64,000 nucleotides of DNA from a bacterium (GTDB taxonomy: Bacteria; Armatimonadota; Fimbriimonadia; Fimbriimonadales; Fimbriimonadaceae), in contig JAIXQR010000001.1 in the NCBI GenBank assembly GCA_027485645.1, forward strand, positions 124,001-188,000, written 5' to 3'. Made by a program: the position numbers and the translations under genes. Under the pieces are notes generated by a model. It saw only the letters and a list, made by a program, of their open reading frames with translations. It searched no databases and was not told where the DNA came from. Below, in pieces: positions 1-64,000 of the stretch; the first letter of the stretch is position 1; every line of letters begins with the position of its first letter.

Positions 1-1709
1 CTACCAAGCTTCATAGGCTTGTTGGTGATGGAGCCCTTCACCCCAGCCGCGAGAATGTCGTGAACGGCCAGGATGTCATCCTGGTCCTGATAGGCGATTG
101 CGTATCCAATGGTGGACTTGGAGGCTTCCTTCGACGTTAAAGGCTCAAGCGCATCCGATGTTCGAACGGTCGCTCGCGACTCGCACCAGCTAGCTTGCAG
201 GCTGTGAGCGAACGGAAGTGACCAGCCCGTGATGTCGTAGAACTCGGATTCATCTGGGCCTGGGTAGGTTTCGCCGTCCGGAGCAGACTTCTTCTTCGCG
301 ACCTGCTGCTCGATGAACTCCTTCTCAAAGCTCTGTCCGGGTTCGAGCAGGGCCTTGGCCAGCGCGCCCTGAGGCTGATTCATGTCGATGATGAGCGAGC
401 CAGCGGGGAATTCGGCTTTGCCGCGCTTGCCTGTCCAGTAATTGTTTGCATCCTCTTGAGTGAACGCTTCCTGAGCCCACTTGGACTTGATGCCACCGCG
501 TCCGAGCTGGTCCGCAAGTCGCTTGAGCGGCCGAGGGTCAGCGCTAGACACGACTACCCGCTGGAACTTACCAGCTGCCTCTCCTGAAACGACCTTCTTC
601 TTGAAGCTAGCTGCACTCTGCAAGAGGGCAAGTCGGTTCTGAGCCGCCGCGTCGGCAACGGCGAGAGCGGAGGTGAAATGCTTTTCGATTCCGCGTCGAA
701 GGGTGAGGATGGAGCCGTCGCCGCGTCGAGCCGCTACGTACTTGCCGCCGTCCGTCTCGTGCGTCATGCCGATCGCGCCAGATAGTGTGGTGGAAGAGTC
801 AAGATAACCGGGGTAGTAAAGGTCAAAGGCGTCCTTTACGTAGTACTGGAAGCCTTTCTTATCGAACTCTCGGCCGATGTTTTGGCCGATAATATCGGTC
901 CACTTGTTGTTCCGATCCCGGTCGACGTTTTGGTTGATTGACATCGGTTCGGGCGGGAAGAAGTAGGTTCCGACCTGCCCGTGCTGGTCGACGTAGATTT
1001 GCGGCGACCACTTTAGGAATTCAGCAAATTCCTGCCGTGTTTCGTCCTGAGAAAAAGCCACGCGGTCTCGGTTCATGTCGAATCGGTACTGATTCGTTCG
1101 TCCGTGGATCAGGCTGGGTTCTTGTTGCTCAAAAATGCTCGGCGCGCTTCCGCCCCGGGCAATGCTGTTGTAGTAAACGCCGAACCGCTCGTGGCCATCA
1201 GGGTTGTAGACGGGATTTACGAGCACTACCGATTCGTCGAGAATCTTCGTGATCCGGGCGTTTCGGCTCGCGGCGAGGTTGTAGATCAACATCATCGCGC
1301 TTTCGAAGCTGGCCGGCTCGTTGCCGTGGATGCTCTGATTGATCCAAACCAGAGTCGGTAGCTTGCTCAGGTCAACGTCTTCGCCGCGAGCAATTTTCTG
1401 GTGCGCCTCGCGGATGGTGTTGAGGTTCTGGATGTTTTTCGGGCTCGAAATTGCGATGACTCGCAAAGGGCGGCCCTGAACGCTCTTGCCAAATTCGGTA
1501 ACCCGGACCCGCGATCCGGCCTTGTTTGCGATCCCGAGAACCACTCGTTCCTGGTCGTAATAGGTGGTGATTCGGCTCCCGAGCGAGTACCCAAGGGTCG
1601 TTTCCACTTTCGGTACCGCAGAGTCGTACGGACCAAATTCGTGGAAGTCAAAAGTGGGTGCCCAAAAACCCAGAAGAGCGGCAAGAACCGGCATCGGCAT
1701 GGGCACCAT
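1..1709 (-). CDS. M14 family zinc carboxypeptidase (C-terminus cut by window edge)
   Basis: Secreted zinc carboxypeptidase-like protein; about 569 codons are visible and the 3' end lies beyond base 1. The zinc-binding motif appears as HGNEP near residue 125 (His and Glu ligands). It is followed by NPDGHERF, DMNRD (substrate-binding Asn/Arg) and DQHGQVG (third His ligand), then MTHETDG, which could supply the catalytic Glu, so the catalytic domain looks intact. ATG at 1709 starts a hydrophobic N-terminus (MVPMPMPVLAALLGFW) that reads as a signal peptide; ATGs at 1700 and 1694 are equally possible. The amidase gene upstream ends 11 bp away, so the two are probably co-transcribed and may act together on peptides or cell wall. 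Substrate specificity cannot be read from the sequence. Confidence 0.85.
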   Translation of the reverse strand, partial: MVPMPMPVLAALLGFWAPTFDFHEFGPYDSAVPKVETTLGYSLGSRITTYYDQERVVLGIANKAGSRVRVTEFGKSVQGRPLRVIAISSPKNIQNLNTIREAHQKIARGEDVDLSKLPTLVWINQSIHGNEPASFESAMMLIYNLAASRNARITKILDESVVLVNPVYNPDGHERFGVYYNSIARGGSAPSIFEQQEPSLIHGRTNQYRFDMNRDRVAFSQDETRQEFAEFLKWSPQIYVDQHGQVGTYFFPPEPMSINQNVDRDRNNKWTDIIGQNIGREFDKKGFQYYVKDAFDLYYPGYLDSSTTLSGAIGMTHETDGGKYVAARRGDGSILTLRRGIEKHFTSALAVADAAAQNRLALLQSAASFKKKVVSGEAAGKFQRVVVSSADPRPLKRLADQLGRGGIKSKWAQEAFTQEDANNYWTGKRGKAEFPAGSLIIDMNQPQGALAKALLEPGQSFEKEFIEQQVAKKKSAPDGETYPGPDESEFYDITGWSLPFAHSLQASWCESRATVRTSDALEPLTSKEASKSTIGYAIAYQDQDDILAVHDILAAGVKGSITNKPMKLG

Positions 1710-1720
1710 TTTAGCCGACG

Positions 1721-2572
1721 TTAGTCGAGTTTGATCGTGCGAGATATCGCGTCCCAACTGATCTGTAGGTCCAATGCCTTGGCCAGGTCGATCAGTTGGA
1801 CGTACCCCGTTCCGCCATCGTTGATAAAGTCCAAAACATGCGCTTCCGCGCCGATCTGGACCGTCGCGGTTTTGGCGGTGAGTTTAACGAGCTTCCAGCC
1901 AAATTTAGTGGTCATGGCCTTCAGCGCACCCCAACTGGATCCGTCCTCTAGAATCGCGGGGAAGAACTCGTTTCGGATCAAGACCCGTGCTTCAGGGGAG
2001 ATCTCGACGTTGGGAACTGGCTTGAGCGCCGCGCGGACTCGGGCGCGGAACATGTCTCCGACGGCGGCATAGTTCGCCGGCTTCTGGAAATTCGTATCCC
2101 AAGGCAGCGCCATCGGGTCCCACTTTTGGCGTTGGGGGATTCCCAAGTTCTTCTGAACCTCACCATGCCCCAAGACCGTTTCGCGAGTCACCGGAATATC
2201 GTAATGCTCGCACAGGTCAGCGGCTACGAGGGCCAACTTTTCCCACTGAGTCTGCTTCATGGGGTTGCTACCAGCACGAAGGGGGCGACCGGTCGTACCT
2301 TCCTGCGCTCCAAGCATGCAGCACGCGGAGATTCCGATCGAGCGAGTGTTGCAGCCTAGGGTGTGCGCCGCATAATTTCCGCCAGGAACTACGACCTCGT
2401 TTGATTTCACCGAATGGTCGCCCTTGATCACATCGCCATCACCCTCGACCAGAAAGTGATAGTGCTCTCGGTCAAGCTCCGATGCGTTGTACGGCCCACC
2501 GGTCCAGTGAACAATCACCCGCTCCATTTTTGCGGCGGGCAAGTCGGCGAGAGAAAGTACGCGAAGCGACAT
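1721..2572 (-). CDS. N-acetylmuramoyl-L-alanine amidase (Amidase_2/PGRP fold) with C-terminal stalk-like domain
   Basis: 283 aa. The first ~170 residues match the AmpD/T7-lysozyme zinc amidase fold, which cleaves the lactyl-amide bond between N-acetylmuramic acid and L-alanine. Visible ligands are VHWTGG (first His), AAHTLG, and LGHGEV followed by QKWDP, which gives the second His and the Lys-x-Asp pair of AmpD enzymes. The last ~85 residues form a separate domain (SWGALKAMTTKFGWKL to VLDFINDGGTGYVQLI) resembling copper-amine-oxidase N-terminal-like or stalk domains that often bind cell wall. No signal peptide is obvious. It lies 11 bp upstream of the M14 carboxypeptidase and just downstream of a gene carrying a related C-terminal domain. 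Confidence 0.85.
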   Translation of the reverse strand: MSLRVLSLADLPAAKMERVIVHWTGGPYNASELDREHYHFLVEGDGDVIKGDHSVKSNEVVVPGGNYAAHTLGCNTRSIGISACCMLGAQEGTTGRPLRAGSNPMKQTQWEKLALVAADLCEHYDIPVTRETVLGHGEVQKNLGIPQRQKWDPMALPWDTNFQKPANYAAVGDMFRARVRAALKPVPNVEISPEARVLIRNEFFPAILEDGSSWGALKAMTTKFGWKLVKLTAKTATVQIGAEAHVLDFINDGGTGYVQLIDLAKALDLQISWDAISRTIKLD

Positions 2573-2632
2573 AGAAGCACTCTATCGCTGAAGTGTTAAA
2601 AGATCAAACGATCTCCGTTTTCCCAAGAAAAC

Positions 2633-3112
2633 TCAGGCGAAAGCAGAACTTGAGGCGAACGGATCTGTGCCGCCGTTCATTTCGATCGCTTCCAAAATCT
2701 GTCCGACGTGCATGTAACCGCGATTGCTTTCCACGATGAAGTCGAAGAAGTGAACGTCGCCATTGATGCAGATCTTTGCGATCCCGCCGCCGATGCTGAT
2801 GATCTCCCAGCCGAAGACGCAAGTGAGAGGTTTAAACGCCACATAGAGTTCGCCAGCAACCGAAATAGCATCAAACTCAGCCCCGAGGATCTCGGTTTTG
2901 CGTTGGGGCGGGCGACCCAAAACAACGGTTCGAGTACTCGGTGCCGCTTGATAAGTTTGCGGCGCAAGCGAGGACGTCGTGAAGACCTTTGGTAAGCGGG
3001 AGCTGACCGGTGCCGCCACGCCGCTGACGATCAAGTCGGACAACGGGTGGCTGGCAACGACAGCTGGATTCTGGGTTGAGCTCGCTAGTGAGAACGAAAA
3101 GTTGACTGACAT
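2633..3112 (-). CDS. Small protein sharing the C-terminal domain of the adjacent amidase
   Basis: 159 aa, no known function. The N-terminal half is low in charge and rich in Ser/Ala/Val, without a clear signal peptide. The C-terminal ~75 residues align with the amidase tail encoded next door: FGWEIISIGGG against FGWKLVKLTAK, VHFFDFIVESNRGYMHV against AHVLDFINDGGTGYVQL, then ILEAIE against LAKALD. I infer a duplicated stalk or wall-binding domain. It is probably the first gene of a three-gene minus-strand unit with the amidase (60 bp away) and the M14 peptidase. Confidence 0.6.
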   Translation of the reverse strand: MSVNFSFSLASSTQNPAVVASHPLSDLIVSGVAAPVSSRLPKVFTTSSLAPQTYQAAPSTRTVVLGRPPQRKTEILGAEFDAISVAGELYVAFKPLTCVFGWEIISIGGGIAKICINGDVHFFDFIVESNRGYMHVGQILEAIEMNGGTDPFASSSAFA

Positions 3113-3143
3113 CTTAAATCACGAGTCACGCATATGCGGGACA

Positions 3144-3176
3144 TCTATTCGGCTACTAAAATTGTAGCCGAATAGA
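3144..3176 (-). terminator. Perfect hairpin after the tricorn gene
   Basis: A 13-bp perfect inverted repeat (TCTATTCGGCTAC and its complement, 7-nt loop) sits about 30 nt downstream of the tricorn stop codon and just ahead of the next minus-strand gene. The U-run expected of a classical intrinsic terminator is absent, so it could instead be an mRNA 3'-end stabiliser or an operator. Confidence 0.45.
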
Positions 3177-3206
3177 CGTAATTTTCAATGCTTTTTTTCG
3201 CGTTTT

Positions 3207-6200
3207 TCAGCCACCGACGCGGCCTTTCGGGCCAACTTGAGGAACGACCGTTCGCTTCTTCTTCGGCGGAAGCTTCGCAAGCTGCTCCATCAGGTACTCA
3301 ATGGCCTTCTCGAGCTGCGGATCTTGGCCCTTCGCCCAGAGGTCTGGTCGAGCATCGACTTCGATATCTGGGTCAATGCCGGTGTTCTCCGCAATGATCT
3401 CGTTCTTTTCTCGATCGAAGAGGCTGAACGATGGTGCGGTAACCGAACCGCCGTCAACCAATGGCGCGCCTGCGCTGATACCAACGAGGCCGCCCCAAGT
3501 TCGGGTGCCGATGAGTGGGCCGAGCTTGGACTGTCGGAACATCCATGGGAAGAAGTCTCCGCCTGATCCGGCATAGCCGTTGATCAGGATTGCCTTTGGA
3601 CCATCAATGGTCGGGGCTTCTGGCGTGTCCTCTCCGTGTCGAGGCTGGATTCCGATTCGCTGCTTTCTCGCGAGCGTGTCGACGAACCAAGGCTGGATGT
3701 ATCCGCCTCCGTTCCATCGCTCGTCGACAATCAGAGCGTCCTTATCGGTCTGGCTATAGAAGCCGCGAATGAACTCGACGCTTCCTTCGAACGCGGTGTT
3801 TGGCACGTGCATGTAGCCAATTCGGCCACCCGATGCCTTTTCGACTTTCTGTCGGCACTCCTCGACGAACGAGACGTAGCGAAGGTTGGCTTCGCTCGCG
3901 ATCGTTCGAACGCGAACTTTTCGCGCACCTTCGGTGCTTGGCGTGCTGTTAACGGTCAAGGTCACGAACCGACCCGCCTTTCCGAGCAGGAGCGAGTTCG
4001 GGTGAACGTTGCGGTTGACCGGTCGACCATCGATGGCCAGAAGGTATTCGCCTTCCGCCACGTTGATTCCTGGATCTCCCAAAGGACCGCGCCGTGCTTC
4101 CTCAAAGATCTCTCCTCGATAAATCTTCTTGAACCGAATCGAGTTGCCGGTAGCTTCGAAGTCGACGCCAAGCTGACCCACATTAAGTGGCGTTGGGCCA
4201 GGGCCGAAGTCTCCACCCTGAACGTAGGAGTGCCCTGTTCCAAGTTCACTGATCATCAGACCGAAGATGTAGCTGAGATCGCTTCGGTGGTTCAAGTACG
4301 GCAGGTAACCCGCGTACCGCTTACCGATGGCATCCCAATCCAGGCCGCGCATGTTGGCATCGTAGTAGTTCGTCTTTTCGAAGCGCCAAGCTTCCCAGAA
4401 CATCTGCTTCCACTCGTCTCGAGGGTTGAGGGTCATTTCGACGCCGCTCGTGTCCACGCGTCCAGCGCCGACCGCGAGGCCAGGGCGAATATCGGCGATG
4501 CCGATGACCGGACCAACTTGATAAGCGACCTTAGTTCGCGTGGCGTTTGTCGTAACCCGACCGACCATTCCGGTAGCGATGGGCACGGATTCCCGCGAGT
4601 TGAGATCGAACTTGGTGACCGTGCCGGAATCGAATACCAGCACACCGTTTGCAACGCCAAGAATTCCGTACTGACCTGCGCCGTATGGCAGAGGAATCAT
4701 TCGGGACTCGAGACCTTCGAGGTCAATCTTGGTTGCTGGCGCAGCCGGGGCTGCCGCCGGAGGGCCGCCAGGACCACCTGCAGGCGGACGTGGTGCGCTT
4801 GCCTCGGGCTCTTCGTCACCCGGGGCAACCAATGGGTTGCTGGTGTCCTTGCTAAGCGGAATCACGTAAACGCGATCGCCGTTTTCAACCTTCAAGCTGA
4901 ACTCGTAAGCTCCAAATGTCGGATTGAACGTGCGGGTAGACGTTAGGTACAGGTACTTGCCGTTCTGGTCGAACGTCGCAGCGCCGTCCACGTACCGACC
5001 GCTCGTAGCCTGGGTCGTCTTGCCGGTGGCGATGTCGTACAACATGACGGCGCTCATGCCGCTCGGAAGTCCCTGCGTCCAAACGATCCACTTGGTGTCC
5101 GGCGAGAACTCAAATCCACCGCCGCCGTAACGGAATTGGACAACTTTCGTGAGTTTCTTTGTCGCAATCTCGAGCAAGTAGGCTTCGTTCGACTCGGTAC
5201 CCAGCAACAGGTGCTGGCTATCTGGACTGAACTCGATGCTCGAAATCGGGAGCTTCGCGGTGGTGAGCTGCTGAGCCTCTCCACCCATCTGCGGTTGAAG
5301 ATGAACTTCGTAGTATCCAGAAACATCGCTCACGAAGGCGATGTGCTTGCCGTTTGGAGACCAGGCTGGGAACCGCTCTCGCGTTCCGCTCGTGCCGGTG
5401 ACGTTCCGCGTGTCGCCGTTCTTGGCGGGCACGGAGAACAACTCGCCTCGAGCTTCAACCAGGAGTCGCTGACCGCTTGGTGAAAGGGCCATTGCCGAAA
5501 TTTGGTTGGCCACGGGGCGAACATAAGGTCGGGACCAAAGGTTCTCGCCCTTGATGTCCGGCTTAACCGTCGTGAAAGTGTTGGCCGCAATGTCGTACCG
5601 GAAGAGGTAGCCATCTCGTTCAAAGACGATGTTCTTTCCGTCCGTTGCGGGCCACTTAATGTCCGCGTCGGTGTACTTGGTGATCTGGGTTTCTTTCTTG
5701 GTATCCAGTTCGTACCGGTACAGGTTCAGCGTTCCCTGGTTTCGGTCGCTGATGTAGAAGACGGTGTTCCCAACCACCATCGGGTTGTACGACTGCTCGC
5801 GACCGGCTGGAAGCTCGCTGTACTGGTTGGTTTCGAAGTTGTAGAAGCTGATTCGACCCTGGGTGCCGCCTCGGTAGCGGCGCCAGTTGAACGCGTTCGA
5901 GCTCTGGCGGTTAAACGCCATGCGTTTCCCGTCGGCGAAGAAAGAGGCTTGAGCAATTTCTGCGATGACGGTTCGAATTGGCAAGCCACCTTCGGGGTTG
6001 ACGTACCAAAGTCGAGGCTGTCGGTTGACGAAGCTTCCGTTGGTGCTCGAGTAGGCAATCTTGCCATCTGGCGTCCACTCCATCACGTTGTCTGGCTCAG
6101 GATCGAAGGTGAGGCGCTTTGGCTCTCCGCCTTCGGTACCGATCACGTAAACATCCGATGCTCCTTCGTACTGAGCGGTGAATGCGATTTGACTTCCGTC

Positions 6201-6407
6201 TGGGCTGAACTTTGCGTTCGTTTCGAGGCCAGGGCTACTGGTGAGCCGGCGGGCGGCTCCGCCATCTAGGCCAGAAATCCAGAGGTCACCGGCATAGGTG
6301 AAGACAACTCGATTTCCGTGCACGTCTGGGAAGCGCATGAGGCGAGGTGCCTCGGACTGCATGGGGGTAAATGCGACAAGTAAGGCTGCTGCGGATAAGG
6401 CGATCAA
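3207..6407 (-). CDS. Tricorn protease homologue (beta-propellers, PDZ, S41 serine peptidase)
   Basis: 1066 aa with the chosen start. Tricorn proteases are large self-compartmentalising peptidases that trim oligopeptides. WD40/TolB-like blades fill roughly residues 30-600 (repeated SPDGSQIAFT, SPNGKHIAFV, SPDSQHLLLG units). A proline/alanine-rich linker follows (PPAGGPGGPPAAAPAAP), then a core, a PDZ domain and an S41 domain. Catalytic elements seen are GTGHSY (His, near 722), GYAGSGGDFF (nucleophile Ser, near 947) and IIAENTGIDPD (Glu, near 1006). The TTG at 6407 is preferred because GGAGG lies 7 nt upstream and it directly begins a signal peptide (IALSAAALLVAFTP); a longer frame from TTG 6479 adds 24 polar residues. 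It appears to be a single-gene unit bounded by hairpins on both sides. Confidence 0.9.
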   Translation of the reverse strand: MIALSAAALLVAFTPMQSEAPRLMRFPDVHGNRVVFTYAGDLWISGLDGGAARRLTSSPGLETNAKFSPDGSQIAFTAQYEGASDVYVIGTEGGEPKRLTFDPEPDNVMEWTPDGKIAYSSTNGSFVNRQPRLWYVNPEGGLPIRTVIAEIAQASFFADGKRMAFNRQSSNAFNWRRYRGGTQGRISFYNFETNQYSELPAGREQSYNPMVVGNTVFYISDRNQGTLNLYRYELDTKKETQITKYTDADIKWPATDGKNIVFERDGYLFRYDIAANTFTTVKPDIKGENLWSRPYVRPVANQISAMALSPSGQRLLVEARGELFSVPAKNGDTRNVTGTSGTRERFPAWSPNGKHIAFVSDVSGYYEVHLQPQMGGEAQQLTTAKLPISSIEFSPDSQHLLLGTESNEAYLLEIATKKLTKVVQFRYGGGGFEFSPDTKWIVWTQGLPSGMSAVMLYDIATGKTTQATSGRYVDGAATFDQNGKYLYLTSTRTFNPTFGAYEFSLKVENGDRVYVIPLSKDTSNPLVAPGDEEPEASAPRPPAGGPGGPPAAAPAAPATKIDLEGLESRMIPLPYGAGQYGILGVANGVLVFDSGTVTKFDLNSRESVPIATGMVGRVTTNATRTKVAYQVGPVIGIADIRPGLAVGAGRVDTSGVEMTLNPRDEWKQMFWEAWRFEKTNYYDANMRGLDWDAIGKRYAGYLPYLNHRSDLSYIFGLMISELGTGHSYVQGGDFGPGPTPLNVGQLGVDFEATGNSIRFKKIYRGEIFEEARRGPLGDPGINVAEGEYLLAIDGRPVNRNVHPNSLLLGKAGRFVTLTVNSTPSTEGARKVRVRTIASEANLRYVSFVEECRQKVEKASGGRIGYMHVPNTAFEGSVEFIRGFYSQTDKDALIVDERWNGGGYIQPWFVDTLARKQRIGIQPRHGEDTPEAPTIDGPKAILINGYAGSGGDFFPWMFRQSKLGPLIGTRTWGGLVGISAGAPLVDGGSVTAPSFSLFDREKNEIIAENTGIDPDIEVDARPDLWAKGQDPQLEKAIEYLMEQLAKLPPKKKRTVVPQVGPKGRVGG

Positions 6408-6414
6408 GAACGTT

Positions 6415-6419
6415 CCTCC
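6415..6419 (-). promoter_or_regulatory. Ribosome binding site deciding the tricorn start
   Basis: GGAGG on the minus strand, 7 nt before the TTG at 6407. It supports the internal TTG over the upstream in-frame TTG at 6479, and it leaves a protein beginning with its signal peptide. Confidence 0.65.
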
Positions 6420-6482
6420 ATTGGCAAACTCGCGACTTGAACCCGTTCGGCTACTTCGCGAAGTTTCCAACGGGATCAAGTA

Positions 6483-6515
6483 TAGAGACTGTCCGCAACT
6501 TGCGGACAGTCTCTA
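6483..6515 (-). terminator. Perfect 15-bp hairpin between carbonic anhydrase and tricorn genes
   Basis: TAGAGACTGTCCGCA, a 3-nt loop, then the exact complement, lying 38 bp beyond the carbonic anhydrase stop and 75 bp before the tricorn start. No U-tract follows, so termination is plausible but not proven. Confidence 0.45.
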
Positions 6516-6552
6516 GGTACGCGGACTTACCGGACGGATGTTCCGGGCAACC

Positions 6553-7254
6553 TTATTTGACGAACTGGGCTTCGATCTGCTTCACAAGACTCTCCGTTTC
6601 TGGGTCCAGAACTGGATAAACCTCTTCGAGCGGTACGAACTGGTTCTTGCGAACATTGAACGTCAGCACGCGGGCAGTTTCGATATCGAACCACCAAGCG
6701 TGGAGCGTGATCGACATGGCTTCAAGTCGGTGGGCGACCGGTGGGTAGGTGCGGAGCGACTCGAGCTGCTGGAGAACGTTGATCTGCGAGAGTCGGTCGT
6801 GAGGCGCAAGTCCTGCTCCGAATTCATCGTCGATCTTGTAGCGAATGTGGGAAGACTCGGCGTATTTAAGCCAGCCATCGACATGGCGAAGACCCGTTTG
6901 ACCGGCAAGCACGGCTTTCATTGCGCCGCAATCGCCGTGTCCCATGACCACGATGTTTGGCACGTTGAGCACTTCGACGGCGTACTCGAGGGCGGCACCA
7001 ACGGACTGCTCGATCGGCTTGCTATAGCTTGGCGGGACGATGTTGCCGATGTTGCGCACCACGAAGATTTCGCCCGGATCGCTGCCCATAACCATGTCTG
7101 GCACGACGCGCGAGTCAGAGCAGGTGATGACGAAAGCGTGTGGCTTTTGGCCGTCTTGCACGAGCTGTTTAAGGAGTGGTCGTACCTTGTTGAACTTGGT
7201 TTGGTAGTACTTGACCACGTTGTTGACGATCTCTGCAGGCTTAATTTTCGACAT
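6553..7254 (-). CDS. Beta-class carbonic anhydrase
   Basis: 233 aa, cytoplasmic. It catalyses CO2 + H2O = HCO3- + H+. The zinc site is complete: CSDSRV (Cys45, Asp47, Arg49) and HGDCGA (His106, Cys109). The Asp-Arg dyad of active beta enzymes is present, and length is normal for the family. Its start overlaps the end of the upstream SulP transporter gene by 14 bp, so the two are translated from one mRNA; this SulP-carbonic anhydrase pairing is a known arrangement for bicarbonate uptake and interconversion. The 3' end is followed by a strong hairpin. Confidence 0.95.
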   Translation of the reverse strand: MSKIKPAEIVNNVVKYYQTKFNKVRPLLKQLVQDGQKPHAFVITCSDSRVVPDMVMGSDPGEIFVVRNIGNIVPPSYSKPIEQSVGAALEYAVEVLNVPNIVVMGHGDCGAMKAVLAGQTGLRHVDGWLKYAESSHIRYKIDDEFGAGLAPHDRLSQINVLQQLESLRTYPPVAHRLEAMSITLHAWWFDIETARVLTFNVRKNQFVPLEEVYPVLDPETESLVKQIEAQFVK

Positions 7255-8788
7255 TTTCTTCTGTTCCAGCTAAAACGGCGATCGGCTTGTTTGATGCACG
7301 AACCGATGAACGACGAACGCGTGGCAGCTGCTCCGAAGCGCTGCGGTACCAGTCTTGATGCAACTCATCAATGACCACTTCGCCACCCGTCCGTAGGTGG
7401 CTGGCTTCCCATGCATGCATCGCCTCAAAGGCGGCATGGTCCATAAAGTCGGAGTGAAGTTCGATCCGTACGACCGTGCCTTCTTTCACTTTGGCGAGCT
7501 CTTTTGTGAGCTTCGGTACGGTGGCAAAAGTAAGCGATCCATCGATGTGAACAACCTGAATGTCGTCCTTATCGGTGATCTTCACCTCAAGGTGGGCAAG
7601 GCGGCGAACCAGTAGGATCACGGCAAGAACCAATCCAAAGGCAACGCCTTCAAGTAGGTTTGTCGTGACGACCCCAAGCAAGGTGACCAGGTAGACCGGC
7701 AGCTCCTTGTGTCGCATGAGGTCACGAATGTGATCCTTGTTGATCAGATTCGAACCCACGAAGCAGAGCAGGCCGGCAAGGGCAGCGAGAGGAATCTGCT
7801 CCATCGCGAAACCGAGGAAGGCCGCGCAAAGCACGATAAAGACGCCGTGGAGGATTGCGGAGAGGTTCGACTTCGCACCGGAGTTGATGTTGGCCGAGCT
7901 TCGGACGATGACGCCGGTGATCGGCAAGCCGCCGAGTAGTCCGGAGATCGTGTTACCGATGCCTTGACCGATCAGTTCCTTATCGAGGTTCGCTCGGGGA
8001 CCCGTGTGCATTCGGTCCGTGGCGACTGCGCTCAAAAGAGACTCAACGCTGGCAACGACGGCTACCACGAGCGCGCCGGTGATGACCGCACCCCAGTTAT
8101 CCGTCGGGATCATCGGGGCTTGGAAACCAGAACCGGAGCCCTTCAGGCTAACTCGGTCGAGCTCTAGCTTCATGGACATCGCGATGAGCGTGCTGACCGT
8201 AATGGCAACCAGGGCTCCAGGAATCGCCTTGAGCTTCGGCGGAACGAGCCGCCACACAACCAAGATTCCGATGGTGAGCAGGCCGATCATCGCGGCAGGA
8301 CCGTGAAGGTCGGCGATCTGGGCTGGAAGATCGGTGAGGTTCTTGATCGCCTTGCTTTCAGGCGCGCCACCAAGCACAACGTGTAACTGCGCGAGCACGA
8401 TGACGACTCCGATGCCCGCAAGCATGCCGTGAACAACGGCAGGAGAAATCGCGAGAGCAACGTTGGCGATCTTGATCAACCCGAAGATGATCTGGAAGAT
8501 GCCGGCGAGCAGCACCACAAAGGCGACGGCTCGCCAGTCATTAAATTGTTGGGTGAGGCCGAAAACGATGACGGTAAGGCCCGCGGCTGGGCCGCTGACT
8601 TGGAGCGGAGCACCGCCGAAGAGCCCGACTACGATGCCGCCGACAGCCGCGGCAACAAGCCCGGCAAAGATCGGTGCACCAGAGGCTAGGGCAATACCTA
8701 GCGATAGAGGAACCGCAACCAGAAATACGACCAGCGAAGCTGGCAAGTCATATTTCCAGGTGGCCATCCACGTTTTTACTTGTGACAA
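7241..8788 (-). CDS. SulP family anion (probably bicarbonate) transporter with STAS domain
   Basis: 515 aa integral membrane protein. The N-terminal ~390 residues hold the SulP transmembrane core (LPASLVVFLVAVPLSLGIALASG, GLFGGAPLQVSGPAAGLTV, NTISGLLGGLPITGVIVRSS). A short STAS domain follows (VVHIDGSLTFATVPKL onward). SulP proteins carry sulfate, bicarbonate or other anions; overlap with carbonic anhydrase favours bicarbonate, in the manner of BicA. The start is TTG at 8788, supported by GAGAGGA 5 nt upstream. The C-terminal ~35 residues after the STAS core are basic and Ser-rich and may be a disordered tail. Confidence 0.9.
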   Translation of the reverse strand: MSQVKTWMATWKYDLPASLVVFLVAVPLSLGIALASGAPIFAGLVAAAVGGIVVGLFGGAPLQVSGPAAGLTVIVFGLTQQFNDWRAVAFVVLLAGIFQIIFGLIKIANVALAISPAVVHGMLAGIGVVIVLAQLHVVLGGAPESKAIKNLTDLPAQIADLHGPAAMIGLLTIGILVVWRLVPPKLKAIPGALVAITVSTLIAMSMKLELDRVSLKGSGSGFQAPMIPTDNWGAVITGALVVAVVASVESLLSAVATDRMHTGPRANLDKELIGQGIGNTISGLLGGLPITGVIVRSSANINSGAKSNLSAILHGVFIVLCAAFLGFAMEQIPLAALAGLLCFVGSNLINKDHIRDLMRHKELPVYLVTLLGVVTTNLLEGVAFGLVLAVILLVRRLAHLEVKITDKDDIQVVHIDGSLTFATVPKLTKELAKVKEGTVVRIELHSDFMDHAAFEAMHAWEASHLRTGGEVVIDELHQDWYRSASEQLPRVRRSSVRASNKPIAVLAGTEENVEN

Positions 8789-8867
8789 TACTTTCCTCTC
8801 ATCCTCTCACTCACTGTGGTGCCGTATCGGTACCAGCCCTTAAACAGGGACTAACGTACGTTGACTG

Positions 8868-8931
8868 TCATGAGTTCCTGAAACCATCAGTCACTCATGA
8901 TATTAACTAGACGCACGCCTTTTGTCTAGAC
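8868..8931. promoter_or_regulatory. Two inverted repeats upstream of the SulP gene
   Basis: The 219-bp gap between the SulP start and the GH172 stop has no gene. It contains TCATGAGT (8868-8875) with its complement at 8893-8900, and CTAGAC (8907-8912) with its complement at 8924-8929, overlapping the palindrome GTCTAGAC (8924-8931). Their position 80-140 bp before the SulP start codon suits operator sites; this is inference. Confidence 0.3.
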
Positions 8932-9007
8932 TACGGGGGAGTTTACGGCAGTTTTGTGCAGATTAGTGCATCAAGTAGGAACAATCCTCAGCGAGATCGC
9001 GATTTCG

Positions 9008-10156
9008 TTAAGGTTCGATCTTCTCCGTACCGTACTTTTCCCCTTCAGGCGCGGCATCTCGCCATTCTTTTCGCCAGCGGTGAACAGCTACGACATCTAC
9101 TTGACGTTTTGGTTTTCGCGACTCAGAATTCGGTAATTGTGGAAACGGTTTGCTTGGTAACGTTTGGTACCAATAAGCCACGCTGGCTAGATCGAGAGTT
9201 AAGCAGTTAGCGTGTCCGTGTTCGATGCTTGCTCGGAGAGATTTGGTGAACCGGATCGGATCTTCGAGATGGAATCGGTAGCAGTGGGTTCGCCCGAGCC
9301 AACCGAATCTCGGATCGTTGTTGTTCCTGCCGGGAGCATATGCCGTGCCGAAATACGGGTGACAATAGTGCTCGTCTGGGCACCAACTCTGGTTGAAGTA
9401 GTCCTCGGTACCGGTACCGTGAGCGCTTCCTGGCCAGTCCTCGCCATCCACGAGAAACATGTCATCACCCTCGCCGTACCAAATCGGGCTAGGGGAATTG
9501 ACGTAATAGTTCACGCCGACAAAGTGTCCGGTACCTTCGATTTCAGCGAAGACGTAATTCTTGGCGTCACTCGGATTGTTCGCAAACTCCCCAAATACGG
9601 CCCATTCGTTTTCGATATCTCCTGAATCACTTTCTGGTTGCGTCAGCTCCTGGTTGTACCAAGCGTGGAATCTTCCTTGGTCATCGCCAATGGCCGCATG
9701 CTCCTCGTAATCGAGGTAGTAATAGAAATTATCCGTCTTAATTTCGCTCTGGTTCTCAACCGTGAACCGAGCACCTTTCCCGAAAGGCATGGGGAAATAG
9801 CAAACAAGAGCATTTCCGTTTGCTGGCGCTGCGGCAAGGGGCAGCGAGATGAAGTTGTACTTTTCACCCCACCCTTGGCCAAAGAAGTCGCCGATGGGTG
9901 CTTCGATACTCGGATGCTCTTGCCCATCCCAGTAAGCGCGTAGGATCAAGTTTCTGCGCAACAGCGGATCGCCGCTCGACATCGTTACCCAGATGTGCTT
10001 GACGATTCCGGCACCTTCGATTTCCGCGATAACCTTGGTTTCGCCAGGTTCAACACTGATGGAATCGTGGTTCCCCCCGGCGCGATCGTAGCTAGAAATG
10101 CGCTTGCTTCGGGCAGGGACGATTTGGGAGAGGTTCGACAGCGGACCTTGGCTCAT
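9008..10156 (-). CDS. DUF2961 protein, glycoside hydrolase family 172
   Basis: 382 aa, the usual single-domain length. Family hallmarks are SYDRAGGNHDS near the N-terminus, WVTMSSGDPLLRRNLILRAY, and the acidic motif GTGTEDYFNQSW in the second half that contains a catalytic-region Glu. GH172 members characterised so far act on fructofuranose or arabinofuranose linkages; the substrate here is unknown. There is no signal peptide, so it is probably cytoplasmic. It is the last gene of a minus-strand run and lies 27 bp after the DUF433 gene. Confidence 0.85.
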   Translation of the reverse strand: MSQGPLSNLSQIVPARSKRISSYDRAGGNHDSISVEPGETKVIAEIEGAGIVKHIWVTMSSGDPLLRRNLILRAYWDGQEHPSIEAPIGDFFGQGWGEKYNFISLPLAAAPANGNALVCYFPMPFGKGARFTVENQSEIKTDNFYYYLDYEEHAAIGDDQGRFHAWYNQELTQPESDSGDIENEWAVFGEFANNPSDAKNYVFAEIEGTGHFVGVNYYVNSPSPIWYGEGDDMFLVDGEDWPGSAHGTGTEDYFNQSWCPDEHYCHPYFGTAYAPGRNNNDPRFGWLGRTHCYRFHLEDPIRFTKSLRASIEHGHANCLTLDLASVAYWYQTLPSKPFPQLPNSESRKPKRQVDVVAVHRWRKEWRDAAPEGEKYGTEKIEP

Positions 10157-10183
10157 GGGAATATTTTGCCCGTTGGGCAGTTT

Positions 10184-10405
10184 TTAAGCAGCGACGGCTA
10201 GCTCAGTATCAACGAACGCACGATGGGCGTTTCGAAGCGTCTCGATCGCGGTATTCCGGCTGATCGAGGGGAAGTCACGCAAGAACGAATCGAGAGTATC
10301 ACCCGCTTCGATGTAATCAAAAAGGGTTTCCGTCGGAATTCTAGTTCCGGAAAAGACGGGCGTACCCCACAGTATTTCTGGGTCCGACACGACGATGTGC
10401 ATCAC
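10184..10405 (-). CDS. DUF433 domain protein (antitoxin-like, no partner toxin seen)
   Basis: 73 aa. The pattern DPEILWGTPVFSGTRIPTETLFDYIEAG, then LRDFPSISRNTAIETL, is the DUF433 signature, a small winged-helix-like domain often paired with a DUF5615 PIN-like toxin as a VapBC-type module. No PIN or DUF5615 gene is adjacent: the neighbours are the GH172 gene (27 bp downstream) and a PhyH gene (68 bp upstream). It may be an orphan antitoxin or a small regulator. Confidence 0.75.
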   Translation of the reverse strand: MMHIVVSDPEILWGTPVFSGTRIPTETLFDYIEAGDTLDSFLRDFPSISRNTAIETLRNAHRAFVDTELAVAA

Positions 10406-10473
10406 ACAAGGATTGTAAGACGGGACTGTTAAATTTGGGTGAATTTTTTCGTAAAAGTGTGATGTTTTTTACT

Positions 10474-11292
10474 TTACGCAAGTTTTGGGTTCAACTTGCC
10501 GTTTGCCAGTTCGCCTGCAGGAAGGCTATCCAGCCAGGTTGCTAAGTCGGCTCGTTGGAAGTCGTTCTTCGGCTCCGTGACCCGAGTGCCGTCTGGGTAA
10601 TAAATCACTGTCATCACTTCGCGGACTTGTTCGGTGACGTTGCCCGGGGCTCGGTGGAGGGTCCAGCCCGAGTGGAAAGTCGCATCTCCAGCGGCCATGG
10701 CACCGGCGGTTCTGAGCTCGTACCCTTTGCCTTGCACGTACCCATCAAAGAACGCCTCGCTGTGATCTGAAATCTGCTCGCCCATCGAAACGAACCCATC
10801 GTGTTGTGATCGAGAAGCAAAGGTCATTGAGCCCATTACCTCACTGACGTCGATCAGGGGCATCCAGAGAGTCACGGTGTGGTCGGAACCGAGGGGCCAG
10901 TAAAACTGATCCTGATGCCAAGGCGTGTGGCCACCGCCGGGCTCTTTGAAGAGGGCCTGGTCGTGATAAAGGCGCACCCCATCGGCTTGCATCAGCTGCT
11001 TCGCGATGCCAGCAAAACGTTTGGAAAGGGTGAAGTGCTTTACTGCCTCGTCGACCGCCCACAGGTTCATCACCTGCAGAAAAGCTTTGCCGTAGGTGTC
11101 GCGCTCTTCCATTGGTCGCGTCTCTCGGTTGTGCACCATTGCCGCAGAGACGATCACGTCTCGATAGACGGCAACCTCTTTCGGCGAACAAACGCCCCGA
11201 AGAAGGATGTGCCCGTTCTCGGTGTACTCGGCGATCTGATCCGCTGTCAAAACGTAATCGGAATCAAGTGGCGGCAATTCGAGGTGGTTCAT
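10474..11292 (-). CDS. Phytanoyl-CoA dioxygenase (PhyH) family oxygenase
   Basis: 272 aa. Fe(II)/2-oxoglutarate-dependent oxygenase of the PhyH family, which hydroxylates diverse small molecules. The metal triad is visible as HQDQF (His-x-Asp) and a distal His in ATFHSGWTLHRAPGN, whose following Arg suits 2-oxoglutarate binding. The start LPPLDSDYVLTADQIAEYTENG is typical. It lies 17 bp downstream of the ArnT-like glycosyltransferase and is probably co-transcribed with it. The substrate is unknown; this is one of two PhyH-like genes in the window. Confidence 0.85.
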   Translation of the reverse strand: MNHLELPPLDSDYVLTADQIAEYTENGHILLRGVCSPKEVAVYRDVIVSAAMVHNRETRPMEERDTYGKAFLQVMNLWAVDEAVKHFTLSKRFAGIAKQLMQADGVRLYHDQALFKEPGGGHTPWHQDQFYWPLGSDHTVTLWMPLIDVSEVMGSMTFASRSQHDGFVSMGEQISDHSEAFFDGYVQGKGYELRTAGAMAAGDATFHSGWTLHRAPGNVTEQVREVMTVIYYPDGTRVTEPKNDFQRADLATWLDSLPAGELANGKLNPKLA

Positions 11293-11309
11293 CGTTGAAA
11301 CTCCAATCG

Positions 11310-12794
11310 TTATCTTGGCCGATTCGGCGTGGCAGATGATGGATTTTGCTTTCGTTCTAAGTCCAGAATCGCGTTTCGCTTGGTGAGGGTGAAGGCGCGA
11401 AAGTTTGAGTCTTCCGGCATCGGAAGATCCGAAAGTACGAATCCGCGATCTAGAATCGCAATCTCGTCTTCGGACGAAATTCGATTGCGTCGGGTGAAGA
11501 CTTGGATCGGCGATGGAAGCTGCAAAAGCTCATCCAGCGTCTCAACATCGCTCGCATCACCGTTGAGATACATCCGAAGGGATGGCATCGAGGTCTCTCG
11601 AAGCTGCGTGCCGCCGGTACCTTTGCTCTCCTCTCGTCGACCGATTTGGTACAGCGCCACAACATCGCGCGATCCGGTGAAGTTTCGAATCAGCTTGTGT
11701 GCTTCCTGTTGGCCGCTGACGCGATAGTAGATCGGAAGTCCGATGAGGGCCACGAGGGTCACGACGGTCAAGGTTCCAAAGACGGGCAGGTTGATCGACT
11801 TGGTGGACTTGGAGAGCCGGACGGCCGCGAGGATGGCAATCGGAGGCAGGCACGGCATCACGTAGTGCACGAGCTTGGCTCCGCTTAGGGAGAAGAAGAG
11901 AAAAATGATGACCGCGTAGGCCGTCAGATAGCGCTCGGTTTCATCCGCTTCGCCGCGCTTTCGATGGGCATAAATCAGCCAGGGGCCAGCGCCAAGAAGG
12001 ATCACCGGGACGAAGTAAAGATAAGCGAGCGGATTCTTCCACGTATGCGCCTCGTCCCCTCCGGTGAACCGCTGCAGGTTCTGCTCGATCAAGAACTTTT
12101 GAACGAACTGGTCTCGATTGATCAGATACGCGGGGAGGTACCAAGACGCGACCGCAAGCGCAAACACAACGATAGCCAGCAGCCAGCCGCCCTTGAAGCC
12201 GGACCGTTTTTCAGGCAGAGCCGCATAAACCCAAATCGCGATGGGAATCCAAAGGAGCACCCCGACCGGCCCCTTAGCGAGAACGCTTAAGCCGAGCCAC
12301 AAGCCAAATTTCCATCGCTGGCCCGGTGCCGAAAGCGACTCCCAAAAGCCCAAAAATGCGCCGGTCAAGCAAAGCAAAAGCGCAGGGTCGGTCATCATCA
12401 GCTGCCCCGGAACGGCGAACAGGAGGCAGCTTCCGAGAACGAGCGGAGCGACTTGGCCAGCATCTTCGCTGAAGTGCTTTTCCGCAAACTTGCGAATCAT
12501 CCAAAGCGTCCCCAGGCTGCACAGCACGCTTGGCAAACGCGGACCAATGACATCGCCGAAGAGCATGAGCGATGGCTTTGCGAGCCAATACAACAGGATC
12601 GGCTTCTCGAACCACGGCGTCCCGGCATAGTACGGAGTGATCCACTCCCCTCGCCGGTTCATTTCAGACACGACGGCACCGTAAAAGCCTTCGTCGAGGT
12701 CAAAGAGCCCGGTGAACCAAAAGCCAGCCATCGGCAAAAGGGCGATTAAAACGTACGCCCATCGCTCGCGGAATTGATTTGCCAAGGTGCTCAC
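11310..12794 (-). CDS. ArnT/PMT-like glycosyltransferase (GT39/GT83 fold)
   Basis: 494 aa polytopic membrane protein. It opens with a transmembrane helix followed by the acidic loop FDLDEGFYGAVVSEMNRRGEW, which corresponds to the catalytic DE(x)RYA-type motif of lipid-linked sugar transferases, then PYYAGTPWFEKPILLYW. About ten more hydrophobic helices follow and a C-terminal soluble portion. Such enzymes move sugars from polyprenyl phosphates onto lipid A, proteins or glycans outside the membrane. The start is GTG at 12794, only 39 bp from the divergent hisI start, so the promoters must be compressed into that gap or the coding regions. Confidence 0.85.
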   Translation of the reverse strand: MSTLANQFRERWAYVLIALLPMAGFWFTGLFDLDEGFYGAVVSEMNRRGEWITPYYAGTPWFEKPILLYWLAKPSLMLFGDVIGPRLPSVLCSLGTLWMIRKFAEKHFSEDAGQVAPLVLGSCLLFAVPGQLMMTDPALLLCLTGAFLGFWESLSAPGQRWKFGLWLGLSVLAKGPVGVLLWIPIAIWVYAALPEKRSGFKGGWLLAIVVFALAVASWYLPAYLINRDQFVQKFLIEQNLQRFTGGDEAHTWKNPLAYLYFVPVILLGAGPWLIYAHRKRGEADETERYLTAYAVIIFLFFSLSGAKLVHYVMPCLPPIAILAAVRLSKSTKSINLPVFGTLTVVTLVALIGLPIYYRVSGQQEAHKLIRNFTGSRDVVALYQIGRREESKGTGGTQLRETSMPSLRMYLNGDASDVETLDELLQLPSPIQVFTRRNRISSEDEIAILDRGFVLSDLPMPEDSNFRAFTLTKRNAILDLERKQNPSSATPNRPR

Positions 12795-12833
12795 TAGGAT
12801 ATTCCGAATTTGGCTCGGCGGTACCCTGTGACG

Positions 12834-13193
12834 ATGGAAGACATCCTGAACGGACTAAAATTTGACGCTAACGGCCTCATCCCGGCCATCGTTCAGGACC
12901 ATGAGAACGGCCAAGTGCTGATGATGGCCTGGATGAATCGAGAGGCGGTCCAGAGAACCATCGAAACCCAACGGGCCACCTTCTGGTCCCGATCCCGCCA
13001 GAGCTTTTGGATCAAGGGCGAAACCAGTGGCCACGTCCAGCACGTGAAGCGCGTGTCGGTGGATTGCGATCAGGACACGCTACTACTACAAGTCGAGCAA
13101 GTCGGCGCGGCTTGCCACGAGAACTTCCGGTCCTGCTTCTATCGGGATGTCTCAGAAGATGGGCTGACCGTCAACGCAGAACGGGTGGCGTAA
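12834..13193 (+). CDS. hisI: Phosphoribosyl-AMP cyclohydrolase
   Basis: 119 aa. Third step of histidine biosynthesis, opening the purine ring of [32 protein letters not shown] is the standard N-terminus. The metal motifs are complete: [10 protein letters not shown] (Mg-binding acidic residues) plus Cys residues in DCD, AACHENF and RSCFYR for zinc. It is a single-function HisI; no HisE domain is fused. ATG at 12834 is chosen over TTG at 12810 because the extra eight residues are not family-like. The stop overlaps the next start (TAATG). Confidence 0.93.
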
Positions 13194-13564
13194 TGCTGCA
13201 GCGCCTGATGGTCGCTCACTGTGATCGGCTGATCATCGTCGCGGTCCTTTTCACCGTGGCCGGACTCTTTGTAGTTCGTCGGCCCGATCCGGTCGGCTCA
13301 TTTGGTTGGATGACGATTGGCTGGAGCGTGGTGAATATCTTGATTGCCCTGCCGGGACGACTCAGTCCCAAGGTGGATCCGAAGACGATTGACGACTTAC
13401 TAGCGTTCAATCTTGGGTTGAACGTAGCCTACGTGGCGGTCGGGATCACCTTACTGGTGCTGGGCAACCCCCGCGTGCGTGGCGCGGGGATTGCCGTGAT
13501 CGTTCAAGGGATTAATCTGCTCGTGTTAGACGGCTATCTTTACTCGCAGATCGTTAACGGCTGA
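13193..13564 (+). CDS. Small four-helix membrane protein
   Basis: 123 aa, translationally coupled to hisI through TAATG. Four hydrophobic stretches are visible: LIIVAVLFTVAGLFVV, SFGWMTIGWSVVNILIAL, LGLNVAYVAVGITLLVLG and GAGIAVIVQGINLLVLDGYLY. This resembles the uncharacterised DUF6992-type inner-membrane proteins. The frame is open upstream inside hisI, but that part is an Arg-rich shadow, so ATG at 13193 is the start. No function can be assigned; the 3' end overlaps the convergent SIMPL gene by 11 bp. Confidence 0.7.
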   Translation: MLQRLMVAHCDRLIIVAVLFTVAGLFVVRRPDPVGSFGWMTIGWSVVNILIALPGRLSPKVDPKTIDDLLAFNLGLNVAYVAVGITLLVLGNPRVRGAGIAVIVQGINLLVLDGYLYSQIVNG

Positions 13565-14315
13565 AGCGGTACTTGATCGTGACGCTTGCGCCAAGCTCCA
13601 CCTGCCCAGCTTCGATGGGCGCACCGGCTCGCATTTCCATTGCGGCCGCCTTAAACTGGACCGGATACGGGTTGTAGTTCGAGCCGCCTTCCGTGACCTC
13701 AACGATCTCCGTGATCTTCACACCAAGCGCCTCGGCGAGCGAGTCAGCTTTGCTTTTCGCATCCGCGACTGCGTCCTTGAGGGCGAGAGCGCGAGCCTTC
13801 TTGGGGTCTTTCAATCCAAACGAGATCCCGCTTAGATTTGTGGCACCGGCATCGGTCGCCGCGTCCACCACATCACCGGCCTTGGCGATATCGTTCACGG
13901 TGATCGTGATCATGTTGCTGGCCTGGTAGCCAATCGTCTTACCGGCTTGGTTTGACTGTGGATAGAGGGATAGTCCGCTGGTCTGAATAAGTTTTCGGTC
14001 GCCGACAACTTTAAGGACCGCATCGCGGATTGCCGTCGCGGTTTTGTTGACCGAATCTTGAGCGGCTTTTGCCGTGCTGCTCTGCTTCGAGATGCCAACG
14101 CTCACGACGGCCATATCGGGGTCGGTTTTGGCCTGTCCTTCGCCGGAAACAACGATGATGTTTTTCTCTTCGGTTGGGTTCTGTTGCATCGGGGGGATAG
14201 CCTTCGTGTTGATCACTAGTAGGCCAACGGCGAGGAGGGCAAGGATCTTGCTGGTCGAGTTCACATGGGTTAGGTGTCTCGGGATGGACAAGATGTTCAA
14301 ACTATTTTTCGCCAT
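13554..14315 (-). CDS. SIMPL domain (DUF541) exported protein
   Basis: 253 aa. An N-terminal hydrophobic stretch (ILALLAVGLLVINT) indicates export. The rest matches the SIMPL/DUF541 family: IIVVSGEGQAKTDPDMAVVSVGIS, ASNMITITVNDIAKAGDVVDAA, and a C-terminal VTIKYRF. Members form oligomeric periplasmic or surface assemblies and have been linked to oxidative stress, without a defined biochemical role. About 20 residues precede the signal helix, so an internal start such as the GTG before NSTSKILAL is possible. It is divergent from the ThuA-like gene with a gap of 21 bp. Confidence 0.85.
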   Translation of the reverse strand: MAKNSLNILSIPRHLTHVNSTSKILALLAVGLLVINTKAIPPMQQNPTEEKNIIVVSGEGQAKTDPDMAVVSVGISKQSSTAKAAQDSVNKTATAIRDAVLKVVGDRKLIQTSGLSLYPQSNQAGKTIGYQASNMITITVNDIAKAGDVVDAATDAGATNLSGISFGLKDPKKARALALKDAVADAKSKADSLAEALGVKITEIVEVTEGGSNYNPYPVQFKAAAMEMRAGAPIEAGQVELGASVTIKYRFSR

Positions 14316-14336
14316 GCCGAAAGGTAGCCTCTTGGT

Positions 14337-15002
14337 ATGGCTAAGAAGGCGCTAATTGTATGGGGTGGATGGGACGGACATGAGCCGGAGGCAGTGGCAG
14401 ATTTGTTCGCGGAGATTCTTCGAGCAGAGCAATTTGAAGTCAAGGTTTCGGATACCCTCGACGCCTTTCTAGATGTCGATTTTCTGAACGCACAGAACCT
14501 GATCGTTCCGGTTTGGACCATGGGATCGATAAGCGGAGAGCAAAGCAGCGCGGTGACGACAGCCGTAGCAGAACACGGCGTTGGAATCGCCGGTGCGCAC
14601 GGTGGAATGTGCGACTCGTTCCGAAACGACACCGAGTGGCAGTTCATGACCGGCAGCCAGTGGGTATCTCACCCCGGCAACGACGGCCTGCGATATTACG
14701 TTCACTTCGACCGAACGAACCCACACGAGATTTCGGCGGGGCTACCGGACTTCGAAGTCGTGAGCGAGCAGTACTACCTGCACGTCGATCCGGGCGTGAA
14801 TACCTTGGCCTACTGCAACTTCCCGACCCCCGGAGCACCTGGACGGCACGTTCAGAACCCTTGCCGCATGCCTCAGGTCTACACAAAGTCGTACGGAGCT
14901 GGCCGAGTCTTCTACAACGCCCTTGGACACCAGCGAGTGGTTCTTGAGGCAGAGGTTCCACGAGAGCTGATGCGACGCGGATTCCTTTGGGCTGCTTCGT
15001 AA
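14337..15002 (+). CDS. ThuA-like domain protein
   Basis: 221 aa. ALIVWGGWDGHEPEAVADLFAEIL at the start and the class I glutamine-amidotransferase-like fold (VGIAGAHGGMCDSF, QWVSHPGN, GRVFYNALGHQ) identify the ThuA family, originally named for trehalose utilisation and often found with carbohydrate genes. The usual nucleophile Cys of amidotransferases is not in the canonical position, which is normal for ThuA. It stands alone on the plus strand and is followed by two nested hairpins. Confidence 0.85.
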   Translation: MAKKALIVWGGWDGHEPEAVADLFAEILRAEQFEVKVSDTLDAFLDVDFLNAQNLIVPVWTMGSISGEQSSAVTTAVAEHGVGIAGAHGGMCDSFRNDTEWQFMTGSQWVSHPGNDGLRYYVHFDRTNPHEISAGLPDFEVVSEQYYLHVDPGVNTLAYCNFPTPGAPGRHVQNPCRMPQVYTKSYGAGRVFYNALGHQRVVLEAEVPRELMRRGFLWAAS

Positions 15003-15015
15003 ATTTGAACCTGTC

Positions 15016-15094
15016 CTAGAAAAACGTGGGACCTTTGCAACCCGAAAATAAAGGTCCCCGTTCTAGTCTCGGAGGCGCAAAGCGCCAACGAGAC
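15016..15094. repeat. Two adjacent hairpins between ThuA-like and SPFH genes
   Basis: The first hairpin pairs GGGACCTTT (15028-15036) with AAAGGTCCC (15050-15058), with outer CTAGAA/TTCTAG arms starting near 15016 and ending near 15066. The second pairs GTCTCG (15066-15071) with CGAGAC (15089-15094) and encloses GGCGC-AAA-GCGCC. They occupy most of the 139-bp gap and could end transcription of the ThuA-like gene or belong to a dispersed palindrome family. Confidence 0.4.
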
Positions 15095-15141
15095 CCGTTC
15101 GATGCGGAACGAAGCCCCGGTGGCGATCGTGCCGCACATGT

Positions 15142-17064
15142 ATGCTTCTAGCACAAACCATAGCCCCAGAAACGCTGATCTCTTTCTGGTGGATTCTTCT
15201 CTTCCCGATCTTCATCTTTGGCTTTAAGCCCGTTTTGCGCATGCTCTTTGGGATGGTCATTGTCCCGGAAGACCGTATTGGCATCGTCACCAAGAAGTTC
15301 ACCCTTAGCGGTGCGCACCGCGAGCTGCCGGACGGCCGGATTCTCGCGACCCAAGGCGAGGCGGGCATTCAAGCTCGAACTCTCGCGCCAGGTCTCTACT
15401 GGATGATGTGGCCCTGGCAGTTTTCGGTGTCCATGGCCCCGTTCACCGTTGTTCCCGAAGGGAAAATCGGCCTGGTTTTGGCCAATGACGGAAACGAGCT
15501 TCCAACCGGAAACATCCTTGCTCGAAAGGTCGAGTGCGACAACTTCCAAGACACCGTGCGGTTCCTAGATGCAGGCGGTCAGAAGGGTCGCCAAACCCAC
15601 GTGCTGACTTCCGGTACCTACCGAATCAACACGCTCGCGTTCACCGTTTCGCTCCATAACATCACGGTTATCAATGAAAACATGGTCGGCATCGTGACCG
15701 CGCTCGATGGCGCGCCGATCCGAAAGGGCCAGATTGCCGGTGAGCAGATTGACGGCCACAACAATTTCCAAGACTTCGACAAATTCCTGGCCCTCGGCGG
15801 CAACCGTGGTTTACAGCCCCAGGTGATCCTGGCCGGTAGCTACTTCATCAACCATTGGGGACTTCAGATTGAAGAAATCCCGATGACCGACGTGCCTATT
15901 GGCTACGTGGGCGTCGTGATCTCGTATATCGGGGAAGACGGCGAGGACGTGACGGGCGAGCACTTCCGACACGGAAACATCGTGGAGAAGGGTTACCGCG
16001 GCGTCTGGGTCGAGCCGCTTGGCCCGGGCAAGTACCCCATCAACAAGTACACGATGAAGGTCGAGTTGGTCCCGACCACCAACCTCGTCTTGAACTGGGC
16101 AAACGCTCGAACCGAGTCGCACGCGCTGGACAAGCACCTGTGTACGATCACCGTTCGCAGTAAGGACGGCTTCCCCTACAACCTCGACGTGTCTCAGATC
16201 ATCCACGTGCCGGCCACCGAGGCGCCGAAGGTTATCGGTCGGTTCGGCAGCATGGTGAACCTGGTTTCGCAGGTCTTGGAGCCGACGATCGGAAACTACT
16301 TCCGAAACTCGGCCCAGGATAGCGATGTCATCAGCTTCCTCAGCACCCGAAAGGAGCGCCAGGCATCGGCGAAGGAACACATTCGGGCCGTGCTCGATGA
16401 GTACAACGTGAACGCGGTCGATACTCTGATTGGCGACATTGTGCCGCCCGAGGCGCTGATGAAGACCCTGACCGACCGAAAGATCGCTCAGGAAGAACAG
16501 AAGACCTACGAGACCCAGCGAATGGCGCAAGAACAGCGCCAGGGCATGGAGAAGGAAACCGCGATTGCCGACATGCAGCGAGAGATCGTGAAGGCGCAGC
16601 AAAGCGTCGAGATCGCCCAGCGCACGGCCGATGCCACGGTTAAGAAAGCCGAAGGTGACGCGACGAGTCTGAAGCTTCAGGTCAGCGCAGAATCGGAAGC
16701 GACCAAACTGCGGGCAAACGCCGATGCCGAAGCGACCCGCGCCAAGGGTGCCGCCGCTGCCGACGCGACGCGGTTTACGGCCGGTGCCGAAGCCGAGCGG
16801 ATCTCGAAGACCGGTGTGGCCGAGGCCGAAGCCATCATGGCGAAGGGTCAATCGACCGCGCACTCGTTCCAGCTTCAGGTGGAAGCGATGGGCCAGGAGA
16901 ACTTCACCCGGCTGAAGGTAACCGAGCAGATTGCCAGCGGCAAGGTGAAGATCATCCCAGAACTCCTGATCACCGGGGCAGAGGGCTCCGATGGCGGGGT
17001 CAACGGCCTGATGGGACTTCAGCTTCTGAAGATGCTGGAAGACAAGGCCGTCGCCGCTAAGTAA
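15142..17064 (+). CDS. SPFH/flotillin-like membrane scaffold protein
   Basis: 640 aa. An N-terminal hydrophobic helix (LISFWWILLFPIFIFGF) is followed by SPFH/band-7 sequence with repeated VPEGKIGLVLANDG and VPIGYVGVVISYIG elements. A long Ala/Glu/Lys-rich coiled-coil begins near residue 450 (TYETQRMAQEQRQGMEKE onward), with flotillin-type AEAEA repeats, and the C-terminus is glycine-containing. Flotillins organise membrane microdomains. No NfeD partner is adjacent. It converges on rmlA with 1 bp between stop codons. Confidence 0.88.
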   Translation: MLLAQTIAPETLISFWWILLFPIFIFGFKPVLRMLFGMVIVPEDRIGIVTKKFTLSGAHRELPDGRILATQGEAGIQARTLAPGLYWMMWPWQFSVSMAPFTVVPEGKIGLVLANDGNELPTGNILARKVECDNFQDTVRFLDAGGQKGRQTHVLTSGTYRINTLAFTVSLHNITVINENMVGIVTALDGAPIRKGQIAGEQIDGHNNFQDFDKFLALGGNRGLQPQVILAGSYFINHWGLQIEEIPMTDVPIGYVGVVISYIGEDGEDVTGEHFRHGNIVEKGYRGVWVEPLGPGKYPINKYTMKVELVPTTNLVLNWANARTESHALDKHLCTITVRSKDGFPYNLDVSQIIHVPATEAPKVIGRFGSMVNLVSQVLEPTIGNYFRNSAQDSDVISFLSTRKERQASAKEHIRAVLDEYNVNAVDTLIGDIVPPEALMKTLTDRKIAQEEQKTYETQRMAQEQRQGMEKETAIADMQREIVKAQQSVEIAQRTADATVKKAEGDATSLKLQVSAESEATKLRANADAEATRAKGAAAADATRFTAGAEAERISKTGVAEAEAIMAKGQSTAHSFQLQVEAMGQENFTRLKVTEQIASGKVKIIPELLITGAEGSDGGVNGLMGLQLLKMLEDKAVAAK

Positions 17065-17065
17065 G

Positions 17066-17932
17066 TCAACTCACGAGCCGCTGGAGATACTGGCCATAGC
17101 CGGTTTTTGCCAGCGGCTCGGCCAGTTTCATCACGTCTTCGGCGGTGATAAAACCCTTTAGGTAGGCCACTTCTTCTGGGCACGCGATCATCAGGCCCTG
17201 GCGGGCTTCGATGGTTTCGACGTAGTTGGCGGCTTGGAGAAGGCTTTCGTGGGTTCCGGTGTCCAGCCAAGCGTAGCCTCGGCCCATGGTCTCGACGTTG
17301 AGCTGACCCATTTCGAGGTAGGCCCGGTTAACATCGGTGATTTCGAACTCGCCGCGCGCGCTGGGTTTGAGGTCGCGGGCGATTTGGACGACTTGTGAAT
17401 CGTAAAAGTACAGTCCGGTCACTGCGTAATTCGACTTTGGAACGGCGGGCTTTTCTTCAATCGTCTCGGCTCGGCCATTGGCGTCGAAGGAGACCACGCC
17501 GTATGACCGGGCGTCTTGGACTCGGTAGGCGAAGACCGTCGCACCTTCGGATTGGGCGTCTGCGTGTTCCAGCAGGTTGGTGAAACCGTGGCCGTAATAG
17601 ATGTTGTCGCCGAGGATGAGGCAGGACGGCTGGTCACCAACGAACGAGGCGCCGATGGTGAAGGCTTGGGCGAGGCCTTTGGGTTCGGGCTGGACGGCGT
17701 ACTGAATTTCGATTCCCCATTGCGAGCCGTTGCCTAGGAGGCGCTGGAAGTTCGCTTGGTCCTCCGGGGTCGTGATGATGAGGACTTCTCGCATTCCCGC
17801 TAGCATGAGCGTGGTGAGCGGGTAGTAGATCATCGGTTTGTTGTAAACCGGCATGAGCTGTTTGCTCACGCTGATAGTGAGCGGGTAGAGGCGCGTTCCG
17901 GAGCCTCCGGCGAGAATGATGCCGCGTCGCAT
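17066..17932 (-). CDS. rmlA: Glucose-1-phosphate thymidylyltransferase
   Basis: 288 aa, the usual length of the short RmlA type. It makes dTDP-glucose from dTTP and glucose-1-phosphate, the entry to dTDP-rhamnose and other deoxysugars. [16 protein letters not shown] is the nucleotide-binding signature. [27 protein letters not shown] and [13 protein letters not shown] are all characteristic. The other rml genes are not in the window. It lies 6 bp after the Lon-N-domain gene, suggesting co-transcription. Confidence 0.93.
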
Positions 17933-17938
17933 ATCCGG

Positions 17939-18607
17939 TCAGTTTGGCGAAACCCACTCCGAAAGATCTTGGGTGTTGATTCGGTAGTAGTTGGGCTGGT
18001 CGGCCTCGACGATGTGGTTTCGCAGGATAGGGAGCAATTCTTGAACCCGCTCGAGGGTGTCCGTGGTTTCCAGAAGTCGCTGCTTTTGGATGTTTTCCAT
18101 GCTCAGCAGGTTAGCGATTGTGAAGGACAGGACCATCGGATCGGAGGGGAAGACAACTTGAACATCGAACTCTTGGCGCTCGAAGAGGCGCTGGACGAGG
18201 AGCTCGAATTCTTCCCGCGCTTGGAGCATAAGCTGGACGGCGAGGGAATCATCGGAAATTCCGATTTCGAAGACCGGTTCGACGTAGCCCACGAGATAGG
18301 GGCGGGAGTCGTCTAGTTGGCGGATTCGGAAACGGCGCTCGCCTTGAACGTAGATGTCCAGGCGGCCGTCTTCGAAGGTATGGACTTCGCGAACGCGGAC
18401 GGCGGTGCCGACCATGTAGGGGTCAGCGATTTCGCCGACTTCTCCCCCGGAGCGGATGAGAACGATGCCGAATGGGCGATCTTCTCGCACGCACATGCGA
18501 ACCATTTCGCGGTAGCGGTCCTCAAACACGTGAAGTTGGATGGACGCGTACGGGAATAGAACCGTGTTTAGCGGAAATAGCGGCAGCTCCTCCAACTCGG
18601 GATTCAT
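17939..18607 (-). CDS. Lon N-terminal (LAN/PUA-like) domain protein
   Basis: 222 aa, all one Lon substrate-binding domain without ATPase or protease parts. ELPLFPLNTVLFPYASIQLHVFEDRY, VGTAVRVREV and GERRFRI are typical. Stand-alone LAN proteins are common; their role is not settled. ATG at 18607 is preferred over GTG at 18631 because the family normally begins a few residues before LPLFPL. It is divergent from the histidine kinase gene at 18697 and upstream of rmlA on the same strand. Confidence 0.88.
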   Translation of the reverse strand: MNPELEELPLFPLNTVLFPYASIQLHVFEDRYREMVRMCVREDRPFGIVLIRSGGEVGEIADPYMVGTAVRVREVHTFEDGRLDIYVQGERRFRIRQLDDSRPYLVGYVEPVFEIGISDDSLAVQLMLQAREEFELLVQRLFERQEFDVQVVFPSDPMVLSFTIANLLSMENIQKQRLLETTDTLERVQELLPILRNHIVEADQPNYYRINTQDLSEWVSPN

Positions 18608-18696
18608 CTTCAAATGAGTATAACGCTCCACGACAAATATGGCATCAGGGAAGCCATACAGGGGTAAAGTTCCCCCAGCACCGCAGGTACGTAAGT

Positions 18697-20409
18697 ATGG
18701 AATTTAGTCCAGAACAAGAGAAGGAGCAACAGCAACGGCAGATCGAGGAGCTTCAGAAGCGAATCGACGAGCTTCAACGGCGCGTGTCTCGGCAAGAGAC
18801 CGATGAAAATTCGCCATCGGCGCGGACGGAAGAGTCCGAAATGGCCCCGATTAGCGAAGCCGATATGGCGCTGCGCCGCTTGGTCCAGCGAATCGCGATG
18901 ATTCTGCAGGCCGAGAAGATCGTCATCATGTTTTACGATCGAGAATCGGGCGAGCTGCACGGCATTCCGCCGGCGCTTGGCGTGGATGACGAACAACTTC
19001 GAATTCTCCGCGTGCGTGCTTCGCAAGGCATTTCCGGTCAGGTTTTCCGCGAAAGCGAATCGGTGATCATTCACGACGCGATCAACGATCCGCGAGCGCA
19101 GAAGGACCCGTTCGGTCTGCTTCACGTGACCAACGGCGTCACGGTTCCGCTGGTTATCGAAAAGCGAGACGAGCAGAACCGCGTAGTCGAGCGAAACACG
19201 ATTGGCGTTCTTCACGCCTTCAACAAGCGAGACGGCAGCGACTTTAACGACGAAGATGTTCGCTTGCTTGAGCGAATGGCCAAGAACGTTGGCTCCATCA
19301 TCGCCAACATTCAGCTTTACCGCGAAGTCGTCGAGAAGAAAGAAGAGCTTGCGCAGACGTTCGAATCGCTCAGCGCCGGACTCATCTTGGTCTCGGCCGA
19401 AGGTCGCCTCAGCCAGGTCAACTCCTCGGCACGAGCGGTCTTCCAGCTCTCGGCCGACGTGATTGGCAAGAGCGCAAAGGACCAGCTTCAAAACGAGGAC
19501 CTCTGGGCGGTTATTTCCGACGCCAGCAAGGGCATTGAGAACTCGAAGCGGGAGATCAACGTTACCATTGGGGGCTCGGACCGCATGTACGAAGTGCAGG
19601 CCGCACCGGTGCGAGGAGAGGAAGGCAAGGACCTTGGCGTGGTTGCCATCCTCAACGACATCACCGACATGAAGAACATCGACCGCATGAAGTCGAGCTT
19701 CGTCGCGATGGCCTCTCACGAACTTCGAACGCCGCTTACCGCGATTAAGGGCTTCAGCAGCACGTTGCTGGAAGGTCTGGACGCGGATATGTACTCCAAG
19801 GAAGATCAGCGCGAGTTCCTCGGCATCGTGGTTTCGGAATGCGACCGACTTCGCCGCTTAATCGACGACTTGCTGAACACTTCGCGAATCGAATCGGGAG
19901 AATCGCTCAGCCCGAACTATACAGAGTTCGACCTTCCGGTCTTGCTCGACAAGGTCGTTCGCGTTCAGCAACAGTCGACGAACAAGCACGTGGTCTCGCT
20001 CAAGATTCACAACGAACTTCCGAAAATCATCGTTGGCGACGAAGACAAGTTCGACCAGATTCTCACGAACCTGCTGAACAACGCGATCAAGTACTCGCCA
20101 AACGGCGGCGACGTGATTGTCCACGCAACGAGCGAGGGCGACACGCTGCTCTTCGGTGTGCAGGACCAGGGCCTCGGCATTCCGAAGGAGCACCTCGTGA
20201 AGGTCTTCGAGCGGTTCCACCGCGTGAACAACGACGACAACCGAAAGATCTACGGAACCGGCCTTGGCCTATTCTTGGTCCGCCACTTGGTCGAAGAAGT
20301 CCATGCAGGCAAAATCTGGGTGGATTCGGAAGTCGGCAAGGGCTCGACGTTCCTGTTCCGCATTCCGGCGAAGCTCGATATCGAGAAGATGAAGCTGGAA
20401 CAGCAGTAA
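18697..20409 (+). CDS. GAF-PAS sensor histidine kinase
   Basis: 570 aa, no transmembrane segment, so probably cytoplasmic. A Gln/Glu-rich coiled-coil (1-35) leads into a GAF domain (about 55-215: ILQAEKIVIMFYDRESGELHG, ASQGISGQVFRES). Then come a short helix, a PAS domain (about 228-325) and a HisKA domain with the phospho-acceptor His341 in MASHELRTP. HATPase_c follows with NLLNNAIKYS (N box), QDQGLGIP (G1), FERFHR (F box) and YGTGLGLFL (G2). No receiver gene is adjacent, so the partner is elsewhere. Reading frame is open further upstream over the Lon-N gene, but ATG at 18697 gives the natural start. Confidence 0.93.
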   Translation: MEFSPEQEKEQQQRQIEELQKRIDELQRRVSRQETDENSPSARTEESEMAPISEADMALRRLVQRIAMILQAEKIVIMFYDRESGELHGIPPALGVDDEQLRILRVRASQGISGQVFRESESVIIHDAINDPRAQKDPFGLLHVTNGVTVPLVIEKRDEQNRVVERNTIGVLHAFNKRDGSDFNDEDVRLLERMAKNVGSIIANIQLYREVVEKKEELAQTFESLSAGLILVSAEGRLSQVNSSARAVFQLSADVIGKSAKDQLQNEDLWAVISDASKGIENSKREINVTIGGSDRMYEVQAAPVRGEEGKDLGVVAILNDITDMKNIDRMKSSFVAMASHELRTPLTAIKGFSSTLLEGLDADMYSKEDQREFLGIVVSECDRLRRLIDDLLNTSRIESGESLSPNYTEFDLPVLLDKVVRVQQQSTNKHVVSLKIHNELPKIIVGDEDKFDQILTNLLNNAIKYSPNGGDVIVHATSEGDTLLFGVQDQGLGIPKEHLVKVFERFHRVNNDDNRKIYGTGLGLFLVRHLVEEVHAGKIWVDSEVGKGSTFLFRIPAKLDIEKMKLEQQ

Positions 20410-20434
20410 GGCGGGGCGCCTTCGTGGCCTCGTT

Positions 20435-20481
20435 AGCCTGGGTGGGAGCGTAATTAGTTAACGTTCCCCCCCAGGCTTTTT
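20435..20481 (+). terminator. Strong intrinsic terminator after the histidine kinase
   Basis: A 16-bp stem with one bulged T (AGCCTGGG...CCCAGGCT arms, 9-nt AT-rich loop) is followed directly by five Ts. It starts 26 bp after the stop codon. Beyond it, 20482-20628 holds a G/T-rich stretch with repeated ggttcgga units and no gene. Confidence 0.85.
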
Positions 20482-20628
20482 AATTAATTACAGGGCGGTT
20501 TAGGTTCGGATTGGTTCGGATTCGTTCGGGGGTTCGGGTTTGTTTTGGCTCGTGATGACTTCTCTCTTTAGTTGGCGAGCGAGGGATTTGTAAACCTGTT
20601 TAGATTTAAGAGGTAGGTTTCATCTGTT

Positions 20629-21189
20629 GTGGATCACTCGGATTTAGGCTGGATACATCTGGGTTGGGATGGTCGCGTTGCGGATTATGTGAGCGACTAT
20701 CCGGTTGACATTCGGCTGTCGAAGGCAGCGAAACGCATGCTCTCTGTTGACCAGATGATTTGGCCTCGCTCTGCAGCGTTTCTCAAGCTGTTGAAGACCA
20801 ATGAGGACCTCGGCCGGAACTGGACGCTCAACCTTTATCCTCACTCCTCGCTTGTTGCTGAACTGCCTTCGACCACGGCGGTTCGGATCGGCTGCCTCGC
20901 AAGTCAGGCGGAGATCGATCCGGAGCGGTTTTATCCCGCTTTAGGTGGCGAGGAAGAGGTGATCATCCTCGGCTATGACGTGGCCGACATCTGGCTTTTG
21001 AGCGGGGTGATGAATATTGTGTACACGGAGGAAGATCGTGCTGCGTGGCCGCAATTTGTTTCGGCCCTGAACGAGAATCATCTCTTCGAAGATCCAAGGA
21101 TCGCGATCGAGTTCGCGGAAGTTCTGGATGATCGGGTGACGGAACATGCTCCGTTTGTGGTTTGTCAGGTCGCCGTTTTGACGTCCTAG
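20629..21189 (+). CDS. Hypothetical protein, orphan
   Basis: 186 aa, not recognised. The start is GTG at 20629, about 10 nt after AGAGGTAGG. The protein is soluble, slightly acidic and Trp-rich (LGWIHLGW, IWPRSAAF, DIWLLSG), with no signal peptide or membrane segment. Size and composition would suit a cytoplasmic immunity-type or regulatory protein, but no motif supports a specific assignment. It begins a run of five short unrelated genes on one strand. Confidence 0.6.
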   Translation: MDHSDLGWIHLGWDGRVADYVSDYPVDIRLSKAAKRMLSVDQMIWPRSAAFLKLLKTNEDLGRNWTLNLYPHSSLVAELPSTTAVRIGCLASQAEIDPERFYPALGGEEEVIILGYDVADIWLLSGVMNIVYTEEDRAAWPQFVSALNENHLFEDPRIAIEFAEVLDDRVTEHAPFVVCQVAVLTS

Positions 21190-21214
21190 AAATCGAGTTC
21201 AGGTCAACGAGCTT

Positions 21215-21457
21215 TTGACAAGAAAGATTCTTGCTTCTCTATTTGTTCTTGCCTGTGGAGTTAAATCCATGGGCTGGTTTCAGGCGGATTACAACGAGCG
21301 ATACTTGTCTGAGTACAACGGAGAACTTTCGGCGGTCGATACTGGCGACGGCATTGCCGGGTCTGGCTATAGCTGCTGTGGCGGCTTGATTGGTGGGATT
21401 GTGTTGGTTGTGACATTTAATGCCTGGAAGCGGCGTCAAAGCAGGAAAGAGGCGTAA
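21215..21457 (+). CDS. Small membrane protein, hypothetical
   Basis: 80 aa from TTG at 21215. There are two hydrophobic segments: an N-terminal one (ILASLFVLACGVKSMGWF) and a C-terminal one (CCGGLIGGIVLVVTFNAW) followed by a basic tail (KRRQSRKEA), which suggests a cytoplasmic C-terminus. No family recognised. It lies 25 bp after the preceding orphan gene and is followed by a small hairpin. Confidence 0.45.
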   Translation: MTRKILASLFVLACGVKSMGWFQADYNERYLSEYNGELSAVDTGDGIAGSGYSCCGGLIGGIVLVVTFNAWKRRQSRKEA

Positions 21458-21461
21458 ACTC

Positions 21462-21480
21462 AGGATCCCTTACGGATCCT
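21462..21480 (+). terminator. Small hairpin after the 80-aa membrane protein
   Basis: AGGATCC, 5-nt loop, GGATCCT, then AGCTTTAATTCTT. It starts 4 bp past the stop codon. The stem is short (7 bp) and the tail only moderately T-rich. Confidence 0.35.
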
Positions 21481-21546
21481 AGCTTTAATTCTTAAGCCCG
21501 GTAATCGAGAACAGGGGCTTGCACCTCTATCGTTGGAATCAAGTCT

Positions 21547-21966
21547 ATGCGATTGGAACCGACCTTTGATCAGCGACTTGGTAGTCGCCTTCGTGAGCTC
21601 GGAGTTTTGGTCCTGATCTTTCTGGCCATCGGGATGTGGATCGTGTGGCTCTACCAGCAATCCGCGGACTATAAGCTTCGCGTTCTAGACGGTTTATTTG
21701 AGCATGGTGAGGTGACCCTGGCCGAGGTAGATCGTCTCTTTGATGAACCGATTAGATCTGTAACGAGAGAAGATGTACAGGGGTCCTTTGATGCTCACGA
21801 TGAGCCGCAATATGGGTCGTTTTCATCGAATCTGAAATTATATCAAATTCATATTTATCACGGAAAATATGTGCTCCCTCCGCTTCCATCGCCGATTACG
21901 GAGTATCTGATTTTTGGAGTTGACAAAGACGGAACTATTCGAGCGTATCTGCGAGCGTGGGTATAG
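21547..21966 (+). CDS. Single-pass membrane protein, hypothetical
   Basis: 139 aa, not recognised. One transmembrane helix near residues 19-38 (GVLVLIFLAIGMWIVWLY) separates a short charged N-terminus from an outer domain of ~100 residues (KLRVLDGLFEHGEVTLAEV, FGVDKDGTIRAYL). Base composition is visibly lower in GC than neighbouring conserved genes, consistent with a recently acquired or fast-evolving gene. Confidence 0.5.
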   Translation: MRLEPTFDQRLGSRLRELGVLVLIFLAIGMWIVWLYQQSADYKLRVLDGLFEHGEVTLAEVDRLFDEPIRSVTREDVQGSFDAHDEPQYGSFSSNLKLYQIHIYHGKYVLPPLPSPITEYLIFGVDKDGTIRAYLRAWV

Positions 21967-22174
21967 GTGAAACGTCAACGTTCCCGTATCGTCGCGTAGG
22001 CGTCTCGCCTGCGTCAGTACTTCGGCTATGGGGTTCCCCCGAAATGGGTCAGCTACGGGACGGGCACGGATCTGACACCTGTTAGGTTTTGGGACTTGGT
22101 CCGTGAGTCCGAACCAATTTGCTGAAAATATCGTTTCTTTGTGCGTGTTGCAAAGTACAGGTGGTGAGTGGCCG

Positions 22175-22552
22175 GTGCGAAGAGTCTTGAGAGCCGAGGT
22201 TTCGATCCTAATGGTTGCCGTCATTTGCTTCATGACGCAAAGCGGCTGTGCGCAATACAGTGAATATTCGCGAAGGAGTAGTTCAAGTGGGATAACGGCT
22301 GAACTTGGCAGAGTCTCAACTTACGCGTTTGGAAGTGACAATGAGATCGTCACGTTGGTTGGTCCTCATAGCGGCCAGAAAACGCGCGTCTTTGAATCCG
22401 AGTGCAACGGAATGGATCCTCTCGGAGCGCGCTGGAAAGGCAAGAATCGACTTGAGATTTCTTGCGATGGAATCGGCGATAAGGAACTTTGCGGCGAGAG
22501 GACTTTCTCTGTTGACGGGAGCAAGGTTGTTGTGACGGTGAAGTGTCTTTAA
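22175..22552 (+). CDS. Putative lipoprotein, hypothetical
   Basis: 125 aa from GTG at 22175, preceded by AGGTGGTGAG. The start gives VRRVLRAEVSILMVAVICFMTQSGC, a plausible lipoprotein signal with the acylated Cys at residue 25. The mature part has four more Cys residues (ESECNGMD, LEISCDG, KELCGER, VKCL) that could form two disulfides, in keeping with an exported protein. The frame is open 24 codons further upstream, but that extension lacks a signal. No family recognised. Confidence 0.5.
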   Translation: MRRVLRAEVSILMVAVICFMTQSGCAQYSEYSRRSSSSGITAELGRVSTYAFGSDNEIVTLVGPHSGQKTRVFESECNGMDPLGARWKGKNRLEISCDGIGDKELCGERTFSVDGSKVVVTVKCL

Positions 22553-22656
22553 CTAGCCGACGCCATGTGGAATCAAGAGGTCGTCTGCTGGGGACGATAG
22601 CAAGTATGGTTACTGCCTGCACCGATAAGTTTAGAGTTCACGAAACGGTTTGAGAC

Positions 22657-23082
22657 ATGAAGTTGAGAGTAGTTCCTAAGACAATTCATCAGTCTATAGG
22701 TCTACTTTTGTTCGCGATCATCGGCTACTGCGGCTGGACATTTTCTCAGCCCTTAGGCTTAGAACGAGGCGATGGCAGTCCGGAGGGAATTACCATTCTC
22801 CAGAAGCATTCACTTGGTAAGGCAATTCGTGATTACAAGATTCGAGAAAGACGTTGGCCCAAGTTGAGATCCGATATCGAGGATGCGCTCTCTCCCGGTG
22901 TCCGGAAAAAGGAATGGAGCCTGCGCATGGGCCGCATTTCCAAGAGCCGAGTTTTGGGTACCGAATCGATCGTGTACTTGATCAAAATGCGATCTGGCCG
23001 TATCTTCGAACTTAGAGTCATGGATCCCGGGGTGGTTGGGAAAGCGAGCAGTGAACGGGAGCAACGCCGTCCTGGCTTATGA
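22657..23082 (+). CDS. Membrane-anchored hypothetical protein
   Basis: 141 aa. One N-terminal hydrophobic segment (SIGLLLFAIIGYCGWTF) is followed by a basic soluble domain (IRDYKIRERRWPKLRSDIED, KEWSLRMGRISKSRVL, VYLIKMRSGRIFELRVM). The 'A-x-x-x-Y-x-x-x-x-x-x-W-P' spacing recalls the globular part of pseudopilin-like proteins, but similarity is too slight to claim. It is the last of the orphan run. Confidence 0.5.
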   Translation: MKLRVVPKTIHQSIGLLLFAIIGYCGWTFSQPLGLERGDGSPEGITILQKHSLGKAIRDYKIRERRWPKLRSDIEDALSPGVRKKEWSLRMGRISKSRVLGTESIVYLIKMRSGRIFELRVMDPGVVGKASSEREQRRPGL

Positions 23083-23204
23083 TTCCGAGCTTCGTCAATG
23101 CGGACTCACTCGAGACGGGTGAGCTACGGAACTGGCGAATTTCGCCTTAGCGCACACGCTTCGCCTGCGGTCTGGGCTTTGGCTCATCGTTTCCTCATCC
23201 CCAA

Positions 23205-23232
23205 CCCCTTCTCCGTCGGAACGGAGAAGGGG
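23205..23232. repeat. Perfect 12-bp hairpin, palindromic element
   Basis: CCCCTTCTCCGT, loop CGGA, then the exact complement. It lies in the 263-bp gap between the last orphan gene and the convergent PhyH gene. Its form is that of dispersed palindromic elements; its role is unknown. Confidence 0.55.
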
Positions 23233-23284
23233 CTCGCGCGGGTTTTGGCGGTCTGCCAGTTGCGGGGTTTGACTACGAATCGGT

Positions 23285-23325
23285 CGGCTGTTACAGCCGC
23301 CAAAAAGCGGTAGCAGAGCTACCGC
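23285..23325. repeat. Pair of compact palindromes
   Basis: CGGCTGTTACAGCCG (23285-23299) and GCGGTAGC-AGA-GCTACCGC (23307-23325) lie side by side just beyond the stop codon of the minus-strand PhyH gene. They may form a bidirectional termination region or be REP-like units. Confidence 0.5.
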
Positions 23326-23345
23326 ACTCCAGATCGGAGCCGTAG

Positions 23346-24107
23346 CTACGACAGGGCGGTGCCGTAGGCGTCGCCGATGCCTAGGAGTTGTTTTTGGACG
23401 GGGTCGTTACTCGCAACAGCGTCGGCTAGAAGGCGTTCTGAGGGTTCGTAGCCGGACCACATTTTCATCCAGAAGTGGCCGTAGTTGTAGATGAGGACGC
23501 GGCGGGGGGTGGGGCTTTCGTTGTTTACGGCGCAGTGGTAGATGCGGCCGTTGAAGAGGTAGGCGGTGCCGGCTTGGCCGGTCATTTGGATGGCGCCGGG
23601 CATGTCTTTGGGTTCTTCGACTTCCGGGAACTGCCACTTCATCGGGAACTTGTGCGAGCCGGGGATCATGGCGGTGCCGCCGCTGGACGCATCGACATCC
23701 GAAAGCAGATAGAACACCTTCACCATCATCGTGGATTTCGGGTGGTAGACGCCGCGCATGCCGACGTCGTGGTGCCAGCCGGCGTGGGTGCGGGGGGTAT
23801 TTGGCGGGGTGATGAAGTAATCGTTGTCGATCATCATCACGTCTTCGCCCACCGCGTCTCGCACCAACGGGAATACCGTTGGGTGCCAGAGTAGGGATAG
23901 GAGCTGCGGGTCGTATTCGATCGGGGCCTGAACCTGGTCGAGGACCTCGCTGCGGATGCCTAGCCGGTGCGGTTCGGCGCGCCAAAGGGCTTCGGCGCGG
24001 TCGGCGGCTTCGCGCGTCGCGGCGAGCTCCTCGGGGGTGAGGGCGTTGGGAATCACGAGGAAACCGTTAGTTTCGTAACTCACGCGCTGGGCGACGGTCA
24101 TGGCCAT
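23346..24107 (-). CDS. Phytanoyl-CoA dioxygenase (PhyH) family oxygenase
   Basis: 253 aa. Fe(II)/2-oxoglutarate oxygenase of the PhyH family. The N-terminus YETNGFLVIPNALTPEELAA is typical. The metal His-x-Asp is in AGWHHDVGM, and the distal His in RIYHCAVNNESPTPRR, where the following Arg suits 2-oxoglutarate. The substrate is unknown. It lies 5 bp downstream of an SRPBCC-domain gene and is divergent from two zinc dehydrogenases, which hints at a shared catabolic or tailoring pathway. Confidence 0.85.
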   Translation of the reverse strand: MAMTVAQRVSYETNGFLVIPNALTPEELAATREAADRAEALWRAEPHRLGIRSEVLDQVQAPIEYDPQLLSLLWHPTVFPLVRDAVGEDVMMIDNDYFITPPNTPRTHAGWHHDVGMRGVYHPKSTMMVKVFYLLSDVDASSGGTAMIPGSHKFPMKWQFPEVEEPKDMPGAIQMTGQAGTAYLFNGRIYHCAVNNESPTPRRVLIYNYGHFWMKMWSGYEPSERLLADAVASNDPVQKQLLGIGDAYGTALS

Positions 24108-24112
24108 GATTG

Positions 24113-24553
24113 TCAGTTCTCGGCTTGGGACTTGAAGGCGGCGTTGATGGACTCCAGGTTCTTGACGACGATGGTGTGAATGACTCGCTTTACAAGGGCG
24201 GCGAGGGTCGGCACGTTGTATTCGTAGTCGAGATACTGGTCAAACCGGGTGCCGCCGTTTTCGGCGGTGAACTGCCAGGTGCCTTCGAACCGGTCATAGT
24301 CTCCGGAGACTTGGCGGAACTGGGAAGAGGTCTCCGCGTCGTTCCAAAGCTCTTCTTGTCGCCAGCGGACTTTGAGGCCGAAGGTGGGGACAAGGCCGAT
24401 CCAATCGGCGATGAACCGCTCACCATCGCGCTCGACGGGGGTGATGCTTTGCACCTCCTTCATGTACTCGGGATATCGCTCGGTGTCCTTCGCGATGGCG
24501 TAGACCTTTTCGAGGGGGGCGTTGATCCAGACGGTGGTTTCAACGATCGGCAT
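24113..24553 (-). CDS. SRPBCC (START-like) domain protein, polyketide cyclase/dehydrase type
   Basis: 146 aa. IVETTVWINAPLEKVYAIAKDTERYPEYMKEV is the characteristic opening of the ligand-binding SRPBCC fold, and the C-terminal helix (LAALVKRVIHTIVVKNLESI) closes the cavity. Such proteins bind hydrophobic ligands or act as cyclases or aromatases; nothing here fixes the ligand. ATG at 24553 is preferred over the upstream frame start at 24613, which would overlap the divergent dehydrogenase start at 24594. Confidence 0.8.
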   Translation of the reverse strand: MPIVETTVWINAPLEKVYAIAKDTERYPEYMKEVQSITPVERDGERFIADWIGLVPTFGLKVRWRQEELWNDAETSSQFRQVSGDYDRFEGTWQFTAENGGTRFDQYLDYEYNVPTLAALVKRVIHTIVVKNLESINAAFKSQAEN

Positions 24554-24593
24554 GCTAGGTTGACGGTACCCTTTAGGAACGGTCAGCCGTTCT

Positions 24594-25601
24594 ATGCGAG
24601 CCCTTATTCTCAACGCCCCAGGTCAGCTTGTGCTTGCCGATTTGCCGATTCCCGAGCCTGAAGCAGGCGAGATTGTGATCCGCGTGATGGCAGCCACGAC
24701 ATGCGGAACCGACCTGAAAGCGTGGCGACGCGGCCACCTACAAATTCCGATGCCGGGGCCGTTTGGGCACGAGTACAGCGGGGTGGTTTCGGCGGTGGGA
24801 GAAGACGCTCCGTTCCGAGTGGGTGACGAGGTGATGGGGGTCCATTCTGCCCCTTGCCAGTCGTGCGATTGGTGTAAGAATGATCAGGAAAACCTATGCG
24901 AAAGCATCATGGCGACCAAGGTGCTTGGGGCGTATGCGGAGTATTTGCTGATTCCGGCACGGATTGCGAAGCTGAACGTTTTCTTGAAACCGCGAGAGCT
25001 TGATTTTTCGGTTGCGAGCTTGCTGGAACCGCTCGCGTGCGTGGCGCAAGGGGTGCGAGAGTTGAAGAAGGCGCAGGCCTTGCGAATTCCGGCGGAGGCG
25101 AAGGTGCTGGTGATCGGTCCGGGAGCGATTGGGCTGATGTTCGTGGCGGCGCTCCGGGCGGAAGGGGCTACGGACATCACTTTGGCCGGGCGGAACTCGG
25201 AGCGATTAGCGATCGGCGCCGGACTTGGCGCTTCGACGGTTTTGTATTCGGAATTGGTGCCGAGCGATTACGACGTGGTGATTGAGTGCACGGGCATGCC
25301 GGAAGTTTGGGAGCGCTCGGTGCAGTTGCCTCGCCGGGGCGGAACGGTGATGTGGTTCGGCGGGTGTGCTTCGGGCTCAACGGTGACGCTCGATACGGGG
25401 CGAATTCATTACGACCAAATCACGCTGCTCAGCCCGTTTCACTTTGGAACCCACGCGGTGAAACAGGCTCGACAGTGGCTGATGGCAACGCCGGAGGCGT
25501 TTGTCCCGATTTTGACGGCGGTGCGGAGCCTTGAAGAGGCGGATGCGACTTTCCAGGACCTTGAGGCCGGCCGGGGTCTGAAGTACGTGATGCAGCCATG
25601 A
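24594..25601 (+). CDS. Zinc-dependent medium-chain dehydrogenase (sorbitol/threonine dehydrogenase type)
   Basis: 335 aa. GroES-like catalytic domain with the catalytic zinc ligands in TTCGTDLKAW and FGHEYSG. The structural zinc loop APCQSCDWCKNDQENLC carries all four cysteines. The NAD(P)-binding Rossmann motif is VLVIGPGAIGLMFV near residue 170. The substrate is probably a polyol or amino alcohol but is not determined. The stop overlaps the next start by 4 bp (ATGA), so the two dehydrogenases are made together, possibly as partners. Confidence 0.88.
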   Translation: MRALILNAPGQLVLADLPIPEPEAGEIVIRVMAATTCGTDLKAWRRGHLQIPMPGPFGHEYSGVVSAVGEDAPFRVGDEVMGVHSAPCQSCDWCKNDQENLCESIMATKVLGAYAEYLLIPARIAKLNVFLKPRELDFSVASLLEPLACVAQGVRELKKAQALRIPAEAKVLVIGPGAIGLMFVAALRAEGATDITLAGRNSERLAIGAGLGASTVLYSELVPSDYDVVIECTGMPEVWERSVQLPRRGGTVMWFGGCASGSTVTLDTGRIHYDQITLLSPFHFGTHAVKQARQWLMATPEAFVPILTAVRSLEEADATFQDLEAGRGLKYVMQP

Positions 25602-26551
25602 TGAACCGGCTGGCGCGCTATATCGGGAATGGTAACGTCGAGATCGTATCGGAGCCGGTTCCGGCGGTGCCCGCAGGCGGGTTGCTGGTTCGGACGGAGG
25701 CTTGCGGGCTTTGTAGCGGCGAGCTGATGAGCTGGTACATGGACCGCAAGTTGCCGCACGTGCTGGGTCACGAGGTGGCGGGGATTGTGGAAGTGAGCGA
25801 AGACGACCGGTTCCCGGTGGGATCGCGGGTGTTTCCGCACCATCATGCGCCCTGTCTTCGCTGCGCATTGTGTTTGAAAGGGAAGTTCGTTCACTGTCCG
25901 CAATGGAAGGCGACCAAGCTCGTTCCGGGTGGGATGGCGGAACGATTCGTGGTCGCGCCGGAGAACTTGACCGACACGGTTCGGTGCGATGATCTGCGGC
26001 CGCAGGATGCGGCCTTGCTGGAGCCGCTGGGGTGCGTGATGAAGGCGTTGCGGCTGGCAGGATCTACCGATCGGGCAGCGGTGATTGGGCTCGGCTTTAT
26101 GGGGCTGTTGCACATGTTTGCGCTGAATGATCCGGTGGGTTATGACTTGAATGCCGGCAGAGCGGATTGGGCTCGAGGAAAGGGCTTGCGAGTCGGGGAT
26201 GCGGCAAAGCCGGAGCCGGTTGAGACGGCGTTTGTTTGTCCGGGATCGCAGGCGGCATTTGACTTTGCGCTTTCGATGGTGAATCCGGGCGGGACGATTG
26301 TAATGTTCGCGCCGCTCGCTCCGGGAGAGGACCTGCGGATTCCGCAGACCGCGTATTTCCGGGATATCACGATCCGCAACGCGTACAGCGCGGGGCCAAA
26401 TGACACGCAGGATGCCCTGGAATTGATTCGAGCGGGCAAACTTTCGGCGGACCAAGTCGTCTCACACTTCATCGCCCTTGATGATCTTCCGGCGGCCTAT
26501 CAGCAGATGAAAGCGGGAGAAATTCTGAAGCCCATGGTCCTGCTACCGTGA
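25598..26551 (+). CDS. Second zinc-dependent medium-chain dehydrogenase, short form
   Basis: 317 aa. Catalytic zinc motif EACGLCSGEL and LGHEVAG. The structural zinc loop HAPCLRCALCLKGKFVHC is complete. The nucleotide site VIGLGFMGLLHMFAL is recognisable, but the Rossmann half is shortened by roughly 20-30 residues compared with its neighbour (after GYDLNAGRADWARG). It is distinct from the upstream dehydrogenase and coupled to it by a 4-bp overlap. Substrate unknown; a heteromeric or sequential pair is an inference. Confidence 0.85.
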   Translation: MMNRLARYIGNGNVEIVSEPVPAVPAGGLLVRTEACGLCSGELMSWYMDRKLPHVLGHEVAGIVEVSEDDRFPVGSRVFPHHHAPCLRCALCLKGKFVHCPQWKATKLVPGGMAERFVVAPENLTDTVRCDDLRPQDAALLEPLGCVMKALRLAGSTDRAAVIGLGFMGLLHMFALNDPVGYDLNAGRADWARGKGLRVGDAAKPEPVETAFVCPGSQAAFDFALSMVNPGGTIVMFAPLAPGEDLRIPQTAYFRDITIRNAYSAGPNDTQDALELIRAGKLSADQVVSHFIALDDLPAAYQQMKAGEILKPMVLLP

Positions 26552-26632
26552 TGGAGTTGTTTGCCGAACGTTAAATAGTTTGTGGCCGCTGAATCCATCA
26601 AGTGATAACATAAGGCCCGGCAATTCTCCGTA

Positions 26633-27823
26633 ATGAACATTCTTCTCACTGCCCTCATGGTTACCGCGACGGTGCCCGCATCGCGGCCCGCCATGGACCC
26701 GGAGGCATTTGCCGAGCGCGCATGGCAAGAAGCCGCTGTGCAAGTGGCCAACGAGCCGGACGAGAAGCGGAAGAAGGAACTTGCCGAAGACGAAGAGCTT
26801 GGCAAGAAGTACAGCCTTGAGGCGGAGAAGGAATACAAGCTCAGTACAAACGCGGAGATGATGAAGCGGGTCGAAAAAATCGGCCAAGACCTTGCCGCGA
26901 TTGCAAACGTCACGCCGGTTAACGTGACCTGGGGAGATAAGCAACTCAACCGTTTCACCTACAACTTCAAGGTGATCGAGGGCGAGGATGTGAACGCGTT
27001 TTCGCTTCCGGGCGGATACATCTACATTTTTGAAGGGCTGCTGAAATATGCCGAGTCGGATGCGGAAGTCGCCGGCGTATTGGCCCACGAGATTTCTCAC
27101 GCCGCGCAGCGCCACGTGGTTTATCTGCGGCGCAAGACGAGCAAGTTCGACATCTTGACGATTCCGCTGATTCTCGCGACGATTCTCACCGGTCGCGGCG
27201 AGTTGCTTCAGCTTGGAAATCTGACGACGACCGCGCTATCGAACGGCTGGACGGTGGATGCGGAGAAGTCGGCCGACTATGCGGCGTTCCAGTACATGAA
27301 CCGGGCGACCTATAACCCGACCGGGCTCTTGACGTTCATGGAGCGGTTGGCGCGGGATGAGCGCAGCACGGCGGCCGTGGACTGGGGCATTTATCGAACT
27401 CACCCGCCGGGCCGACAACGGGCGGAAGCGGTTACCTCGTACATGGAAGCGGCGGGCGTGCCGATCCGGCGTAGTTTGGTGACCACCACATACCGCACGA
27501 CGGTTGAACCGGGTGAGGGCGACGTGGTGCAGGTGAAGTTTGGCAAAAAGCCGTTGGTAGCTTTTGCCGGCGATGCCGCCTTGGATCGGGCCGATAGCGC
27601 GGTGGATAAGTTGAATCAGTTCTTTGACGAGAACCCGCAGCTTTTTGAAGTGGCGATTACGGCGGATGGCACGGTGGTTGGCCGTCGACGACCGCTGTTC
27701 CAGGTAACGCCCGAGGATGCGGAGCACGCAAAAGTCTCGTTCGATGAGTTTCGAAAGTCGACCCTGAAGAGCATCAAAGAGGCGATGTACGGCCTCGCGT
27801 TTAAGACCTGGAATCGGCAGTAA
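26633..27823 (+). CDS. M48 family zinc metallopeptidase
   Basis: 396 aa. A weak N-terminal signal (MNILLTALMVTATVPA) indicates export. The catalytic motif LAHEISHAAQRH lies near residue 151 and the third zinc ligand Glu in AEKSADYAAFQYMN, as in the BepA/Oma1 group. The C-terminal ~120 residues (about 275-396: VVQVKFGKKPLVAFAGD onward) form an extra domain without recognised motifs. M48 proteases of this type act in envelope protein quality control. prfA starts 30 bp downstream, so read-through is likely. Confidence 0.88.
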   Translation: MNILLTALMVTATVPASRPAMDPEAFAERAWQEAAVQVANEPDEKRKKELAEDEELGKKYSLEAEKEYKLSTNAEMMKRVEKIGQDLAAIANVTPVNVTWGDKQLNRFTYNFKVIEGEDVNAFSLPGGYIYIFEGLLKYAESDAEVAGVLAHEISHAAQRHVVYLRRKTSKFDILTIPLILATILTGRGELLQLGNLTTTALSNGWTVDAEKSADYAAFQYMNRATYNPTGLLTFMERLARDERSTAAVDWGIYRTHPPGRQRAEAVTSYMEAAGVPIRRSLVTTTYRTTVEPGEGDVVQVKFGKKPLVAFAGDAALDRADSAVDKLNQFFDENPQLFEVAITADGTVVGRRRPLFQVTPEDAEHAKVSFDEFRKSTLKSIKEAMYGLAFKTWNRQ

Positions 27824-27853
27824 GCGGTCCCCGGTACAATTTGCACTCCGTCG

Positions 27854-28909
27854 ATGCTCGAAAAGTTACTCGAAATTGAACGTCGCTTTGAAGCGGTTGA
27901 AGCTGACTACAGTAACCCCGCCATCGTTTCAAAGCCCGGCGAAATGCAGCGGCTCGGCAAGCAGCGGTCTGAGCTTGAGCCCATCGTCGCGGCGATTCGA
28001 GAGTACCGACGCGTCCGCACCGAACTGAGTGATGCCGAGGAGATGCTCAGCGATCCCGAAATGAAGGAGATGGCGCTCGCGGAGATTGAGCCTCTTCGAG
28101 CGCGAAGCACAGAATTGGAGGATCGGCTGCGCCTGATGATGTTGCCGCGAGATCCGCTAGACGAAAAGCCGGTGATCATCGAAATTCGCCCGGCGGCCGG
28201 TGGAGACGAGGCGGCGCTGTTCGCCAACGAGCTGTTCCGAATGTACACGCGCTACGCGGAGCGGCGGCGCTGGAAAGTGGACATCGTGGAGCACGAGGAG
28301 TCTGGCATCGGCGGGCTGGATCGAGTGATTTTCAACATCCAAGCCGAGGGTGCGTTCTCCCAGCTGAAGCACGAGAGCGGCGTTCACCGGGTGCAACGGG
28401 TTCCGGCGACGGAAAGCCAGGGACGGATTCACACCAGCACGGTGACGGTTGCGGTGTTGCCGGAGGCGGAGGATGTGGAAGTTGAGATTGATGCCAAGGA
28501 TCTGGAAATCTCGACTTTCCGCTCAAGCTCGGCCGGTGGTCAGCACATGCAGAAGAACGAAACGGCAATCCGCATTGTGCACCGACCGACGGGGCTGGTC
28601 AGCACGTGTCAGGACGAGCGAAGTCAGCAGCAAAACAAGCTCAAGGCGATGGCGGTTCTGAAGTCGAAGATTTTGCAGATGGAACGTGATCGGGCCGACG
28701 CAGAGCGAGCCGGCATTCGCAAGGGTCAGATCGGCAGCGGTGACCGGTCGGAAAAGATTCGAACCTACAACTTCCCCGAAAGTCGCGTAACGGATCACCG
28801 GATCAAGGTGACGTTGCACAACCTTTCGGGATTCTTAGAAGGCGATGTTCAGCCGATGATCGACGCGCTCATTCAAGAAGAGCAAGCGCGCCGACTTGCG
28901 GAAGAGTAA
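27854..28909 (+). CDS. prfA: Peptide chain release factor 1
   Basis: 351 aa. Terminates translation at UAA and UAG. The RF1 tripeptide anticodon Pro-x-Thr is seen as VPATESQGRIHTS, and the peptidyl-tRNA hydrolysis motif as SSAGGQHMQKNETAIRI. The N-terminal coiled domain and the IRPAAGGDEAALFA segment are standard, and length is close to E. coli RF1. The methyltransferase gene prmC, which often follows, is not here; the next gene is convergent and its stop lies 3 bp away. Confidence 0.95.
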   Translation: MLEKLLEIERRFEAVEADYSNPAIVSKPGEMQRLGKQRSELEPIVAAIREYRRVRTELSDAEEMLSDPEMKEMALAEIEPLRARSTELEDRLRLMMLPRDPLDEKPVIIEIRPAAGGDEAALFANELFRMYTRYAERRRWKVDIVEHEESGIGGLDRVIFNIQAEGAFSQLKHESGVHRVQRVPATESQGRIHTSTVTVAVLPEAEDVEVEIDAKDLEISTFRSSSAGGQHMQKNETAIRIVHRPTGLVSTCQDERSQQQNKLKAMAVLKSKILQMERDRADAERAGIRKGQIGSGDRSEKIRTYNFPESRVTDHRIKVTLHNLSGFLEGDVQPMIDALIQEEQARRLAEE

Positions 28910-28912
28910 GGC

Positions 28913-29755
28913 CTACGGGGAGAGTCTTCCCGCGTGGCCGTCGATGTAGCTGACGGCGTTTTCGCCATTGTATCGGCCCGGGGTGGGGCGGTTGGTGGCG
29001 ACGTCTACGGCGTTTCGCTCGTTCTTGTTCGAGTCGAAGTACATCAGGGTCGCGGCGGGGTTCTCGATCACGGTAATGCTTCCCCCGACGACAACCACGT
29101 TGTAGGCGTAGCCGTACTGGTTGGGTTGGTAGTCAAAAATCGGTGTTCGGTAGTACTCCGTGCGCTTCACGTACCGAGTGGTAGCGTCAACCCAGTTTCC
29201 GCGTGGCAGCACGTCGTCATAGTCGGCGCTGTAGATGATGCTTCCGGTGGCAAGTGCTCGAACTCGAGTCAGGGATTGATCGATGAGCGGCGACGTGTCG
29301 TTGTAGCCAGGAATGAAGCCGTCGAGATACAGGATTCCGTTGCTGCCGTTGTACCGGCCGGGGTTTGGCTGGGTGGAGACTGGCGCCGTGGCGTTTCGTG
29401 CGAGCACGTTGGAATCGAAGATCAGCTGGGTTGCTTGCTCGTCCAATGAACTTCGGCTTCGGCCGGCGGCGGCAGAGTTAAGGGCAAAGCCGTAGTCGGC
29501 CGGGTCAACGGCGGGGGAGACGAAGATGTTGGGATCGGTTGTGTACGGCTCCATTCCGTCCATCCACAGGTTCGCTGCGGGGACGACATCGTCGTAATCA
29601 CCCATGTAGAGGTCAGCCGCGGTGGAGATGCTTCGGAGCCGCCGCAACGCAGCCTGGAAGTCGGCGGTGGTGACCTGGTCTCCGGTTCCGCCGCAGGCGA
29701 GGATGGTGATTCCGGCGGCGACGGCTAATCCGGCGAGGAGGGGTGACTTTCGCAT
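28913..29755 (-). CDS. Lipoprotein with two pseudopilin-like units
   Basis: 280 aa from ATG at 29755. A lipoprotein signal MRKSPLLAGLAVAAGITILAC places the acylated Cys at residue 21. The rest is an internal duplication. Unit 1 has LRRLRSISTAADLYMGDYDD, a Tyr-Gly segment, then NPGRYNGSNGILYLDGF. Unit 2 has LTRVRALATGSIIYSADYDD, QYGYAYNVV, then TPGRYNGENAVSYIDGHAG. The DYDD and Y-x-DG(H) motifs are those of the soluble domain of abundant DUF1559/pseudopilin-like proteins, but the type-IV prepilin leader and long N-terminal helix are missing. ATG at 29776 is an alternative start giving a seven-residue extension. Confidence 0.75.
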   Translation of the reverse strand: MRKSPLLAGLAVAAGITILACGGTGDQVTTADFQAALRRLRSISTAADLYMGDYDDVVPAANLWMDGMEPYTTDPNIFVSPAVDPADYGFALNSAAAGRSRSSLDEQATQLIFDSNVLARNATAPVSTQPNPGRYNGSNGILYLDGFIPGYNDTSPLIDQSLTRVRALATGSIIYSADYDDVLPRGNWVDATTRYVKRTEYYRTPIFDYQPNQYGYAYNVVVVGGSITVIENPAATLMYFDSNKNERNAVDVATNRPTPGRYNGENAVSYIDGHAGRLSP

Positions 29756-29895
29756 AGATTCAGTGTGCCCGGACATTGTGAAGAATCGATGACTTTTATC
29801 ACTTTAATTCCAATATTTGCTGTTTATTGTTGCCATCGACGCCTGGGACCCGCGAGAAGGGTCCGGTGGCTCGGAACGTATACTTAGATAGGCCT

Positions 29896-30993
29896 ATGTA
29901 CCAAGTCCCGTTGCCGCCGGAGTACACCGATCTGAGTGCGGAGGAGATTCGAAGCCGGATTCACGCGGCCAAGGCGGCGCTTGGCTCTGGGACGGTGATT
30001 CTCGGTCACCACTATCAGCGGGACGAGATCATAGAGCACGCCGATCACCGGGGAGACAGCTACAAACTCGCAAAGGATGCGAACCTTCACCCGGAGGCGC
30101 ACACGATCGTTTTCTGCGGTGTGCACTTTATGGCCGAGAGCGCGGACATCTTGACTCCGGATCACGTGAAGGTGATTCTGCCTAACCTAGCAGCCGGGTG
30201 CAGCATGGCGGATATGGCGAACATCTTCCAGGTTCGCAAGTGCTGGCAAGAGTTGCAGCGGGTTCTAGGCGATGCCATGAGCGTCGTGCCGGTGACCTAC
30301 ATCAACTCGGCGGCGAACCTGAAGGGGTTTGTTGGCGAAAACGGGGGAACGGTCTGTACGAGCACCAATGCTCCGACGGCGGTCGCGTGGGCGCTGACGC
30401 AAGGCGAGAAGGTCTTGTTCTTCCCAGATCAGCACCTCGGACGGAACACCGGCGCACGGCTGGGCTACGACCTCGAAACCGAGATGGTGGTTTGGGACCC
30501 GTTCAAGCCGCTCGGCGGAAACACTGAGGAGGCGATTCGGTCGGCAAAGTTCATTCTTTGGAAGGGCCATTGCTCGGTGCACAAGCGGTTCTCGCTGGAG
30601 CAGATCGCGAAGGCGCGGGCAGAGCACCCGGGAATCAACATTCTCGTTCACCCGGAGTGCGAACTGGAGGTCGTGAATGCGGCGGACTTTAATGGTTCAA
30701 CGGAGTACATCATCAAAACGGTAGAAGCGGCAGAGCCAGGAAGCAAGTGGGCGGTCGGCACCGAGATCAACCTTGTGAACCGTTTAGCGAAGGAGATGCC
30801 AGATCGACTGATTTTCTGCCTCGACCCGCAGATTTGCCCATGCTCAACGATGTACCGAATCCACCCGAGCTTCTTGCTTTGGACTTTGGAGAACTTGGTG
30901 AACGGCGTCGTCGTGAACCAAGTGGTTGTGCCGGACAAGGTGAAGCACTTCGCGAAGATCGCGCTAGATCGAATGCTTACGGTTTGTGCCTAA
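29896..30993 (+). CDS. nadA: Quinolinate synthase
   Basis: 365 aa. Condenses iminoaspartate with dihydroxyacetone phosphate to quinolinate for NAD synthesis, using a [4Fe-4S] cluster. LGHHYQRDEI, GDSYKLA, VFCGVHFMAES, CTSTNAPTAV, FFPDQHLGRNTG, GHCSVHKRF and PQICPCSTM are all present, including the three cluster cysteines (in FCG, GHC and ICPC). ATG at 29896 gives the family N-terminus; the frame extends 23 codons further to 29827. The stop overlaps the convergent GbsR-type gene by 4 bp. nadB and nadC are not in the window. Confidence 0.93.
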   Translation: MYQVPLPPEYTDLSAEEIRSRIHAAKAALGSGTVILGHHYQRDEIIEHADHRGDSYKLAKDANLHPEAHTIVFCGVHFMAESADILTPDHVKVILPNLAAGCSMADMANIFQVRKCWQELQRVLGDAMSVVPVTYINSAANLKGFVGENGGTVCTSTNAPTAVAWALTQGEKVLFFPDQHLGRNTGARLGYDLETEMVVWDPFKPLGGNTEEAIRSAKFILWKGHCSVHKRFSLEQIAKARAEHPGINILVHPECELEVVNAADFNGSTEYIIKTVEAAEPGSKWAVGTEINLVNRLAKEMPDRLIFCLDPQICPCSTMYRIHPSFLLWTLENLVNGVVVNQVVVPDKVKHFAKIALDRMLTVCA

Positions 30994-31607
30994 GGGCCGG
31001 TGTCGCCGGGCAGGCGGCTGGTCTTCACTGCGTCGCGAAGCTCGTCGAACGATAGTTCGTTGACGAACAACTGCTTGTAAACAACATCGGCGAGGCCGAA
31101 GATTTCGAGCAGGGCAGAGAGCCGCTTTCTCAAGGACTGCGTGGCCTCGTCGGGATCATTTTCTGGAAGTCGAGAGAGGATTTCCTCGATCGCTTCGGCA
31201 GTCGGGTCGATCTCGCGGCGCTTGCGCTCCTTCACGATCCGAATGATCATTTGGTACGGATCGGTTTCGGTGATGTAGGTGTCTTTACGGTCGCCAGGTT
31301 GGCGGAAGCGACGTACAACGCCCCAGTCCATGAGTTCGCGCAGGTTCATGCTCGCGTTGCCGCGGCTGATCTGCAGGCGATCCATGATCTCGTTGACCTC
31401 AAGCGGGATGCCGGTGACGAACAACAGCGCGTGAATCTGCGCCATCGTGCGATTGATGCCCCAGCTGGAGCTCATGCGTCCCCATTCTAGGATGAACTGG
31501 TCTTGGGCACCGCCTAAGACCGATTCGGCGCGACCCGGTCGCGGGTGGGCTTCGGTCTCCTCGAAATCCACCGGCTCGTCAAAACCGTCCGCGATTGGGG
31601 CGTGCAT
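30990..31607 (-). CDS. GbsR/MarR-type winged-helix transcriptional regulator
   Basis: 205 aa. The wHTH domain (about 40-110) reads RMSSSWGINRTMAQIHALLFVTG, EIMDRLQISRGNASMNLREL, WGVVRRFRQPGDRKDTY, the pattern of the GbsR subfamily named after the glycine-betaine synthesis repressor. A helical C-terminal half probably dimerises. It follows the ferredoxin gene by 5 bp on the same strand, so both share a message; this may reflect regulation of Fe-S or osmotic functions. Ligand unknown. Confidence 0.85.
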   Translation of the reverse strand: MHAPIADGFDEPVDFEETEAHPRPGRAESVLGGAQDQFILEWGRMSSSWGINRTMAQIHALLFVTGIPLEVNEIMDRLQISRGNASMNLRELMDWGVVRRFRQPGDRKDTYITETDPYQMIIRIVKERKRREIDPTAEAIEEILSRLPENDPDEATQSLRKRLSALLEIFGLADVVYKQLFVNELSFDELRDAVKTSRLPGDTGP

Positions 31608-31612
31608 TTGAA

Positions 31613-31864
31613 TTACCGCTCTTCGGCGAGGCGGCGACCTTCTTTCGCGTTCAGCTCAATAAAGTCTTTCCAGTTCGCCGGCACTTCGCTGTCTACGAAG
31701 ATGGCGTTGACTGGGCATTCTGGCTCGCAAAGTCCACAGTCGATGCATTCATCCGGGTTGATGAAAACCTGGTCATCCGCTTCATAAATGCAGTCGACCG
31801 GGCAAACGGTCATGCACGACTTATCTTTCACTCCGATACAGGGTTCAGCGACAACGTATGGCAC
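31613..31864 (-). CDS. fdxA: Seven-iron type ferredoxin
   Basis: 83 aa. Cys pattern at the N-terminus (PCIGVKDKSCMTVCPVDCIY) supports one cluster, with the wider first spacing of FdxA-type 3Fe-4S/4Fe-4S proteins. CIDCGLCEPECP carries the canonical second 4Fe-4S motif, exchanging its last Cys with the first cluster. The acidic C-terminus PANWKDFIELNAKEG is typical. It acts as a low-potential electron carrier. It is divergent from the ErpA-like gene across a 131-bp promoter region and upstream of the GbsR-type regulator. Confidence 0.9.
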   Translation of the reverse strand: MPYVVAEPCIGVKDKSCMTVCPVDCIYEADDQVFINPDECIDCGLCEPECPVNAIFVDSEVPANWKDFIELNAKEGRRLAEER

Positions 31865-31995
31865 TCTTCAATAACTCCGTCCTACAGTCTACTAGGTTCG
31901 AAAAGCCCATTTTCTAGTCTGGGCTCGGGGGGATGGCGAGAAGTTGAGCAATAATAAAGCCATCAATCGTTCGTTTCAGGACGTATGGAGAATTA

Positions 31996-32379
31996 ATGAT
32001 CACCTTAACTGAGCGCGCAGAAGTCGAATTGGCCGATCTTATCAAGAGCCAGGGCAAAGACAACGCGGCCCTTCGTGTCTGGGTGGCCGGTGGCGGTTGC
32101 TCCGGACTTCAGTACGGCATGGCCCTCGACGACAATTCGCCGGAAGAAGACGATAAGTTGTTCGAGCAGAACGGCATCAAGATCCTGGTCGACGCGATCA
32201 GCCTCAGCTACATGGAAGGCAGTCACGTGGACTACGTTGACGACGTTCTCGGCGGCGGATTCAAGATTGAGAATCCAAACGCGACTTCGAGCTGCGGTTG
32301 CGGCTCTAGCTTCAAAGCGGAAGGCGAAGGCGCGGTTGCAGGCGGCGGCGGATGCGGCTCCTGCAGTTCGCGTGGCTAA
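31996..32379 (+). CDS. ErpA/IscA-type iron-sulfur carrier with Gly/Cys-rich tail
   Basis: 127 aa. An A-type carrier that delivers Fe-S clusters to apoproteins. The three conserved cysteines are present: Cys35 (AGGGCSGLQY), Cys100 and Cys102 (SSCGCGSSF). Unusually, about 25 residues follow the CGC motif, rich in Gly and ending GGGGCGSCSSRG, adding two cysteines beyond the normal C-terminus of about 107-115 aa. GGAG lies 6-9 nt before the ATG. A strong terminator follows, placed immediately before the PII gene. Confidence 0.9.
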   Translation: MITLTERAEVELADLIKSQGKDNAALRVWVAGGGCSGLQYGMALDDNSPEEDDKLFEQNGIKILVDAISLSYMEGSHVDYVDDVLGGGFKIENPNATSSCGCGSSFKAEGEGAVAGGGGCGSCSSRG

Positions 32380-32443
32380 AAAATTGCGGTTGAATTTACG
32401 GCTCAAGAGCCAATGATTCAATCGTAGCGAAGACACCTTACTT

Positions 32444-32479
32444 TTGCGCGGCGAATTTTTCTCGCCGCGCAATTTTTTT
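32444..32479 (+). terminator. Intrinsic terminator abutting the PII start codon
   Basis: TTGCGCGGCGA, 7-nt loop, TCGCCGCGCAA (11-bp perfect stem), then seven Ts at 32473-32479. It ends 2 nt before the ATG at 32482. It would end transcripts from the ErpA-like gene; because nothing else separates it from the PII start, it could also occlude or attenuate PII expression. Confidence 0.85.
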
Positions 32480-32481
32480 CA

Positions 32482-32820
32482 ATGAAGAGAATTACTTGCT
32501 ACGTGCGCCCGCACCGGGTGGAAATGGTGAAATCGGCAATCGCCGCCGCAGAAGTGAACGGCATGACGGTCAGCGACGTTCGGGGCGTTGGGGTCTCGCC
32601 GGTTCGAGATCAACGCTACTCGAACCTTGTCGGCGTCGTGCCGATGCCGATCCAGGCGAAGATTGAAGTTGTGGTCGCCGATGCCCAAGTTGAAGAGATT
32701 GTCGAGTCCATTCTTAAGAATGCGAGAACGGGCGAAGCCGATGACGGGAAGATTTTTATTGAGGATGTGGCGGACGCCTACCGCATTCGAACGCACGAGC
32801 GCGGAGAAATTGCGGTTTAG
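32482..32820 (+). CDS. Divergent PII (GlnB-like) signalling protein
   Basis: 112 aa, normal PII length, aligning without gaps to GlnB. The B-loop (ARTGEADDGKIFI) and C-terminal RIRTHE are kept, so nucleotide binding is likely. The T-loop is not canonical: at GlnB position 51 the uridylylated Tyr is Gly, position 39 (Gln, 2-oxoglutarate/Mg) is Ser, and position 58 (Lys, 2-oxoglutarate) is Gln; Tyr46 remains. No amt or glnA is adjacent. It is therefore probably a PII paralogue with a different effector or target. The only visible leader is the terminator hairpin directly upstream; no ribosome-binding site is seen. Confidence 0.85.
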   Translation: MKRITCYVRPHRVEMVKSAIAAAEVNGMTVSDVRGVGVSPVRDQRYSNLVGVVPMPIQAKIEVVVADAQVEEIVESILKNARTGEADDGKIFIEDVADAYRIRTHERGEIAV

Positions 32821-32872
32821 CCTGAATTACTGAGGCTTGAGTTTCGTCATACTTGCGACAGGTTATTTTACG

Positions 32873-34585
32873 ATGAGCATGATCGCACTAACTTCGGCAT
32901 TCTGGGCAATCGCCCTCGCACCAAAGGTGGAGGTCACCGTCGACTGCCCAGAAGGGCAGGTCGTCACGGGCGAGCGGAAGTTTCGCGTCACCGTAACGAA
33001 CACCAATCCCGACGACAACGTGAACCAGGTTGAGTTTTACGTCGGGGCTGACCTACGAGATAGCGATACCAGCACCCCATACGAGTTCCGCATCGACTCG
33101 CTTGCTGAAGAAGAGGGTCCGCTCAAACTCCGATTTAAGGCGTTCACGGCCGAAGGTCAATCTGCCGAAAAGACCATCACCGTCCGCATTGATAACGGTC
33201 TCTCGAAAGGCGCGGGTTTCCACATCGAACAGGGAACCGTTTCTTTCTCGGACGGCAAGTACCGGGAAGCCATTGTCAGCGGTCGCATTGCTCTGAAGAT
33301 TGAAGAGAAGTCCGTTGCCGCGCGAGTTCTGCTCGCCCGCGCCAACTTTGCCCTTGGCATTTTCGATACGGCGCAGAAGTTTGCCGAAGATGCGCTTGCG
33401 ATTGATCCGGTGAACGTCGCCGCTTCCGAAGTGCTCTCGGGTGTAAACCTTCGCCGTGCTTTCAACACCGTTAGCCGCGATGGCGACCGAGCCGGAACCC
33501 TAGCTTCGATCCGATCGGCATTTAAGCAGGCTGTAGAAGCTCGAAAGCGCGTTCTCGACGCTACGCTCGATCAGATCGGTGCGCCGACGGACATCAATCT
33601 GGTTGCCTACGCCGATGCGGCGATTCGCGCCCAGCGCTACTCGCTGGTCATCAACTCCGTTGCCCCGGCATTTGATCGAGACAACTCGCGAACCGACCTG
33701 GCGAACCGACTGGCTTACTCTTACGTTCGAACCGGTCGCTACGCTGACGCATTGAAGGTGCTCGGAACGCTGAAGCGGTACGGCAAGCTCGACGCTTATT
33801 CGTTTGCAACGGCAGCAGTGGCCAACGCACAGCTCGGCGAAACCACGAATTCGGATGAGGCGATCAAGGAAGCCCTGCTCTCGAACGAGTCCGATCTTGG
33901 TGTGCTAACTGCCCAGGCCTTCATTGCGCTTAAGTACAACCGCACCAACGTTCTTGCGAATCTTTCGAACCGACTTGTGAACGATCGCGCTCAGCGAACC
34001 GAGACTTGGTATTACGTGGCGGCGGTGAATAACCGACTGCGACGGTTCCAAGAGGGACGCCGGGGCTTCGAGCGATCGGTCTTGGCCGAGCCAACGAACG
34101 TTGATGCCTACATCGAGCGCGGAAACGAATCAATGGCCGTTGTCACCAGCAGCAAGCTGGAGCAAAAGGAACTCGACTACCTGTACGATACGGCGCGCGC
34201 CTTCTACGACACCGCGCTGGTGGCTCGCCCAGAATCGGCGGAAGCTCTCTCTGGCGTTCTGACCGTACTTCTGTACCAGAACAAGCCAGCGGAAGCGGTT
34301 GCCTACGGTGAGGCCGCAATCAAGGCCAGTCCAGAAAGCGCGATTGCGCACTACGCGGCGGCGGCTGCTTATGCAGAACAGGCATCGTTCCTTTCGAAGC
34401 AGGCAGGCGGTCGAATTTCCGCCGATGTTTCCAAGTTCAACGGCTTGGCGGCGGCGGCAAACCGAAAGGCCGGAACTCTGGATACCAAGTTCCTCGAAGG
34501 TCGTACCATTCCAAAGGTGGCCGACGTACTGAAGTACCTCACCGAAGCGGGTCGAAGCCCAGTTCTCTCCGCTCCTTCACGGTAA
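32873..34585 (+). CDS. Exported TPR protein with N-terminal Ig-like domain
   Basis: 570 aa from ATG at 32873 (the frame begins at TTG 32837). The N-terminus MSMIALTSAFWAIALAPK looks like a short signal. Residues ~20-110 resemble an immunoglobulin-like fold (VTVDCPEGQVVTGERKFRVTV, VEFYVGADLRDSDTSTPYEF, KAFTAEGQSAEKTITV). The remainder consists of TPR-like helix pairs (ARVLLARANFALGIFDTAQKF, YVRTGRYADALKVLGTLKRY, GRRGFERSVLAEPTNVDAY). Probably a periplasmic scaffold; no enzymatic motif. It converges with the TIGR02588 gene (9-bp overlap). Confidence 0.75.
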   Translation: MSMIALTSAFWAIALAPKVEVTVDCPEGQVVTGERKFRVTVTNTNPDDNVNQVEFYVGADLRDSDTSTPYEFRIDSLAEEEGPLKLRFKAFTAEGQSAEKTITVRIDNGLSKGAGFHIEQGTVSFSDGKYREAIVSGRIALKIEEKSVAARVLLARANFALGIFDTAQKFAEDALAIDPVNVAASEVLSGVNLRRAFNTVSRDGDRAGTLASIRSAFKQAVEARKRVLDATLDQIGAPTDINLVAYADAAIRAQRYSLVINSVAPAFDRDNSRTDLANRLAYSYVRTGRYADALKVLGTLKRYGKLDAYSFATAAVANAQLGETTNSDEAIKEALLSNESDLGVLTAQAFIALKYNRTNVLANLSNRLVNDRAQRTETWYYVAAVNNRLRRFQEGRRGFERSVLAEPTNVDAYIERGNESMAVVTSSKLEQKELDYLYDTARAFYDTALVARPESAEALSGVLTVLLYQNKPAEAVAYGEAAIKASPESAIAHYAAAAAYAEQASFLSKQAGGRISADVSKFNGLAAAANRKAGTLDTKFLEGRTIPKVADVLKYLTEAGRSPVLSAPSR

Positions 34586-34936
34586 GCGGTAACTCGTGAC
34601 GCGGGTCTGGAGCGGAAACTGCTCTGGATCCGCGGAGAACCGCAAGACTCCTCGATCCGAAGAGTCGTTAGGCAAGTAGTCGAACGTGATGGACGCGGTC
34701 TCATTGTTCACCGTCCCTTCCACCGTCACCTGTTCGGCGGTCTGCCGGCCCAAGTTCGTTAGCTTGATCGCCACGTCGTAGCTGTCATTAATTTTCCGGA
34801 CGCTCGTAATCGCGATCTTAAAGTTCACCGTTCGGTCGCGCCCCTGATTGATGTCGATCAACAGGCCGATCGAGACGATCAGAATGATGATCACGCTGAT
34901 GCTGAAAACCGCGACTTCGAGAATGGTTCGTTTCAT
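34577..34936 (-). CDS. TIGR02588-like membrane-anchored protein
   Basis: 119 aa. One N-terminal helix (VAVFSISVIIILIVSIGLLI) and an outer beta-rich domain (VNFKIAITSVRKINDSYDV, LTNLGRQTAEQVTVEGTV). This matches the uncharacterised TIGR02588 family, which is habitually encoded next to TIGR02587 membrane proteins, as here with a 4-bp overlap. Function unknown. Last gene of the long minus-strand chain. Confidence 0.75.
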   Translation of the reverse strand: MKRTILEVAVFSISVIIILIVSIGLLIDINQGRDRTVNFKIAITSVRKINDSYDVAIKLTNLGRQTAEQVTVEGTVNNETASITFDYLPNDSSDRGVLRFSADPEQFPLQTRVTSYRLP

Positions 34937-35799
34937 GCCTTAAAGAGAATTCGACCAGCGGAGGCTCCAAGGGCTCCTGGTACGGCGAGGGTGACAATTT
35001 GGCGAAGATTGACGGCAAATGACCGCTCATCAAGATGGCGGAAAAACCACAGCAGGACAGTCGCCGTGACTAGCGCAACGCCAAGTGTGACAACCGGACC
35101 AAAGATGAGGCGCGGTATGGCGCACTGGGTTCGAAAATCACGGCTTCGGCGTAGGTCGGTAAAGCCAAGAATCAGGGCGGTAAGGATCAGGCAGGCGACT
35201 AACATTCGGAACGCTTTCACCGGCGATGACTCGACCGCGATAAGGAGCACTTCCTCGGTCGGTGCAACGCTCGCCGCAACGAAAATGGCACCGCAGAAAG
35301 CGACCGCGATTTGCCCTAGGATCGGCACTTCGCGCTTGCTGGTGCTGGCGCCGTTGGCATTCGCTCCAAACTGCACGGTGCCAATACTGACGCCGATGCT
35401 GGTGACGAGAGCTTCCATGGTCACCTTGCCGGCAAGTTCGGCGAATGGCATGTGGACGTGAATTCGCCCGATCAGGTGAAGAACGGTTGCGGCGACGATG
35501 AATCCGAGGCCGAGTTCTTCGACGGATTCCATGACGACATCTCGAAATGACGCATCTGGGTGGGTACCGACGGTTCGGTTAAACAGGAGCAAAATCCCAA
35601 AGGTGAGCCCGATGCTCAAAAGAAGGTGAGCGGAAGGGATGGTCGCGCCGTGCTGCCACATTTCCATCGTGAAGAGGAGGGGCAAGCCAAACATTAAACC
35701 GCCGGCCACGCCCTGGGCGTAGGTACCGGCGGCAACAACGATCGTCTGGCTGAGTCTCCTTTGCGGCAACTTCAGGCCGCGAAAAGAGAACCTTCGCAT
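34933..35799 (-). CDS. TIGR02587-like integral membrane protein
   Basis: 288 aa with about seven or eight hydrophobic segments (AGTYAQGVAGGLMFGLPLLF, LLLSIGLTFGILLLF, GLGFIVAATVLHLIG, IAVAFCGAIFVAASVAPTEE, LVACLILTALILGF, VVTLGVALVTATVLLWFF). The sequence is that of the uncharacterised TIGR02587 family. It overlaps the TIGR02588 gene by 4 bp and follows a cyclophilin gene by 5 bp. No transport motif is apparent. Confidence 0.8.
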   Translation of the reverse strand: MRRFSFRGLKLPQRRLSQTIVVAAGTYAQGVAGGLMFGLPLLFTMEMWQHGATIPSAHLLLSIGLTFGILLLFNRTVGTHPDASFRDVVMESVEELGLGFIVAATVLHLIGRIHVHMPFAELAGKVTMEALVTSIGVSIGTVQFGANANGASTSKREVPILGQIAVAFCGAIFVAASVAPTEEVLLIAVESSPVKAFRMLVACLILTALILGFTDLRRSRDFRTQCAIPRLIFGPVVTLGVALVTATVLLWFFRHLDERSFAVNLRQIVTLAVPGALGASAGRILFKA

Positions 35800-35804
35800 T
35801 CAGA

Positions 35805-36530
35805 TCAGCCTTTGACGATCTTAACGGACTTCAGGATCACGGGCTCAACCGGAGCATCGCCTGGCTGAGTCTTCACGTTCGCAATCTTTTCCAGCACGTC
35901 CATTCCGGAGATGAGCTTGCCGAAAGCGGTGTACTGGCCGTCAAGGTGTGGAGCCGTCTTGTGCACGACGAAGAACTGGCTTCCCGCAGAGTCGGGGTCT
36001 TGCGACCGCGCCATGCTGAGAATTCCACCCACGTGAGGCGTGTCGTTGAACTCGTTCTTCACGTTGTAGCCTGGGCCACCGGTTCCTGGAGGTCCGTTCT
36101 TCTCGCCGCCAGGCTTGGTGTTCGGGTCGCCGCCCTGAATCATGAAGCCCTTGATGATGCGGTGGAATCGCGTGCCGTCGTAATAGCCCTTCTTGGCCAA
36201 GTAAACAAAGTTCTTGGCGTGGTTTGGTGCTTTATCCAAGAAGAACTTCGCCTTCATGGTGCCCATGCTGGTTTCGATAACCACGACGTCGGAAGCCGAG
36301 ACAACGGTATCGGCGTACGGTGGCTTATCGACAGACTTGCTCTGGTCAGCTGGCGTCGATTCAGTCTTTGCTGGCTCGGCTGGGGTCTCGGCTGGGGTCG
36401 ATGGGGTGGTCGAGGAAGAGCCCGAAGTCGTCGTGCTCGAGTCGAGAGTTGCGGTTTCGGCCGGCTTTGAATCACAGCCAAAGCCGAGCATGGAAATTCC
36501 AAGGATCAAAGGCAAGATGCGGGTAATCAT
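35805..36530 (-). CDS. Cyclophilin-type peptidyl-prolyl isomerase, lipoprotein
   Basis: 241 aa. The signal MITRILPLILGISMLGFGC gives an acylated Cys19. A Ser/Thr/Pro/Ala-rich linker of about 50 residues follows, then a cyclophilin domain with FHRIIKGFMIQGGDP and DSAGSQFFVVH. It should assist folding of exported proteins at the outer face of a membrane. Its start overlaps the stop of the second, leaderless cyclophilin by 4 bp, so a cytoplasmic and an exported isomerase are made from one message. Confidence 0.9.
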   Translation of the reverse strand: MITRILPLILGISMLGFGCDSKPAETATLDSSTTTSGSSSTTPSTPAETPAEPAKTESTPADQSKSVDKPPYADTVVSASDVVVIETSMGTMKAKFFLDKAPNHAKNFVYLAKKGYYDGTRFHRIIKGFMIQGGDPNTKPGGEKNGPPGTGGPGYNVKNEFNDTPHVGGILSMARSQDPDSAGSQFFVVHKTAPHLDGQYTAFGKLISGMDVLEKIANVKTQPGDAPVEPVILKSVKIVKG

Positions 36531-37048
36531 TCGGTAGCTCCGTAGGTTTCGAGAGTTGCTTTCTCAATGATAGCGGGATTGGCCGGAAGAGGTCGATCCG
36601 CGCGATCGCGAGGCAAGTTCACGATTGCGTCTACGACATCCATGCCTTCAAACACTTCGCCGTATGCGGAGTACTGACGGTCGAGGTGCGGCGAGTATTT
36701 CACCATGAGGAAGAATTGGCTTCCGGCCGAGTTTGGATCGGCGGTGCGAGCGGCGCTCAGGATGCCTCGCTCGTGCTTCACGTCGTTAAACTCCGCAGGA
36801 ATCGTGTAGCCAGGGCCGCCGGTGCCGGCAGGGCCAGTTGCGCCTGGTTTGGTGTTCGGGCAGCCGCCCTGAATCATGAAGCCAGGAATAACTCGGTGGA
36901 AGTGGATACCGTCGTAGTAGCCATCGGTCACAAGCTTCTTGAAAGCAGCAACGTGCTTCGGAGCTTTGTCTTCCAGGAATCGAAGTTTGATGATGCCAAG
37001 GTTCGTATGGAGAACCGCGATTTCTTCGCCAGCGGCGGGTAATGCCAT
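36527..37048 (-). CDS. Cyclophilin-type peptidyl-prolyl isomerase, cytoplasmic
   Basis: 173 aa from ATG at 37048. VLHTNLGIIKLRFLEDKAPKH, FHRVIPGFMIQGGCP and NSAGSQFFLMVKYSPHLD are cyclophilin motifs, and FHR holds the catalytic Arg. There is no signal peptide. The frame extends to 37141 but the extra part is Arg/Pro-rich and overlaps the dapB 3' end, so the internal ATG is chosen. It is similar to the neighbouring lipoprotein cyclophilin, likely an old duplication. Confidence 0.88.
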   Translation of the reverse strand: MALPAAGEEIAVLHTNLGIIKLRFLEDKAPKHVAAFKKLVTDGYYDGIHFHRVIPGFMIQGGCPNTKPGATGPAGTGGPGYTIPAEFNDVKHERGILSAARTADPNSAGSQFFLMVKYSPHLDRQYSAYGEVFEGMDVVDAIVNLPRDRADRPLPANPAIIEKATLETYGATE

Positions 37049-37068
37049 AGGTGAAACTGTACCGGACC

Positions 37069-37863
37069 TTAGCGAGAGGACGGGAACAATATCTGGTCTA
37101 GGCCTACCGTGAGTCCTTTGGATGTTCTCGCGGCCTGGCAAGACAGCTTCACTCCGGCGAGGAACGAACTTCGGCTCAGGCTGTCGTGTCGCAGGGTTAA
37201 GGTTTCACCGAGTCCACCGAACATGACTTGCTGGTGGGCCAACATGCCGGGCAGGCGGACGCTGTGCACCGGAACGTCGGCCACCGTGGCGCCGCGAGCG
37301 CCTTCGGCTTTTAGAAACGGGGTTGGCAGCGGCATCGGCGGCCGAGAGCGACCACGTTGGATCAGCTCGGCGGTGAGCATGGCCGTTCCGCTCGGAGCAT
37401 CTTCTTTGCGCTCGTGGTGCATTTCGATGATCTCGGCATCCGGCAGCCATTGAGCGGCAAGCTCGGAGAACTTCATCATCAGAACGGCGCCAATAGCGAA
37501 GTTCGGGATGTAGAGCACGGCGAGCCCCTTCGAATTAGCGATGACCGAGAGTTGATCTAAGTCAGCCTGGGCAAGGCCGGTGGCTCCGATGACGGAGGGC
37601 ACGTTTTGCTCGGCGGCCACGAGGGTGTTTTGGACGGCGACTTGTCGGTGTGACAGATCCAGCAAGACATCGATGGGATGCGCGTGAATCGCTTCGCCCA
37701 AATCCGTGAACATTGGAAGCTCGGGAACCGTGGGATGGACTTTGCCGCTTTGCCGCGAGATGCCAAACGCGACGGCGAATTCGGGATCGGAGTTCAGCCC
37801 GGCGGCGATTTCGGTGCCCATTCGACCGGTAGCGCCAACGATTCCTACCCGCAGGTTTGCCAT
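37069..37863 (-). CDS. dapB: 4-hydroxy-tetrahydrodipicolinate reductase
   Basis: 264 aa. Reduces 4-hydroxy-tetrahydrodipicolinate in the diaminopimelate/lysine pathway, feeding peptidoglycan. The NAD(P)-binding motif VGIVGATGRMGTEIA and the catalytic stretch EMHHERKEDAPSGTA (His and Lys) are complete. It sits in a mixed chain of genes, 9 bp after a secreted unknown and 20 bp before the cyclophilins; other dap genes are not nearby. Confidence 0.93.
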   Translation of the reverse strand: MANLRVGIVGATGRMGTEIAAGLNSDPEFAVAFGISRQSGKVHPTVPELPMFTDLGEAIHAHPIDVLLDLSHRQVAVQNTLVAAEQNVPSVIGATGLAQADLDQLSVIANSKGLAVLYIPNFAIGAVLMMKFSELAAQWLPDAEIIEMHHERKEDAPSGTAMLTAELIQRGRSRPPMPLPTPFLKAEGARGATVADVPVHSVRLPGMLAHQQVMFGGLGETLTLRHDSLSRSSFLAGVKLSCQAARTSKGLTVGLDQILFPSSR

Positions 37864-37872
37864 TCCGCTAGT

Positions 37873-38526
37873 TTACTGGCGTTCCATCTGGATGCCGATG
37901 CTGTCGCGCACCAGCAGAATTTGGCCCTTGTCGTCGAAGAACGATTCGACCTTGCGGTTGTTGTATTCAGTGACCACCAGCTCCGCCTGGACGTTTTTGC
38001 CCGGCAAAGGAACGCGGCCCTTGTAGACGGCCTTCGCGGTAGTCCAGACGTCGGCTTCCGTGAACTGTTGCCAGGTAACGGTCTGTCCGGCTTTCGGCTT
38101 TTCTCGAATGAACCAGAACTCGCTTGGGTTCGCGATCGGCACATCCTTCAGGAACGGCACATTTCGGGTTTCGCGAGTTCCCGAGCGGTCGATCACGACA
38201 TTCGCACCTTTGGCGTCGAAGGTCACGATCTTGGAATCTTTTGGTCGGCCCTTCTCGAGGCTTTGCACGTACCGCCGGATCATTTGCCCTTTGATGTCGT
38301 AAATGCTTTGCTGGCGAGTGGTCAAGTCGCCGTTCTCAAGGCGGACTTCGACGCTCTTGCCGCCCTGGGTCAGAAGCTTCTGGCTCACGACGGCCTTACC
38401 GAGATCGGTCCAAACGCCATCTTCCGTTTTCTGCTTCACGATCAATTCGATCGATCCGCCTTGCGCGAAACTAAACGCAACGAACCCGGAAAAGCCTAAA
38501 GCCATGAACAGAGGCTTTGGTCTCAT
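37873..38526 (-). CDS. Exported hypothetical protein
   Basis: 217 aa. A signal peptide (MALGFSGFVAFSFAQG) is followed by a beta-rich, basic domain without Cys (GGSIELIVKQKTEDGVWTDL, GQTVTWQQFTEADVWTTAKA, VVTEYNNRKVESFFDDKG). It is reminiscent of small envelope-stress or substrate-binding repeats, but I recognise no family. It overlaps the upstream FAD oxidoreductase by 4 bp. Confidence 0.65.
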   Translation of the reverse strand: MRPKPLFMALGFSGFVAFSFAQGGSIELIVKQKTEDGVWTDLGKAVVSQKLLTQGGKSVEVRLENGDLTTRQQSIYDIKGQMIRRYVQSLEKGRPKDSKIVTFDAKGANVVIDRSGTRETRNVPFLKDVPIANPSEFWFIREKPKAGQTVTWQQFTEADVWTTAKAVYKGRVPLPGKNVQAELVVTEYNNRKVESFFDDKGQILLVRDSIGIQMERQ

Positions 38527-39482
38527 AGTGCCAACATTCTAGCGGCTTTTAGCCCGACTTCATAGGCATCTTCTAGATGCCCGCCAAGTAGGCCATCCGA
38601 GGCCAGGATGACCTTAGATCCGGGTGGGTTCACCTGACCGAAGTCGGCAAAGCTTTCTGGTTGTGAGTATTTCCAGCGCATCACATCGCTGACGGCCGGC
38701 ACGGCATGCGCGTTACCCATGAGTTCGCCGACGTAGGTCGAAACGGTACTCACAAGATCGGCGTCCGGTCGGTCGTACTCTCGCGCGCTGAAAGTGCGGT
38801 TCATCTGGGCAACCAAGGTCGGTGGGCGGCCAGGAACTTTGTTACTTTCGAGGCTGAGCCAAGTTAGCGGGTGCGATTGCTCGGGGTCGAGCACGGCGAA
38901 GTAGCTGGTTTCGGGCAAGGGCGTTTCGTAACCGAGCAGAACGCTGATGCAAGCGCGATAACGGACATTCCCGATCGGGCGGGACTCATTCATTCCCCAG
39001 AGCAACAGGCTGGTTTGGGGAATGGGGCAGGTGAGGATGATGGCGTCGAACACATCATCAGCGATTCGATACTGCTCCCCAATTTTTTCGATGGAGTCCA
39101 CGCTGATTTCGGAACGAATGTTCAGACCGGCGGCAAGTAGCTTTGCTAACGTGTTCATGCCGTTTTGGTAACAGTAGCGTGTTCCGCCCCGGCGTGGATC
39201 GCCTGGCCGCACGCGGAGGTTTTCGTGGGTCGCGACGGGCAGGGTGACCTTGGTGAGTTCCGAGGTTGGGAGCTCTTCAAGAATGACTTGCTCGAGGGCT
39301 TTGCCTCGCGGCAGGATGCTTGTTGCGCCGGAATCCCAGAAGAAATCGCCACGGCGACGGGTGGCGCATCGGCCGCCGGGTCCTCGGCTTTTCTCAAACA
39401 GGATGGCTTCGTGGCCGAGTTTTTGGAGTTCGCGTCCGGCGGCCAAGCCAGCCATTCCGGCTCCGATAATGCCTACCTTCAT
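38523..39482 (-). CDS. Renalase-like FAD-dependent oxidoreductase
   Basis: 319 aa. VGIIGAGMAGLAAGRELQKLGHEAILFEKSRGPGGRCATRR is the FAD-binding N-terminus typical of renalase-type amine oxidases, with a C-terminal FAD contact (VILASDGLLGGHLEDAYEVGLKAA). Substrate unknown. It overlaps neighbours on both sides by 4 bp, and the gene upstream is a related flavoprotein, suggesting a pair working on one pathway. Confidence 0.82.
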   Translation of the reverse strand: MKVGIIGAGMAGLAAGRELQKLGHEAILFEKSRGPGGRCATRRRGDFFWDSGATSILPRGKALEQVILEELPTSELTKVTLPVATHENLRVRPGDPRRGGTRYCYQNGMNTLAKLLAAGLNIRSEISVDSIEKIGEQYRIADDVFDAIILTCPIPQTSLLLWGMNESRPIGNVRYRACISVLLGYETPLPETSYFAVLDPEQSHPLTWLSLESNKVPGRPPTLVAQMNRTFSAREYDRPDADLVSTVSTYVGELMGNAHAVPAVSDVMRWKYSQPESFADFGQVNPPGSKVILASDGLLGGHLEDAYEVGLKAARMLAL

Positions 39483-40699
39483 GCTGAGTACCTACGTGCC
39501 ACGGCTTGCGCGCATTGGCGGCCCGCTTGCATTGCGCCGTCGATACTGCAGTTTTGGCTAAAGTCGCCCGACAGCCACAGGTTGGGGATGCGGGTTTCGT
39601 ACGCCGGCCGCTGATCTTGGAAACCCGGCGGTTGCGCGAACTGGGCGTCCCGGATGTGGTCGACTTTCAGCAACGTCAGTCCGCGGAAGGAGTGGGCCGG
39701 GAACCACGTGCGAAGCTCGGCTTCGACCGCTTCAGGATGGACTTCGGTTTGGCCAAGGACGGTTGCGCTGAAGAGATGCCCGCCGTTTGGCGCGAGGTCT
39801 GGCGAAACGATGCTAAGCGGGGCGACCTCGTTGATGAGCCCATGTCCGCTGCCGTTGAGCAGCAAGTACGGCTCGGGGACCAGCGGATCTTGAACGGCGT
39901 AGGTGAGGCAGACGGAGGACTTCACTCCGCTCACCACCGGCTGATGGGTTAAGGTTTCCGTTCCGGTATGGCCCGCGCAAACGATGGTTGCGGCGTAGCT
40001 CTTCGCGCTTTCTCCGAGCACTCTCACCGAGGTGCCGCTGACTTCGGCTACGTCGCAGGCGGTTCGAATCCGGGTGTTTTTGAGTCCGTCTGCCAGTTGC
40101 TGTGGGATCGCTTCGATTCCCTTCGCCGGGGTCGCCGCTCCCCCTCGGGCCACGCAGGCAAAGACAAATAGGAATTGCCGCGCAGAGACGCTGAGGGAGC
40201 GATCCAGGAAGATGCCGCCAAAAAACGGCCGCGCAAACCGGTCGAGATAGGCATCGGACATGCCAAATCCGCGAAGGAACGATTCCGCCGATTCGTCGGC
40301 AAGTTTGTTTCTCTCGGCTTCTTCAAGGCCGAGGGCGTATTGCCGTAGCCGGAGAGTAAGCAGTTTGTCCTTTAAGCCGAGAAGCGGCGAGATCGCCGTC
40401 GAAAGCGGTCGGTCGGCGTCAATTAGGTTCCAGGCGTCTCCAGTCCAGACCCGTGCTCCGTTTTTCCAAAACTTCAGATCGAGTTTCTGGTGATCGAGGA
40501 GTTCTTGGGCGTTTGGATAGGCCGGGAAGTACACCTGGAAACCCCGATCGACCTGGAATCCTCGGACCGTATCGGTTCTCAATTTGCCGCCGACGCGGTC
40601 GGACTGCTCAAAGAGATCAACCGCGAACCCGGCACTTTCTAGGGTCTTGGCGCAGGTTAGACCAGCCAACCCTCCGCCGACCACCGCAATGCGCGTCAT
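39479..40699 (-). CDS. FAD-dependent amine oxidase/phytoene desaturase-like protein
   Basis: 406 aa. The dinucleotide motif VVGGGLAGLTCAKTLESAG is followed by EQSDRVGGKLRTDTV, the signature of NAD(P)-binding Rossmann flavoproteins of the desaturase/protoporphyrinogen oxidase group. The C-terminal LWLSGDFSQNCSIDGAMQAG completes the FAD site. The middle (FFGGIFLDRSLSVSARQF) is shared by uncharacterised bacterial members. It could act on carotenoids, amines or porphyrins; no pathway neighbours decide. 4-bp overlaps link it to the helicase gene and the renalase-like gene. Confidence 0.83.
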   Translation of the reverse strand: MTRIAVVGGGLAGLTCAKTLESAGFAVDLFEQSDRVGGKLRTDTVRGFQVDRGFQVYFPAYPNAQELLDHQKLDLKFWKNGARVWTGDAWNLIDADRPLSTAISPLLGLKDKLLTLRLRQYALGLEEAERNKLADESAESFLRGFGMSDAYLDRFARPFFGGIFLDRSLSVSARQFLFVFACVARGGAATPAKGIEAIPQQLADGLKNTRIRTACDVAEVSGTSVRVLGESAKSYAATIVCAGHTGTETLTHQPVVSGVKSSVCLTYAVQDPLVPEPYLLLNGSGHGLINEVAPLSIVSPDLAPNGGHLFSATVLGQTEVHPEAVEAELRTWFPAHSFRGLTLLKVDHIRDAQFAQPPGFQDQRPAYETRIPNLWLSGDFSQNCSIDGAMQAGRQCAQAVARRYSA

Positions 40700-43053
40700 T
40701 CGTCAGAGGGTACCGAGTTCTCGTCCGGTGGGCTTACCGCGCCACGAGTGGTGATCTTGTCTCCAAGTCGGTTGAACGTGCGTTGAAGGCGCTGGGTGGC
40801 GGAGTCCCGATCGGTGTTGACGCTCACGATGCACAGCCGCCGCTTGGCCCGGGTAAGAGCGACGTAGAGCACGCGCAGTTCCTCGGCCAGCGAGCGTTCG
40901 GACATCAGATGGTCGAGCATGCGATGGATCAGGCCCTCGCCCGATTCGAGCTTTACCGAGAGGAGCGGGAGCCGCTGGTCGAAGATGACCGACCGGATGC
41001 GCTTTTTGAATCCGCCCTTGGTATCCGGAAGTACCACGGTGTCGAACTCCAAGCCCTTGGCTTTGTGGATCGTCATGATTTGGACCGGGCGTTCGGACTC
41101 GCCGACGCTATCGTCTTCATGAACCGGGGCGTCGCCTTCTTGTTCTTTCAGTTCGCTGATGGTTCGCATCTGTTCGGCGAAGTCGAGCGGTCCGAGGTCG
41201 GGCTGGTCGCTTGCCATCATCAGGAGCTTTCGAACGTTTGCCAGCGCTTGCTCTCCGCCCGCTCCTTTCGCGACGTGGACGAGCAGGGGGCTTGAGCGGA
41301 AAACTTCCGAAAGCACCTCGGCGGCGGACATTCGGTCGGCGCCTTCTCGGAGCGGCTCGAACCAGGTGCGGAAGGCGTTGAGCTTCGCCTGATCCTCGGG
41401 CAATTCGAGTTGGATGCTGGAAAGTTGCTCCGACACGGGCGTGACGGCACTGAGGGCAACTAGAGCGTCAAGCGAAAGCTGGGCGGCAGGGCCACCGAGG
41501 GTTGCCAGCAACGCAAAGTCGTCGTATGGGCTCGCGAGCGCGGTGAGGATGTTCGCGAGATCGCGCACTTCCATGCGGGCATAAAACTTGGTCGACCCAC
41601 CCACGATGGCGGCAGGAACGCCGAGCTTGTCCAGCGCTTCTTGAATGCTGACGGCAAAGGTCATGCTCCGGACAAGAATCGTGATCTTGCCAGGTGCGGT
41701 CCCGTCTTTGATCAGCTCCTGGATTCGGGTTCCGATGAGCGCGTAGTTCGTATCGCCGATCGGCCAGTGCTCAACGCCTTCGAAGTTTAGAGATGGCCCC
41801 GCGAATGGATCGTCTCCGGGTCCTTCGGTGGGTTGTCCCAACTTTTGCATCGGCGAGTAATGGTCGGGCCATTGGTCACGGAAGAACTCGTTGACGAAGT
41901 TGATGATCCCCGGCTCGGAGCGGAAGTTGAACCCGAGCCGGAGGGTGCTGGAGTTTGACGCTTTGGACTGAAACCGCTCGACATCGGCCATGCGGAAGCC
42001 ATAGATGCTCTGCTGCGGATCGCCGACTTGCATGACTTCTCGAACGCCGAGAAGGCTGACCAGCTCGTCCTGGATCGGGTTCATGTCCTGCGATTCGTCG
42101 ACCATGACGTAGCGGTACTGGCGCTGGAGGCGGGTTCGAGCTTCCACGCGGTCTTTCAGCAAGCCCACCGTGAGGTGCTCAAGGGCGCTGAAGTCGAACT
42201 GCTGAGATCGCCGCATTTGCACGCGGATGCGCCAAGAGGCGTCGAGCGCGAGCTGCATCACGCCTACGGTGTGGCGAAGGTAGGCGGATTGGTCCTTGCC
42301 AATCGATTTCTTGAGCCAGGCTGGTTTGGCAAAACGCGAGCGGTCTTTTGCTTTTGCGGCCGCGTAGGCAGAGCTTATGGCTTCTGGCCAATCCTCGATG
42401 GAGAATTCGGACAGATCGAGGTCTAGGTCGGGGTCGAGTTGTGACTGGACGAAGCGTCCGAACGATGCCCGAGCGGCTTCGAGAGTTCCAAATTTCTGTT
42501 CGTAATGGTCGTCCGAGAAGGTGCTGCTATGCATCCCCTCCAGCACTCCGATGACGGTGTCTTCGAGTTGTTGGTAGGGAGTGCTGGCTTGGAAGTCTCG
42601 TTTTCCGGCAGCGGTTCGTACTAGGTCGGCGGCCTCGGGGAACTCTCGCAGGTCCGTGGCGAGGACGTCTCGGATGCATTGGCGTCTGAGTTGGGAGGCA
42701 TCGCCGGGGCTTAAGATGTCGAACTGGGGGTCTAGGCCAGCGAGGAGGGCGTTTTCTCGAAGGATGCGTTCGCAGAAGGCATGGAAGGTTTGGATCGGGC
42801 CGGTTTCCGCGATTTGGGCTTCGTCGTACAGGCGTTCACGTCGCAGCCGGTCAACAATTCGGCGCTTCATGTCCGCGGCGGCCTTGTTGGTGAAGGTGAT
42901 GGTCAGGATGGAATCGGGCGAATGGCCTTGTTGGACGAGGCGGAGGTAGCGCTCGGCAAGGACGGAGGTTTTGCCCGATCCGGCGGCGGCAACGACCACA
43001 AAGCTGGACTGATCGTTTTCGATCACCGCGAGTTGCTCGGTGGTGAATTTCAT
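40696..43053 (-). CDS. UvrD/PcrA-type superfamily 1 DNA helicase
   Basis: 785 aa. All helicase motifs are present: AAAGSGKTSVLAERYL (Walker A), MVDESQDMNPIQDELV (motif II), GDPQQSIYGFRMAD (III), TIHKAKGLEFDTVVLP (V) and LYVALTRAKRRL (VI). It has UvrD length and, unlike AddA, no C-terminal nuclease domain; the end is a short acidic tail. Coupling by a 4-bp overlap to an AddB-like gene suggests it serves as the motor of an AddAB/AdnAB-like end-processing complex rather than classical mismatch or excision repair. Confidence 0.88.
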   Translation of the reverse strand: MKFTTEQLAVIENDQSSFVVVAAAGSGKTSVLAERYLRLVQQGHSPDSILTITFTNKAAADMKRRIVDRLRRERLYDEAQIAETGPIQTFHAFCERILRENALLAGLDPQFDILSPGDASQLRRQCIRDVLATDLREFPEAADLVRTAAGKRDFQASTPYQQLEDTVIGVLEGMHSSTFSDDHYEQKFGTLEAARASFGRFVQSQLDPDLDLDLSEFSIEDWPEAISSAYAAAKAKDRSRFAKPAWLKKSIGKDQSAYLRHTVGVMQLALDASWRIRVQMRRSQQFDFSALEHLTVGLLKDRVEARTRLQRQYRYVMVDESQDMNPIQDELVSLLGVREVMQVGDPQQSIYGFRMADVERFQSKASNSSTLRLGFNFRSEPGIINFVNEFFRDQWPDHYSPMQKLGQPTEGPGDDPFAGPSLNFEGVEHWPIGDTNYALIGTRIQELIKDGTAPGKITILVRSMTFAVSIQEALDKLGVPAAIVGGSTKFYARMEVRDLANILTALASPYDDFALLATLGGPAAQLSLDALVALSAVTPVSEQLSSIQLELPEDQAKLNAFRTWFEPLREGADRMSAAEVLSEVFRSSPLLVHVAKGAGGEQALANVRKLLMMASDQPDLGPLDFAEQMRTISELKEQEGDAPVHEDDSVGESERPVQIMTIHKAKGLEFDTVVLPDTKGGFKKRIRSVIFDQRLPLLSVKLESGEGLIHRMLDHLMSERSLAEELRVLYVALTRAKRRLCIVSVNTDRDSATQRLQRTFNRLGDKITTRGAVSPPDENSVPSDE

Positions 43054-45899
43054 TCTCCGGCCTCCTCATCGGCGGGGGCATAGTCGCCGGAGACTCGGCA
43101 GAGTTCGGCGTGGTCGCAGAAGCTGCAGTCGCTGCCCGGGATGGCCGCGATTGAGCCTTGGCGAATGTTCTGGAGGACGGTTAACAAGGTTTCCTTGGTC
43201 TCTCGCAGGACAGCCTTGCAAGCATCTGCGCCAGATTTGGAGGCTTCTAAGTACTCCATTGTCAGCTTGCGTGCGACGTCTTTCGCGTGGAACGGCCCGT
43301 AGTCACTGGACACTCCGTAGCGAATACGTTTGCCATTCATGGCATCGACTTCCACAAAGACAAACCGTCCGGGCTGCCAGAAGGCGAGCATGTAGAGCCC
43401 AAGTTCGAAGCGATCTCGGGCGGAGATTTCGCTAATCTTGTCGCTACTAGACTTGTACAAATGGACGACATCGACCGGCCCAGATTCTGAGACGGCGGGG
43501 ACGGTGCCGGTGAGCCTGATGTCACCGATCCGGTTCGGGCGGTCGTTGAAGCGATCAAAGCCAACGTTGACCTGGGTTTCGCCGCGGTTCCAGTGCTCCC
43601 GAGCATCGAACTCGCGGGCCACCCATTCTTGAATCACGCGCTGCCCGCCGGCGCGCATGAGGCGAAGCTCATAGTCCGGCACGTGGGCGTACTGTTCTTC
43701 GAGATGGGCCTCTAAAGTGGTGGTCAACGCGGCTTCAGCTTCGGCGCGAGACGACTGGCTCGCGAGCGTTGAGTTGTTCGGAAGTTGGGTGAGTTGGTAC
43801 CAGCGCGCGCCTTTCGAACGAGCGTGGATGTGGAGCCGTCGGCGGAAGGTGTAACGGAACGGGCACTCAAGGGCATCCGCTAGTTCATTGATGCGGAAGG
43901 TGGTCGGGACGGTGCCAGGAATGACGGCCTTGGCTTGGGCGGTCGATAAGTCGAACACCCGTCTGCTCGTTGCACGGTTGCTGAGAGATTGGGCTAAAGC
44001 GACATCTGGGGCCAAGGTGGGGGTGCTGGGCACGACGTTTCGGCGGCGGAAGTTCTCTTCGTCCGGCTCGCGAATGAGGCGCTTAACGACTTCGAGATAG
44101 TAGGCCGGGATGTTGTCCTTATCGCCCACGGTACGTGGATAGCTCAAGTACAGCTTGGCGTTCGCGGTGGCGCAGACTTGGTAGAACAGGTCCCGCTCTT
44201 CCCGAGCTTTGTCGTGGGAGTTGGAAAGTCGCGGCAGGTCGGGGGCGAAGCGGGAGATCTCTTCGCGGTCGGCATCGTCAAGGACGGCATTTTCGGAGCG
44301 GCGCTTTGGAAAGACGCCTTCGAGCATTCCCAAAATGGCCACGAAGGACACATTTGGCATTTGCTCTGGATTGCTGCAGACCTTAAGTCCGGTCGGCGAC
44401 CGGGGGAGAGTGATCTGGATGGGATCCCAAAGAGTCTCAGCGAGTTTCACGAACGACTCGAATCCGATTGGCTGGGGTTCACCGACTTGATCGACGCTGG
44501 CGTAGGCGGCAATGCCACGCAGAAGCGCAGGCATGGCGCTCAGATCCCGAAGGTTGAGTTCCGGCTGACGGGTGTCGGCGGCGTCAAACCAAGGCAGGGT
44601 CGGCAGGAGTTCCTTCAGGCGCTCATGCCATTCGACGCTGGTCGCGGGCTGGGCGAACGCCCGTCGTCGCCATTCCAGAACGGTCACGAGCCATTTGAAT
44701 CGGTCGCCTTCCGTTTTCAGGACGTATTCAAGCTCATCCCAGGCGTTTTGGCGCTTTCGGTGCGCATCTTCGATGATTTGGCTCAGCCGATTTTGATCAT
44801 CGCGAGAGAGCCGAAGGTATGAAAGTGTCGGGATGAACCGCAGTAGCCGGACGTCTTCGCCGCAGAGCGACTTGAGGAGACGGACGCTGGCCCGGGCGGC
44901 GGCGTTAGTCAGCAGCGGGACGCGATGAGCGATGGAAAGCGGTACGCCAAACCGCAGAGCGGTCGCTTTCAGGATGCTGGCATACGGCTCTAAATCGCGC
45001 ACGTAGATTGCGGCATCGTCTGGTCGGCCGTGCTCAAGCACAGCGCGAATGGCCCATTCACATTCGGCAAGTGGATCGGGTGCGCTGCGCAACTGGACGG
45101 TGATGTCGGACGTCGGCTCGAAGTCCTCGGCGAAAAGTTGTCGAATGAAGGCGTTTCCGTCGCCAATGTCTTCGACCGGTTGGTCGAGAAGATCAATGGC
45201 GCGGTTTGCGCCGGCAAAGAGGTCGGCGGTGCCGGAGTGGCGATAGAAGACGGCGGTGATTTCGAGTCCGGCTTCCGCCGCCCAGGTTAACCACTTGAGT
45301 CGGAGCGGCGAAAACTCGCTGCCCACGATGACGAGCAACCGTTTGGAGTCGCCGTCGAACTCGGGGATTTCTCCGAAGCATGATTGAAGCTGAACCGAGT
45401 TTCGGCAGAGGTTCAGTGATTCGAGCCGGGTGGTTACAGCGCGGTCGATTTCGGCGAGAGATTCAAGTTTCTTCGCCCGCAGCGGGTCGGTTGTTTGAAC
45501 GGCGATGGCATCGAGACGCTCGGCATCAAGGCCCCAGGCGTGCAGTTCGTGGAGGGCATCGGCGATGGCGATGTGGGTGCCTACGAAGTTGCGCGAGCCG
45601 TGGAATGGAGATTCATCATCGAGGTCGGTGCATGCACGAGCCACGGCAGCCTGAATGTACGTTGCGGCGGCAATTTTCGGTGGTTCCTGGCCACAAAGGC
45701 GGAGCATCTTTCGGCTGACATCGCCAAACGGCTTGACCTCGGCGGTGTATTCGGGGACGACCGACATGACAAACGGCAAGATCGAGTCGGAAAATGCGGT
45801 GATGATGCCTTCAGGGATTTGGCAAAACTGGCGCACGACCGCCGAGACCTGATTGGGGCCGGGAACGATGCGGATGACCCGAAGCCTGCCGTTGCCCAT
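43050..45899 (-). CDS. AddB-like protein with C-terminal PD-(D/E)XK-type domain and Fe-S cysteines
   Basis: 949 aa. The N-terminal part is an inactivated helicase-like region: at the Walker A position it reads IVPGPNQVSAVVRQF, without GKT. FVAILGMLEGVFPKRRSE is characteristic of AddB/RexB proteins. The four cysteines that brace the nuclease domain of AddB are kept: ALECPFRY (near 678) and DCSFCDHAELC (near 924-934). The nuclease core is odd: where GxID...DYK is expected it reads GTVPAV and VDVVHLYKS, retaining Lys but not the two acidic residues; ELGLYMLAF matches the following helix. It is probably the partner of the adjacent helicase. Confidence 0.75.
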   Translation of the reverse strand: MGNGRLRVIRIVPGPNQVSAVVRQFCQIPEGIITAFSDSILPFVMSVVPEYTAEVKPFGDVSRKMLRLCGQEPPKIAAATYIQAAVARACTDLDDESPFHGSRNFVGTHIAIADALHELHAWGLDAERLDAIAVQTTDPLRAKKLESLAEIDRAVTTRLESLNLCRNSVQLQSCFGEIPEFDGDSKRLLVIVGSEFSPLRLKWLTWAAEAGLEITAVFYRHSGTADLFAGANRAIDLLDQPVEDIGDGNAFIRQLFAEDFEPTSDITVQLRSAPDPLAECEWAIRAVLEHGRPDDAAIYVRDLEPYASILKATALRFGVPLSIAHRVPLLTNAAARASVRLLKSLCGEDVRLLRFIPTLSYLRLSRDDQNRLSQIIEDAHRKRQNAWDELEYVLKTEGDRFKWLVTVLEWRRRAFAQPATSVEWHERLKELLPTLPWFDAADTRQPELNLRDLSAMPALLRGIAAYASVDQVGEPQPIGFESFVKLAETLWDPIQITLPRSPTGLKVCSNPEQMPNVSFVAILGMLEGVFPKRRSENAVLDDADREEISRFAPDLPRLSNSHDKAREERDLFYQVCATANAKLYLSYPRTVGDKDNIPAYYLEVVKRLIREPDEENFRRRNVVPSTPTLAPDVALAQSLSNRATSRRVFDLSTAQAKAVIPGTVPTTFRINELADALECPFRYTFRRRLHIHARSKGARWYQLTQLPNNSTLASQSSRAEAEAALTTTLEAHLEEQYAHVPDYELRLMRAGGQRVIQEWVAREFDAREHWNRGETQVNVGFDRFNDRPNRIGDIRLTGTVPAVSESGPVDVVHLYKSSSDKISEISARDRFELGLYMLAFWQPGRFVFVEVDAMNGKRIRYGVSSDYGPFHAKDVARKLTMEYLEASKSGADACKAVLRETKETLLTVLQNIRQGSIAAIPGSDCSFCDHAELCRVSGDYAPADEEAGE

Positions 45900-45921
45900 A
45901 TGGTGGTTGTATTATGCCGCT

Positions 45922-46557
45922 GTGAGTCAAGAACCGGAAACGAAAATTTGGACCCGTCAGCGCCGTCTGATGGGGAATCTCATTCCGTTTCTGTTTTGGC
46001 TCCCGCCGACGGCTTACGGCTTTGTCCAAATTCTCCAGAAACAGGACTATCTCGGGGAGGGGTTGTGGTGGATGCTGGCCGGGCTTTTTTGCGGTTGGCT
46101 CGGCGTGAACTTCTCGGGCGTTCAGGTCAATCGCCACATGGAGACCGAGCTGCGAAAGCGGTTGGAGTTTCGCCGGGAGAATCTTGGAGCCCAGCGATGG
46201 TTTGTTGGCTTTGCCTCGCCCAAGTTCGCCGGGGTTCTGGACGCTCACGAAGACGTTGGCTTCTTGGTGTTGGACCAAGATGAGATTCGGTTTGTGAGCG
46301 ACACGCGGAAGATTCGGGTGCGGCGAGATGATGTCGAGCGGGTCCGTTTCCGTCCGAATGTCCACACCATGTTGGGGATGGGCGGATGGATTAGCATCGA
46401 GGGCCATTCTGCCGATGTGCCTTTTCGGCTCCTCATCGAGCCGAGAGTTCACGGCCAGATGCTGCTGAACTTCAGCATGTCGCGGTCCTTGCGTAAAAAA
46501 TTGACGGAGTTTGTGAGAACCAAACCGATGCGGGCAAACGTTCCGAAGCGAACGTAA
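45922..46557 (+). CDS. Membrane-anchored hypothetical protein
   Basis: 211 aa from GTG at 45922, which avoids the overlap with the divergent AddB-like gene seen if the frame is taken from 45853. Two transmembrane helices form a hairpin near residues 20-70 (NLIPFLFWLPPTAYGFV, LWWMLAGLFCGWLGVNF). A cytoplasmic domain follows that looks PH-like (FLVLDQDEIRFVSDTRKIRV, VERVRFRPNVHTMLGMGG). No family is certain. It starts a plus-strand series and the next gene is 8 bp away. Confidence 0.65.
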   Translation: MSQEPETKIWTRQRRLMGNLIPFLFWLPPTAYGFVQILQKQDYLGEGLWWMLAGLFCGWLGVNFSGVQVNRHMETELRKRLEFRRENLGAQRWFVGFASPKFAGVLDAHEDVGFLVLDQDEIRFVSDTRKIRVRRDDVERVRFRPNVHTMLGMGGWISIEGHSADVPFRLLIEPRVHGQMLLNFSMSRSLRKKLTEFVRTKPMRANVPKRT

Positions 46558-46565
46558 CTTTCACC

Positions 46566-46982
46566 ATGAGCTTAAACACTTTTGCCGCGGAAAAGCGGAT
46601 GTCGATCTATCAAGCCCTGAAGGCTGGCCAGGCACCTACGGAAGGAACTTTCGATGAGGACCGGCTTAAGGAAGCCCGCGCTAAGGGTGAACCCCAGGTT
46701 GGTGCTACGCGTTACGAACCCACAGCGCTCGTTTTTGAGTTCATCTATCCGGACTCGAGAACGAATGCGACGGTCTTGGAAGTACGGGTTGAGACACCCG
46801 AGCGGGTTGTTTGGTTGCCGGTTCCAGCTTGGGTGGTTGAGCAAATTTGGGAAGGGGAGATTACGGGTTCGTTTGCCTTTCTTTCCGATGCAGAGTTGAT
46901 GCTCTCAGAGTTCTCGGCCCGATTGAATCCGGATGCGAACCTCGTGAACTTTGGGGTGACCGCGCCGACGCGGCGGGGCTGA
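46566..46982 (+). CDS. Hypothetical cytoplasmic protein
   Basis: 138 aa, acidic, without signal or membrane segment. Features are an N-terminal helix (FAAEKRMSIYQALKAGQ), then a beta-rich part (ALVFEFIYPDSRTNATVLEV, RVVWLPVPAWVVEQIWEGEI) and a closing helix (DAELMLSEFSARLNPD). Not recognised. The 8-bp gap to the upstream membrane protein suggests the two are functionally linked. Confidence 0.6.
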   Translation: MSLNTFAAEKRMSIYQALKAGQAPTEGTFDEDRLKEARAKGEPQVGATRYEPTALVFEFIYPDSRTNATVLEVRVETPERVVWLPVPAWVVEQIWEGEITGSFAFLSDAELMLSEFSARLNPDANLVNFGVTAPTRRG

Positions 46983-47034
46983 AGCTTGGGTTCGGTCCGA
47001 AGGGCAATCGGGAGGGGCGGGTAAAGTCCCCTTC

Positions 47035-47799
47035 ATGTTGCTCGAAGGCAAAAAGGGCATTGTCCTTAACGTTACGAACAAAAACTCGCTGGGCTGGGGC
47101 ATTGCAGACCTTGCAAATCAGCACGGCGCGATTGTTGGAATTGGTGCACAGAACGAGCGGCTCCTGGAGGGCGTCGAAAAGCTCACCGCCGATCGCGAGA
47201 ACTTCGTTCCTCTGACGATCGATTTTGCCTTTGAAGAGCAGTACGGACTTCTGAAAGAGCAAGTTAAGAGTCAGATTGGCAAGTTGGACTTCTTGGTTCA
47301 CAGCGTCGGCTATGCACCGAAGGCGGCACTCGAAAATCGCTTTATCGAGACCAGCCTCGAAGATTTTCAGGTCGCAATGAATGCCAGTGCGTATTCCATG
47401 ATTCGCCTTTGCCGCGAGATGGAAGACCTTTTGAACGAGGATGCAAGCGTCATTACGCTGAGCTACCTGGGCAGCACGCGAGCCATGCCGAACTACAACG
47501 TGATGGGCATGTGCAAAGCGGCGTTGGAATCGGCCGTGCGGTATTTGGCGCTCGACTTGGGAGATCGCGGCATCCGAGTGAATACGGTGTCTCCGGGACC
47601 GGTCAACACGATTTCTGGCCGAGGCGTTAAGGGCTTGGGCGACATGATTAAGAACGTCCACGAGATCGCACCTTTGAAGCGACCTTATGCGCAGGCTGAG
47701 GTGGCGACCACGGCGCTGTACCTGCTTTCGGATCTTAGCAAGGGTGTTTCGGGTCAGCTCCTGTTCGTGGATTCTGGCTACTCCGTCATGGCGATGTGA
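47035..47799 (+). CDS. fabI: Enoyl-[acyl-carrier-protein] reductase (NADH), FabI type
   Basis: 254 aa. Last reduction step of each type II fatty-acid elongation cycle. The N-terminus KGIVLNVTNKNSLGWGIADLA matches the FabI cofactor loop. FLVHSVGYAPK, the catalytic Tyr pair with Lys in YLGSTRAMPNYNVMGMCKAA, and VNTVSPGPVNTISGRG are all typical. Spacing from the second Tyr to Lys is seven residues, as in E. coli FabI. The formiminotransferase start lies 7 bp beyond the stop. Confidence 0.95.
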   Translation: MLLEGKKGIVLNVTNKNSLGWGIADLANQHGAIVGIGAQNERLLEGVEKLTADRENFVPLTIDFAFEEQYGLLKEQVKSQIGKLDFLVHSVGYAPKAALENRFIETSLEDFQVAMNASAYSMIRLCREMEDLLNEDASVITLSYLGSTRAMPNYNVMGMCKAALESAVRYLALDLGDRGIRVNTVSPGPVNTISGRGVKGLGDMIKNVHEIAPLKRPYAQAEVATTALYLLSDLSKGVSGQLLFVDSGYSVMAM

Positions 47800-47806
47800 G
47801 CCCCAG

Positions 47807-48607
47807 GTGACGGTGCTTACCGTTCCCAATTGGTCATTGGTGCCGGACAATCTTGTTCCGGTCACCGATGACCTTCGTGCTTTTGGCCTGTCGGTGCATT
47901 TCGCCGAGGGAGATATTGATCACCGACGGACCGTGACGGCGTTCTCGGGTGAGTGGGAGGATGTCATTCGCGGCATTCAGCACCTTTGTGAAAATTGGTT
48001 TCCGCAGATTGATTTGAGTTCGGAGGCTTTCGGGGTGCATCCAAAAGTGGGCGCGCTGGATGTTTGCCCGTTTGTTCTACTGGCAGGCGACGAGCGCCAG
48101 CTTTTGGATGCGGTGGATGGCTTTGGCCAGAAGTTTTCAAAGCAATTTGGGGTCCCGGTTCGATTCTATGAGCGGTCTGGAAGCGGCACGGCTTTGCCGG
48201 ATTTACGTCGAGGCGGGGTGGTGGCGCAGGCCGACCGACATCCAAAATGGGGCGTGACCGTGATGGGCGTGCGCGGCTTTCTGTTGGCGGTCAACGTAAT
48301 CTTTTCCGGTTTATCCGTTCAGGACGCTCAGCAGATCGCAAGAAAAATTCGAGTTGGCCGAGAAGAAGGCGACCCTCGCTTTGTTGGCGTAAGAGCCCTC
48401 GGGTTAGAACTGGCGTCGCGGGGACAAACTCAGGTGAGCATGAACTTTACGCAGCCAGATTTGACATCAGTTGATTCGGTCGTGAAGTTCATTGAAAGTG
48501 AGGCGGGTTCGACGGGGGAAACGGAACTGATCGGGGTGATTCGCGAACGCGATCTTGCAACTTCGACGAGGCTTCAAGTGCGGGCAGAGCAGGTGATTTA
48601 TGTTTGA
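47807..48607 (+). CDS. Glutamate formiminotransferase (stand-alone FtcD N-domain)
   Basis: 266 aa from GTG at 47807. It transfers a formimino group between formiminoglutamate and tetrahydrofolate. HPKVGALDVCPFV holds the catalytic His motif; VPNWSLVPDN and LGLELASRGQTQVSMNF are family signatures. The cyclodeaminase half of mammalian FtcD is absent, as in many bacteria. No histidine-degradation genes are nearby. It overlaps purK by 8 bp, which points to one-carbon supply for purine synthesis or rescue of 5-formyl-THF; that role is inference. Confidence 0.85.
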   Translation: MTVLTVPNWSLVPDNLVPVTDDLRAFGLSVHFAEGDIDHRRTVTAFSGEWEDVIRGIQHLCENWFPQIDLSSEAFGVHPKVGALDVCPFVLLAGDERQLLDAVDGFGQKFSKQFGVPVRFYERSGSGTALPDLRRGGVVAQADRHPKWGVTVMGVRGFLLAVNVIFSGLSVQDAQQIARKIRVGREEGDPRFVGVRALGLELASRGQTQVSMNFTQPDLTSVDSVVKFIESEAGSTGETELIGVIRERDLATSTRLQVRAEQVIYV

Positions 48608-49745
48608 TATCGGATTTCTTGGCGGTGGCCAATTGGCGCGAATGAGCATCATGGCGGCGCAGAAAATGGGCCTGCGTTGCGTTTCATTGGAACAAGGTGA
48701 GGCCACTTCCGCATCGCAAGTCGCGGAACACATGAATGGCGAGTGGCGGTCGGTCTCAGATGTCGCCAACCTGATGGAGGTTGCGAGGTTCATCACCCTC
48801 GAAAATGAATTTGTGCCAGCCAATGTGATTGAAGAAGCGGCGGCGGAAGTTGGGTTCGATCTGAACCAAGTGATCCCGGGGCCGGCTGCCTTGCGAATCA
48901 TTCAGGACAAGCTTTTGCAGCGGCAGAGGTTTGCGGCGGCAGGCTTAAAAGGCCCTAGTTTTGGCGAGGTCCCGAGTGACAACTCCGAGGTTGAGCTTCC
49001 AGTCGTGTTTAAGTCCCGCTATGGCGGCTACGACGGAAAAGGCACCTATGTGGTGCGCATGCCCGGACAACTCGCAGAAGCGTGGCCGATCGTCTCCAAG
49101 GGTGGATGGATGATGGAATCCTTCGCGCCGTTTCGTCGAGAAGTCGCGACGATGGTTTTGGTTACGCGAAGTGGGGAGACTCAAGTCTTTCCTCCGGTGG
49201 TCACGTTGCAACCGAATGCGGTGTGCGAATTCACGATTCCTTACAACGACCCCGTCGGCCGAGTGCTGGCCGCGGAAACTGCCGTTGAAGCCGTGCGAGC
49301 AATCGGCGGGGTGGGGCTCTTCGGTGTGGAGATGTTTGAGATGCCGACAACACACGGTGTGGAAATGTGGATGAACGAGATTGCGCCACGGCCGCACAAC
49401 ACCGGTCACCACTCGCTGGACTGGGCAGACATCAGCCAGTTTGAGGCCCACATTCGGGTTGTGACCGGGATGCCTTTGCCGCGCTTTACGGAGACGCCAT
49501 TCGGAATGGCAAACCTGTTGGGTCCGCGCGACAACGGGGCGGCCAATTTAGAAGAAGCGCGAAGGCGCGTATACGAGCTAGAACCCTTGGCGCGAGTCCA
49601 TTGGTACGACAAAGCGGTTAAGCCCGGACGTAAGGTGGGGCACATCAATGTTCCTCCGGATGTCAACGAAGAGAGGCTCCTAAGTCGGTTGCGAGACGTG
49701 CGAGACGCGTTCTGGGCCGGTTTCGTGTCTAAGCCACGCTCCTGA
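48600..49745 (+). CDS. purK: 5-(carboxyamino)imidazole ribonucleotide synthase
   Basis: 381 aa, an ATP-grasp enzyme. It carboxylates aminoimidazole ribonucleotide with ATP and bicarbonate. IGFLGGGQLARMSIMAAQKMG, VVFKSRYGGYDGKGTYVV and the C-terminal EIAPRPHNTGHHS are diagnostic. Length is normal. Its start lies inside the end of the formiminotransferase gene. purE, its usual partner, is not present in the window. Confidence 0.94.
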   Translation: MFDIGFLGGGQLARMSIMAAQKMGLRCVSLEQGEATSASQVAEHMNGEWRSVSDVANLMEVARFITLENEFVPANVIEEAAAEVGFDLNQVIPGPAALRIIQDKLLQRQRFAAAGLKGPSFGEVPSDNSEVELPVVFKSRYGGYDGKGTYVVRMPGQLAEAWPIVSKGGWMMESFAPFRREVATMVLVTRSGETQVFPPVVTLQPNAVCEFTIPYNDPVGRVLAAETAVEAVRAIGGVGLFGVEMFEMPTTHGVEMWMNEIAPRPHNTGHHSLDWADISQFEAHIRVVTGMPLPRFTETPFGMANLLGPRDNGAANLEEARRRVYELEPLARVHWYDKAVKPGRKVGHINVPPDVNEERLLSRLRDVRDAFWAGFVSKPRS

Positions 49746-49794
49746 CCGCGCGGATGGCCCACCGGAAAATAGTTCTTCCGGGTAAGACCCGTCA

Positions 49795-50904
49795 ATGAGA
49801 GCGATTGTTTTAGTGCTCGACGGTTGTGGCGCCGGTGCCGCGCCGGATGCTACGGAGTTTGGAGATCGAGAGCCAGCGGCAACGATTCACCATGTTTGGG
49901 AAGCCACCGGCGGCTTTCACGCTCCGAATTTGGCAAAGGTTGGGTTCTTGGCCGCTTGTGGCATTGGCCCATTTGACCTCGCCGACATTGGAAAGCCGCA
50001 CTCTTACGCGCGGTTACAGCCTATGAGTAAGGGGGGTAAGGACAGCGTTGTCGGCCATTGGGAGATGATGGGAATTGAACTTGATCATGCGTTTCCCACT
50101 TTTCCCCACGGTTTTCCACCGGCACTGATTCAAGAGTTTGAAGCTCGTATCGGTCGTACGGTCATCGGAAACCGACCTGCTTCAGGAACGCAAATCATCC
50201 AAGAGCTTGCAGAGACGCACGCTGCTAGTGGTTCACCGATCGTTTACACCAGCGCCGATAGCGTTTTCCAAGTTGCAGCTAACGAAGCGGTGATTCCGGT
50301 TGAGGAGCTTTACGGAATTTGTGAAACGGCAAGAGAGCTCTGCCGCGGGGAGTTCGAAGTTCAGCGTGTGATAGCGCGCCCGTTTGTAGGCGCGAACGGC
50401 AAGTACGAACGAACCGAACGTCGGCGCGATTATCCGCTCGTGCCGCCGCACAACCTGATTGATGACCTCGGCAACGTGTACGGAATTGGCGTCGTGCCGG
50501 AACTGTTTGGACATCGGGGCTTCCAAGCGATTCCGCGAACGCAGTCCAACGCCGAGCATGAGAAGCTGCTGTTTACGGCGTTGGAGTCGGATGCCAAGTT
50601 CATCTTTGCCAACTTCGAAGACTTCGATATGCGCTACGGGCATCGAAATGATGTGCCGGGCTTTGCCCGTTGTCTTGAGGCATTTGACCACACCCTTGGA
50701 CGACTACTTGGCGCACTTAAGGAAGATGATCTCTTAATTCTTACGGCAGATCATGGTAATGATCCTACGACGGTATCTACCGATCACAGTCGGGAGTACG
50801 TTCCGTGCGTGGCGGTCGGCCCGCATGTGCCGTTTTCGGGGGACATTTCCGGTTTTCGACACGTAGGGAAGTTGGTTTCTCAACACCTTCTGCCAACAAT
50901 CTGA
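49795..50904 (+). CDS. deoB: Phosphopentomutase with Ser at the phospho-acceptor position
   Basis: 369 aa. Interconverts ribose (or deoxyribose) 1- and 5-phosphates in nucleoside salvage; alkaline-phosphatase superfamily. The metal ligands are in place: VLVLDGCG (Asp9), ILTADHGNDP and STDHSREYVP. FARPFVG-like ARPFVGANG and YTSADSVFQVAA are DeoB segments. The conserved GKDTxxGHWE motif, whose Thr is phosphorylated (Thr85 in the B. cereus enzyme), reads GKDSVVGHWE here, giving Ser84. Ser can serve as nucleophile in this superfamily, so activity is likely retained. Confidence 0.92.
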   Translation: MRAIVLVLDGCGAGAAPDATEFGDREPAATIHHVWEATGGFHAPNLAKVGFLAACGIGPFDLADIGKPHSYARLQPMSKGGKDSVVGHWEMMGIELDHAFPTFPHGFPPALIQEFEARIGRTVIGNRPASGTQIIQELAETHAASGSPIVYTSADSVFQVAANEAVIPVEELYGICETARELCRGEFEVQRVIARPFVGANGKYERTERRRDYPLVPPHNLIDDLGNVYGIGVVPELFGHRGFQAIPRTQSNAEHEKLLFTALESDAKFIFANFEDFDMRYGHRNDVPGFARCLEAFDHTLGRLLGALKEDDLLILTADHGNDPTTVSTDHSREYVPCVAVGPHVPFSGDISGFRHVGKLVSQHLLPTI

Positions 50905-50968
50905 AGAGACCGTATCTGTCTTAAGGGTTCCTGCTGAACACTTTTGGCAGAAGTGGGGTCCGCTAGTT

Positions 50969-53900
50969 ATGATCACGTCTCAAAGTCCAAATGTCCTTCC
51001 GAGGGATAAAGCGGGTTTTGACGCGTGGCTCAAAGAGTTCAGCCAGACCCGTAAACCGAGTGAATCCGGGATTCAAAGCCTTGAGCTTGCCGCCCTACAT
51101 GCGGAGGCGATGGGGCACCACGAAGGACGGGGCCGGGCGCTGGTGGAGTTGGGCAAACTCCACCGAGAGATTTCGGACCCCGTTCGATCTATTCCGATCC
51201 TCAAGCAAGCCATCGGCGTTTTCACTTCGCTGAATGACAGTCATGGCAGGGCAGAAGCGCTTGTCGAACTCGGGCGAACTTACAACATGCAGTCGGAAAG
51301 CGCGGAAGCGCTAACGGCGTACGAGTCCGCGCTTTCGATGTTGACCCCTACGGCCGACATCGATCTCATCCGTCGCATCGAGATTGGTATTGCGCTTATT
51401 TTCATCCTAAACGATGAGGTCGATGAGGCCCAAAGGATGTTGGAATCGGCGCTGGGAAGAGCGCGATTACTTCAGGATCGAACGAAGATTGCCACCGCGC
51501 TGAACAATCTTGCCTACGTTCACCTAAAGAAGAAGCATCCGGAAGGCGCGCTCCAAGCGATTCGGGAAGCCATTGAAGTTCACGATCCGAGCTCTCCCGT
51601 CAGCTTCGAGTCGACGTTGTGGCATAGCTACGGCGAGACTTTGCTGGAGATGGGGCGGTATGAAGAAGCGGCAGAAACGCTTCAGAAAGCTCTCCAGAAG
51701 TGCATTAAGTCTCAAGATGCAAACGGGGAAGCCCTTTGCAAAACGGACTATATTCGCTGCCAAATCGCTTTGGGCCAAGCGAATACCGAGATGGTCCAGA
51801 TGTTGGAGGACGCATCGCTGATTGCGGAGCGAATCAACAGCGATCGCATCCGCCAGCGAATCCTAGATACCGAATCCAAGCTGTTTGAGGCGCTTGGGGA
51901 GTACCAGAAAGCTTTGCTGAAGCAGCAAGAGGCGCGTGGCCTTGAGCAGCATACGAACGAATTTCACCTTCGCCGGCGCTTGGCCATTTGGAACAAGCGG
52001 TTTGAGCAGTTCAAAGAAGAAGCGAGAGAAGACCAAGACCGTTTCTTGCGAGAGCTGACTTCAAGCGTTCCGGGTGTGCTATTCCGCTGGCGGCGCATGC
52101 CCAGCGGCTTGGAAGAATATCTTTACGTTTCTCCTCGCTCGGTGGACGTGCTCGAACTTTCGCCGGAGCAATTGGGAGAGAATCCACGTTCGCTCAAATT
52201 CCATCCCGAGGATTATCCACGGTACGAAGCGGCCCTAGAAGAAGCGATGCGGGGCGCGCTTAACCTGAGCGTTGAGTGCCGTTACATCCTTCCGAGCGGT
52301 CGAACGGTATGGGTCCGAACCGACGCCCGTATCGCTTTTGAAAGTAGCGGTGCGTTAATTCTGCAAGGAATTCTGACCGACGTCACCCGGGAAAGGGCAA
52401 CCCGGGATGCACTTCGTCAGACCCAAGCTCGATTCCACGAAGCGATTGAAGCAGGCTTTGACGGATTTATCTTGCTGGAACCGGTATGGAACGCATCCGG
52501 TGATTTGGCGGATATGGCGATTGCGGAAATCAACCGTCGCGGTGCCGAAATGGTGGCGGCGGAAGGCAATCTTAAGCCTGGTCAGCTGATTCGAAAGCAC
52601 CTTACGCGAGACTTTTGGAAACGAAGTCGTGAGTACTTCAAGAAGGTTCTGGAGACTGGCCGACCACATGCCGAAGAAGGCACTTTGCCGCTTTCGACCT
52701 TCCAGCCGGAGTGGGCAGAGTTCCAGCTTTACCGAGTTGGAAATGCGGTAGCGCTCGTTATTCGCGATGCCACGGTGCGGCACCGCTTGCTCTCTGCCCT
52801 CCGGCAGAGTGAAGAGCGATGGCAGATGGCTATTGAAGGAAGCCAGGACGGAATCTGGGACCATGACCTGGTTGCCGTCTGGTCTTACGCTTCGGACCGG
52901 TGGTTTGAGATGTTCGGCGTGGAACGAAACGAGGATCTTGTTCCACACGAAATGTTGATGGATCGAGTGCATCCAGATGATCGCGAGCGGTACCTAACGG
53001 CTTACGAATCTCACTTGCAGAACAAGAGCCCGATTTACACCTCGGAATTCCGTGTCCGGCACGACGACGGATCGTACCGTTGGCTCATGGCCCGTGGCAA
53101 AGCCACCCGCGATGCGAAGGGTGCCGCGATTCGTTTTGTTGGTACCCACACGGATATTACAGATTCCATGCGCGTTCAAAGGTTGTTACAAGCAACGGCG
53201 AACGCTAACCGGAAACTTTTGAGCCCGGAATCCGTCGATTCTGTCCTCAGCGATATTGCCACCGAGATCGCTGAATCGCTGGAAATGAAGGGGGTCAGCA
53301 TGTACCGGATTGAAGGTTCGGAGAATGGTGCATGCGAGCCGCACTGGCTGTTCGGTAGCCCGGATGCCATGAAGGCCGAGGACGGTATCCGCGTGATTTC
53401 GAGCATCGACTCGGAAAACAAGCATCGGATTGTGAACGGCGAAATTGCGATGGTGTCTGAGATCGCTCCAGGTTCACCCGAGATGCTTGCGCTTCTTCGC
53501 GAGTTGGACGTGAAGAAGCTGAAGGGCGTTCCGGTCGTTTCTAACAAGGTCGTTTGGGGCGTGATGGTGTTCGAAGATCGCAGTTCTGCTCGACCGCTTG
53601 GTAATGCAGAAATTTCGCTGCTCCAGTCCGCGGCGACGTCGATCGGGCTTGCCGTCGAGCAACAGCGAAGCCGCGAGATGATCCTCGAAAAGGCGCGGCA
53701 ACTTCAGGAAGCCTTGGATACTGCCGAGCAATTGGCGATTGCGGCGACGGCTGCGAACAAGGCGAAGAGTGACTTTGTCGCGAACATGAGCCATGAAGTT
53801 CGCACGCCGATGAACGGCGTCTTGGGCCTCATCGACTTGCTCATCGAAACCGGACTGACCAGCAAGCAGATGAAGTACGCGCTTGGTATTCGGCATTCCG

Positions 53901-54898
53901 GAGACGCACTGCTTACGATTATCAACGACATTCTCGACTTCTCGAAGATCGAAGCCGGGAAGTTGACCATTGAGCAAGTTGAGTTCCAGCCGAGCAAGGT
54001 TGCGAAGGAGGTCGTTGGCCTCATGGAACCTGAGTCGATTCATCGCGGAATTGCGCTGAAGTTCGAAGCTTCGGAACCGACGCAGGGCACTTGGCTCGGT
54101 GACCCGGTCCGGTTCCGACAGATTCTCACAAACCTGCTCGGTAACGCGATGAAGTTCACCGAACATGGCCAGGTTTCGGTCGTGCTCCGAAAGATCGAAG
54201 GCAATCTCGTACTTCGCGTTCAGGACACCGGTATCGGTATTCCAGAGGATCGCCTTGAGCAGATCTTCGATAGCTTTAACCAGGGCGATAACTCGACCAC
54301 CCGTGTTTACGGCGGTACGGGGCTTGGTTTGACGATTACCAAGCGCCTGGTTGACCTGATGGACGGAAACATTTCTGTCCGCAGCAACATCGGGCACGGC
54401 ACGGTCTTCACCGTTTCGTTGCCATTGGTCGAAGTTAAGTCGCCCGAAGCTCAGAAGGTGAAAGAGCCAGCCATTTGGGGTGGCGATCTGGGGTCGATTT
54501 GCGTGTTGGTTTGCGAAGACAACCCGATCAACGAGCTGATGTTGACGCACATTCTGGACACGGCGGGCGCTCAATACGTGACGGTTCGAGATGGAGCGGC
54601 GGCGATAAAAGCAGCAACGTCGCGACGGTTTGATGTGATTTTGATGGACGTCCAGATGCCGCAAGTCGATGGTCTGACGGCAGCGCGAGCCATCCGTGAG
54701 TACGAAGCGGACAAGGGGTACCGGACGCCAATTATCGCGGTCACGGCGGGCGCTACTCCGAAGGATCTGCAGGAGATTTTGGACTCGGGCATGGACGATC
54801 GGGTGAGCAAGCCTTATCGCCCCGACAAGATTCGGGAGATCATGGTGCACTACCTCAACGAACGTGACGGCGCGGCATCTGACCCACCCGCTGGATAG
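50969..54898 (+). CDS. Large hybrid sensor kinase: TPR, three PAS, GAF, HisKA, HATPase, receiver
   Basis: 1309 aa, no transmembrane segment. Residues ~1-345 are TPR repeats (GRALVELGKLHREISDPV, YGETLLEMGRYEEAAETLQK). PAS domains follow at ~365-480 (YILPSGRTVWVRTDARI), a degenerate one at ~485-600, and ~615-735 (DDRERYLTAYE, FRVRHDDGSYRWLM). Then a GAF domain (~745-905), HisKA with His942 in NMSHEVRTPMNG, and HATPase_c with NLLGNAMKFTE, QDTGIGIP and YGGTGLGLTI. The receiver domain carries phospho-acceptor Asp1227 in ILMDVQMPQ. There is no output domain, so phosphate is probably relayed to another protein. The XRE-cupin regulator 44 bp downstream may be in the same unit. Confidence 0.92.
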   Translation: MITSQSPNVLPRDKAGFDAWLKEFSQTRKPSESGIQSLELAALHAEAMGHHEGRGRALVELGKLHREISDPVRSIPILKQAIGVFTSLNDSHGRAEALVELGRTYNMQSESAEALTAYESALSMLTPTADIDLIRRIEIGIALIFILNDEVDEAQRMLESALGRARLLQDRTKIATALNNLAYVHLKKKHPEGALQAIREAIEVHDPSSPVSFESTLWHSYGETLLEMGRYEEAAETLQKALQKCIKSQDANGEALCKTDYIRCQIALGQANTEMVQMLEDASLIAERINSDRIRQRILDTESKLFEALGEYQKALLKQQEARGLEQHTNEFHLRRRLAIWNKRFEQFKEEAREDQDRFLRELTSSVPGVLFRWRRMPSGLEEYLYVSPRSVDVLELSPEQLGENPRSLKFHPEDYPRYEAALEEAMRGALNLSVECRYILPSGRTVWVRTDARIAFESSGALILQGILTDVTRERATRDALRQTQARFHEAIEAGFDGFILLEPVWNASGDLADMAIAEINRRGAEMVAAEGNLKPGQLIRKHLTRDFWKRSREYFKKVLETGRPHAEEGTLPLSTFQPEWAEFQLYRVGNAVALVIRDATVRHRLLSALRQSEERWQMAIEGSQDGIWDHDLVAVWSYASDRWFEMFGVERNEDLVPHEMLMDRVHPDDRERYLTAYESHLQNKSPIYTSEFRVRHDDGSYRWLMARGKATRDAKGAAIRFVGTHTDITDSMRVQRLLQATANANRKLLSPESVDSVLSDIATEIAESLEMKGVSMYRIEGSENGACEPHWLFGSPDAMKAEDGIRVISSIDSENKHRIVNGEIAMVSEIAPGSPEMLALLRELDVKKLKGVPVVSNKVVWGVMVFEDRSSARPLGNAEISLLQSAATSIGLAVEQQRSREMILEKARQLQEALDTAEQLAIAATAANKAKSDFVANMSHEVRTPMNGVLGLIDLLIETGLTSKQMKYALGIRHSGDALLTIINDILDFSKIEAGKLTIEQVEFQPSKVAKEVVGLMEPESIHRGIALKFEASEPTQGTWLGDPVRFRQILTNLLGNAMKFTEHGQVSVVLRKIEGNLVLRVQDTGIGIPEDRLEQIFDSFNQGDNSTTRVYGGTGLGLTITKRLVDLMDGNISVRSNIGHGTVFTVSLPLVEVKSPEAQKVKEPAIWGGDLGSICVLVCEDNPINELMLTHILDTAGAQYVTVRDGAAAIKAATSRRFDVILMDVQMPQVDGLTAARAIREYEADKGYRTPIIAVTAGATPKDLQEILDSGMDDRVSKPYRPDKIREIMVHYLNERDGAASDPPAG

Positions 54899-54942
54899 TT
54901 CTGCCGTCATTTTGCGCTTGGTACTCGTAATCAGTAGCGAAG

Positions 54943-55683
54943 ATGCCAGTCATTAGCTGGACAGGGGTTACCGATATTGAGTCTGCGGCCAAGCTTGTTG
55001 GTCCGCGGCTGCGCCAATTGCGCACGAACCGAGGTCTCACGATTCGCGAATTGGCCGAGCGGGCTGGCGTCAGCAAAAACACCGTTCTGAAGATTGAGCA
55101 GGGCGAGCCGATCGCGGAAAATCTCCTTACGCGGATCTGCAACAAGTTGCAGACGATTTTGCCCAACCTTCTTACCGCGCCGGAGGAAGTGGAGAATGCG
55201 ATTATCTGCGTCCATCGCAACGATCCAGCCAAGTGGCACATTGCCTTCCGCCGAATGCGAGCCCCGAAGGGGATCAAAGATTTTGACCAGGTGGCGGACC
55301 CGGGTGAGCGACGCCGTTTGGGATCGGTCGGGTTTGTATCTGGTTTCGTGCACACGCATGATGCCGCGCTTCCGAACGGGAGACTTCAGGCAGCTACTTT
55401 GGACCTGTTCGGCGATCAGGAAGAGCCAGGGTTCAGGCACAGCGGCGAAGAATTCATTTACTGTATGTCCGGGATTTTGAAGCTGACAGTTGCGGATGAG
55501 ACCTACATGCTGTACCCAGGCGATTCCGCGATGTTCGATTCGAGCTATCGCCACCGCTATGAGTCGGGTCAGCCGCTAGATTCGACGGAAGTTACGCGGG
55601 CGCTGATGGTTTGGTACGAAGGCAACGAACAGGCCTTTTCGATCCGCCCAGATGAGGAGTGCGAGAACGATCCTCACGAATAA
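54943..55683 (+). CDS. XRE-family HTH regulator with C-terminal cupin domain
   Basis: 246 aa. The HTH (about 20-75) reads LVGPRLRQLRTNRGLTIRELAERAGVSKNT, ending ILKIEQGE-like VLKIEQGEP. The cupin sensor domain lies in the C-terminal half (FRHSGEEFIYCMSGILKLTV, YMLYPGDSAMFDSSYRHRY) and contains the His/Glu metal-type pattern. Such proteins regulate small-molecule catabolism by binding a ligand in the cupin barrel. It lies between the hybrid kinase and the HAF-repeat protein; targets unknown. Confidence 0.88.
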   Translation: MPVISWTGVTDIESAAKLVGPRLRQLRTNRGLTIRELAERAGVSKNTVLKIEQGEPIAENLLTRICNKLQTILPNLLTAPEEVENAIICVHRNDPAKWHIAFRRMRAPKGIKDFDQVADPGERRRLGSVGFVSGFVHTHDAALPNGRLQAATLDLFGDQEEPGFRHSGEEFIYCMSGILKLTVADETYMLYPGDSAMFDSSYRHRYESGQPLDSTEVTRALMVWYEGNEQAFSIRPDEECENDPHE

Positions 55684-55710
55684 TGGGACAATGCCGATTT
55701 TCTGTCCCAT
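55683..55710 (+). terminator. Hairpin overlapping the XRE-cupin stop codon
   Basis: ATGGGACA, 12-nt loop, TGTCCCAT (8-bp stem) immediately after the stop codon. The T-run lies in the loop, not after the stem, so it is a weak terminator candidate. The rest of the gap to 55798 contains GGGAGAACTCCC and a clear AAAGGAAAAG ribosome-binding site for the next gene. Confidence 0.3.
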
Positions 55711-55798
55711 GTTGAAGTCCCGATGATGTTTAGGGGTGCAGATTTTGCGGTTTTTTCGATGTAGAACTCTGGCGTAGGGAGAACTCCCAAAGGAAAAG

Positions 55799-57385
55799 AT
55801 GAAACAGCAATCGCAACTCGTTGCCCTCATATCAATTTTTACGCTTAGCCACACTGCCGTGGCTCAAGTGAAGTTCAACGCTCTTCCAGACTTTGGATTC
55901 GGCGGTGTTGCTTATGACGCCAATGAAGCCGGGACGATCGTAGGTCTCGCCGTTATTGACGCAAGTCACCGGCTCGAACCAGCGGTTTGGAACAGCAAGG
56001 TGGCCGCCCCAACGACTTTGCCAACCCAAGGGTTCGGCGGATTTGCGACTGCAGTTAGCGAAAGCGGAATTGTTGTTGGCAGTCGGTACGTGGAAGCAGG
56101 CTCTGGTACTGTGCCAGTTCTCTGGCTAAACGGAAAGTACCAAGAACTGGAAACGCTAGGTGAGGGCGGCGGAGCTCTCGACGTTAACGACGCCGGTCAG
56201 GTTGTTGGCTACGTGAATGCTCAGGGCGGCACCTTGCCCGCCATTTGGGAAGGCGGAAAGCTGAGCGTTTTGCCAACTTTGCCAATCGGCGCGGCAGGCG
56301 ACATCCTCAACGGTTCGGCGAACAGCATCAATGCTCTCGGCCATGTGGTTGGATCGGTGGAGGTTGCCTTTGGATCCGACTCACTCGCCCTCAAATGGGT
56401 GAACAAGGCGGTCAGCCGAACGGGGCTCAGCGAATGGATCGAGACACGCGGTGTTCGCGTCAACGCCGCCGGGGACACTTTGATCAACGGGTACTTCGGA
56501 CCAAACGGAAGCTCCGCCTTGGCGACCTTCTCGGCTTCCGGTCAGCCAACCACGCTTCCGCTGCCTTCTGAGTACGCGACCCTTTGGGGAACCGGCTTGT
56601 CGTCGAACGGAGTGGTCGTCGGTTTCTACGGCGATGCGATTGCTGGGCAGTTTGCGCTTCGACCAATTGCCTACCGAAACGGAGTCATCGAGCCACTTGA
56701 GCTTCCACAGGGTGCGATGTGGGCATTCCCGCTGAACATCACAGACGAAGGAACGGCCGTTGGGTACATCTCGGACGGCGTCACCGGAAGTTCGACCGCA
56801 GGCTACTGGAGCCTTGGTGGCAGCGAGGTCATCACTCTGACTCCGAGCAGTGGTCTTCCCGGAACGGAAGTCGTGTTCAGCGCAACCGTGCGACGTGGAA
56901 CGGCAACCGTTGCGGGCCGCCGAGTTCAGTTCCAGGTCAACCGAAAGGACATTGGAGAGGGCACGTCGAGCACGACGGGCAAAGCGAAGATCAAGTATGT
57001 GATTCCCGCCGATGCGGTTCCAGGGACTCGAGAAGTCATGGCCAGCCTTGGTGGCGGCAGATACTCGCTTGCTCCGCTCACGATCAACTGGGTGAGCACC
57101 ACGGTGGCCGCGCACTCCACTTCGGGTCCAAAGAACGCACAGGTGAACATCACCGGAACGCTCTTGAACTCCACCACCAAGCAGCCAATCGCTGGTCAGG
57201 TCGTGAGATTTGTCCACAACGGCAAAACCTACGCTGCTCGAACGACGGCAACGGGTGCTTACTCGATTCCGTTTACCGTGCCAGCCACGGCGGTCAGCGG
57301 CACAACGCTAGCGATCGAGGTTAAGTACAACGGCAACGTGAACCACAAGTCCGCCGCCGCTAAAGCGTCGATTCGGGTGAATTAA
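55799..57385 (+). CDS. Exported HAF-repeat protein with C-terminal Ig-like domains
   Basis: 528 aa. A signal peptide (LVALISIFTLSHTAVAQ) is followed to ~residue 330 by repeats of the HAF type: GGVAYDANEAGTIVGLAV, GFATAVSESGIVVGSRYV, GGALDVNDAGQVVGYVNA and INALGHVVGSVEV. Each pairs an 'N/S-x-x-G-x-V-V-G' motif with a Trp/Leu-rich strand, as in beta-propeller-like surface proteins. Two Ig-like modules finish it (VITLTPSSGLPGTEVVFSAT, then SGPKNAQVNITGTLLNS). A good ribosome-binding site supports the start. Likely an extracellular binding protein. The 3' end overlaps the convergent dehydrogenase gene by 26 bp. Confidence 0.8.
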   Translation: MKQQSQLVALISIFTLSHTAVAQVKFNALPDFGFGGVAYDANEAGTIVGLAVIDASHRLEPAVWNSKVAAPTTLPTQGFGGFATAVSESGIVVGSRYVEAGSGTVPVLWLNGKYQELETLGEGGGALDVNDAGQVVGYVNAQGGTLPAIWEGGKLSVLPTLPIGAAGDILNGSANSINALGHVVGSVEVAFGSDSLALKWVNKAVSRTGLSEWIETRGVRVNAAGDTLINGYFGPNGSSALATFSASGQPTTLPLPSEYATLWGTGLSSNGVVVGFYGDAIAGQFALRPIAYRNGVIEPLELPQGAMWAFPLNITDEGTAVGYISDGVTGSSTAGYWSLGGSEVITLTPSSGLPGTEVVFSATVRRGTATVAGRRVQFQVNRKDIGEGTSSTTGKAKIKYVIPADAVPGTREVMASLGGGRYSLAPLTINWVSTTVAAHSTSGPKNAQVNITGTLLNSTTKQPIAGQVVRFVHNGKTYAARTTATGAYSIPFTVPATAVSGTTLAIEVKYNGNVNHKSAAAKASIRVN

Positions 57386-58436
57386 GCCCACCAAGTACCT
57401 TCGGGGTTCCGAGCATCACGCTTGGAACCCCGACTCTTGTTTCTGGACTTACAAAAACGCGGAGGTGACTCCGAGAGTTAGCGGCTTCGATTGCCTCATT
57501 GATTTCCAACAACGAGAAGACTGGCCCGAGTTCGAACGGTCTTGGGAATCGCGCCTGAAATGAGGGCGCGGTTTGAAGTGCCGTCTCTAGGAAAATCGGA
57601 TGGTAGTTATGGAAGCCGCGAATGGTCCAGCACCGGCGGATGATGTCCTCGGCAGACAGGCCCAGGTGTGATTCTGGGTGCACTAGCCCGGCGAGTCGCA
57701 GTTCTCCGCCAGGGCGTAACAATGGATAGGTGCACTGTAGAAGTTCTGAGGAACCTGCAGCCTCGACAATTAGACCAACCGCATCGGTGGTTGAACTCAA
57801 AAGTTTGAACCCAGCCGACAATGCCGTGCGGAGCCGATCATCGGACCTTTCAAGAATTTCGACCTCCCAGCCGATGGATTCCAAAAGGTGTGCGCAATAC
57901 AGCCCGAGGAGGCCCGCACCTAAGACTAGTGCCCTCTCGGGCTTCGGAAGATCTGCAGTCAGCTGACACGCCGTTGCGAGGGCGCAGTTGGCGGTTGCTG
58001 CGAGTTGGGGGTGCAGCTTGCTTGGGACGGGCTGGATCATTGTTCCCTTTTGCAAGAGAATATGAGTGGCATACGTGCCGCTTGGCCCGGGCCCATCGTG
58101 GCCGTACTTTCGGACGTTTTGGCACTTTTGGGGCAGATCGTAAGCGTCACACGCTGGACAAGTTCCGCAGATGTCAACGAGGCTCCAAGTGACGCGATCG
58201 CCAATACGGACCGTGTCGCGAGAGGACTGCAAAACTCGACCCACTCCTTCATGTCCCATCGAGGTGTGGATCCTTTCTGAGCGAGTCCCGCTCAATGTGT
58301 GCAAGTCGCTACCGCAGATGGCAGCAAGCTCAATATTGACAAGAACTTCGCCATCGCCCAACTGGCTGGGTATCGGTACCTCGGTCAGTCGAAGCGGGTG
58401 TAGCGGACCCATAAATTGAGCGCAGATTCCCGTCAT
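57360..58436 (-). CDS. Zinc dehydrogenase of the phosphonate-associated (HpnZ/TIGR03366-like) type
   Basis: 358 aa. The catalytic zinc site is in AAICGSDLHTLSG and MGHEGVGRV. The structural zinc loop DICGTCPACDAYDLPQKC has the four cysteines, and the nucleotide motif is VLGAGLLGLYCAHLL. It resembles the proposed phosphonate-catabolism alcohol dehydrogenase group, and it is the last gene of the phn transporter unit, overlapping the second phnE by 4 bp. The reaction is not established. The C-terminal ~25 residues (from RVGVPSVMLG) are encoded by a strong hairpin that probably terminates the opposing HAF gene. Confidence 0.82.
   Translation of the reverse strand: MTGICAQFMGPLHPLRLTEVPIPSQLGDGEVLVNIELAAICGSDLHTLSGTRSERIHTSMGHEGVGRVLQSSRDTVRIGDRVTWSLVDICGTCPACDAYDLPQKCQNVRKYGHDGPGPSGTYATHILLQKGTMIQPVPSKLHPQLAATANCALATACQLTADLPKPERALVLGAGLLGLYCAHLLESIGWEVEILERSDDRLRTALSAGFKLLSSTTDAVGLIVEAAGSSELLQCTYPLLRPGGELRLAGLVHPESHLGLSAEDIIRRCWTIRGFHNYHPIFLETALQTAPSFQARFPRPFELGPVFSLLEINEAIEAANSRSHLRVFVSPETRVGVPSVMLGTPKVLGGLNSPESTL
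57401..57433 (+). terminator. Terminator-like hairpin inside the opposing gene's 3' end
   Basis: TCGGGGTTCCGAGC, loop ATCAC, then GCTTGGAACCCCGA: a 14-bp stem with one G-T pair, followed by CTCTTGTTTCT. It starts 15 bp after the HAF gene stop on the plus strand and lies within the coding sequence of the minus-strand dehydrogenase. Confidence 0.55.
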
Positions 58437-59197
58437 TGCAACCTCCGCTGAATCTGGTTCGAGATGACGTCTACGACGAGGATGAGGCCGACGATGAGCA
58501 CCATTACTGTGGCGGCTCGACCGGTGTTGAAAGTTCGAAGACTCGTGAGCAGATCGACGCCGATGCCGCCCGCGCCGACTACTCCGAGGGTGGTTGCGAC
58601 GCGGATGTTACGATCGGCGATGTATAGGGTCGTGCTCGCGAACTCGCGGCCGATGCTGGGCCATGCGGCGAAGCGGATGACTTGGAACCGGGTTGCGCCG
58701 CAGGCGCGGACACCTTCGTAGGTGCCTTCGGGCACCCGCTCCATCGCATCCGCAAGCGACTTTGCGACGAAGCCGGTGCTATGGATTCCGATCGCCAGTG
58801 CTCCAGCCATTGGACCGAGGCCGATGCCCTGGGTGAAAAGCAGCGCGATCAGGGCGTCTGGCAGGGCTCGGAACACATTAAGCAGCTCACGCGAGCCGCG
58901 AAATGCCAAGCGGTTCGGCGCCAAGTTTCGGGCGGCGAAGATCGTGAGAGGAACGGCGAGAAGGAGGTTGATGATGGTTCCCCAAACTCCGACGACCAGC
59001 GTCTCGCCAAGTCGGCCCATGAGGCGCGGGAGGTCTTGCCAGTCCGGTTGTGAGTAGCGACTGAGCGCTGGCCCGCCTTCGTTTAGGATGGAGTTGAGGG
59101 TCCCGAGATTCAGGCCCAAACTGGCGGAGCCGAGAACTCCCGCCAAGCAGACAAGCCCGGTGATCCACCAAACGTTGGACTTCGGGCGGGACTTCAA
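58433..59197 (-). CDS. phnE: Phosphonate/phosphite ABC transporter permease (second)
   Basis: 254 aa from TTG at 59197, which overlaps the upstream phnE stop (TTGA) and has GGAGG 5 nt ahead; the longer frame to 59452 is an Arg/Pro-rich shadow. Membrane segments are VWWITGLVCLAGVLGSASL, GETLVVGVWGTIINLLLAVPL, DALIALLFTQGIGLGPMAG and a C-terminal VMVLIVGLILVVDVI. The permease-ABC contact loop is seen in EGVRACGATRFQVIRFAAWP. It forms a heterodimeric permease with the other PhnE. Confidence 0.9.
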   Translation of the reverse strand: MKSRPKSNVWWITGLVCLAGVLGSASLGLNLGTLNSILNEGGPALSRYSQPDWQDLPRLMGRLGETLVVGVWGTIINLLLAVPLTIFAARNLAPNRLAFRGSRELLNVFRALPDALIALLFTQGIGLGPMAGALAIGIHSTGFVAKSLADAMERVPEGTYEGVRACGATRFQVIRFAAWPSIGREFASTTLYIADRNIRVATTLGVVGAGGIGVDLLTSLRTFNTGRAATVMVLIVGLILVVDVISNQIQRRLQ

Positions 59198-59967
59198 TGC
59201 AGCCTCCGACGAATTTGGCCCGAGGCAACGTCGATGGCCGCAACGATGAGATAGATCGAGACTATGAGCAGGCCGAGGCGATCGAACTGGAACAGCTTGA
59301 CGGCTTGACTGATGTCGTAGCCGATTCCGCCTGCGCCGAGGGCCCCGACGATGGCGGAGGCGCGGATGTTGACGTCGAACGAATAGAGCGACAAGCCCAC
59401 GAAATCTGGAAGCGCCTGGGGCACGGCACCAATGGTGCGAATGCCGGTCCAATCTGCGCCCGCGGCGGTGATGCCTTCCACCGGTTTTCGGTCAACGACA
59501 TCAAGACTCTCGGCGAAGGTCTTGACGAGGAATCCAACGGTGGTGAGGAACAAGGCGACCACGCCTGCGATGGGGCCGAGCCCGATGGATGAGGCGAGGA
59601 GCAAGGCCAGCATCAGCTCGGGGAAGGCACGCAAGACGGCGACGACTCCACGAATTCCAGAGCCGAGAAACTTGTTCGAGGTGAATCTCTGAGAGGCAAA
59701 GAAGCAGATCGGAAAGGAGATCAGGATCGCCCAAAAGGTGGCCACGAACGCCATGAGGACGGTTTCCCAGAGTCTCGGTCCGAGCTTTGGTGCGTAATCC
59801 CAATTTGGGGCGACCGCGAAGCGACCGAGAAAGGAAAACAGGCTGCCGAGGTTTCGGCCGGGATCAAGTTGGATCAGCGGATAGGTCGCGGCAAGGAAGA
59901 TGATCACCAGCGCCGTGCCAGCAAGGGTGCCGACCCGCGGCGCGCGGTTCTGCGTGACGCATTTCAC
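59194..59967 (-). CDS. phnE: Phosphonate/phosphite ABC transporter permease (first)
   Basis: 257 aa from GTG at 59967, overlapping the phnC stop codon (GTGA). Transmembrane segments: GTLAGTALVIIFLAATYPL, WETVLMAFVATFWAILISFPI, ELMLALLLASSIGLGPIAG and LGLLIVSIYLIVAAIDV. The coupling loop reads EGITAAGADWTGIRTIGAVPQ. It is a clear homologue of the downstream PhnE; two-permease phn operons are known. The upstream frame extension to 60111 overlaps phnC and is a shadow. Confidence 0.9.
   Translation of the reverse strand: MKCVTQNRAPRVGTLAGTALVIIFLAATYPLIQLDPGRNLGSLFSFLGRFAVAPNWDYAPKLGPRLWETVLMAFVATFWAILISFPICFFASQRFTSNKFLGSGIRGVVAVLRAFPELMLALLLASSIGLGPIAGVVALFLTTVGFLVKTFAESLDVVDRKPVEGITAAGADWTGIRTIGAVPQALPDFVGLSLYSFDVNIRASAIVGALGAGGIGYDISQAVKLFQFDRLGLLIVSIYLIVAAIDVASGQIRRRLH
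59203..59207 (-). promoter_or_regulatory. Ribosome binding site deciding the second phnE start
   Basis: GGAGG on the minus strand, 5 nt before TTG 59197. It supports the short form of this permease and translational coupling to the phnE upstream. Confidence 0.6.
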
Positions 59968-60698
59968 GCGGCGTACAGGGCCGCAATCTGGTCCTCTCCC
60001 AAATCTGATGGCTTCGAATCGAATTGAACAACGCCGCGCTTGATTCCGATGATCCGTTCGCCGTATTTGAGCGCGAGATCGACTTGGTGCAGGTTTAGGA
60101 TTAGGCTGCAACCGGTGTCCTTGGCGATCTTGACAAGGATGTCCATGATCTCGATGCTGGTGGCCGGGTCGAGGGAGGCTACGGGCTCGTCAGCCAGAAT
60201 GACCGCGCCTTGCTGAACCATGGTCCGCGCGATGGCGACGCGCTGTTGCTGGCCGCCGCTCAGTTTGTCCACGCGATCCCATGCGCGGTCAGCTAATCCG
60301 ACCGCGGCAAGCGCCTGTTCCGCAAGCTGAAAGTCGCTTGCGGGGAAGGTGAAAAACAGGCTCGTCCAGATATTCCGGTAGGCGAGGCGACCGCAAAGGA
60401 CATTTGCCATCACGGACAATCGCGGCACGAGATTGAACTGCTGGAAGACCATACCAACCCGCTTGCGCACGGCGCGGTGGTTTGCGGGGGTGACGGAAAG
60501 GTCCCCGACGGTGACGGTGCCTTCGGTGGGCGATTCGAGGCCGTTGATAATGCGGAGGAGCGTGCTCTTTCCCGCGCCGCTGGGGCCGAGGACGACGGCA
60601 ACTTGGCCAGGAAAGAACTCGAGGTTGATCCCGTTGAGGGCCGTAACTCCGTTCGGAAAGCGCTTGGTCACGTTTCCGAACTGGACGACGGGCTGCAT
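59964..60698 (-). CDS. phnC: Phosphonate/phosphite ABC transporter ATP-binding protein
   Basis: 244 aa. Walker A GPSGAGKSTLL, Q-loop VFQQFNLV, signature LSGGQQQRVAIA, and Walker B with ILADEPVASLDP are all present. The insert RLAYRNIWTSLFFTFP is typical of PhnC. It energises import of phosphonates or phosphite through the two PhnE permeases. It lies 2 bp after phnD. Confidence 0.94.
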   Translation of the reverse strand: MQPVVQFGNVTKRFPNGVTALNGINLEFFPGQVAVVLGPSGAGKSTLLRIINGLESPTEGTVTVGDLSVTPANHRAVRKRVGMVFQQFNLVPRLSVMANVLCGRLAYRNIWTSLFFTFPASDFQLAEQALAAVGLADRAWDRVDKLSGGQQQRVAIARTMVQQGAVILADEPVASLDPATSIEIMDILVKIAKDTGCSLILNLHQVDLALKYGERIIGIKRGVVQFDSKPSDLGEDQIAALYAA

Positions 60699-60700
60699 GA

Positions 60701-61633
60701 TTACTTGGCCATATCTTTGGCGCTGAGGCCAAGCGTGCTTGCCAATTGCTCAATCGGGTCGTACGCCGATTGGGTCACCGCAACGAACTTGACGATCTCG
60801 CCTTGGCCGGGAACGTTCATCATCACACCCTTTTCGTGCATGCCAAGGAGGCTGTCGGTGATCTTTTTTGCCAGATCAGGGTCGAGGCCCTTGCGCATTC
60901 CGAATGGGGACGCCGGGATGGGGTCGCTGGTCCAAATGATGTTGACGTCGGACTCTTTGAGTTGGCCCTTCTTGATGAAGGCATCGTAGGTGATGTCTTG
61001 AATTCCACAGGCATCTACGCTTCCGCCCTGCAGGGCAAGCAGCGCGGCGTCGTGCGATCCGGCATAGGTGACCTCGCCCACAACATCTTCGGCTTTTCGC
61101 TTGGTGGCTTTCAGGATGGCGAAGCGGGGGAGAAGGTTGCCGCTGGTGGAGCCCGGATCGACGAGGGCGAGTTTCTTGCCTTCGAGACTATCGACCGAGG
61201 TGATATTCGAACCAGCTTTGACCACGATTAGCGACTTGTAGCTTTCACCTTTGCCCTTCACCACGGGAATCGCGAAGGCGGAGGCTTTGGCTTGCTGCTT
61301 TGCCAGAACCATGGAGAGCGGGCCGTACCAGGCGACATCGACCTTGCCGGCGCGCATTGACTCGATGGCGCTCGTGTAGTCGGTTAGGCGGAGCAGGTTG
61401 ACCTTCATTCCAAGGTCCTTTTCCATTTGGGCTCGAATGGGTTCGAACCCTTCGGCCATCGCTTCAGCGTCTTCGGAAGGGACGAGGGCGAAGTTGAGCT
61501 CGGTTTGGGCGGCCTTTGGCTTTTGGCCTTCGACGGTCTTACCACCCTCGGAGCCACCGGACGCGCAACCGAACAGGGCGGCCAAGGTAGCCGCGCCGAG
61601 AACGAGGGCGCTGATCAGTTTTCCGGTTTTCAT
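60701..61633 (-). CDS. phnD: Phosphate/phosphite/phosphonate-binding lipoprotein
   Basis: 310 aa. A lipoprotein signal (MKTGKLISALVLGAATLAALFGC) gives Cys23 as the anchor. LNFALVPSEDAEAMAEGFEPI, GKVDVAWYGPLSMVLA and GSTSGNLLPRFAIL are the PhnD ligand-binding signatures (Tyr, Ser and Thr contacting the phosphonate). First gene of the minus-strand transporter unit; its start lies 76 bp from the divergent fucosidase gene, so a shared promoter region is likely. Real substrate (phosphonate or phosphite) is undetermined. Confidence 0.92.
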   Translation of the reverse strand: MKTGKLISALVLGAATLAALFGCASGGSEGGKTVEGQKPKAAQTELNFALVPSEDAEAMAEGFEPIRAQMEKDLGMKVNLLRLTDYTSAIESMRAGKVDVAWYGPLSMVLAKQQAKASAFAIPVVKGKGESYKSLIVVKAGSNITSVDSLEGKKLALVDPGSTSGNLLPRFAILKATKRKAEDVVGEVTYAGSHDAALLALQGGSVDACGIQDITYDAFIKKGQLKESDVNIIWTSDPIPASPFGMRKGLDPDLAKKITDSLLGMHEKGVMMNVPGQGEIVKFVAVTQSAYDPIEQLASTLGLSAKDMAK

Positions 61634-61709
61634 GGTTCGAAGCGTTATAGCAGGCGAATGTTAAGAATTCAGTCTCGACCAACGGCCAGAAAATTGTTAG
61701 ACTGCAAAC

Positions 61710-64000
61710 GTGATTTCGCTTGCCCTGATGGTAACCCTAAGCATGACTTCCCTGCGTCCGGCAACATACGATATTCCGAAGCCATCCAAAGCCCAACTGG
61801 CGTGGCACAAGCTGGAAACGTACGCATTCGTGCATTTTGGCCCGAACACGTTTACCAACCGCGAGTGGGGCGAGGGGAAGGAGGATCCAAAGGTGTTTGC
61901 GCCAACGCAGCTCGATACGCGGCAGTGGGCAAGGGTCGCGAAGGCGGCGGGAATGAAGGGGATCATTCTGACCGCGAAGCATCACGATGGGTTCTGCCTT
62001 TGGCCGAGCAAATACAGCAAGCACACCGTGCGTGAGAGCGGTTGGAAGGGCGGAAAGGGCGACGTTCTGCGCGAGCTTTCGGAGGCTTGTAAAGAGTACG
62101 GCCTGAAACTTGGGGTTTATCTTTCGCCTTGGGACCGAAATCATCCGGCTTACGGAACTCCGGAATACAACCAGATCTTTGCGAACACACTCACCGAGGT
62201 TTTGACCCAATATGGTCCGGTCTTTGAAGTTTGGTTTGACGGAGCAAATGGCGAGGGGCCGAACGGAAAGAAGCAGGTTTACGACTGGAAATTATTCGTA
62301 AGCACCGTTCGGAAGCATCAACCGAACGCGGTGATCTTCAGCGACGCCGGGCCAGATATTCGCTGGGTGGGCAATGAGGACGGAATTGCTTCTGAGACGA
62401 ACTGGACGACTTTAAAGGCGGATGAGCTAACACCGGGGACTTCGCGTTACAAGGAGCTCCCGGTTGGGCATCCGGATGGGAAGTTTTATGTTCCTGCCGA
62501 ATGCGATGTCTCCATTCGGCCAGGTTGGTTCTATCACCCAGAGCAGGATGACAAGGTTCGGTCGCCGCAGAACCTGTTCGATCTCTACGAGAAGTCGGTG
62601 GGTCGGGGCGGAAACTTGCTGCTGAACTTGCCGGTCGACCGGCGTGGTTTGGTGCATGAGAACGACGAGAAATCGCTGCTCGGATGGCGCAAGCTGTTGA
62701 ACGAAACCTACGGAAAGAAGGGCTCAAGCGGCTCTCTGAAGCGGGCGTTTCAGTCGACCAAGGTTGCGGTGACCAAGCCGTTTGACCGGGTGGTGATTCA
62801 GGAAGACCTGCGGAACGGGCAGAAGGTGGAAGAGTTCTCTATCAATGTTCGGCGCGGGAAGGAGTGGTCTCGGCTTGCCCAAGGCACCACGATTGGGCCG
62901 AAGCGGATCATCACCGTTCCGCCAACTACGGCGGAAGAGATTGAGGTTTATCACTACGGCCGAGAGGGGTCTCGGCTGAATTCGCTCTCAGTGCATGCGA
63001 CGCCGGGGCTGAAGAAGCAGGTGATTGAGAGCCAGGCCGAAAAGGATCGGCGCATGGCCTGGTGGCGCGAGGCGCGGTTTGGGATGTTCATCCACTGGGG
63101 GCTTTATGCGCAGCCGGCGGGTGAGTGGCGCGGCAAGAACTACGGCGGAGCGAGCGAGTGGCTGATGAACACGGCGCGGATTCCGGCGGCGGATTGGGCG
63201 CCTTTGCGGGATACGTTTAACCCGGTGAAGTACGACCCGAAGGCTTGGGTCGCCACCGCGAAGGCGGCGGGGATGAAGTACATCGTCATCACCAGCAAAC
63301 ACCACGAAGGGTTTGCCCTTTGGCCAAGTAAGCAAGGGACCTTTAACGTTGGCAACACGCCGTACCGAAAGGATTTGCTGAAGCCGCTGGCGGAAGAGTG
63401 CCGCAAGGCGGGCATTAAGCTCGGCTTCTACCATTCGATTCTTGACTGGCAGCATCCCGACTACGCGCCCCGCGTTTCTTGGGATTTGCGGCCGGAGGTT
63501 AAGACCAACTACGCCCGGTACGTGAAGTACATGAAGGCTCAGTTGAAGGAACTGTTGACGGAGTACGGCGACGTTGCGGTGCTTTGGTTTGATGGCGAGT
63601 GGGACGGCACTTGGACCCACGATGATGGGCTGGACCTTTACAAGTACGTTCGCGGTTTGCAGCCGAACATCATTGTCAACAACCGCGTGGACAAGGGCCG
63701 GAACGGGATGCAGGGCTTCAACGCGGCGGGCTCGTTTGCCGGAGATTTCGGCACTCCAGAGCAGGAGATTCCGGGGAATGGACTGCCGGGCGTCGATTGG
63801 GAGAGCTGCATGACGATGAACGGTTCTTGGGGCTTCCATGCGAAGGATGAGAACTGGAAATCGACGGAGACGCTGATTCGGAACCTGATCGATTGCGCAT
63901 CGAAGGGCGGCAACTACTTGCTAAACGTCGGTCCGACGGGGCTGGGCGAGATTCCGCCGGCTTCGGTGGATCGGCTGCTGGGCGTCGGGGCTTGGCTGAA
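61710..64000 (+). CDS. Tandem GH29 alpha-L-fucosidase-like protein (C-terminus cut by window edge)
   Basis: At least 763 aa in one open frame. The start is GTG at 61710 (or ATG 61728) with a short signal-like N-terminus. Domain 1, about 20-330: HFGPNTFTNREWGEG, ILTAKHHDGFCLWPS, nucleophile motif VWFDGANGEG, GGNLLLNLP. A beta-rich domain follows, about 340-435 (VVIQEDLRNGQKVEEFSINV). Domain 2, from ~445: REARFGMFIHWGLYAQPAGEW, VITSKHHEGFALWPS, LWFDGEWDGTW, GGNYLLNVGP. Both halves keep the His-His and Trp-Phe-Asp-Gly signatures of retaining GH29 fucosidases. The halves differ enough to be of two subfamilies, so this looks like a fusion rather than a recent duplication. Confidence 0.9.
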   Translation, partial: MISLALMVTLSMTSLRPATYDIPKPSKAQLAWHKLETYAFVHFGPNTFTNREWGEGKEDPKVFAPTQLDTRQWARVAKAAGMKGIILTAKHHDGFCLWPSKYSKHTVRESGWKGGKGDVLRELSEACKEYGLKLGVYLSPWDRNHPAYGTPEYNQIFANTLTEVLTQYGPVFEVWFDGANGEGPNGKKQVYDWKLFVSTVRKHQPNAVIFSDAGPDIRWVGNEDGIASETNWTTLKADELTPGTSRYKELPVGHPDGKFYVPAECDVSIRPGWFYHPEQDDKVRSPQNLFDLYEKSVGRGGNLLLNLPVDRRGLVHENDEKSLLGWRKLLNETYGKKGSSGSLKRAFQSTKVAVTKPFDRVVIQEDLRNGQKVEEFSINVRRGKEWSRLAQGTTIGPKRIITVPPTTAEEIEVYHYGREGSRLNSLSVHATPGLKKQVIESQAEKDRRMAWWREARFGMFIHWGLYAQPAGEWRGKNYGGASEWLMNTARIPAADWAPLRDTFNPVKYDPKAWVATAKAAGMKYIVITSKHHEGFALWPSKQGTFNVGNTPYRKDLLKPLAEECRKAGIKLGFYHSILDWQHPDYAPRVSWDLRPEVKTNYARYVKYMKAQLKELLTEYGDVAVLWFDGEWDGTWTHDDGLDLYKYVRGLQPNIIVNNRVDKGRNGMQGFNAAGSFAGDFGTPEQEIPGNGLPGVDWESCMTMNGSWGFHAKDENWKSTETLIRNLIDCASKGGNYLLNVGPTGLGEIPPASVDRLLGVGAWL

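Follow-up and report, generated by a model that had tools for sequence, protein, structure and literature searches.

A gene in the window, the 64,000-nucleotide stretch of DNA analysed here, encodes a putative lipoprotein in which two pilin-head-like units follow one another without a prepilin leader. The window spans positions 124,001-188,000 of contig JAIXQR010000001.1 (GCA_027485645.1), from a relative of Fimbriimonas (Armatimonadota). Our reading, to which we give about an even chance, is that a pilin head was freed from filament assembly and reused, in doubled form, as a lipid-anchored two-site binding module in the envelope.

Architecture of the two-unit protein

The gene lies on the minus strand at 28913..29755 and encodes 280 aa (280 codons plus stop); an alternative upstream in-frame ATG, with its start at 29776 on the same strand, would yield 287 aa. 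The protein is laid out as a lipobox-type signal up to Cys21, a short linker and two units of about 120 residues, all given here with minus-strand coordinates. Its hydrophobic, signal-like N-terminus (residues 1-20, 29696..29755) ends in ITILA, carries the lipobox-type pattern and contains the hydropathy maximum; it reads MRKSPLLAGLAVAAGITILA followed by C21GG. Cys21 (29693..29695), the predicted lipidation site, is the sole Cys of the mature chain and is followed by the linker GGTGDQVTTA (residues 22-31, 29663..29692). Profile matches place unit 1 at residues 32-151 (29303..29662), with a profile that itself includes unit 1, and unit 2 at residues 157-280 (28916..29287). A promoter scan at the gene found none, and the single terminator-like site there is at chance level.

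The initial annotation had described a doubled unit with a repeated motif set behind a lipobox Cys. The doubling was borne out when the two halves were aligned with each other: 44 of 110 columns are identical (40%), with an alignment score of 210, and shuffled controls had a mean of 30, a standard deviation of 5 and a maximum of 73, so that 0 of 2000 reached the observed score. All three motifs, Y-x-x-DYDD, GRYNG-x-N and Y-x-DG, are present in both units. Only the leading A of A-x-x-Y, originally counted as part of the repeat, is confined to unit 1, as unit 2 reads S-I-I-Y.

For the lipobox we applied a pattern that we take to be PROSITE PS51257. It occurs in all six two-unit proteins that we identified, each of which has the lipobox-type Cys 9-11 residues ahead of unit 1 and no later Cys, in line with the earlier proposal. 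The pattern alone is weak because it also matches 12 of the 62 single-unit ORFs, many of which are probably plain membrane helices. The proposed absence of a prepilin leader held for the window protein, and up to E 1 neither PF07963 nor TIGR02532 matches any of the six two-unit proteins. The genome has one match to LspA and one to prepilin peptidase, so both export routes exist, and it has three secretin matches. LolA has no match in the same genome, and thus an outer-membrane or surface location of the lipoprotein is not to be assumed.

According to the proposed mechanism, the protein would leave the cytoplasm by Sec, signal peptidase II would cut before Cys21, and the lipid would then hold the chain in a membrane. 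After Cys21 it would carry two pilin-head-like domains without the leader and the hydrophobic helix half needed for entry into a filament. Assembly via the pilin helix is unlikely, given the absence of the helix's hydrophobic first half, and with the leader missing as well the protein would not be expected to polymerise by the usual route. We infer that the protein is lipidated, sits in a membrane, binds a partner and arose from prepilins, not prepilins from such a protein.

Kinship with prepilin heads

In Pfam and NCBIfam no model reached its cut-off with the window protein, and PF07596 (DUF1559/SBP_bac_10), the domain named at the outset, gave no row for it up to E 10. Its sole Pfam row, ARL6IP6 (E 0.0087, 16.6 bits versus a cut-off of 27), stays below the threshold. 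The domain assignment thus failed at the level of family cut-offs but found support in profile-profile comparison. When 28 units were compared with nine prepilin-leader heads whose leaders had been cut off, the match reached 99.8% with E 1.3e-27 and spanned almost the whole length; the whole two-unit alignment matched the same nine-head alignment at 99.0% and E 8.8e-18. From the nine-head set, two prepilin proteins were scanned; each scores above the PF07963 and TIGR04294 cut-offs, and one of them also above that of PF07596. The kinship with pseudopilin-type heads put forward initially is therefore upheld, and the profiles argue for shared ancestry of the units with the heads of DUF1559/H-X9-DG-type prepilins. 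A profile search of the PDB found no solved relative; its best match, a stretch of malic enzyme at E 0.69, was taken as chance.

DUF1559/SBP_bac_10 (PF07596) and H-X9-DG-CTERM (TIGR04294) proteins have in common with the window protein the order of head motifs (Y-x-x-D-x-D, P, ... DGH) as well as the profile kinship. Those that were tested combine a prepilin leader with a single head, whereas the window protein has a lipobox and two heads, is without the Cys pair, carries Y at the H position and is not matched by the models. In one gene cluster (L059), two single-unit proteins exceed the PF07963 cut-off, and their units fit the two-unit profile with values of 1e-23 or lower; with a leader at this level and a unit close to the two-unit profile, they join both worlds. 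The cluster (L059:5292-8034) comprises five adjacent single-unit genes that form a graded series, two with Pfam-recognised leaders and three with degenerate leaders or plain helices.

The AlphaFold2 model of unit 2 is confident (pLDDT 96.4, pTM 0.89) and shows a helix (residues 2-23 of the modelled piece) followed by four short strands, an order that presumably fits the pilin head. Neither Foldseek nor VIA-align returned a pilin among the matches of this model, and the pilin-head assignment therefore draws on sequence profiles and not on structure. The best fold matches in the PDB (E 1.9) and BFVD (E 1.1) were taken as no match, as was SuhB, the only VIA-align row (Z 3.6, 92 residues aligned). 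At full length the model reaches only pLDDT 32 and is of no use for placing the units relative to each other.

Two further marks set the units of two-unit proteins apart. Among the 62 single units, both of two Cys positions are filled in 40, the first only in 13, neither in nine and the second only in none, while 12 of 12 units of two-unit proteins are without both (two gapped rows scored as none; Fisher p 2.5e-5, a value that ignores kinship). This distribution among the single units suggests that the pair is a probable disulfide. The H of H-x9-DG is H in 48 of the 62 single units and Y in all 12 units of two-unit proteins. In the unit tree, a branch with support 97/98 separates these 12 units from 14 single units. 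Units 1 and 2 do not form clean groups of their own, as unit 2 of G008 falls among the units 1 with weak support. A single ancestral duplication likely lies behind the two-unit proteins, judging from this tree.

Distribution of the unit and its hosts

We searched 113 genomes of the order, 20 of them in the genus of the window. The two-unit profile matched seven at E 1e-30 or better, and six of these, own genome included, encode a two-unit lipoprotein; all six belong to this genus, in which 14 of 20 genomes are without the gene. The protein of the seventh genome (G061) is single-unit, as is a second match in G005. The five other two-unit proteins are 85, 39, 36, 35 and 38% identical to the window protein, and the frame is open in 6/6 genomes. 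Reading of the translations named the neighbours of the window gene prfA and nadA; among five genomes compared, one of them (G008) with only ~1.4 kb of flank, the order prfA-gene-nadA is conserved only in the nearest (85%) relative. The adjoining genes gave no link to a pilus or T2SS operon. Against the nearest relative, dN/dS by the Nei-Gojobori method is 0.126 (0.13 for unit 1, 0.09 for unit 2), with synonymous sites near saturation; these sequence comparisons indicate that the two-unit gene is under purifying selection.

In the own genome, the unit profile gave 55 matches in 54 ORFs, and PF07963 matched 73 places. A leader is present on 47 of the 54 ORFs, 46 of them with a PF07963 match just upstream; the 47th (C1:832894) was found by reading, as coordinate pairing of leader and unit did not show it. 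By eye, the seven leaderless ORFs comprise the window gene and two polytopic membrane proteins, together with three proteins whose starts are signal-peptidase-I-like and one single-helix protein. The earlier view that the unit normally sits under a prepilin leader thus fits this genome; it does not extend to the closest subfamily, in which Pfam recognises a leader in 2 of 68 ORFs. The initial annotation had suggested looking for further lipoprotein-type copies in the genome; among these seven ORFs, a lipobox is seen by eye only in the window gene. By reading, a thrS-like gene is closely followed by two polytopic membrane proteins, side by side, that bear the unit (L009:6361-7812). Two adjacent secreted proteins at L013, propeller-like by eye, each end in a partial unit; for L007 and L132 a propeller likeness was also seen by eye only, and Pfam gave no such match.

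The closest subfamily was taken as all unit matches with E no higher than 1e-18, 74 in number, which come from 61 genomes and 68 ORFs; the N-terminus classes were partly assigned by eye. Besides the two Pfam-recognised leaders, two near-canonical leaders were missed by Pfam. Six ORFs are the two-unit lipoproteins, and four single-unit proteins have a lipobox by eye (L086, L088, L089, L093). In the remaining 54 of 68 neither leader nor lipobox is seen by eye; the majority begin with an ordinary membrane helix, and a relic such as LFPVFAQA is frequent among these. The single-unit, lipoprotein-like L088 is encoded in G004, a genome that also holds a two-unit protein.

Other hosts extend this picture. 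A BlaR1-type M56 domain is followed by the unit at the C-terminus of eight ORFs from seven genomes (L115, L127, L128, L129, L130, L133, L134 and L136), and PF05569 is above its cut-off in 8/8. By reading, the helix ahead of the unit keeps an R-G-hydrophobic prepilin-like start in seven of the eight, with Q or S at E5. L131 has a signal-like start and two units, then a TPR-like part and a CHAT domain. In the closest subfamily the unit already amounts to a mobile module of the envelope, found in membrane-anchored, lipoprotein and M56/BlaR1- or CHAT-fused forms. Three neighbouring ORFs of a Chthonomonadaceae MAG (L061:1-4567) have ~4 weakly matching units per chain and no prepilin leader, and L041 resembles TIGR03066, below the cut-off.

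The Bacteroidota fimbrillins FimA and Mfa derive from lipoproteins and have another fold, which polymerises. They resemble the window protein as pilus-type proteins exported as lipoproteins and would differ from it in this fold. Leaderless forms of the present family are on record. Tuwongella immobilis, of another phylum, has three SBP_bac_10 proteins with a Sec/SPI signal (PMC8567305), likewise a non-prepilin one, and the leaderless state is therefore not new; the section on them names no lipobox or doubled form. In Fimbriimonas ginsengisoli the N-terminal methylation motif is present in 65 of 79 PulG-like genes and hence missing from 14; the part of the paper that deals with them does not describe lipoproteins or two-unit forms (PMC4072686). 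Planctomycete genomes each carry tens of DUF1559 proteins, and two of the 68 paralogues of P. limnophila are essential, as stated in the sections on this family (PMC10632474). The relevant part of another paper groups DUF1559 with solute-binding proteins and lists nine such genes as up-regulated on cold and salt shock (PMC2754498). We found no report of lipoprotein or doubled DUF1559-type proteins, or of a pilin-M56 fusion, in the literature searched, which includes few subscription journals.

Possible roles of the doubled head

The most likely role of the window protein would be two-site binding of a carbohydrate, peptide or protein partner in the envelope. That a head without its helix is under selection and recurs on receptors and lipoproteins speaks for a part in binding or sensing, and the position of the unit behind BlaR1-type M56 domains and on the TPR-CHAT protein fits such a module. 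The M56/BlaR1 fusions, as read from the sequences, make binding or sensing of some ligand more plausible. A wider form of this reading, which we offer tentatively and hold to be less likely than not, is that in this order the pilin head became a general envelope sensing or binding domain. It would then sit behind BlaR1-type M56 proteases at the place of BlaR1's sensor, occur on secreted proteins, CHAT proteins among them, and appear twice on the lipoprotein, which would be a dedicated two-site ligand-binding member outside any filament.

Display on the outer membrane as a surface adhesin would suit a lipobox combined with a repeated domain, and the gene also diverges faster than its neighbours, with 84% identity to the nearest relative versus roughly 87-99% at the main flanking ORFs. 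However, the fold searches matched no adhesive fold, LolA is missing from the matches, and to our knowledge no lipoprotein surface export is known in Armatimonadota; we regard this role as unlikely. A decoy, cap or regulator of the pilus or T2SS machinery would meet pilins via its own heads, and the genome has both the many related prepilin-leader proteins and matches to secretins and prepilin peptidase. Yet the gene is not beside pilus or T2SS genes, only the nearest of the five genomes compared shares its neighbourhood, most of the genus does without it, and its nearest relatives are themselves mostly leaderless, which makes such a role quite improbable. The patchy presence in the genus and the many unit-bearing paralogues could also reflect a protein with almost no function, left over as prepilin genes expanded. 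That both units are constrained and all six frames are open argues against it, and we consider it highly improbable.

Under the preferred reading of a doubled, lipid-anchored binding module, the forms that no longer carry the filament helix, in particular the M56 protease fusions, provide heads whose ligand is directly testable. If it is true that the head alone binds or senses, this would hint at the role of the prepilin-borne versions too.
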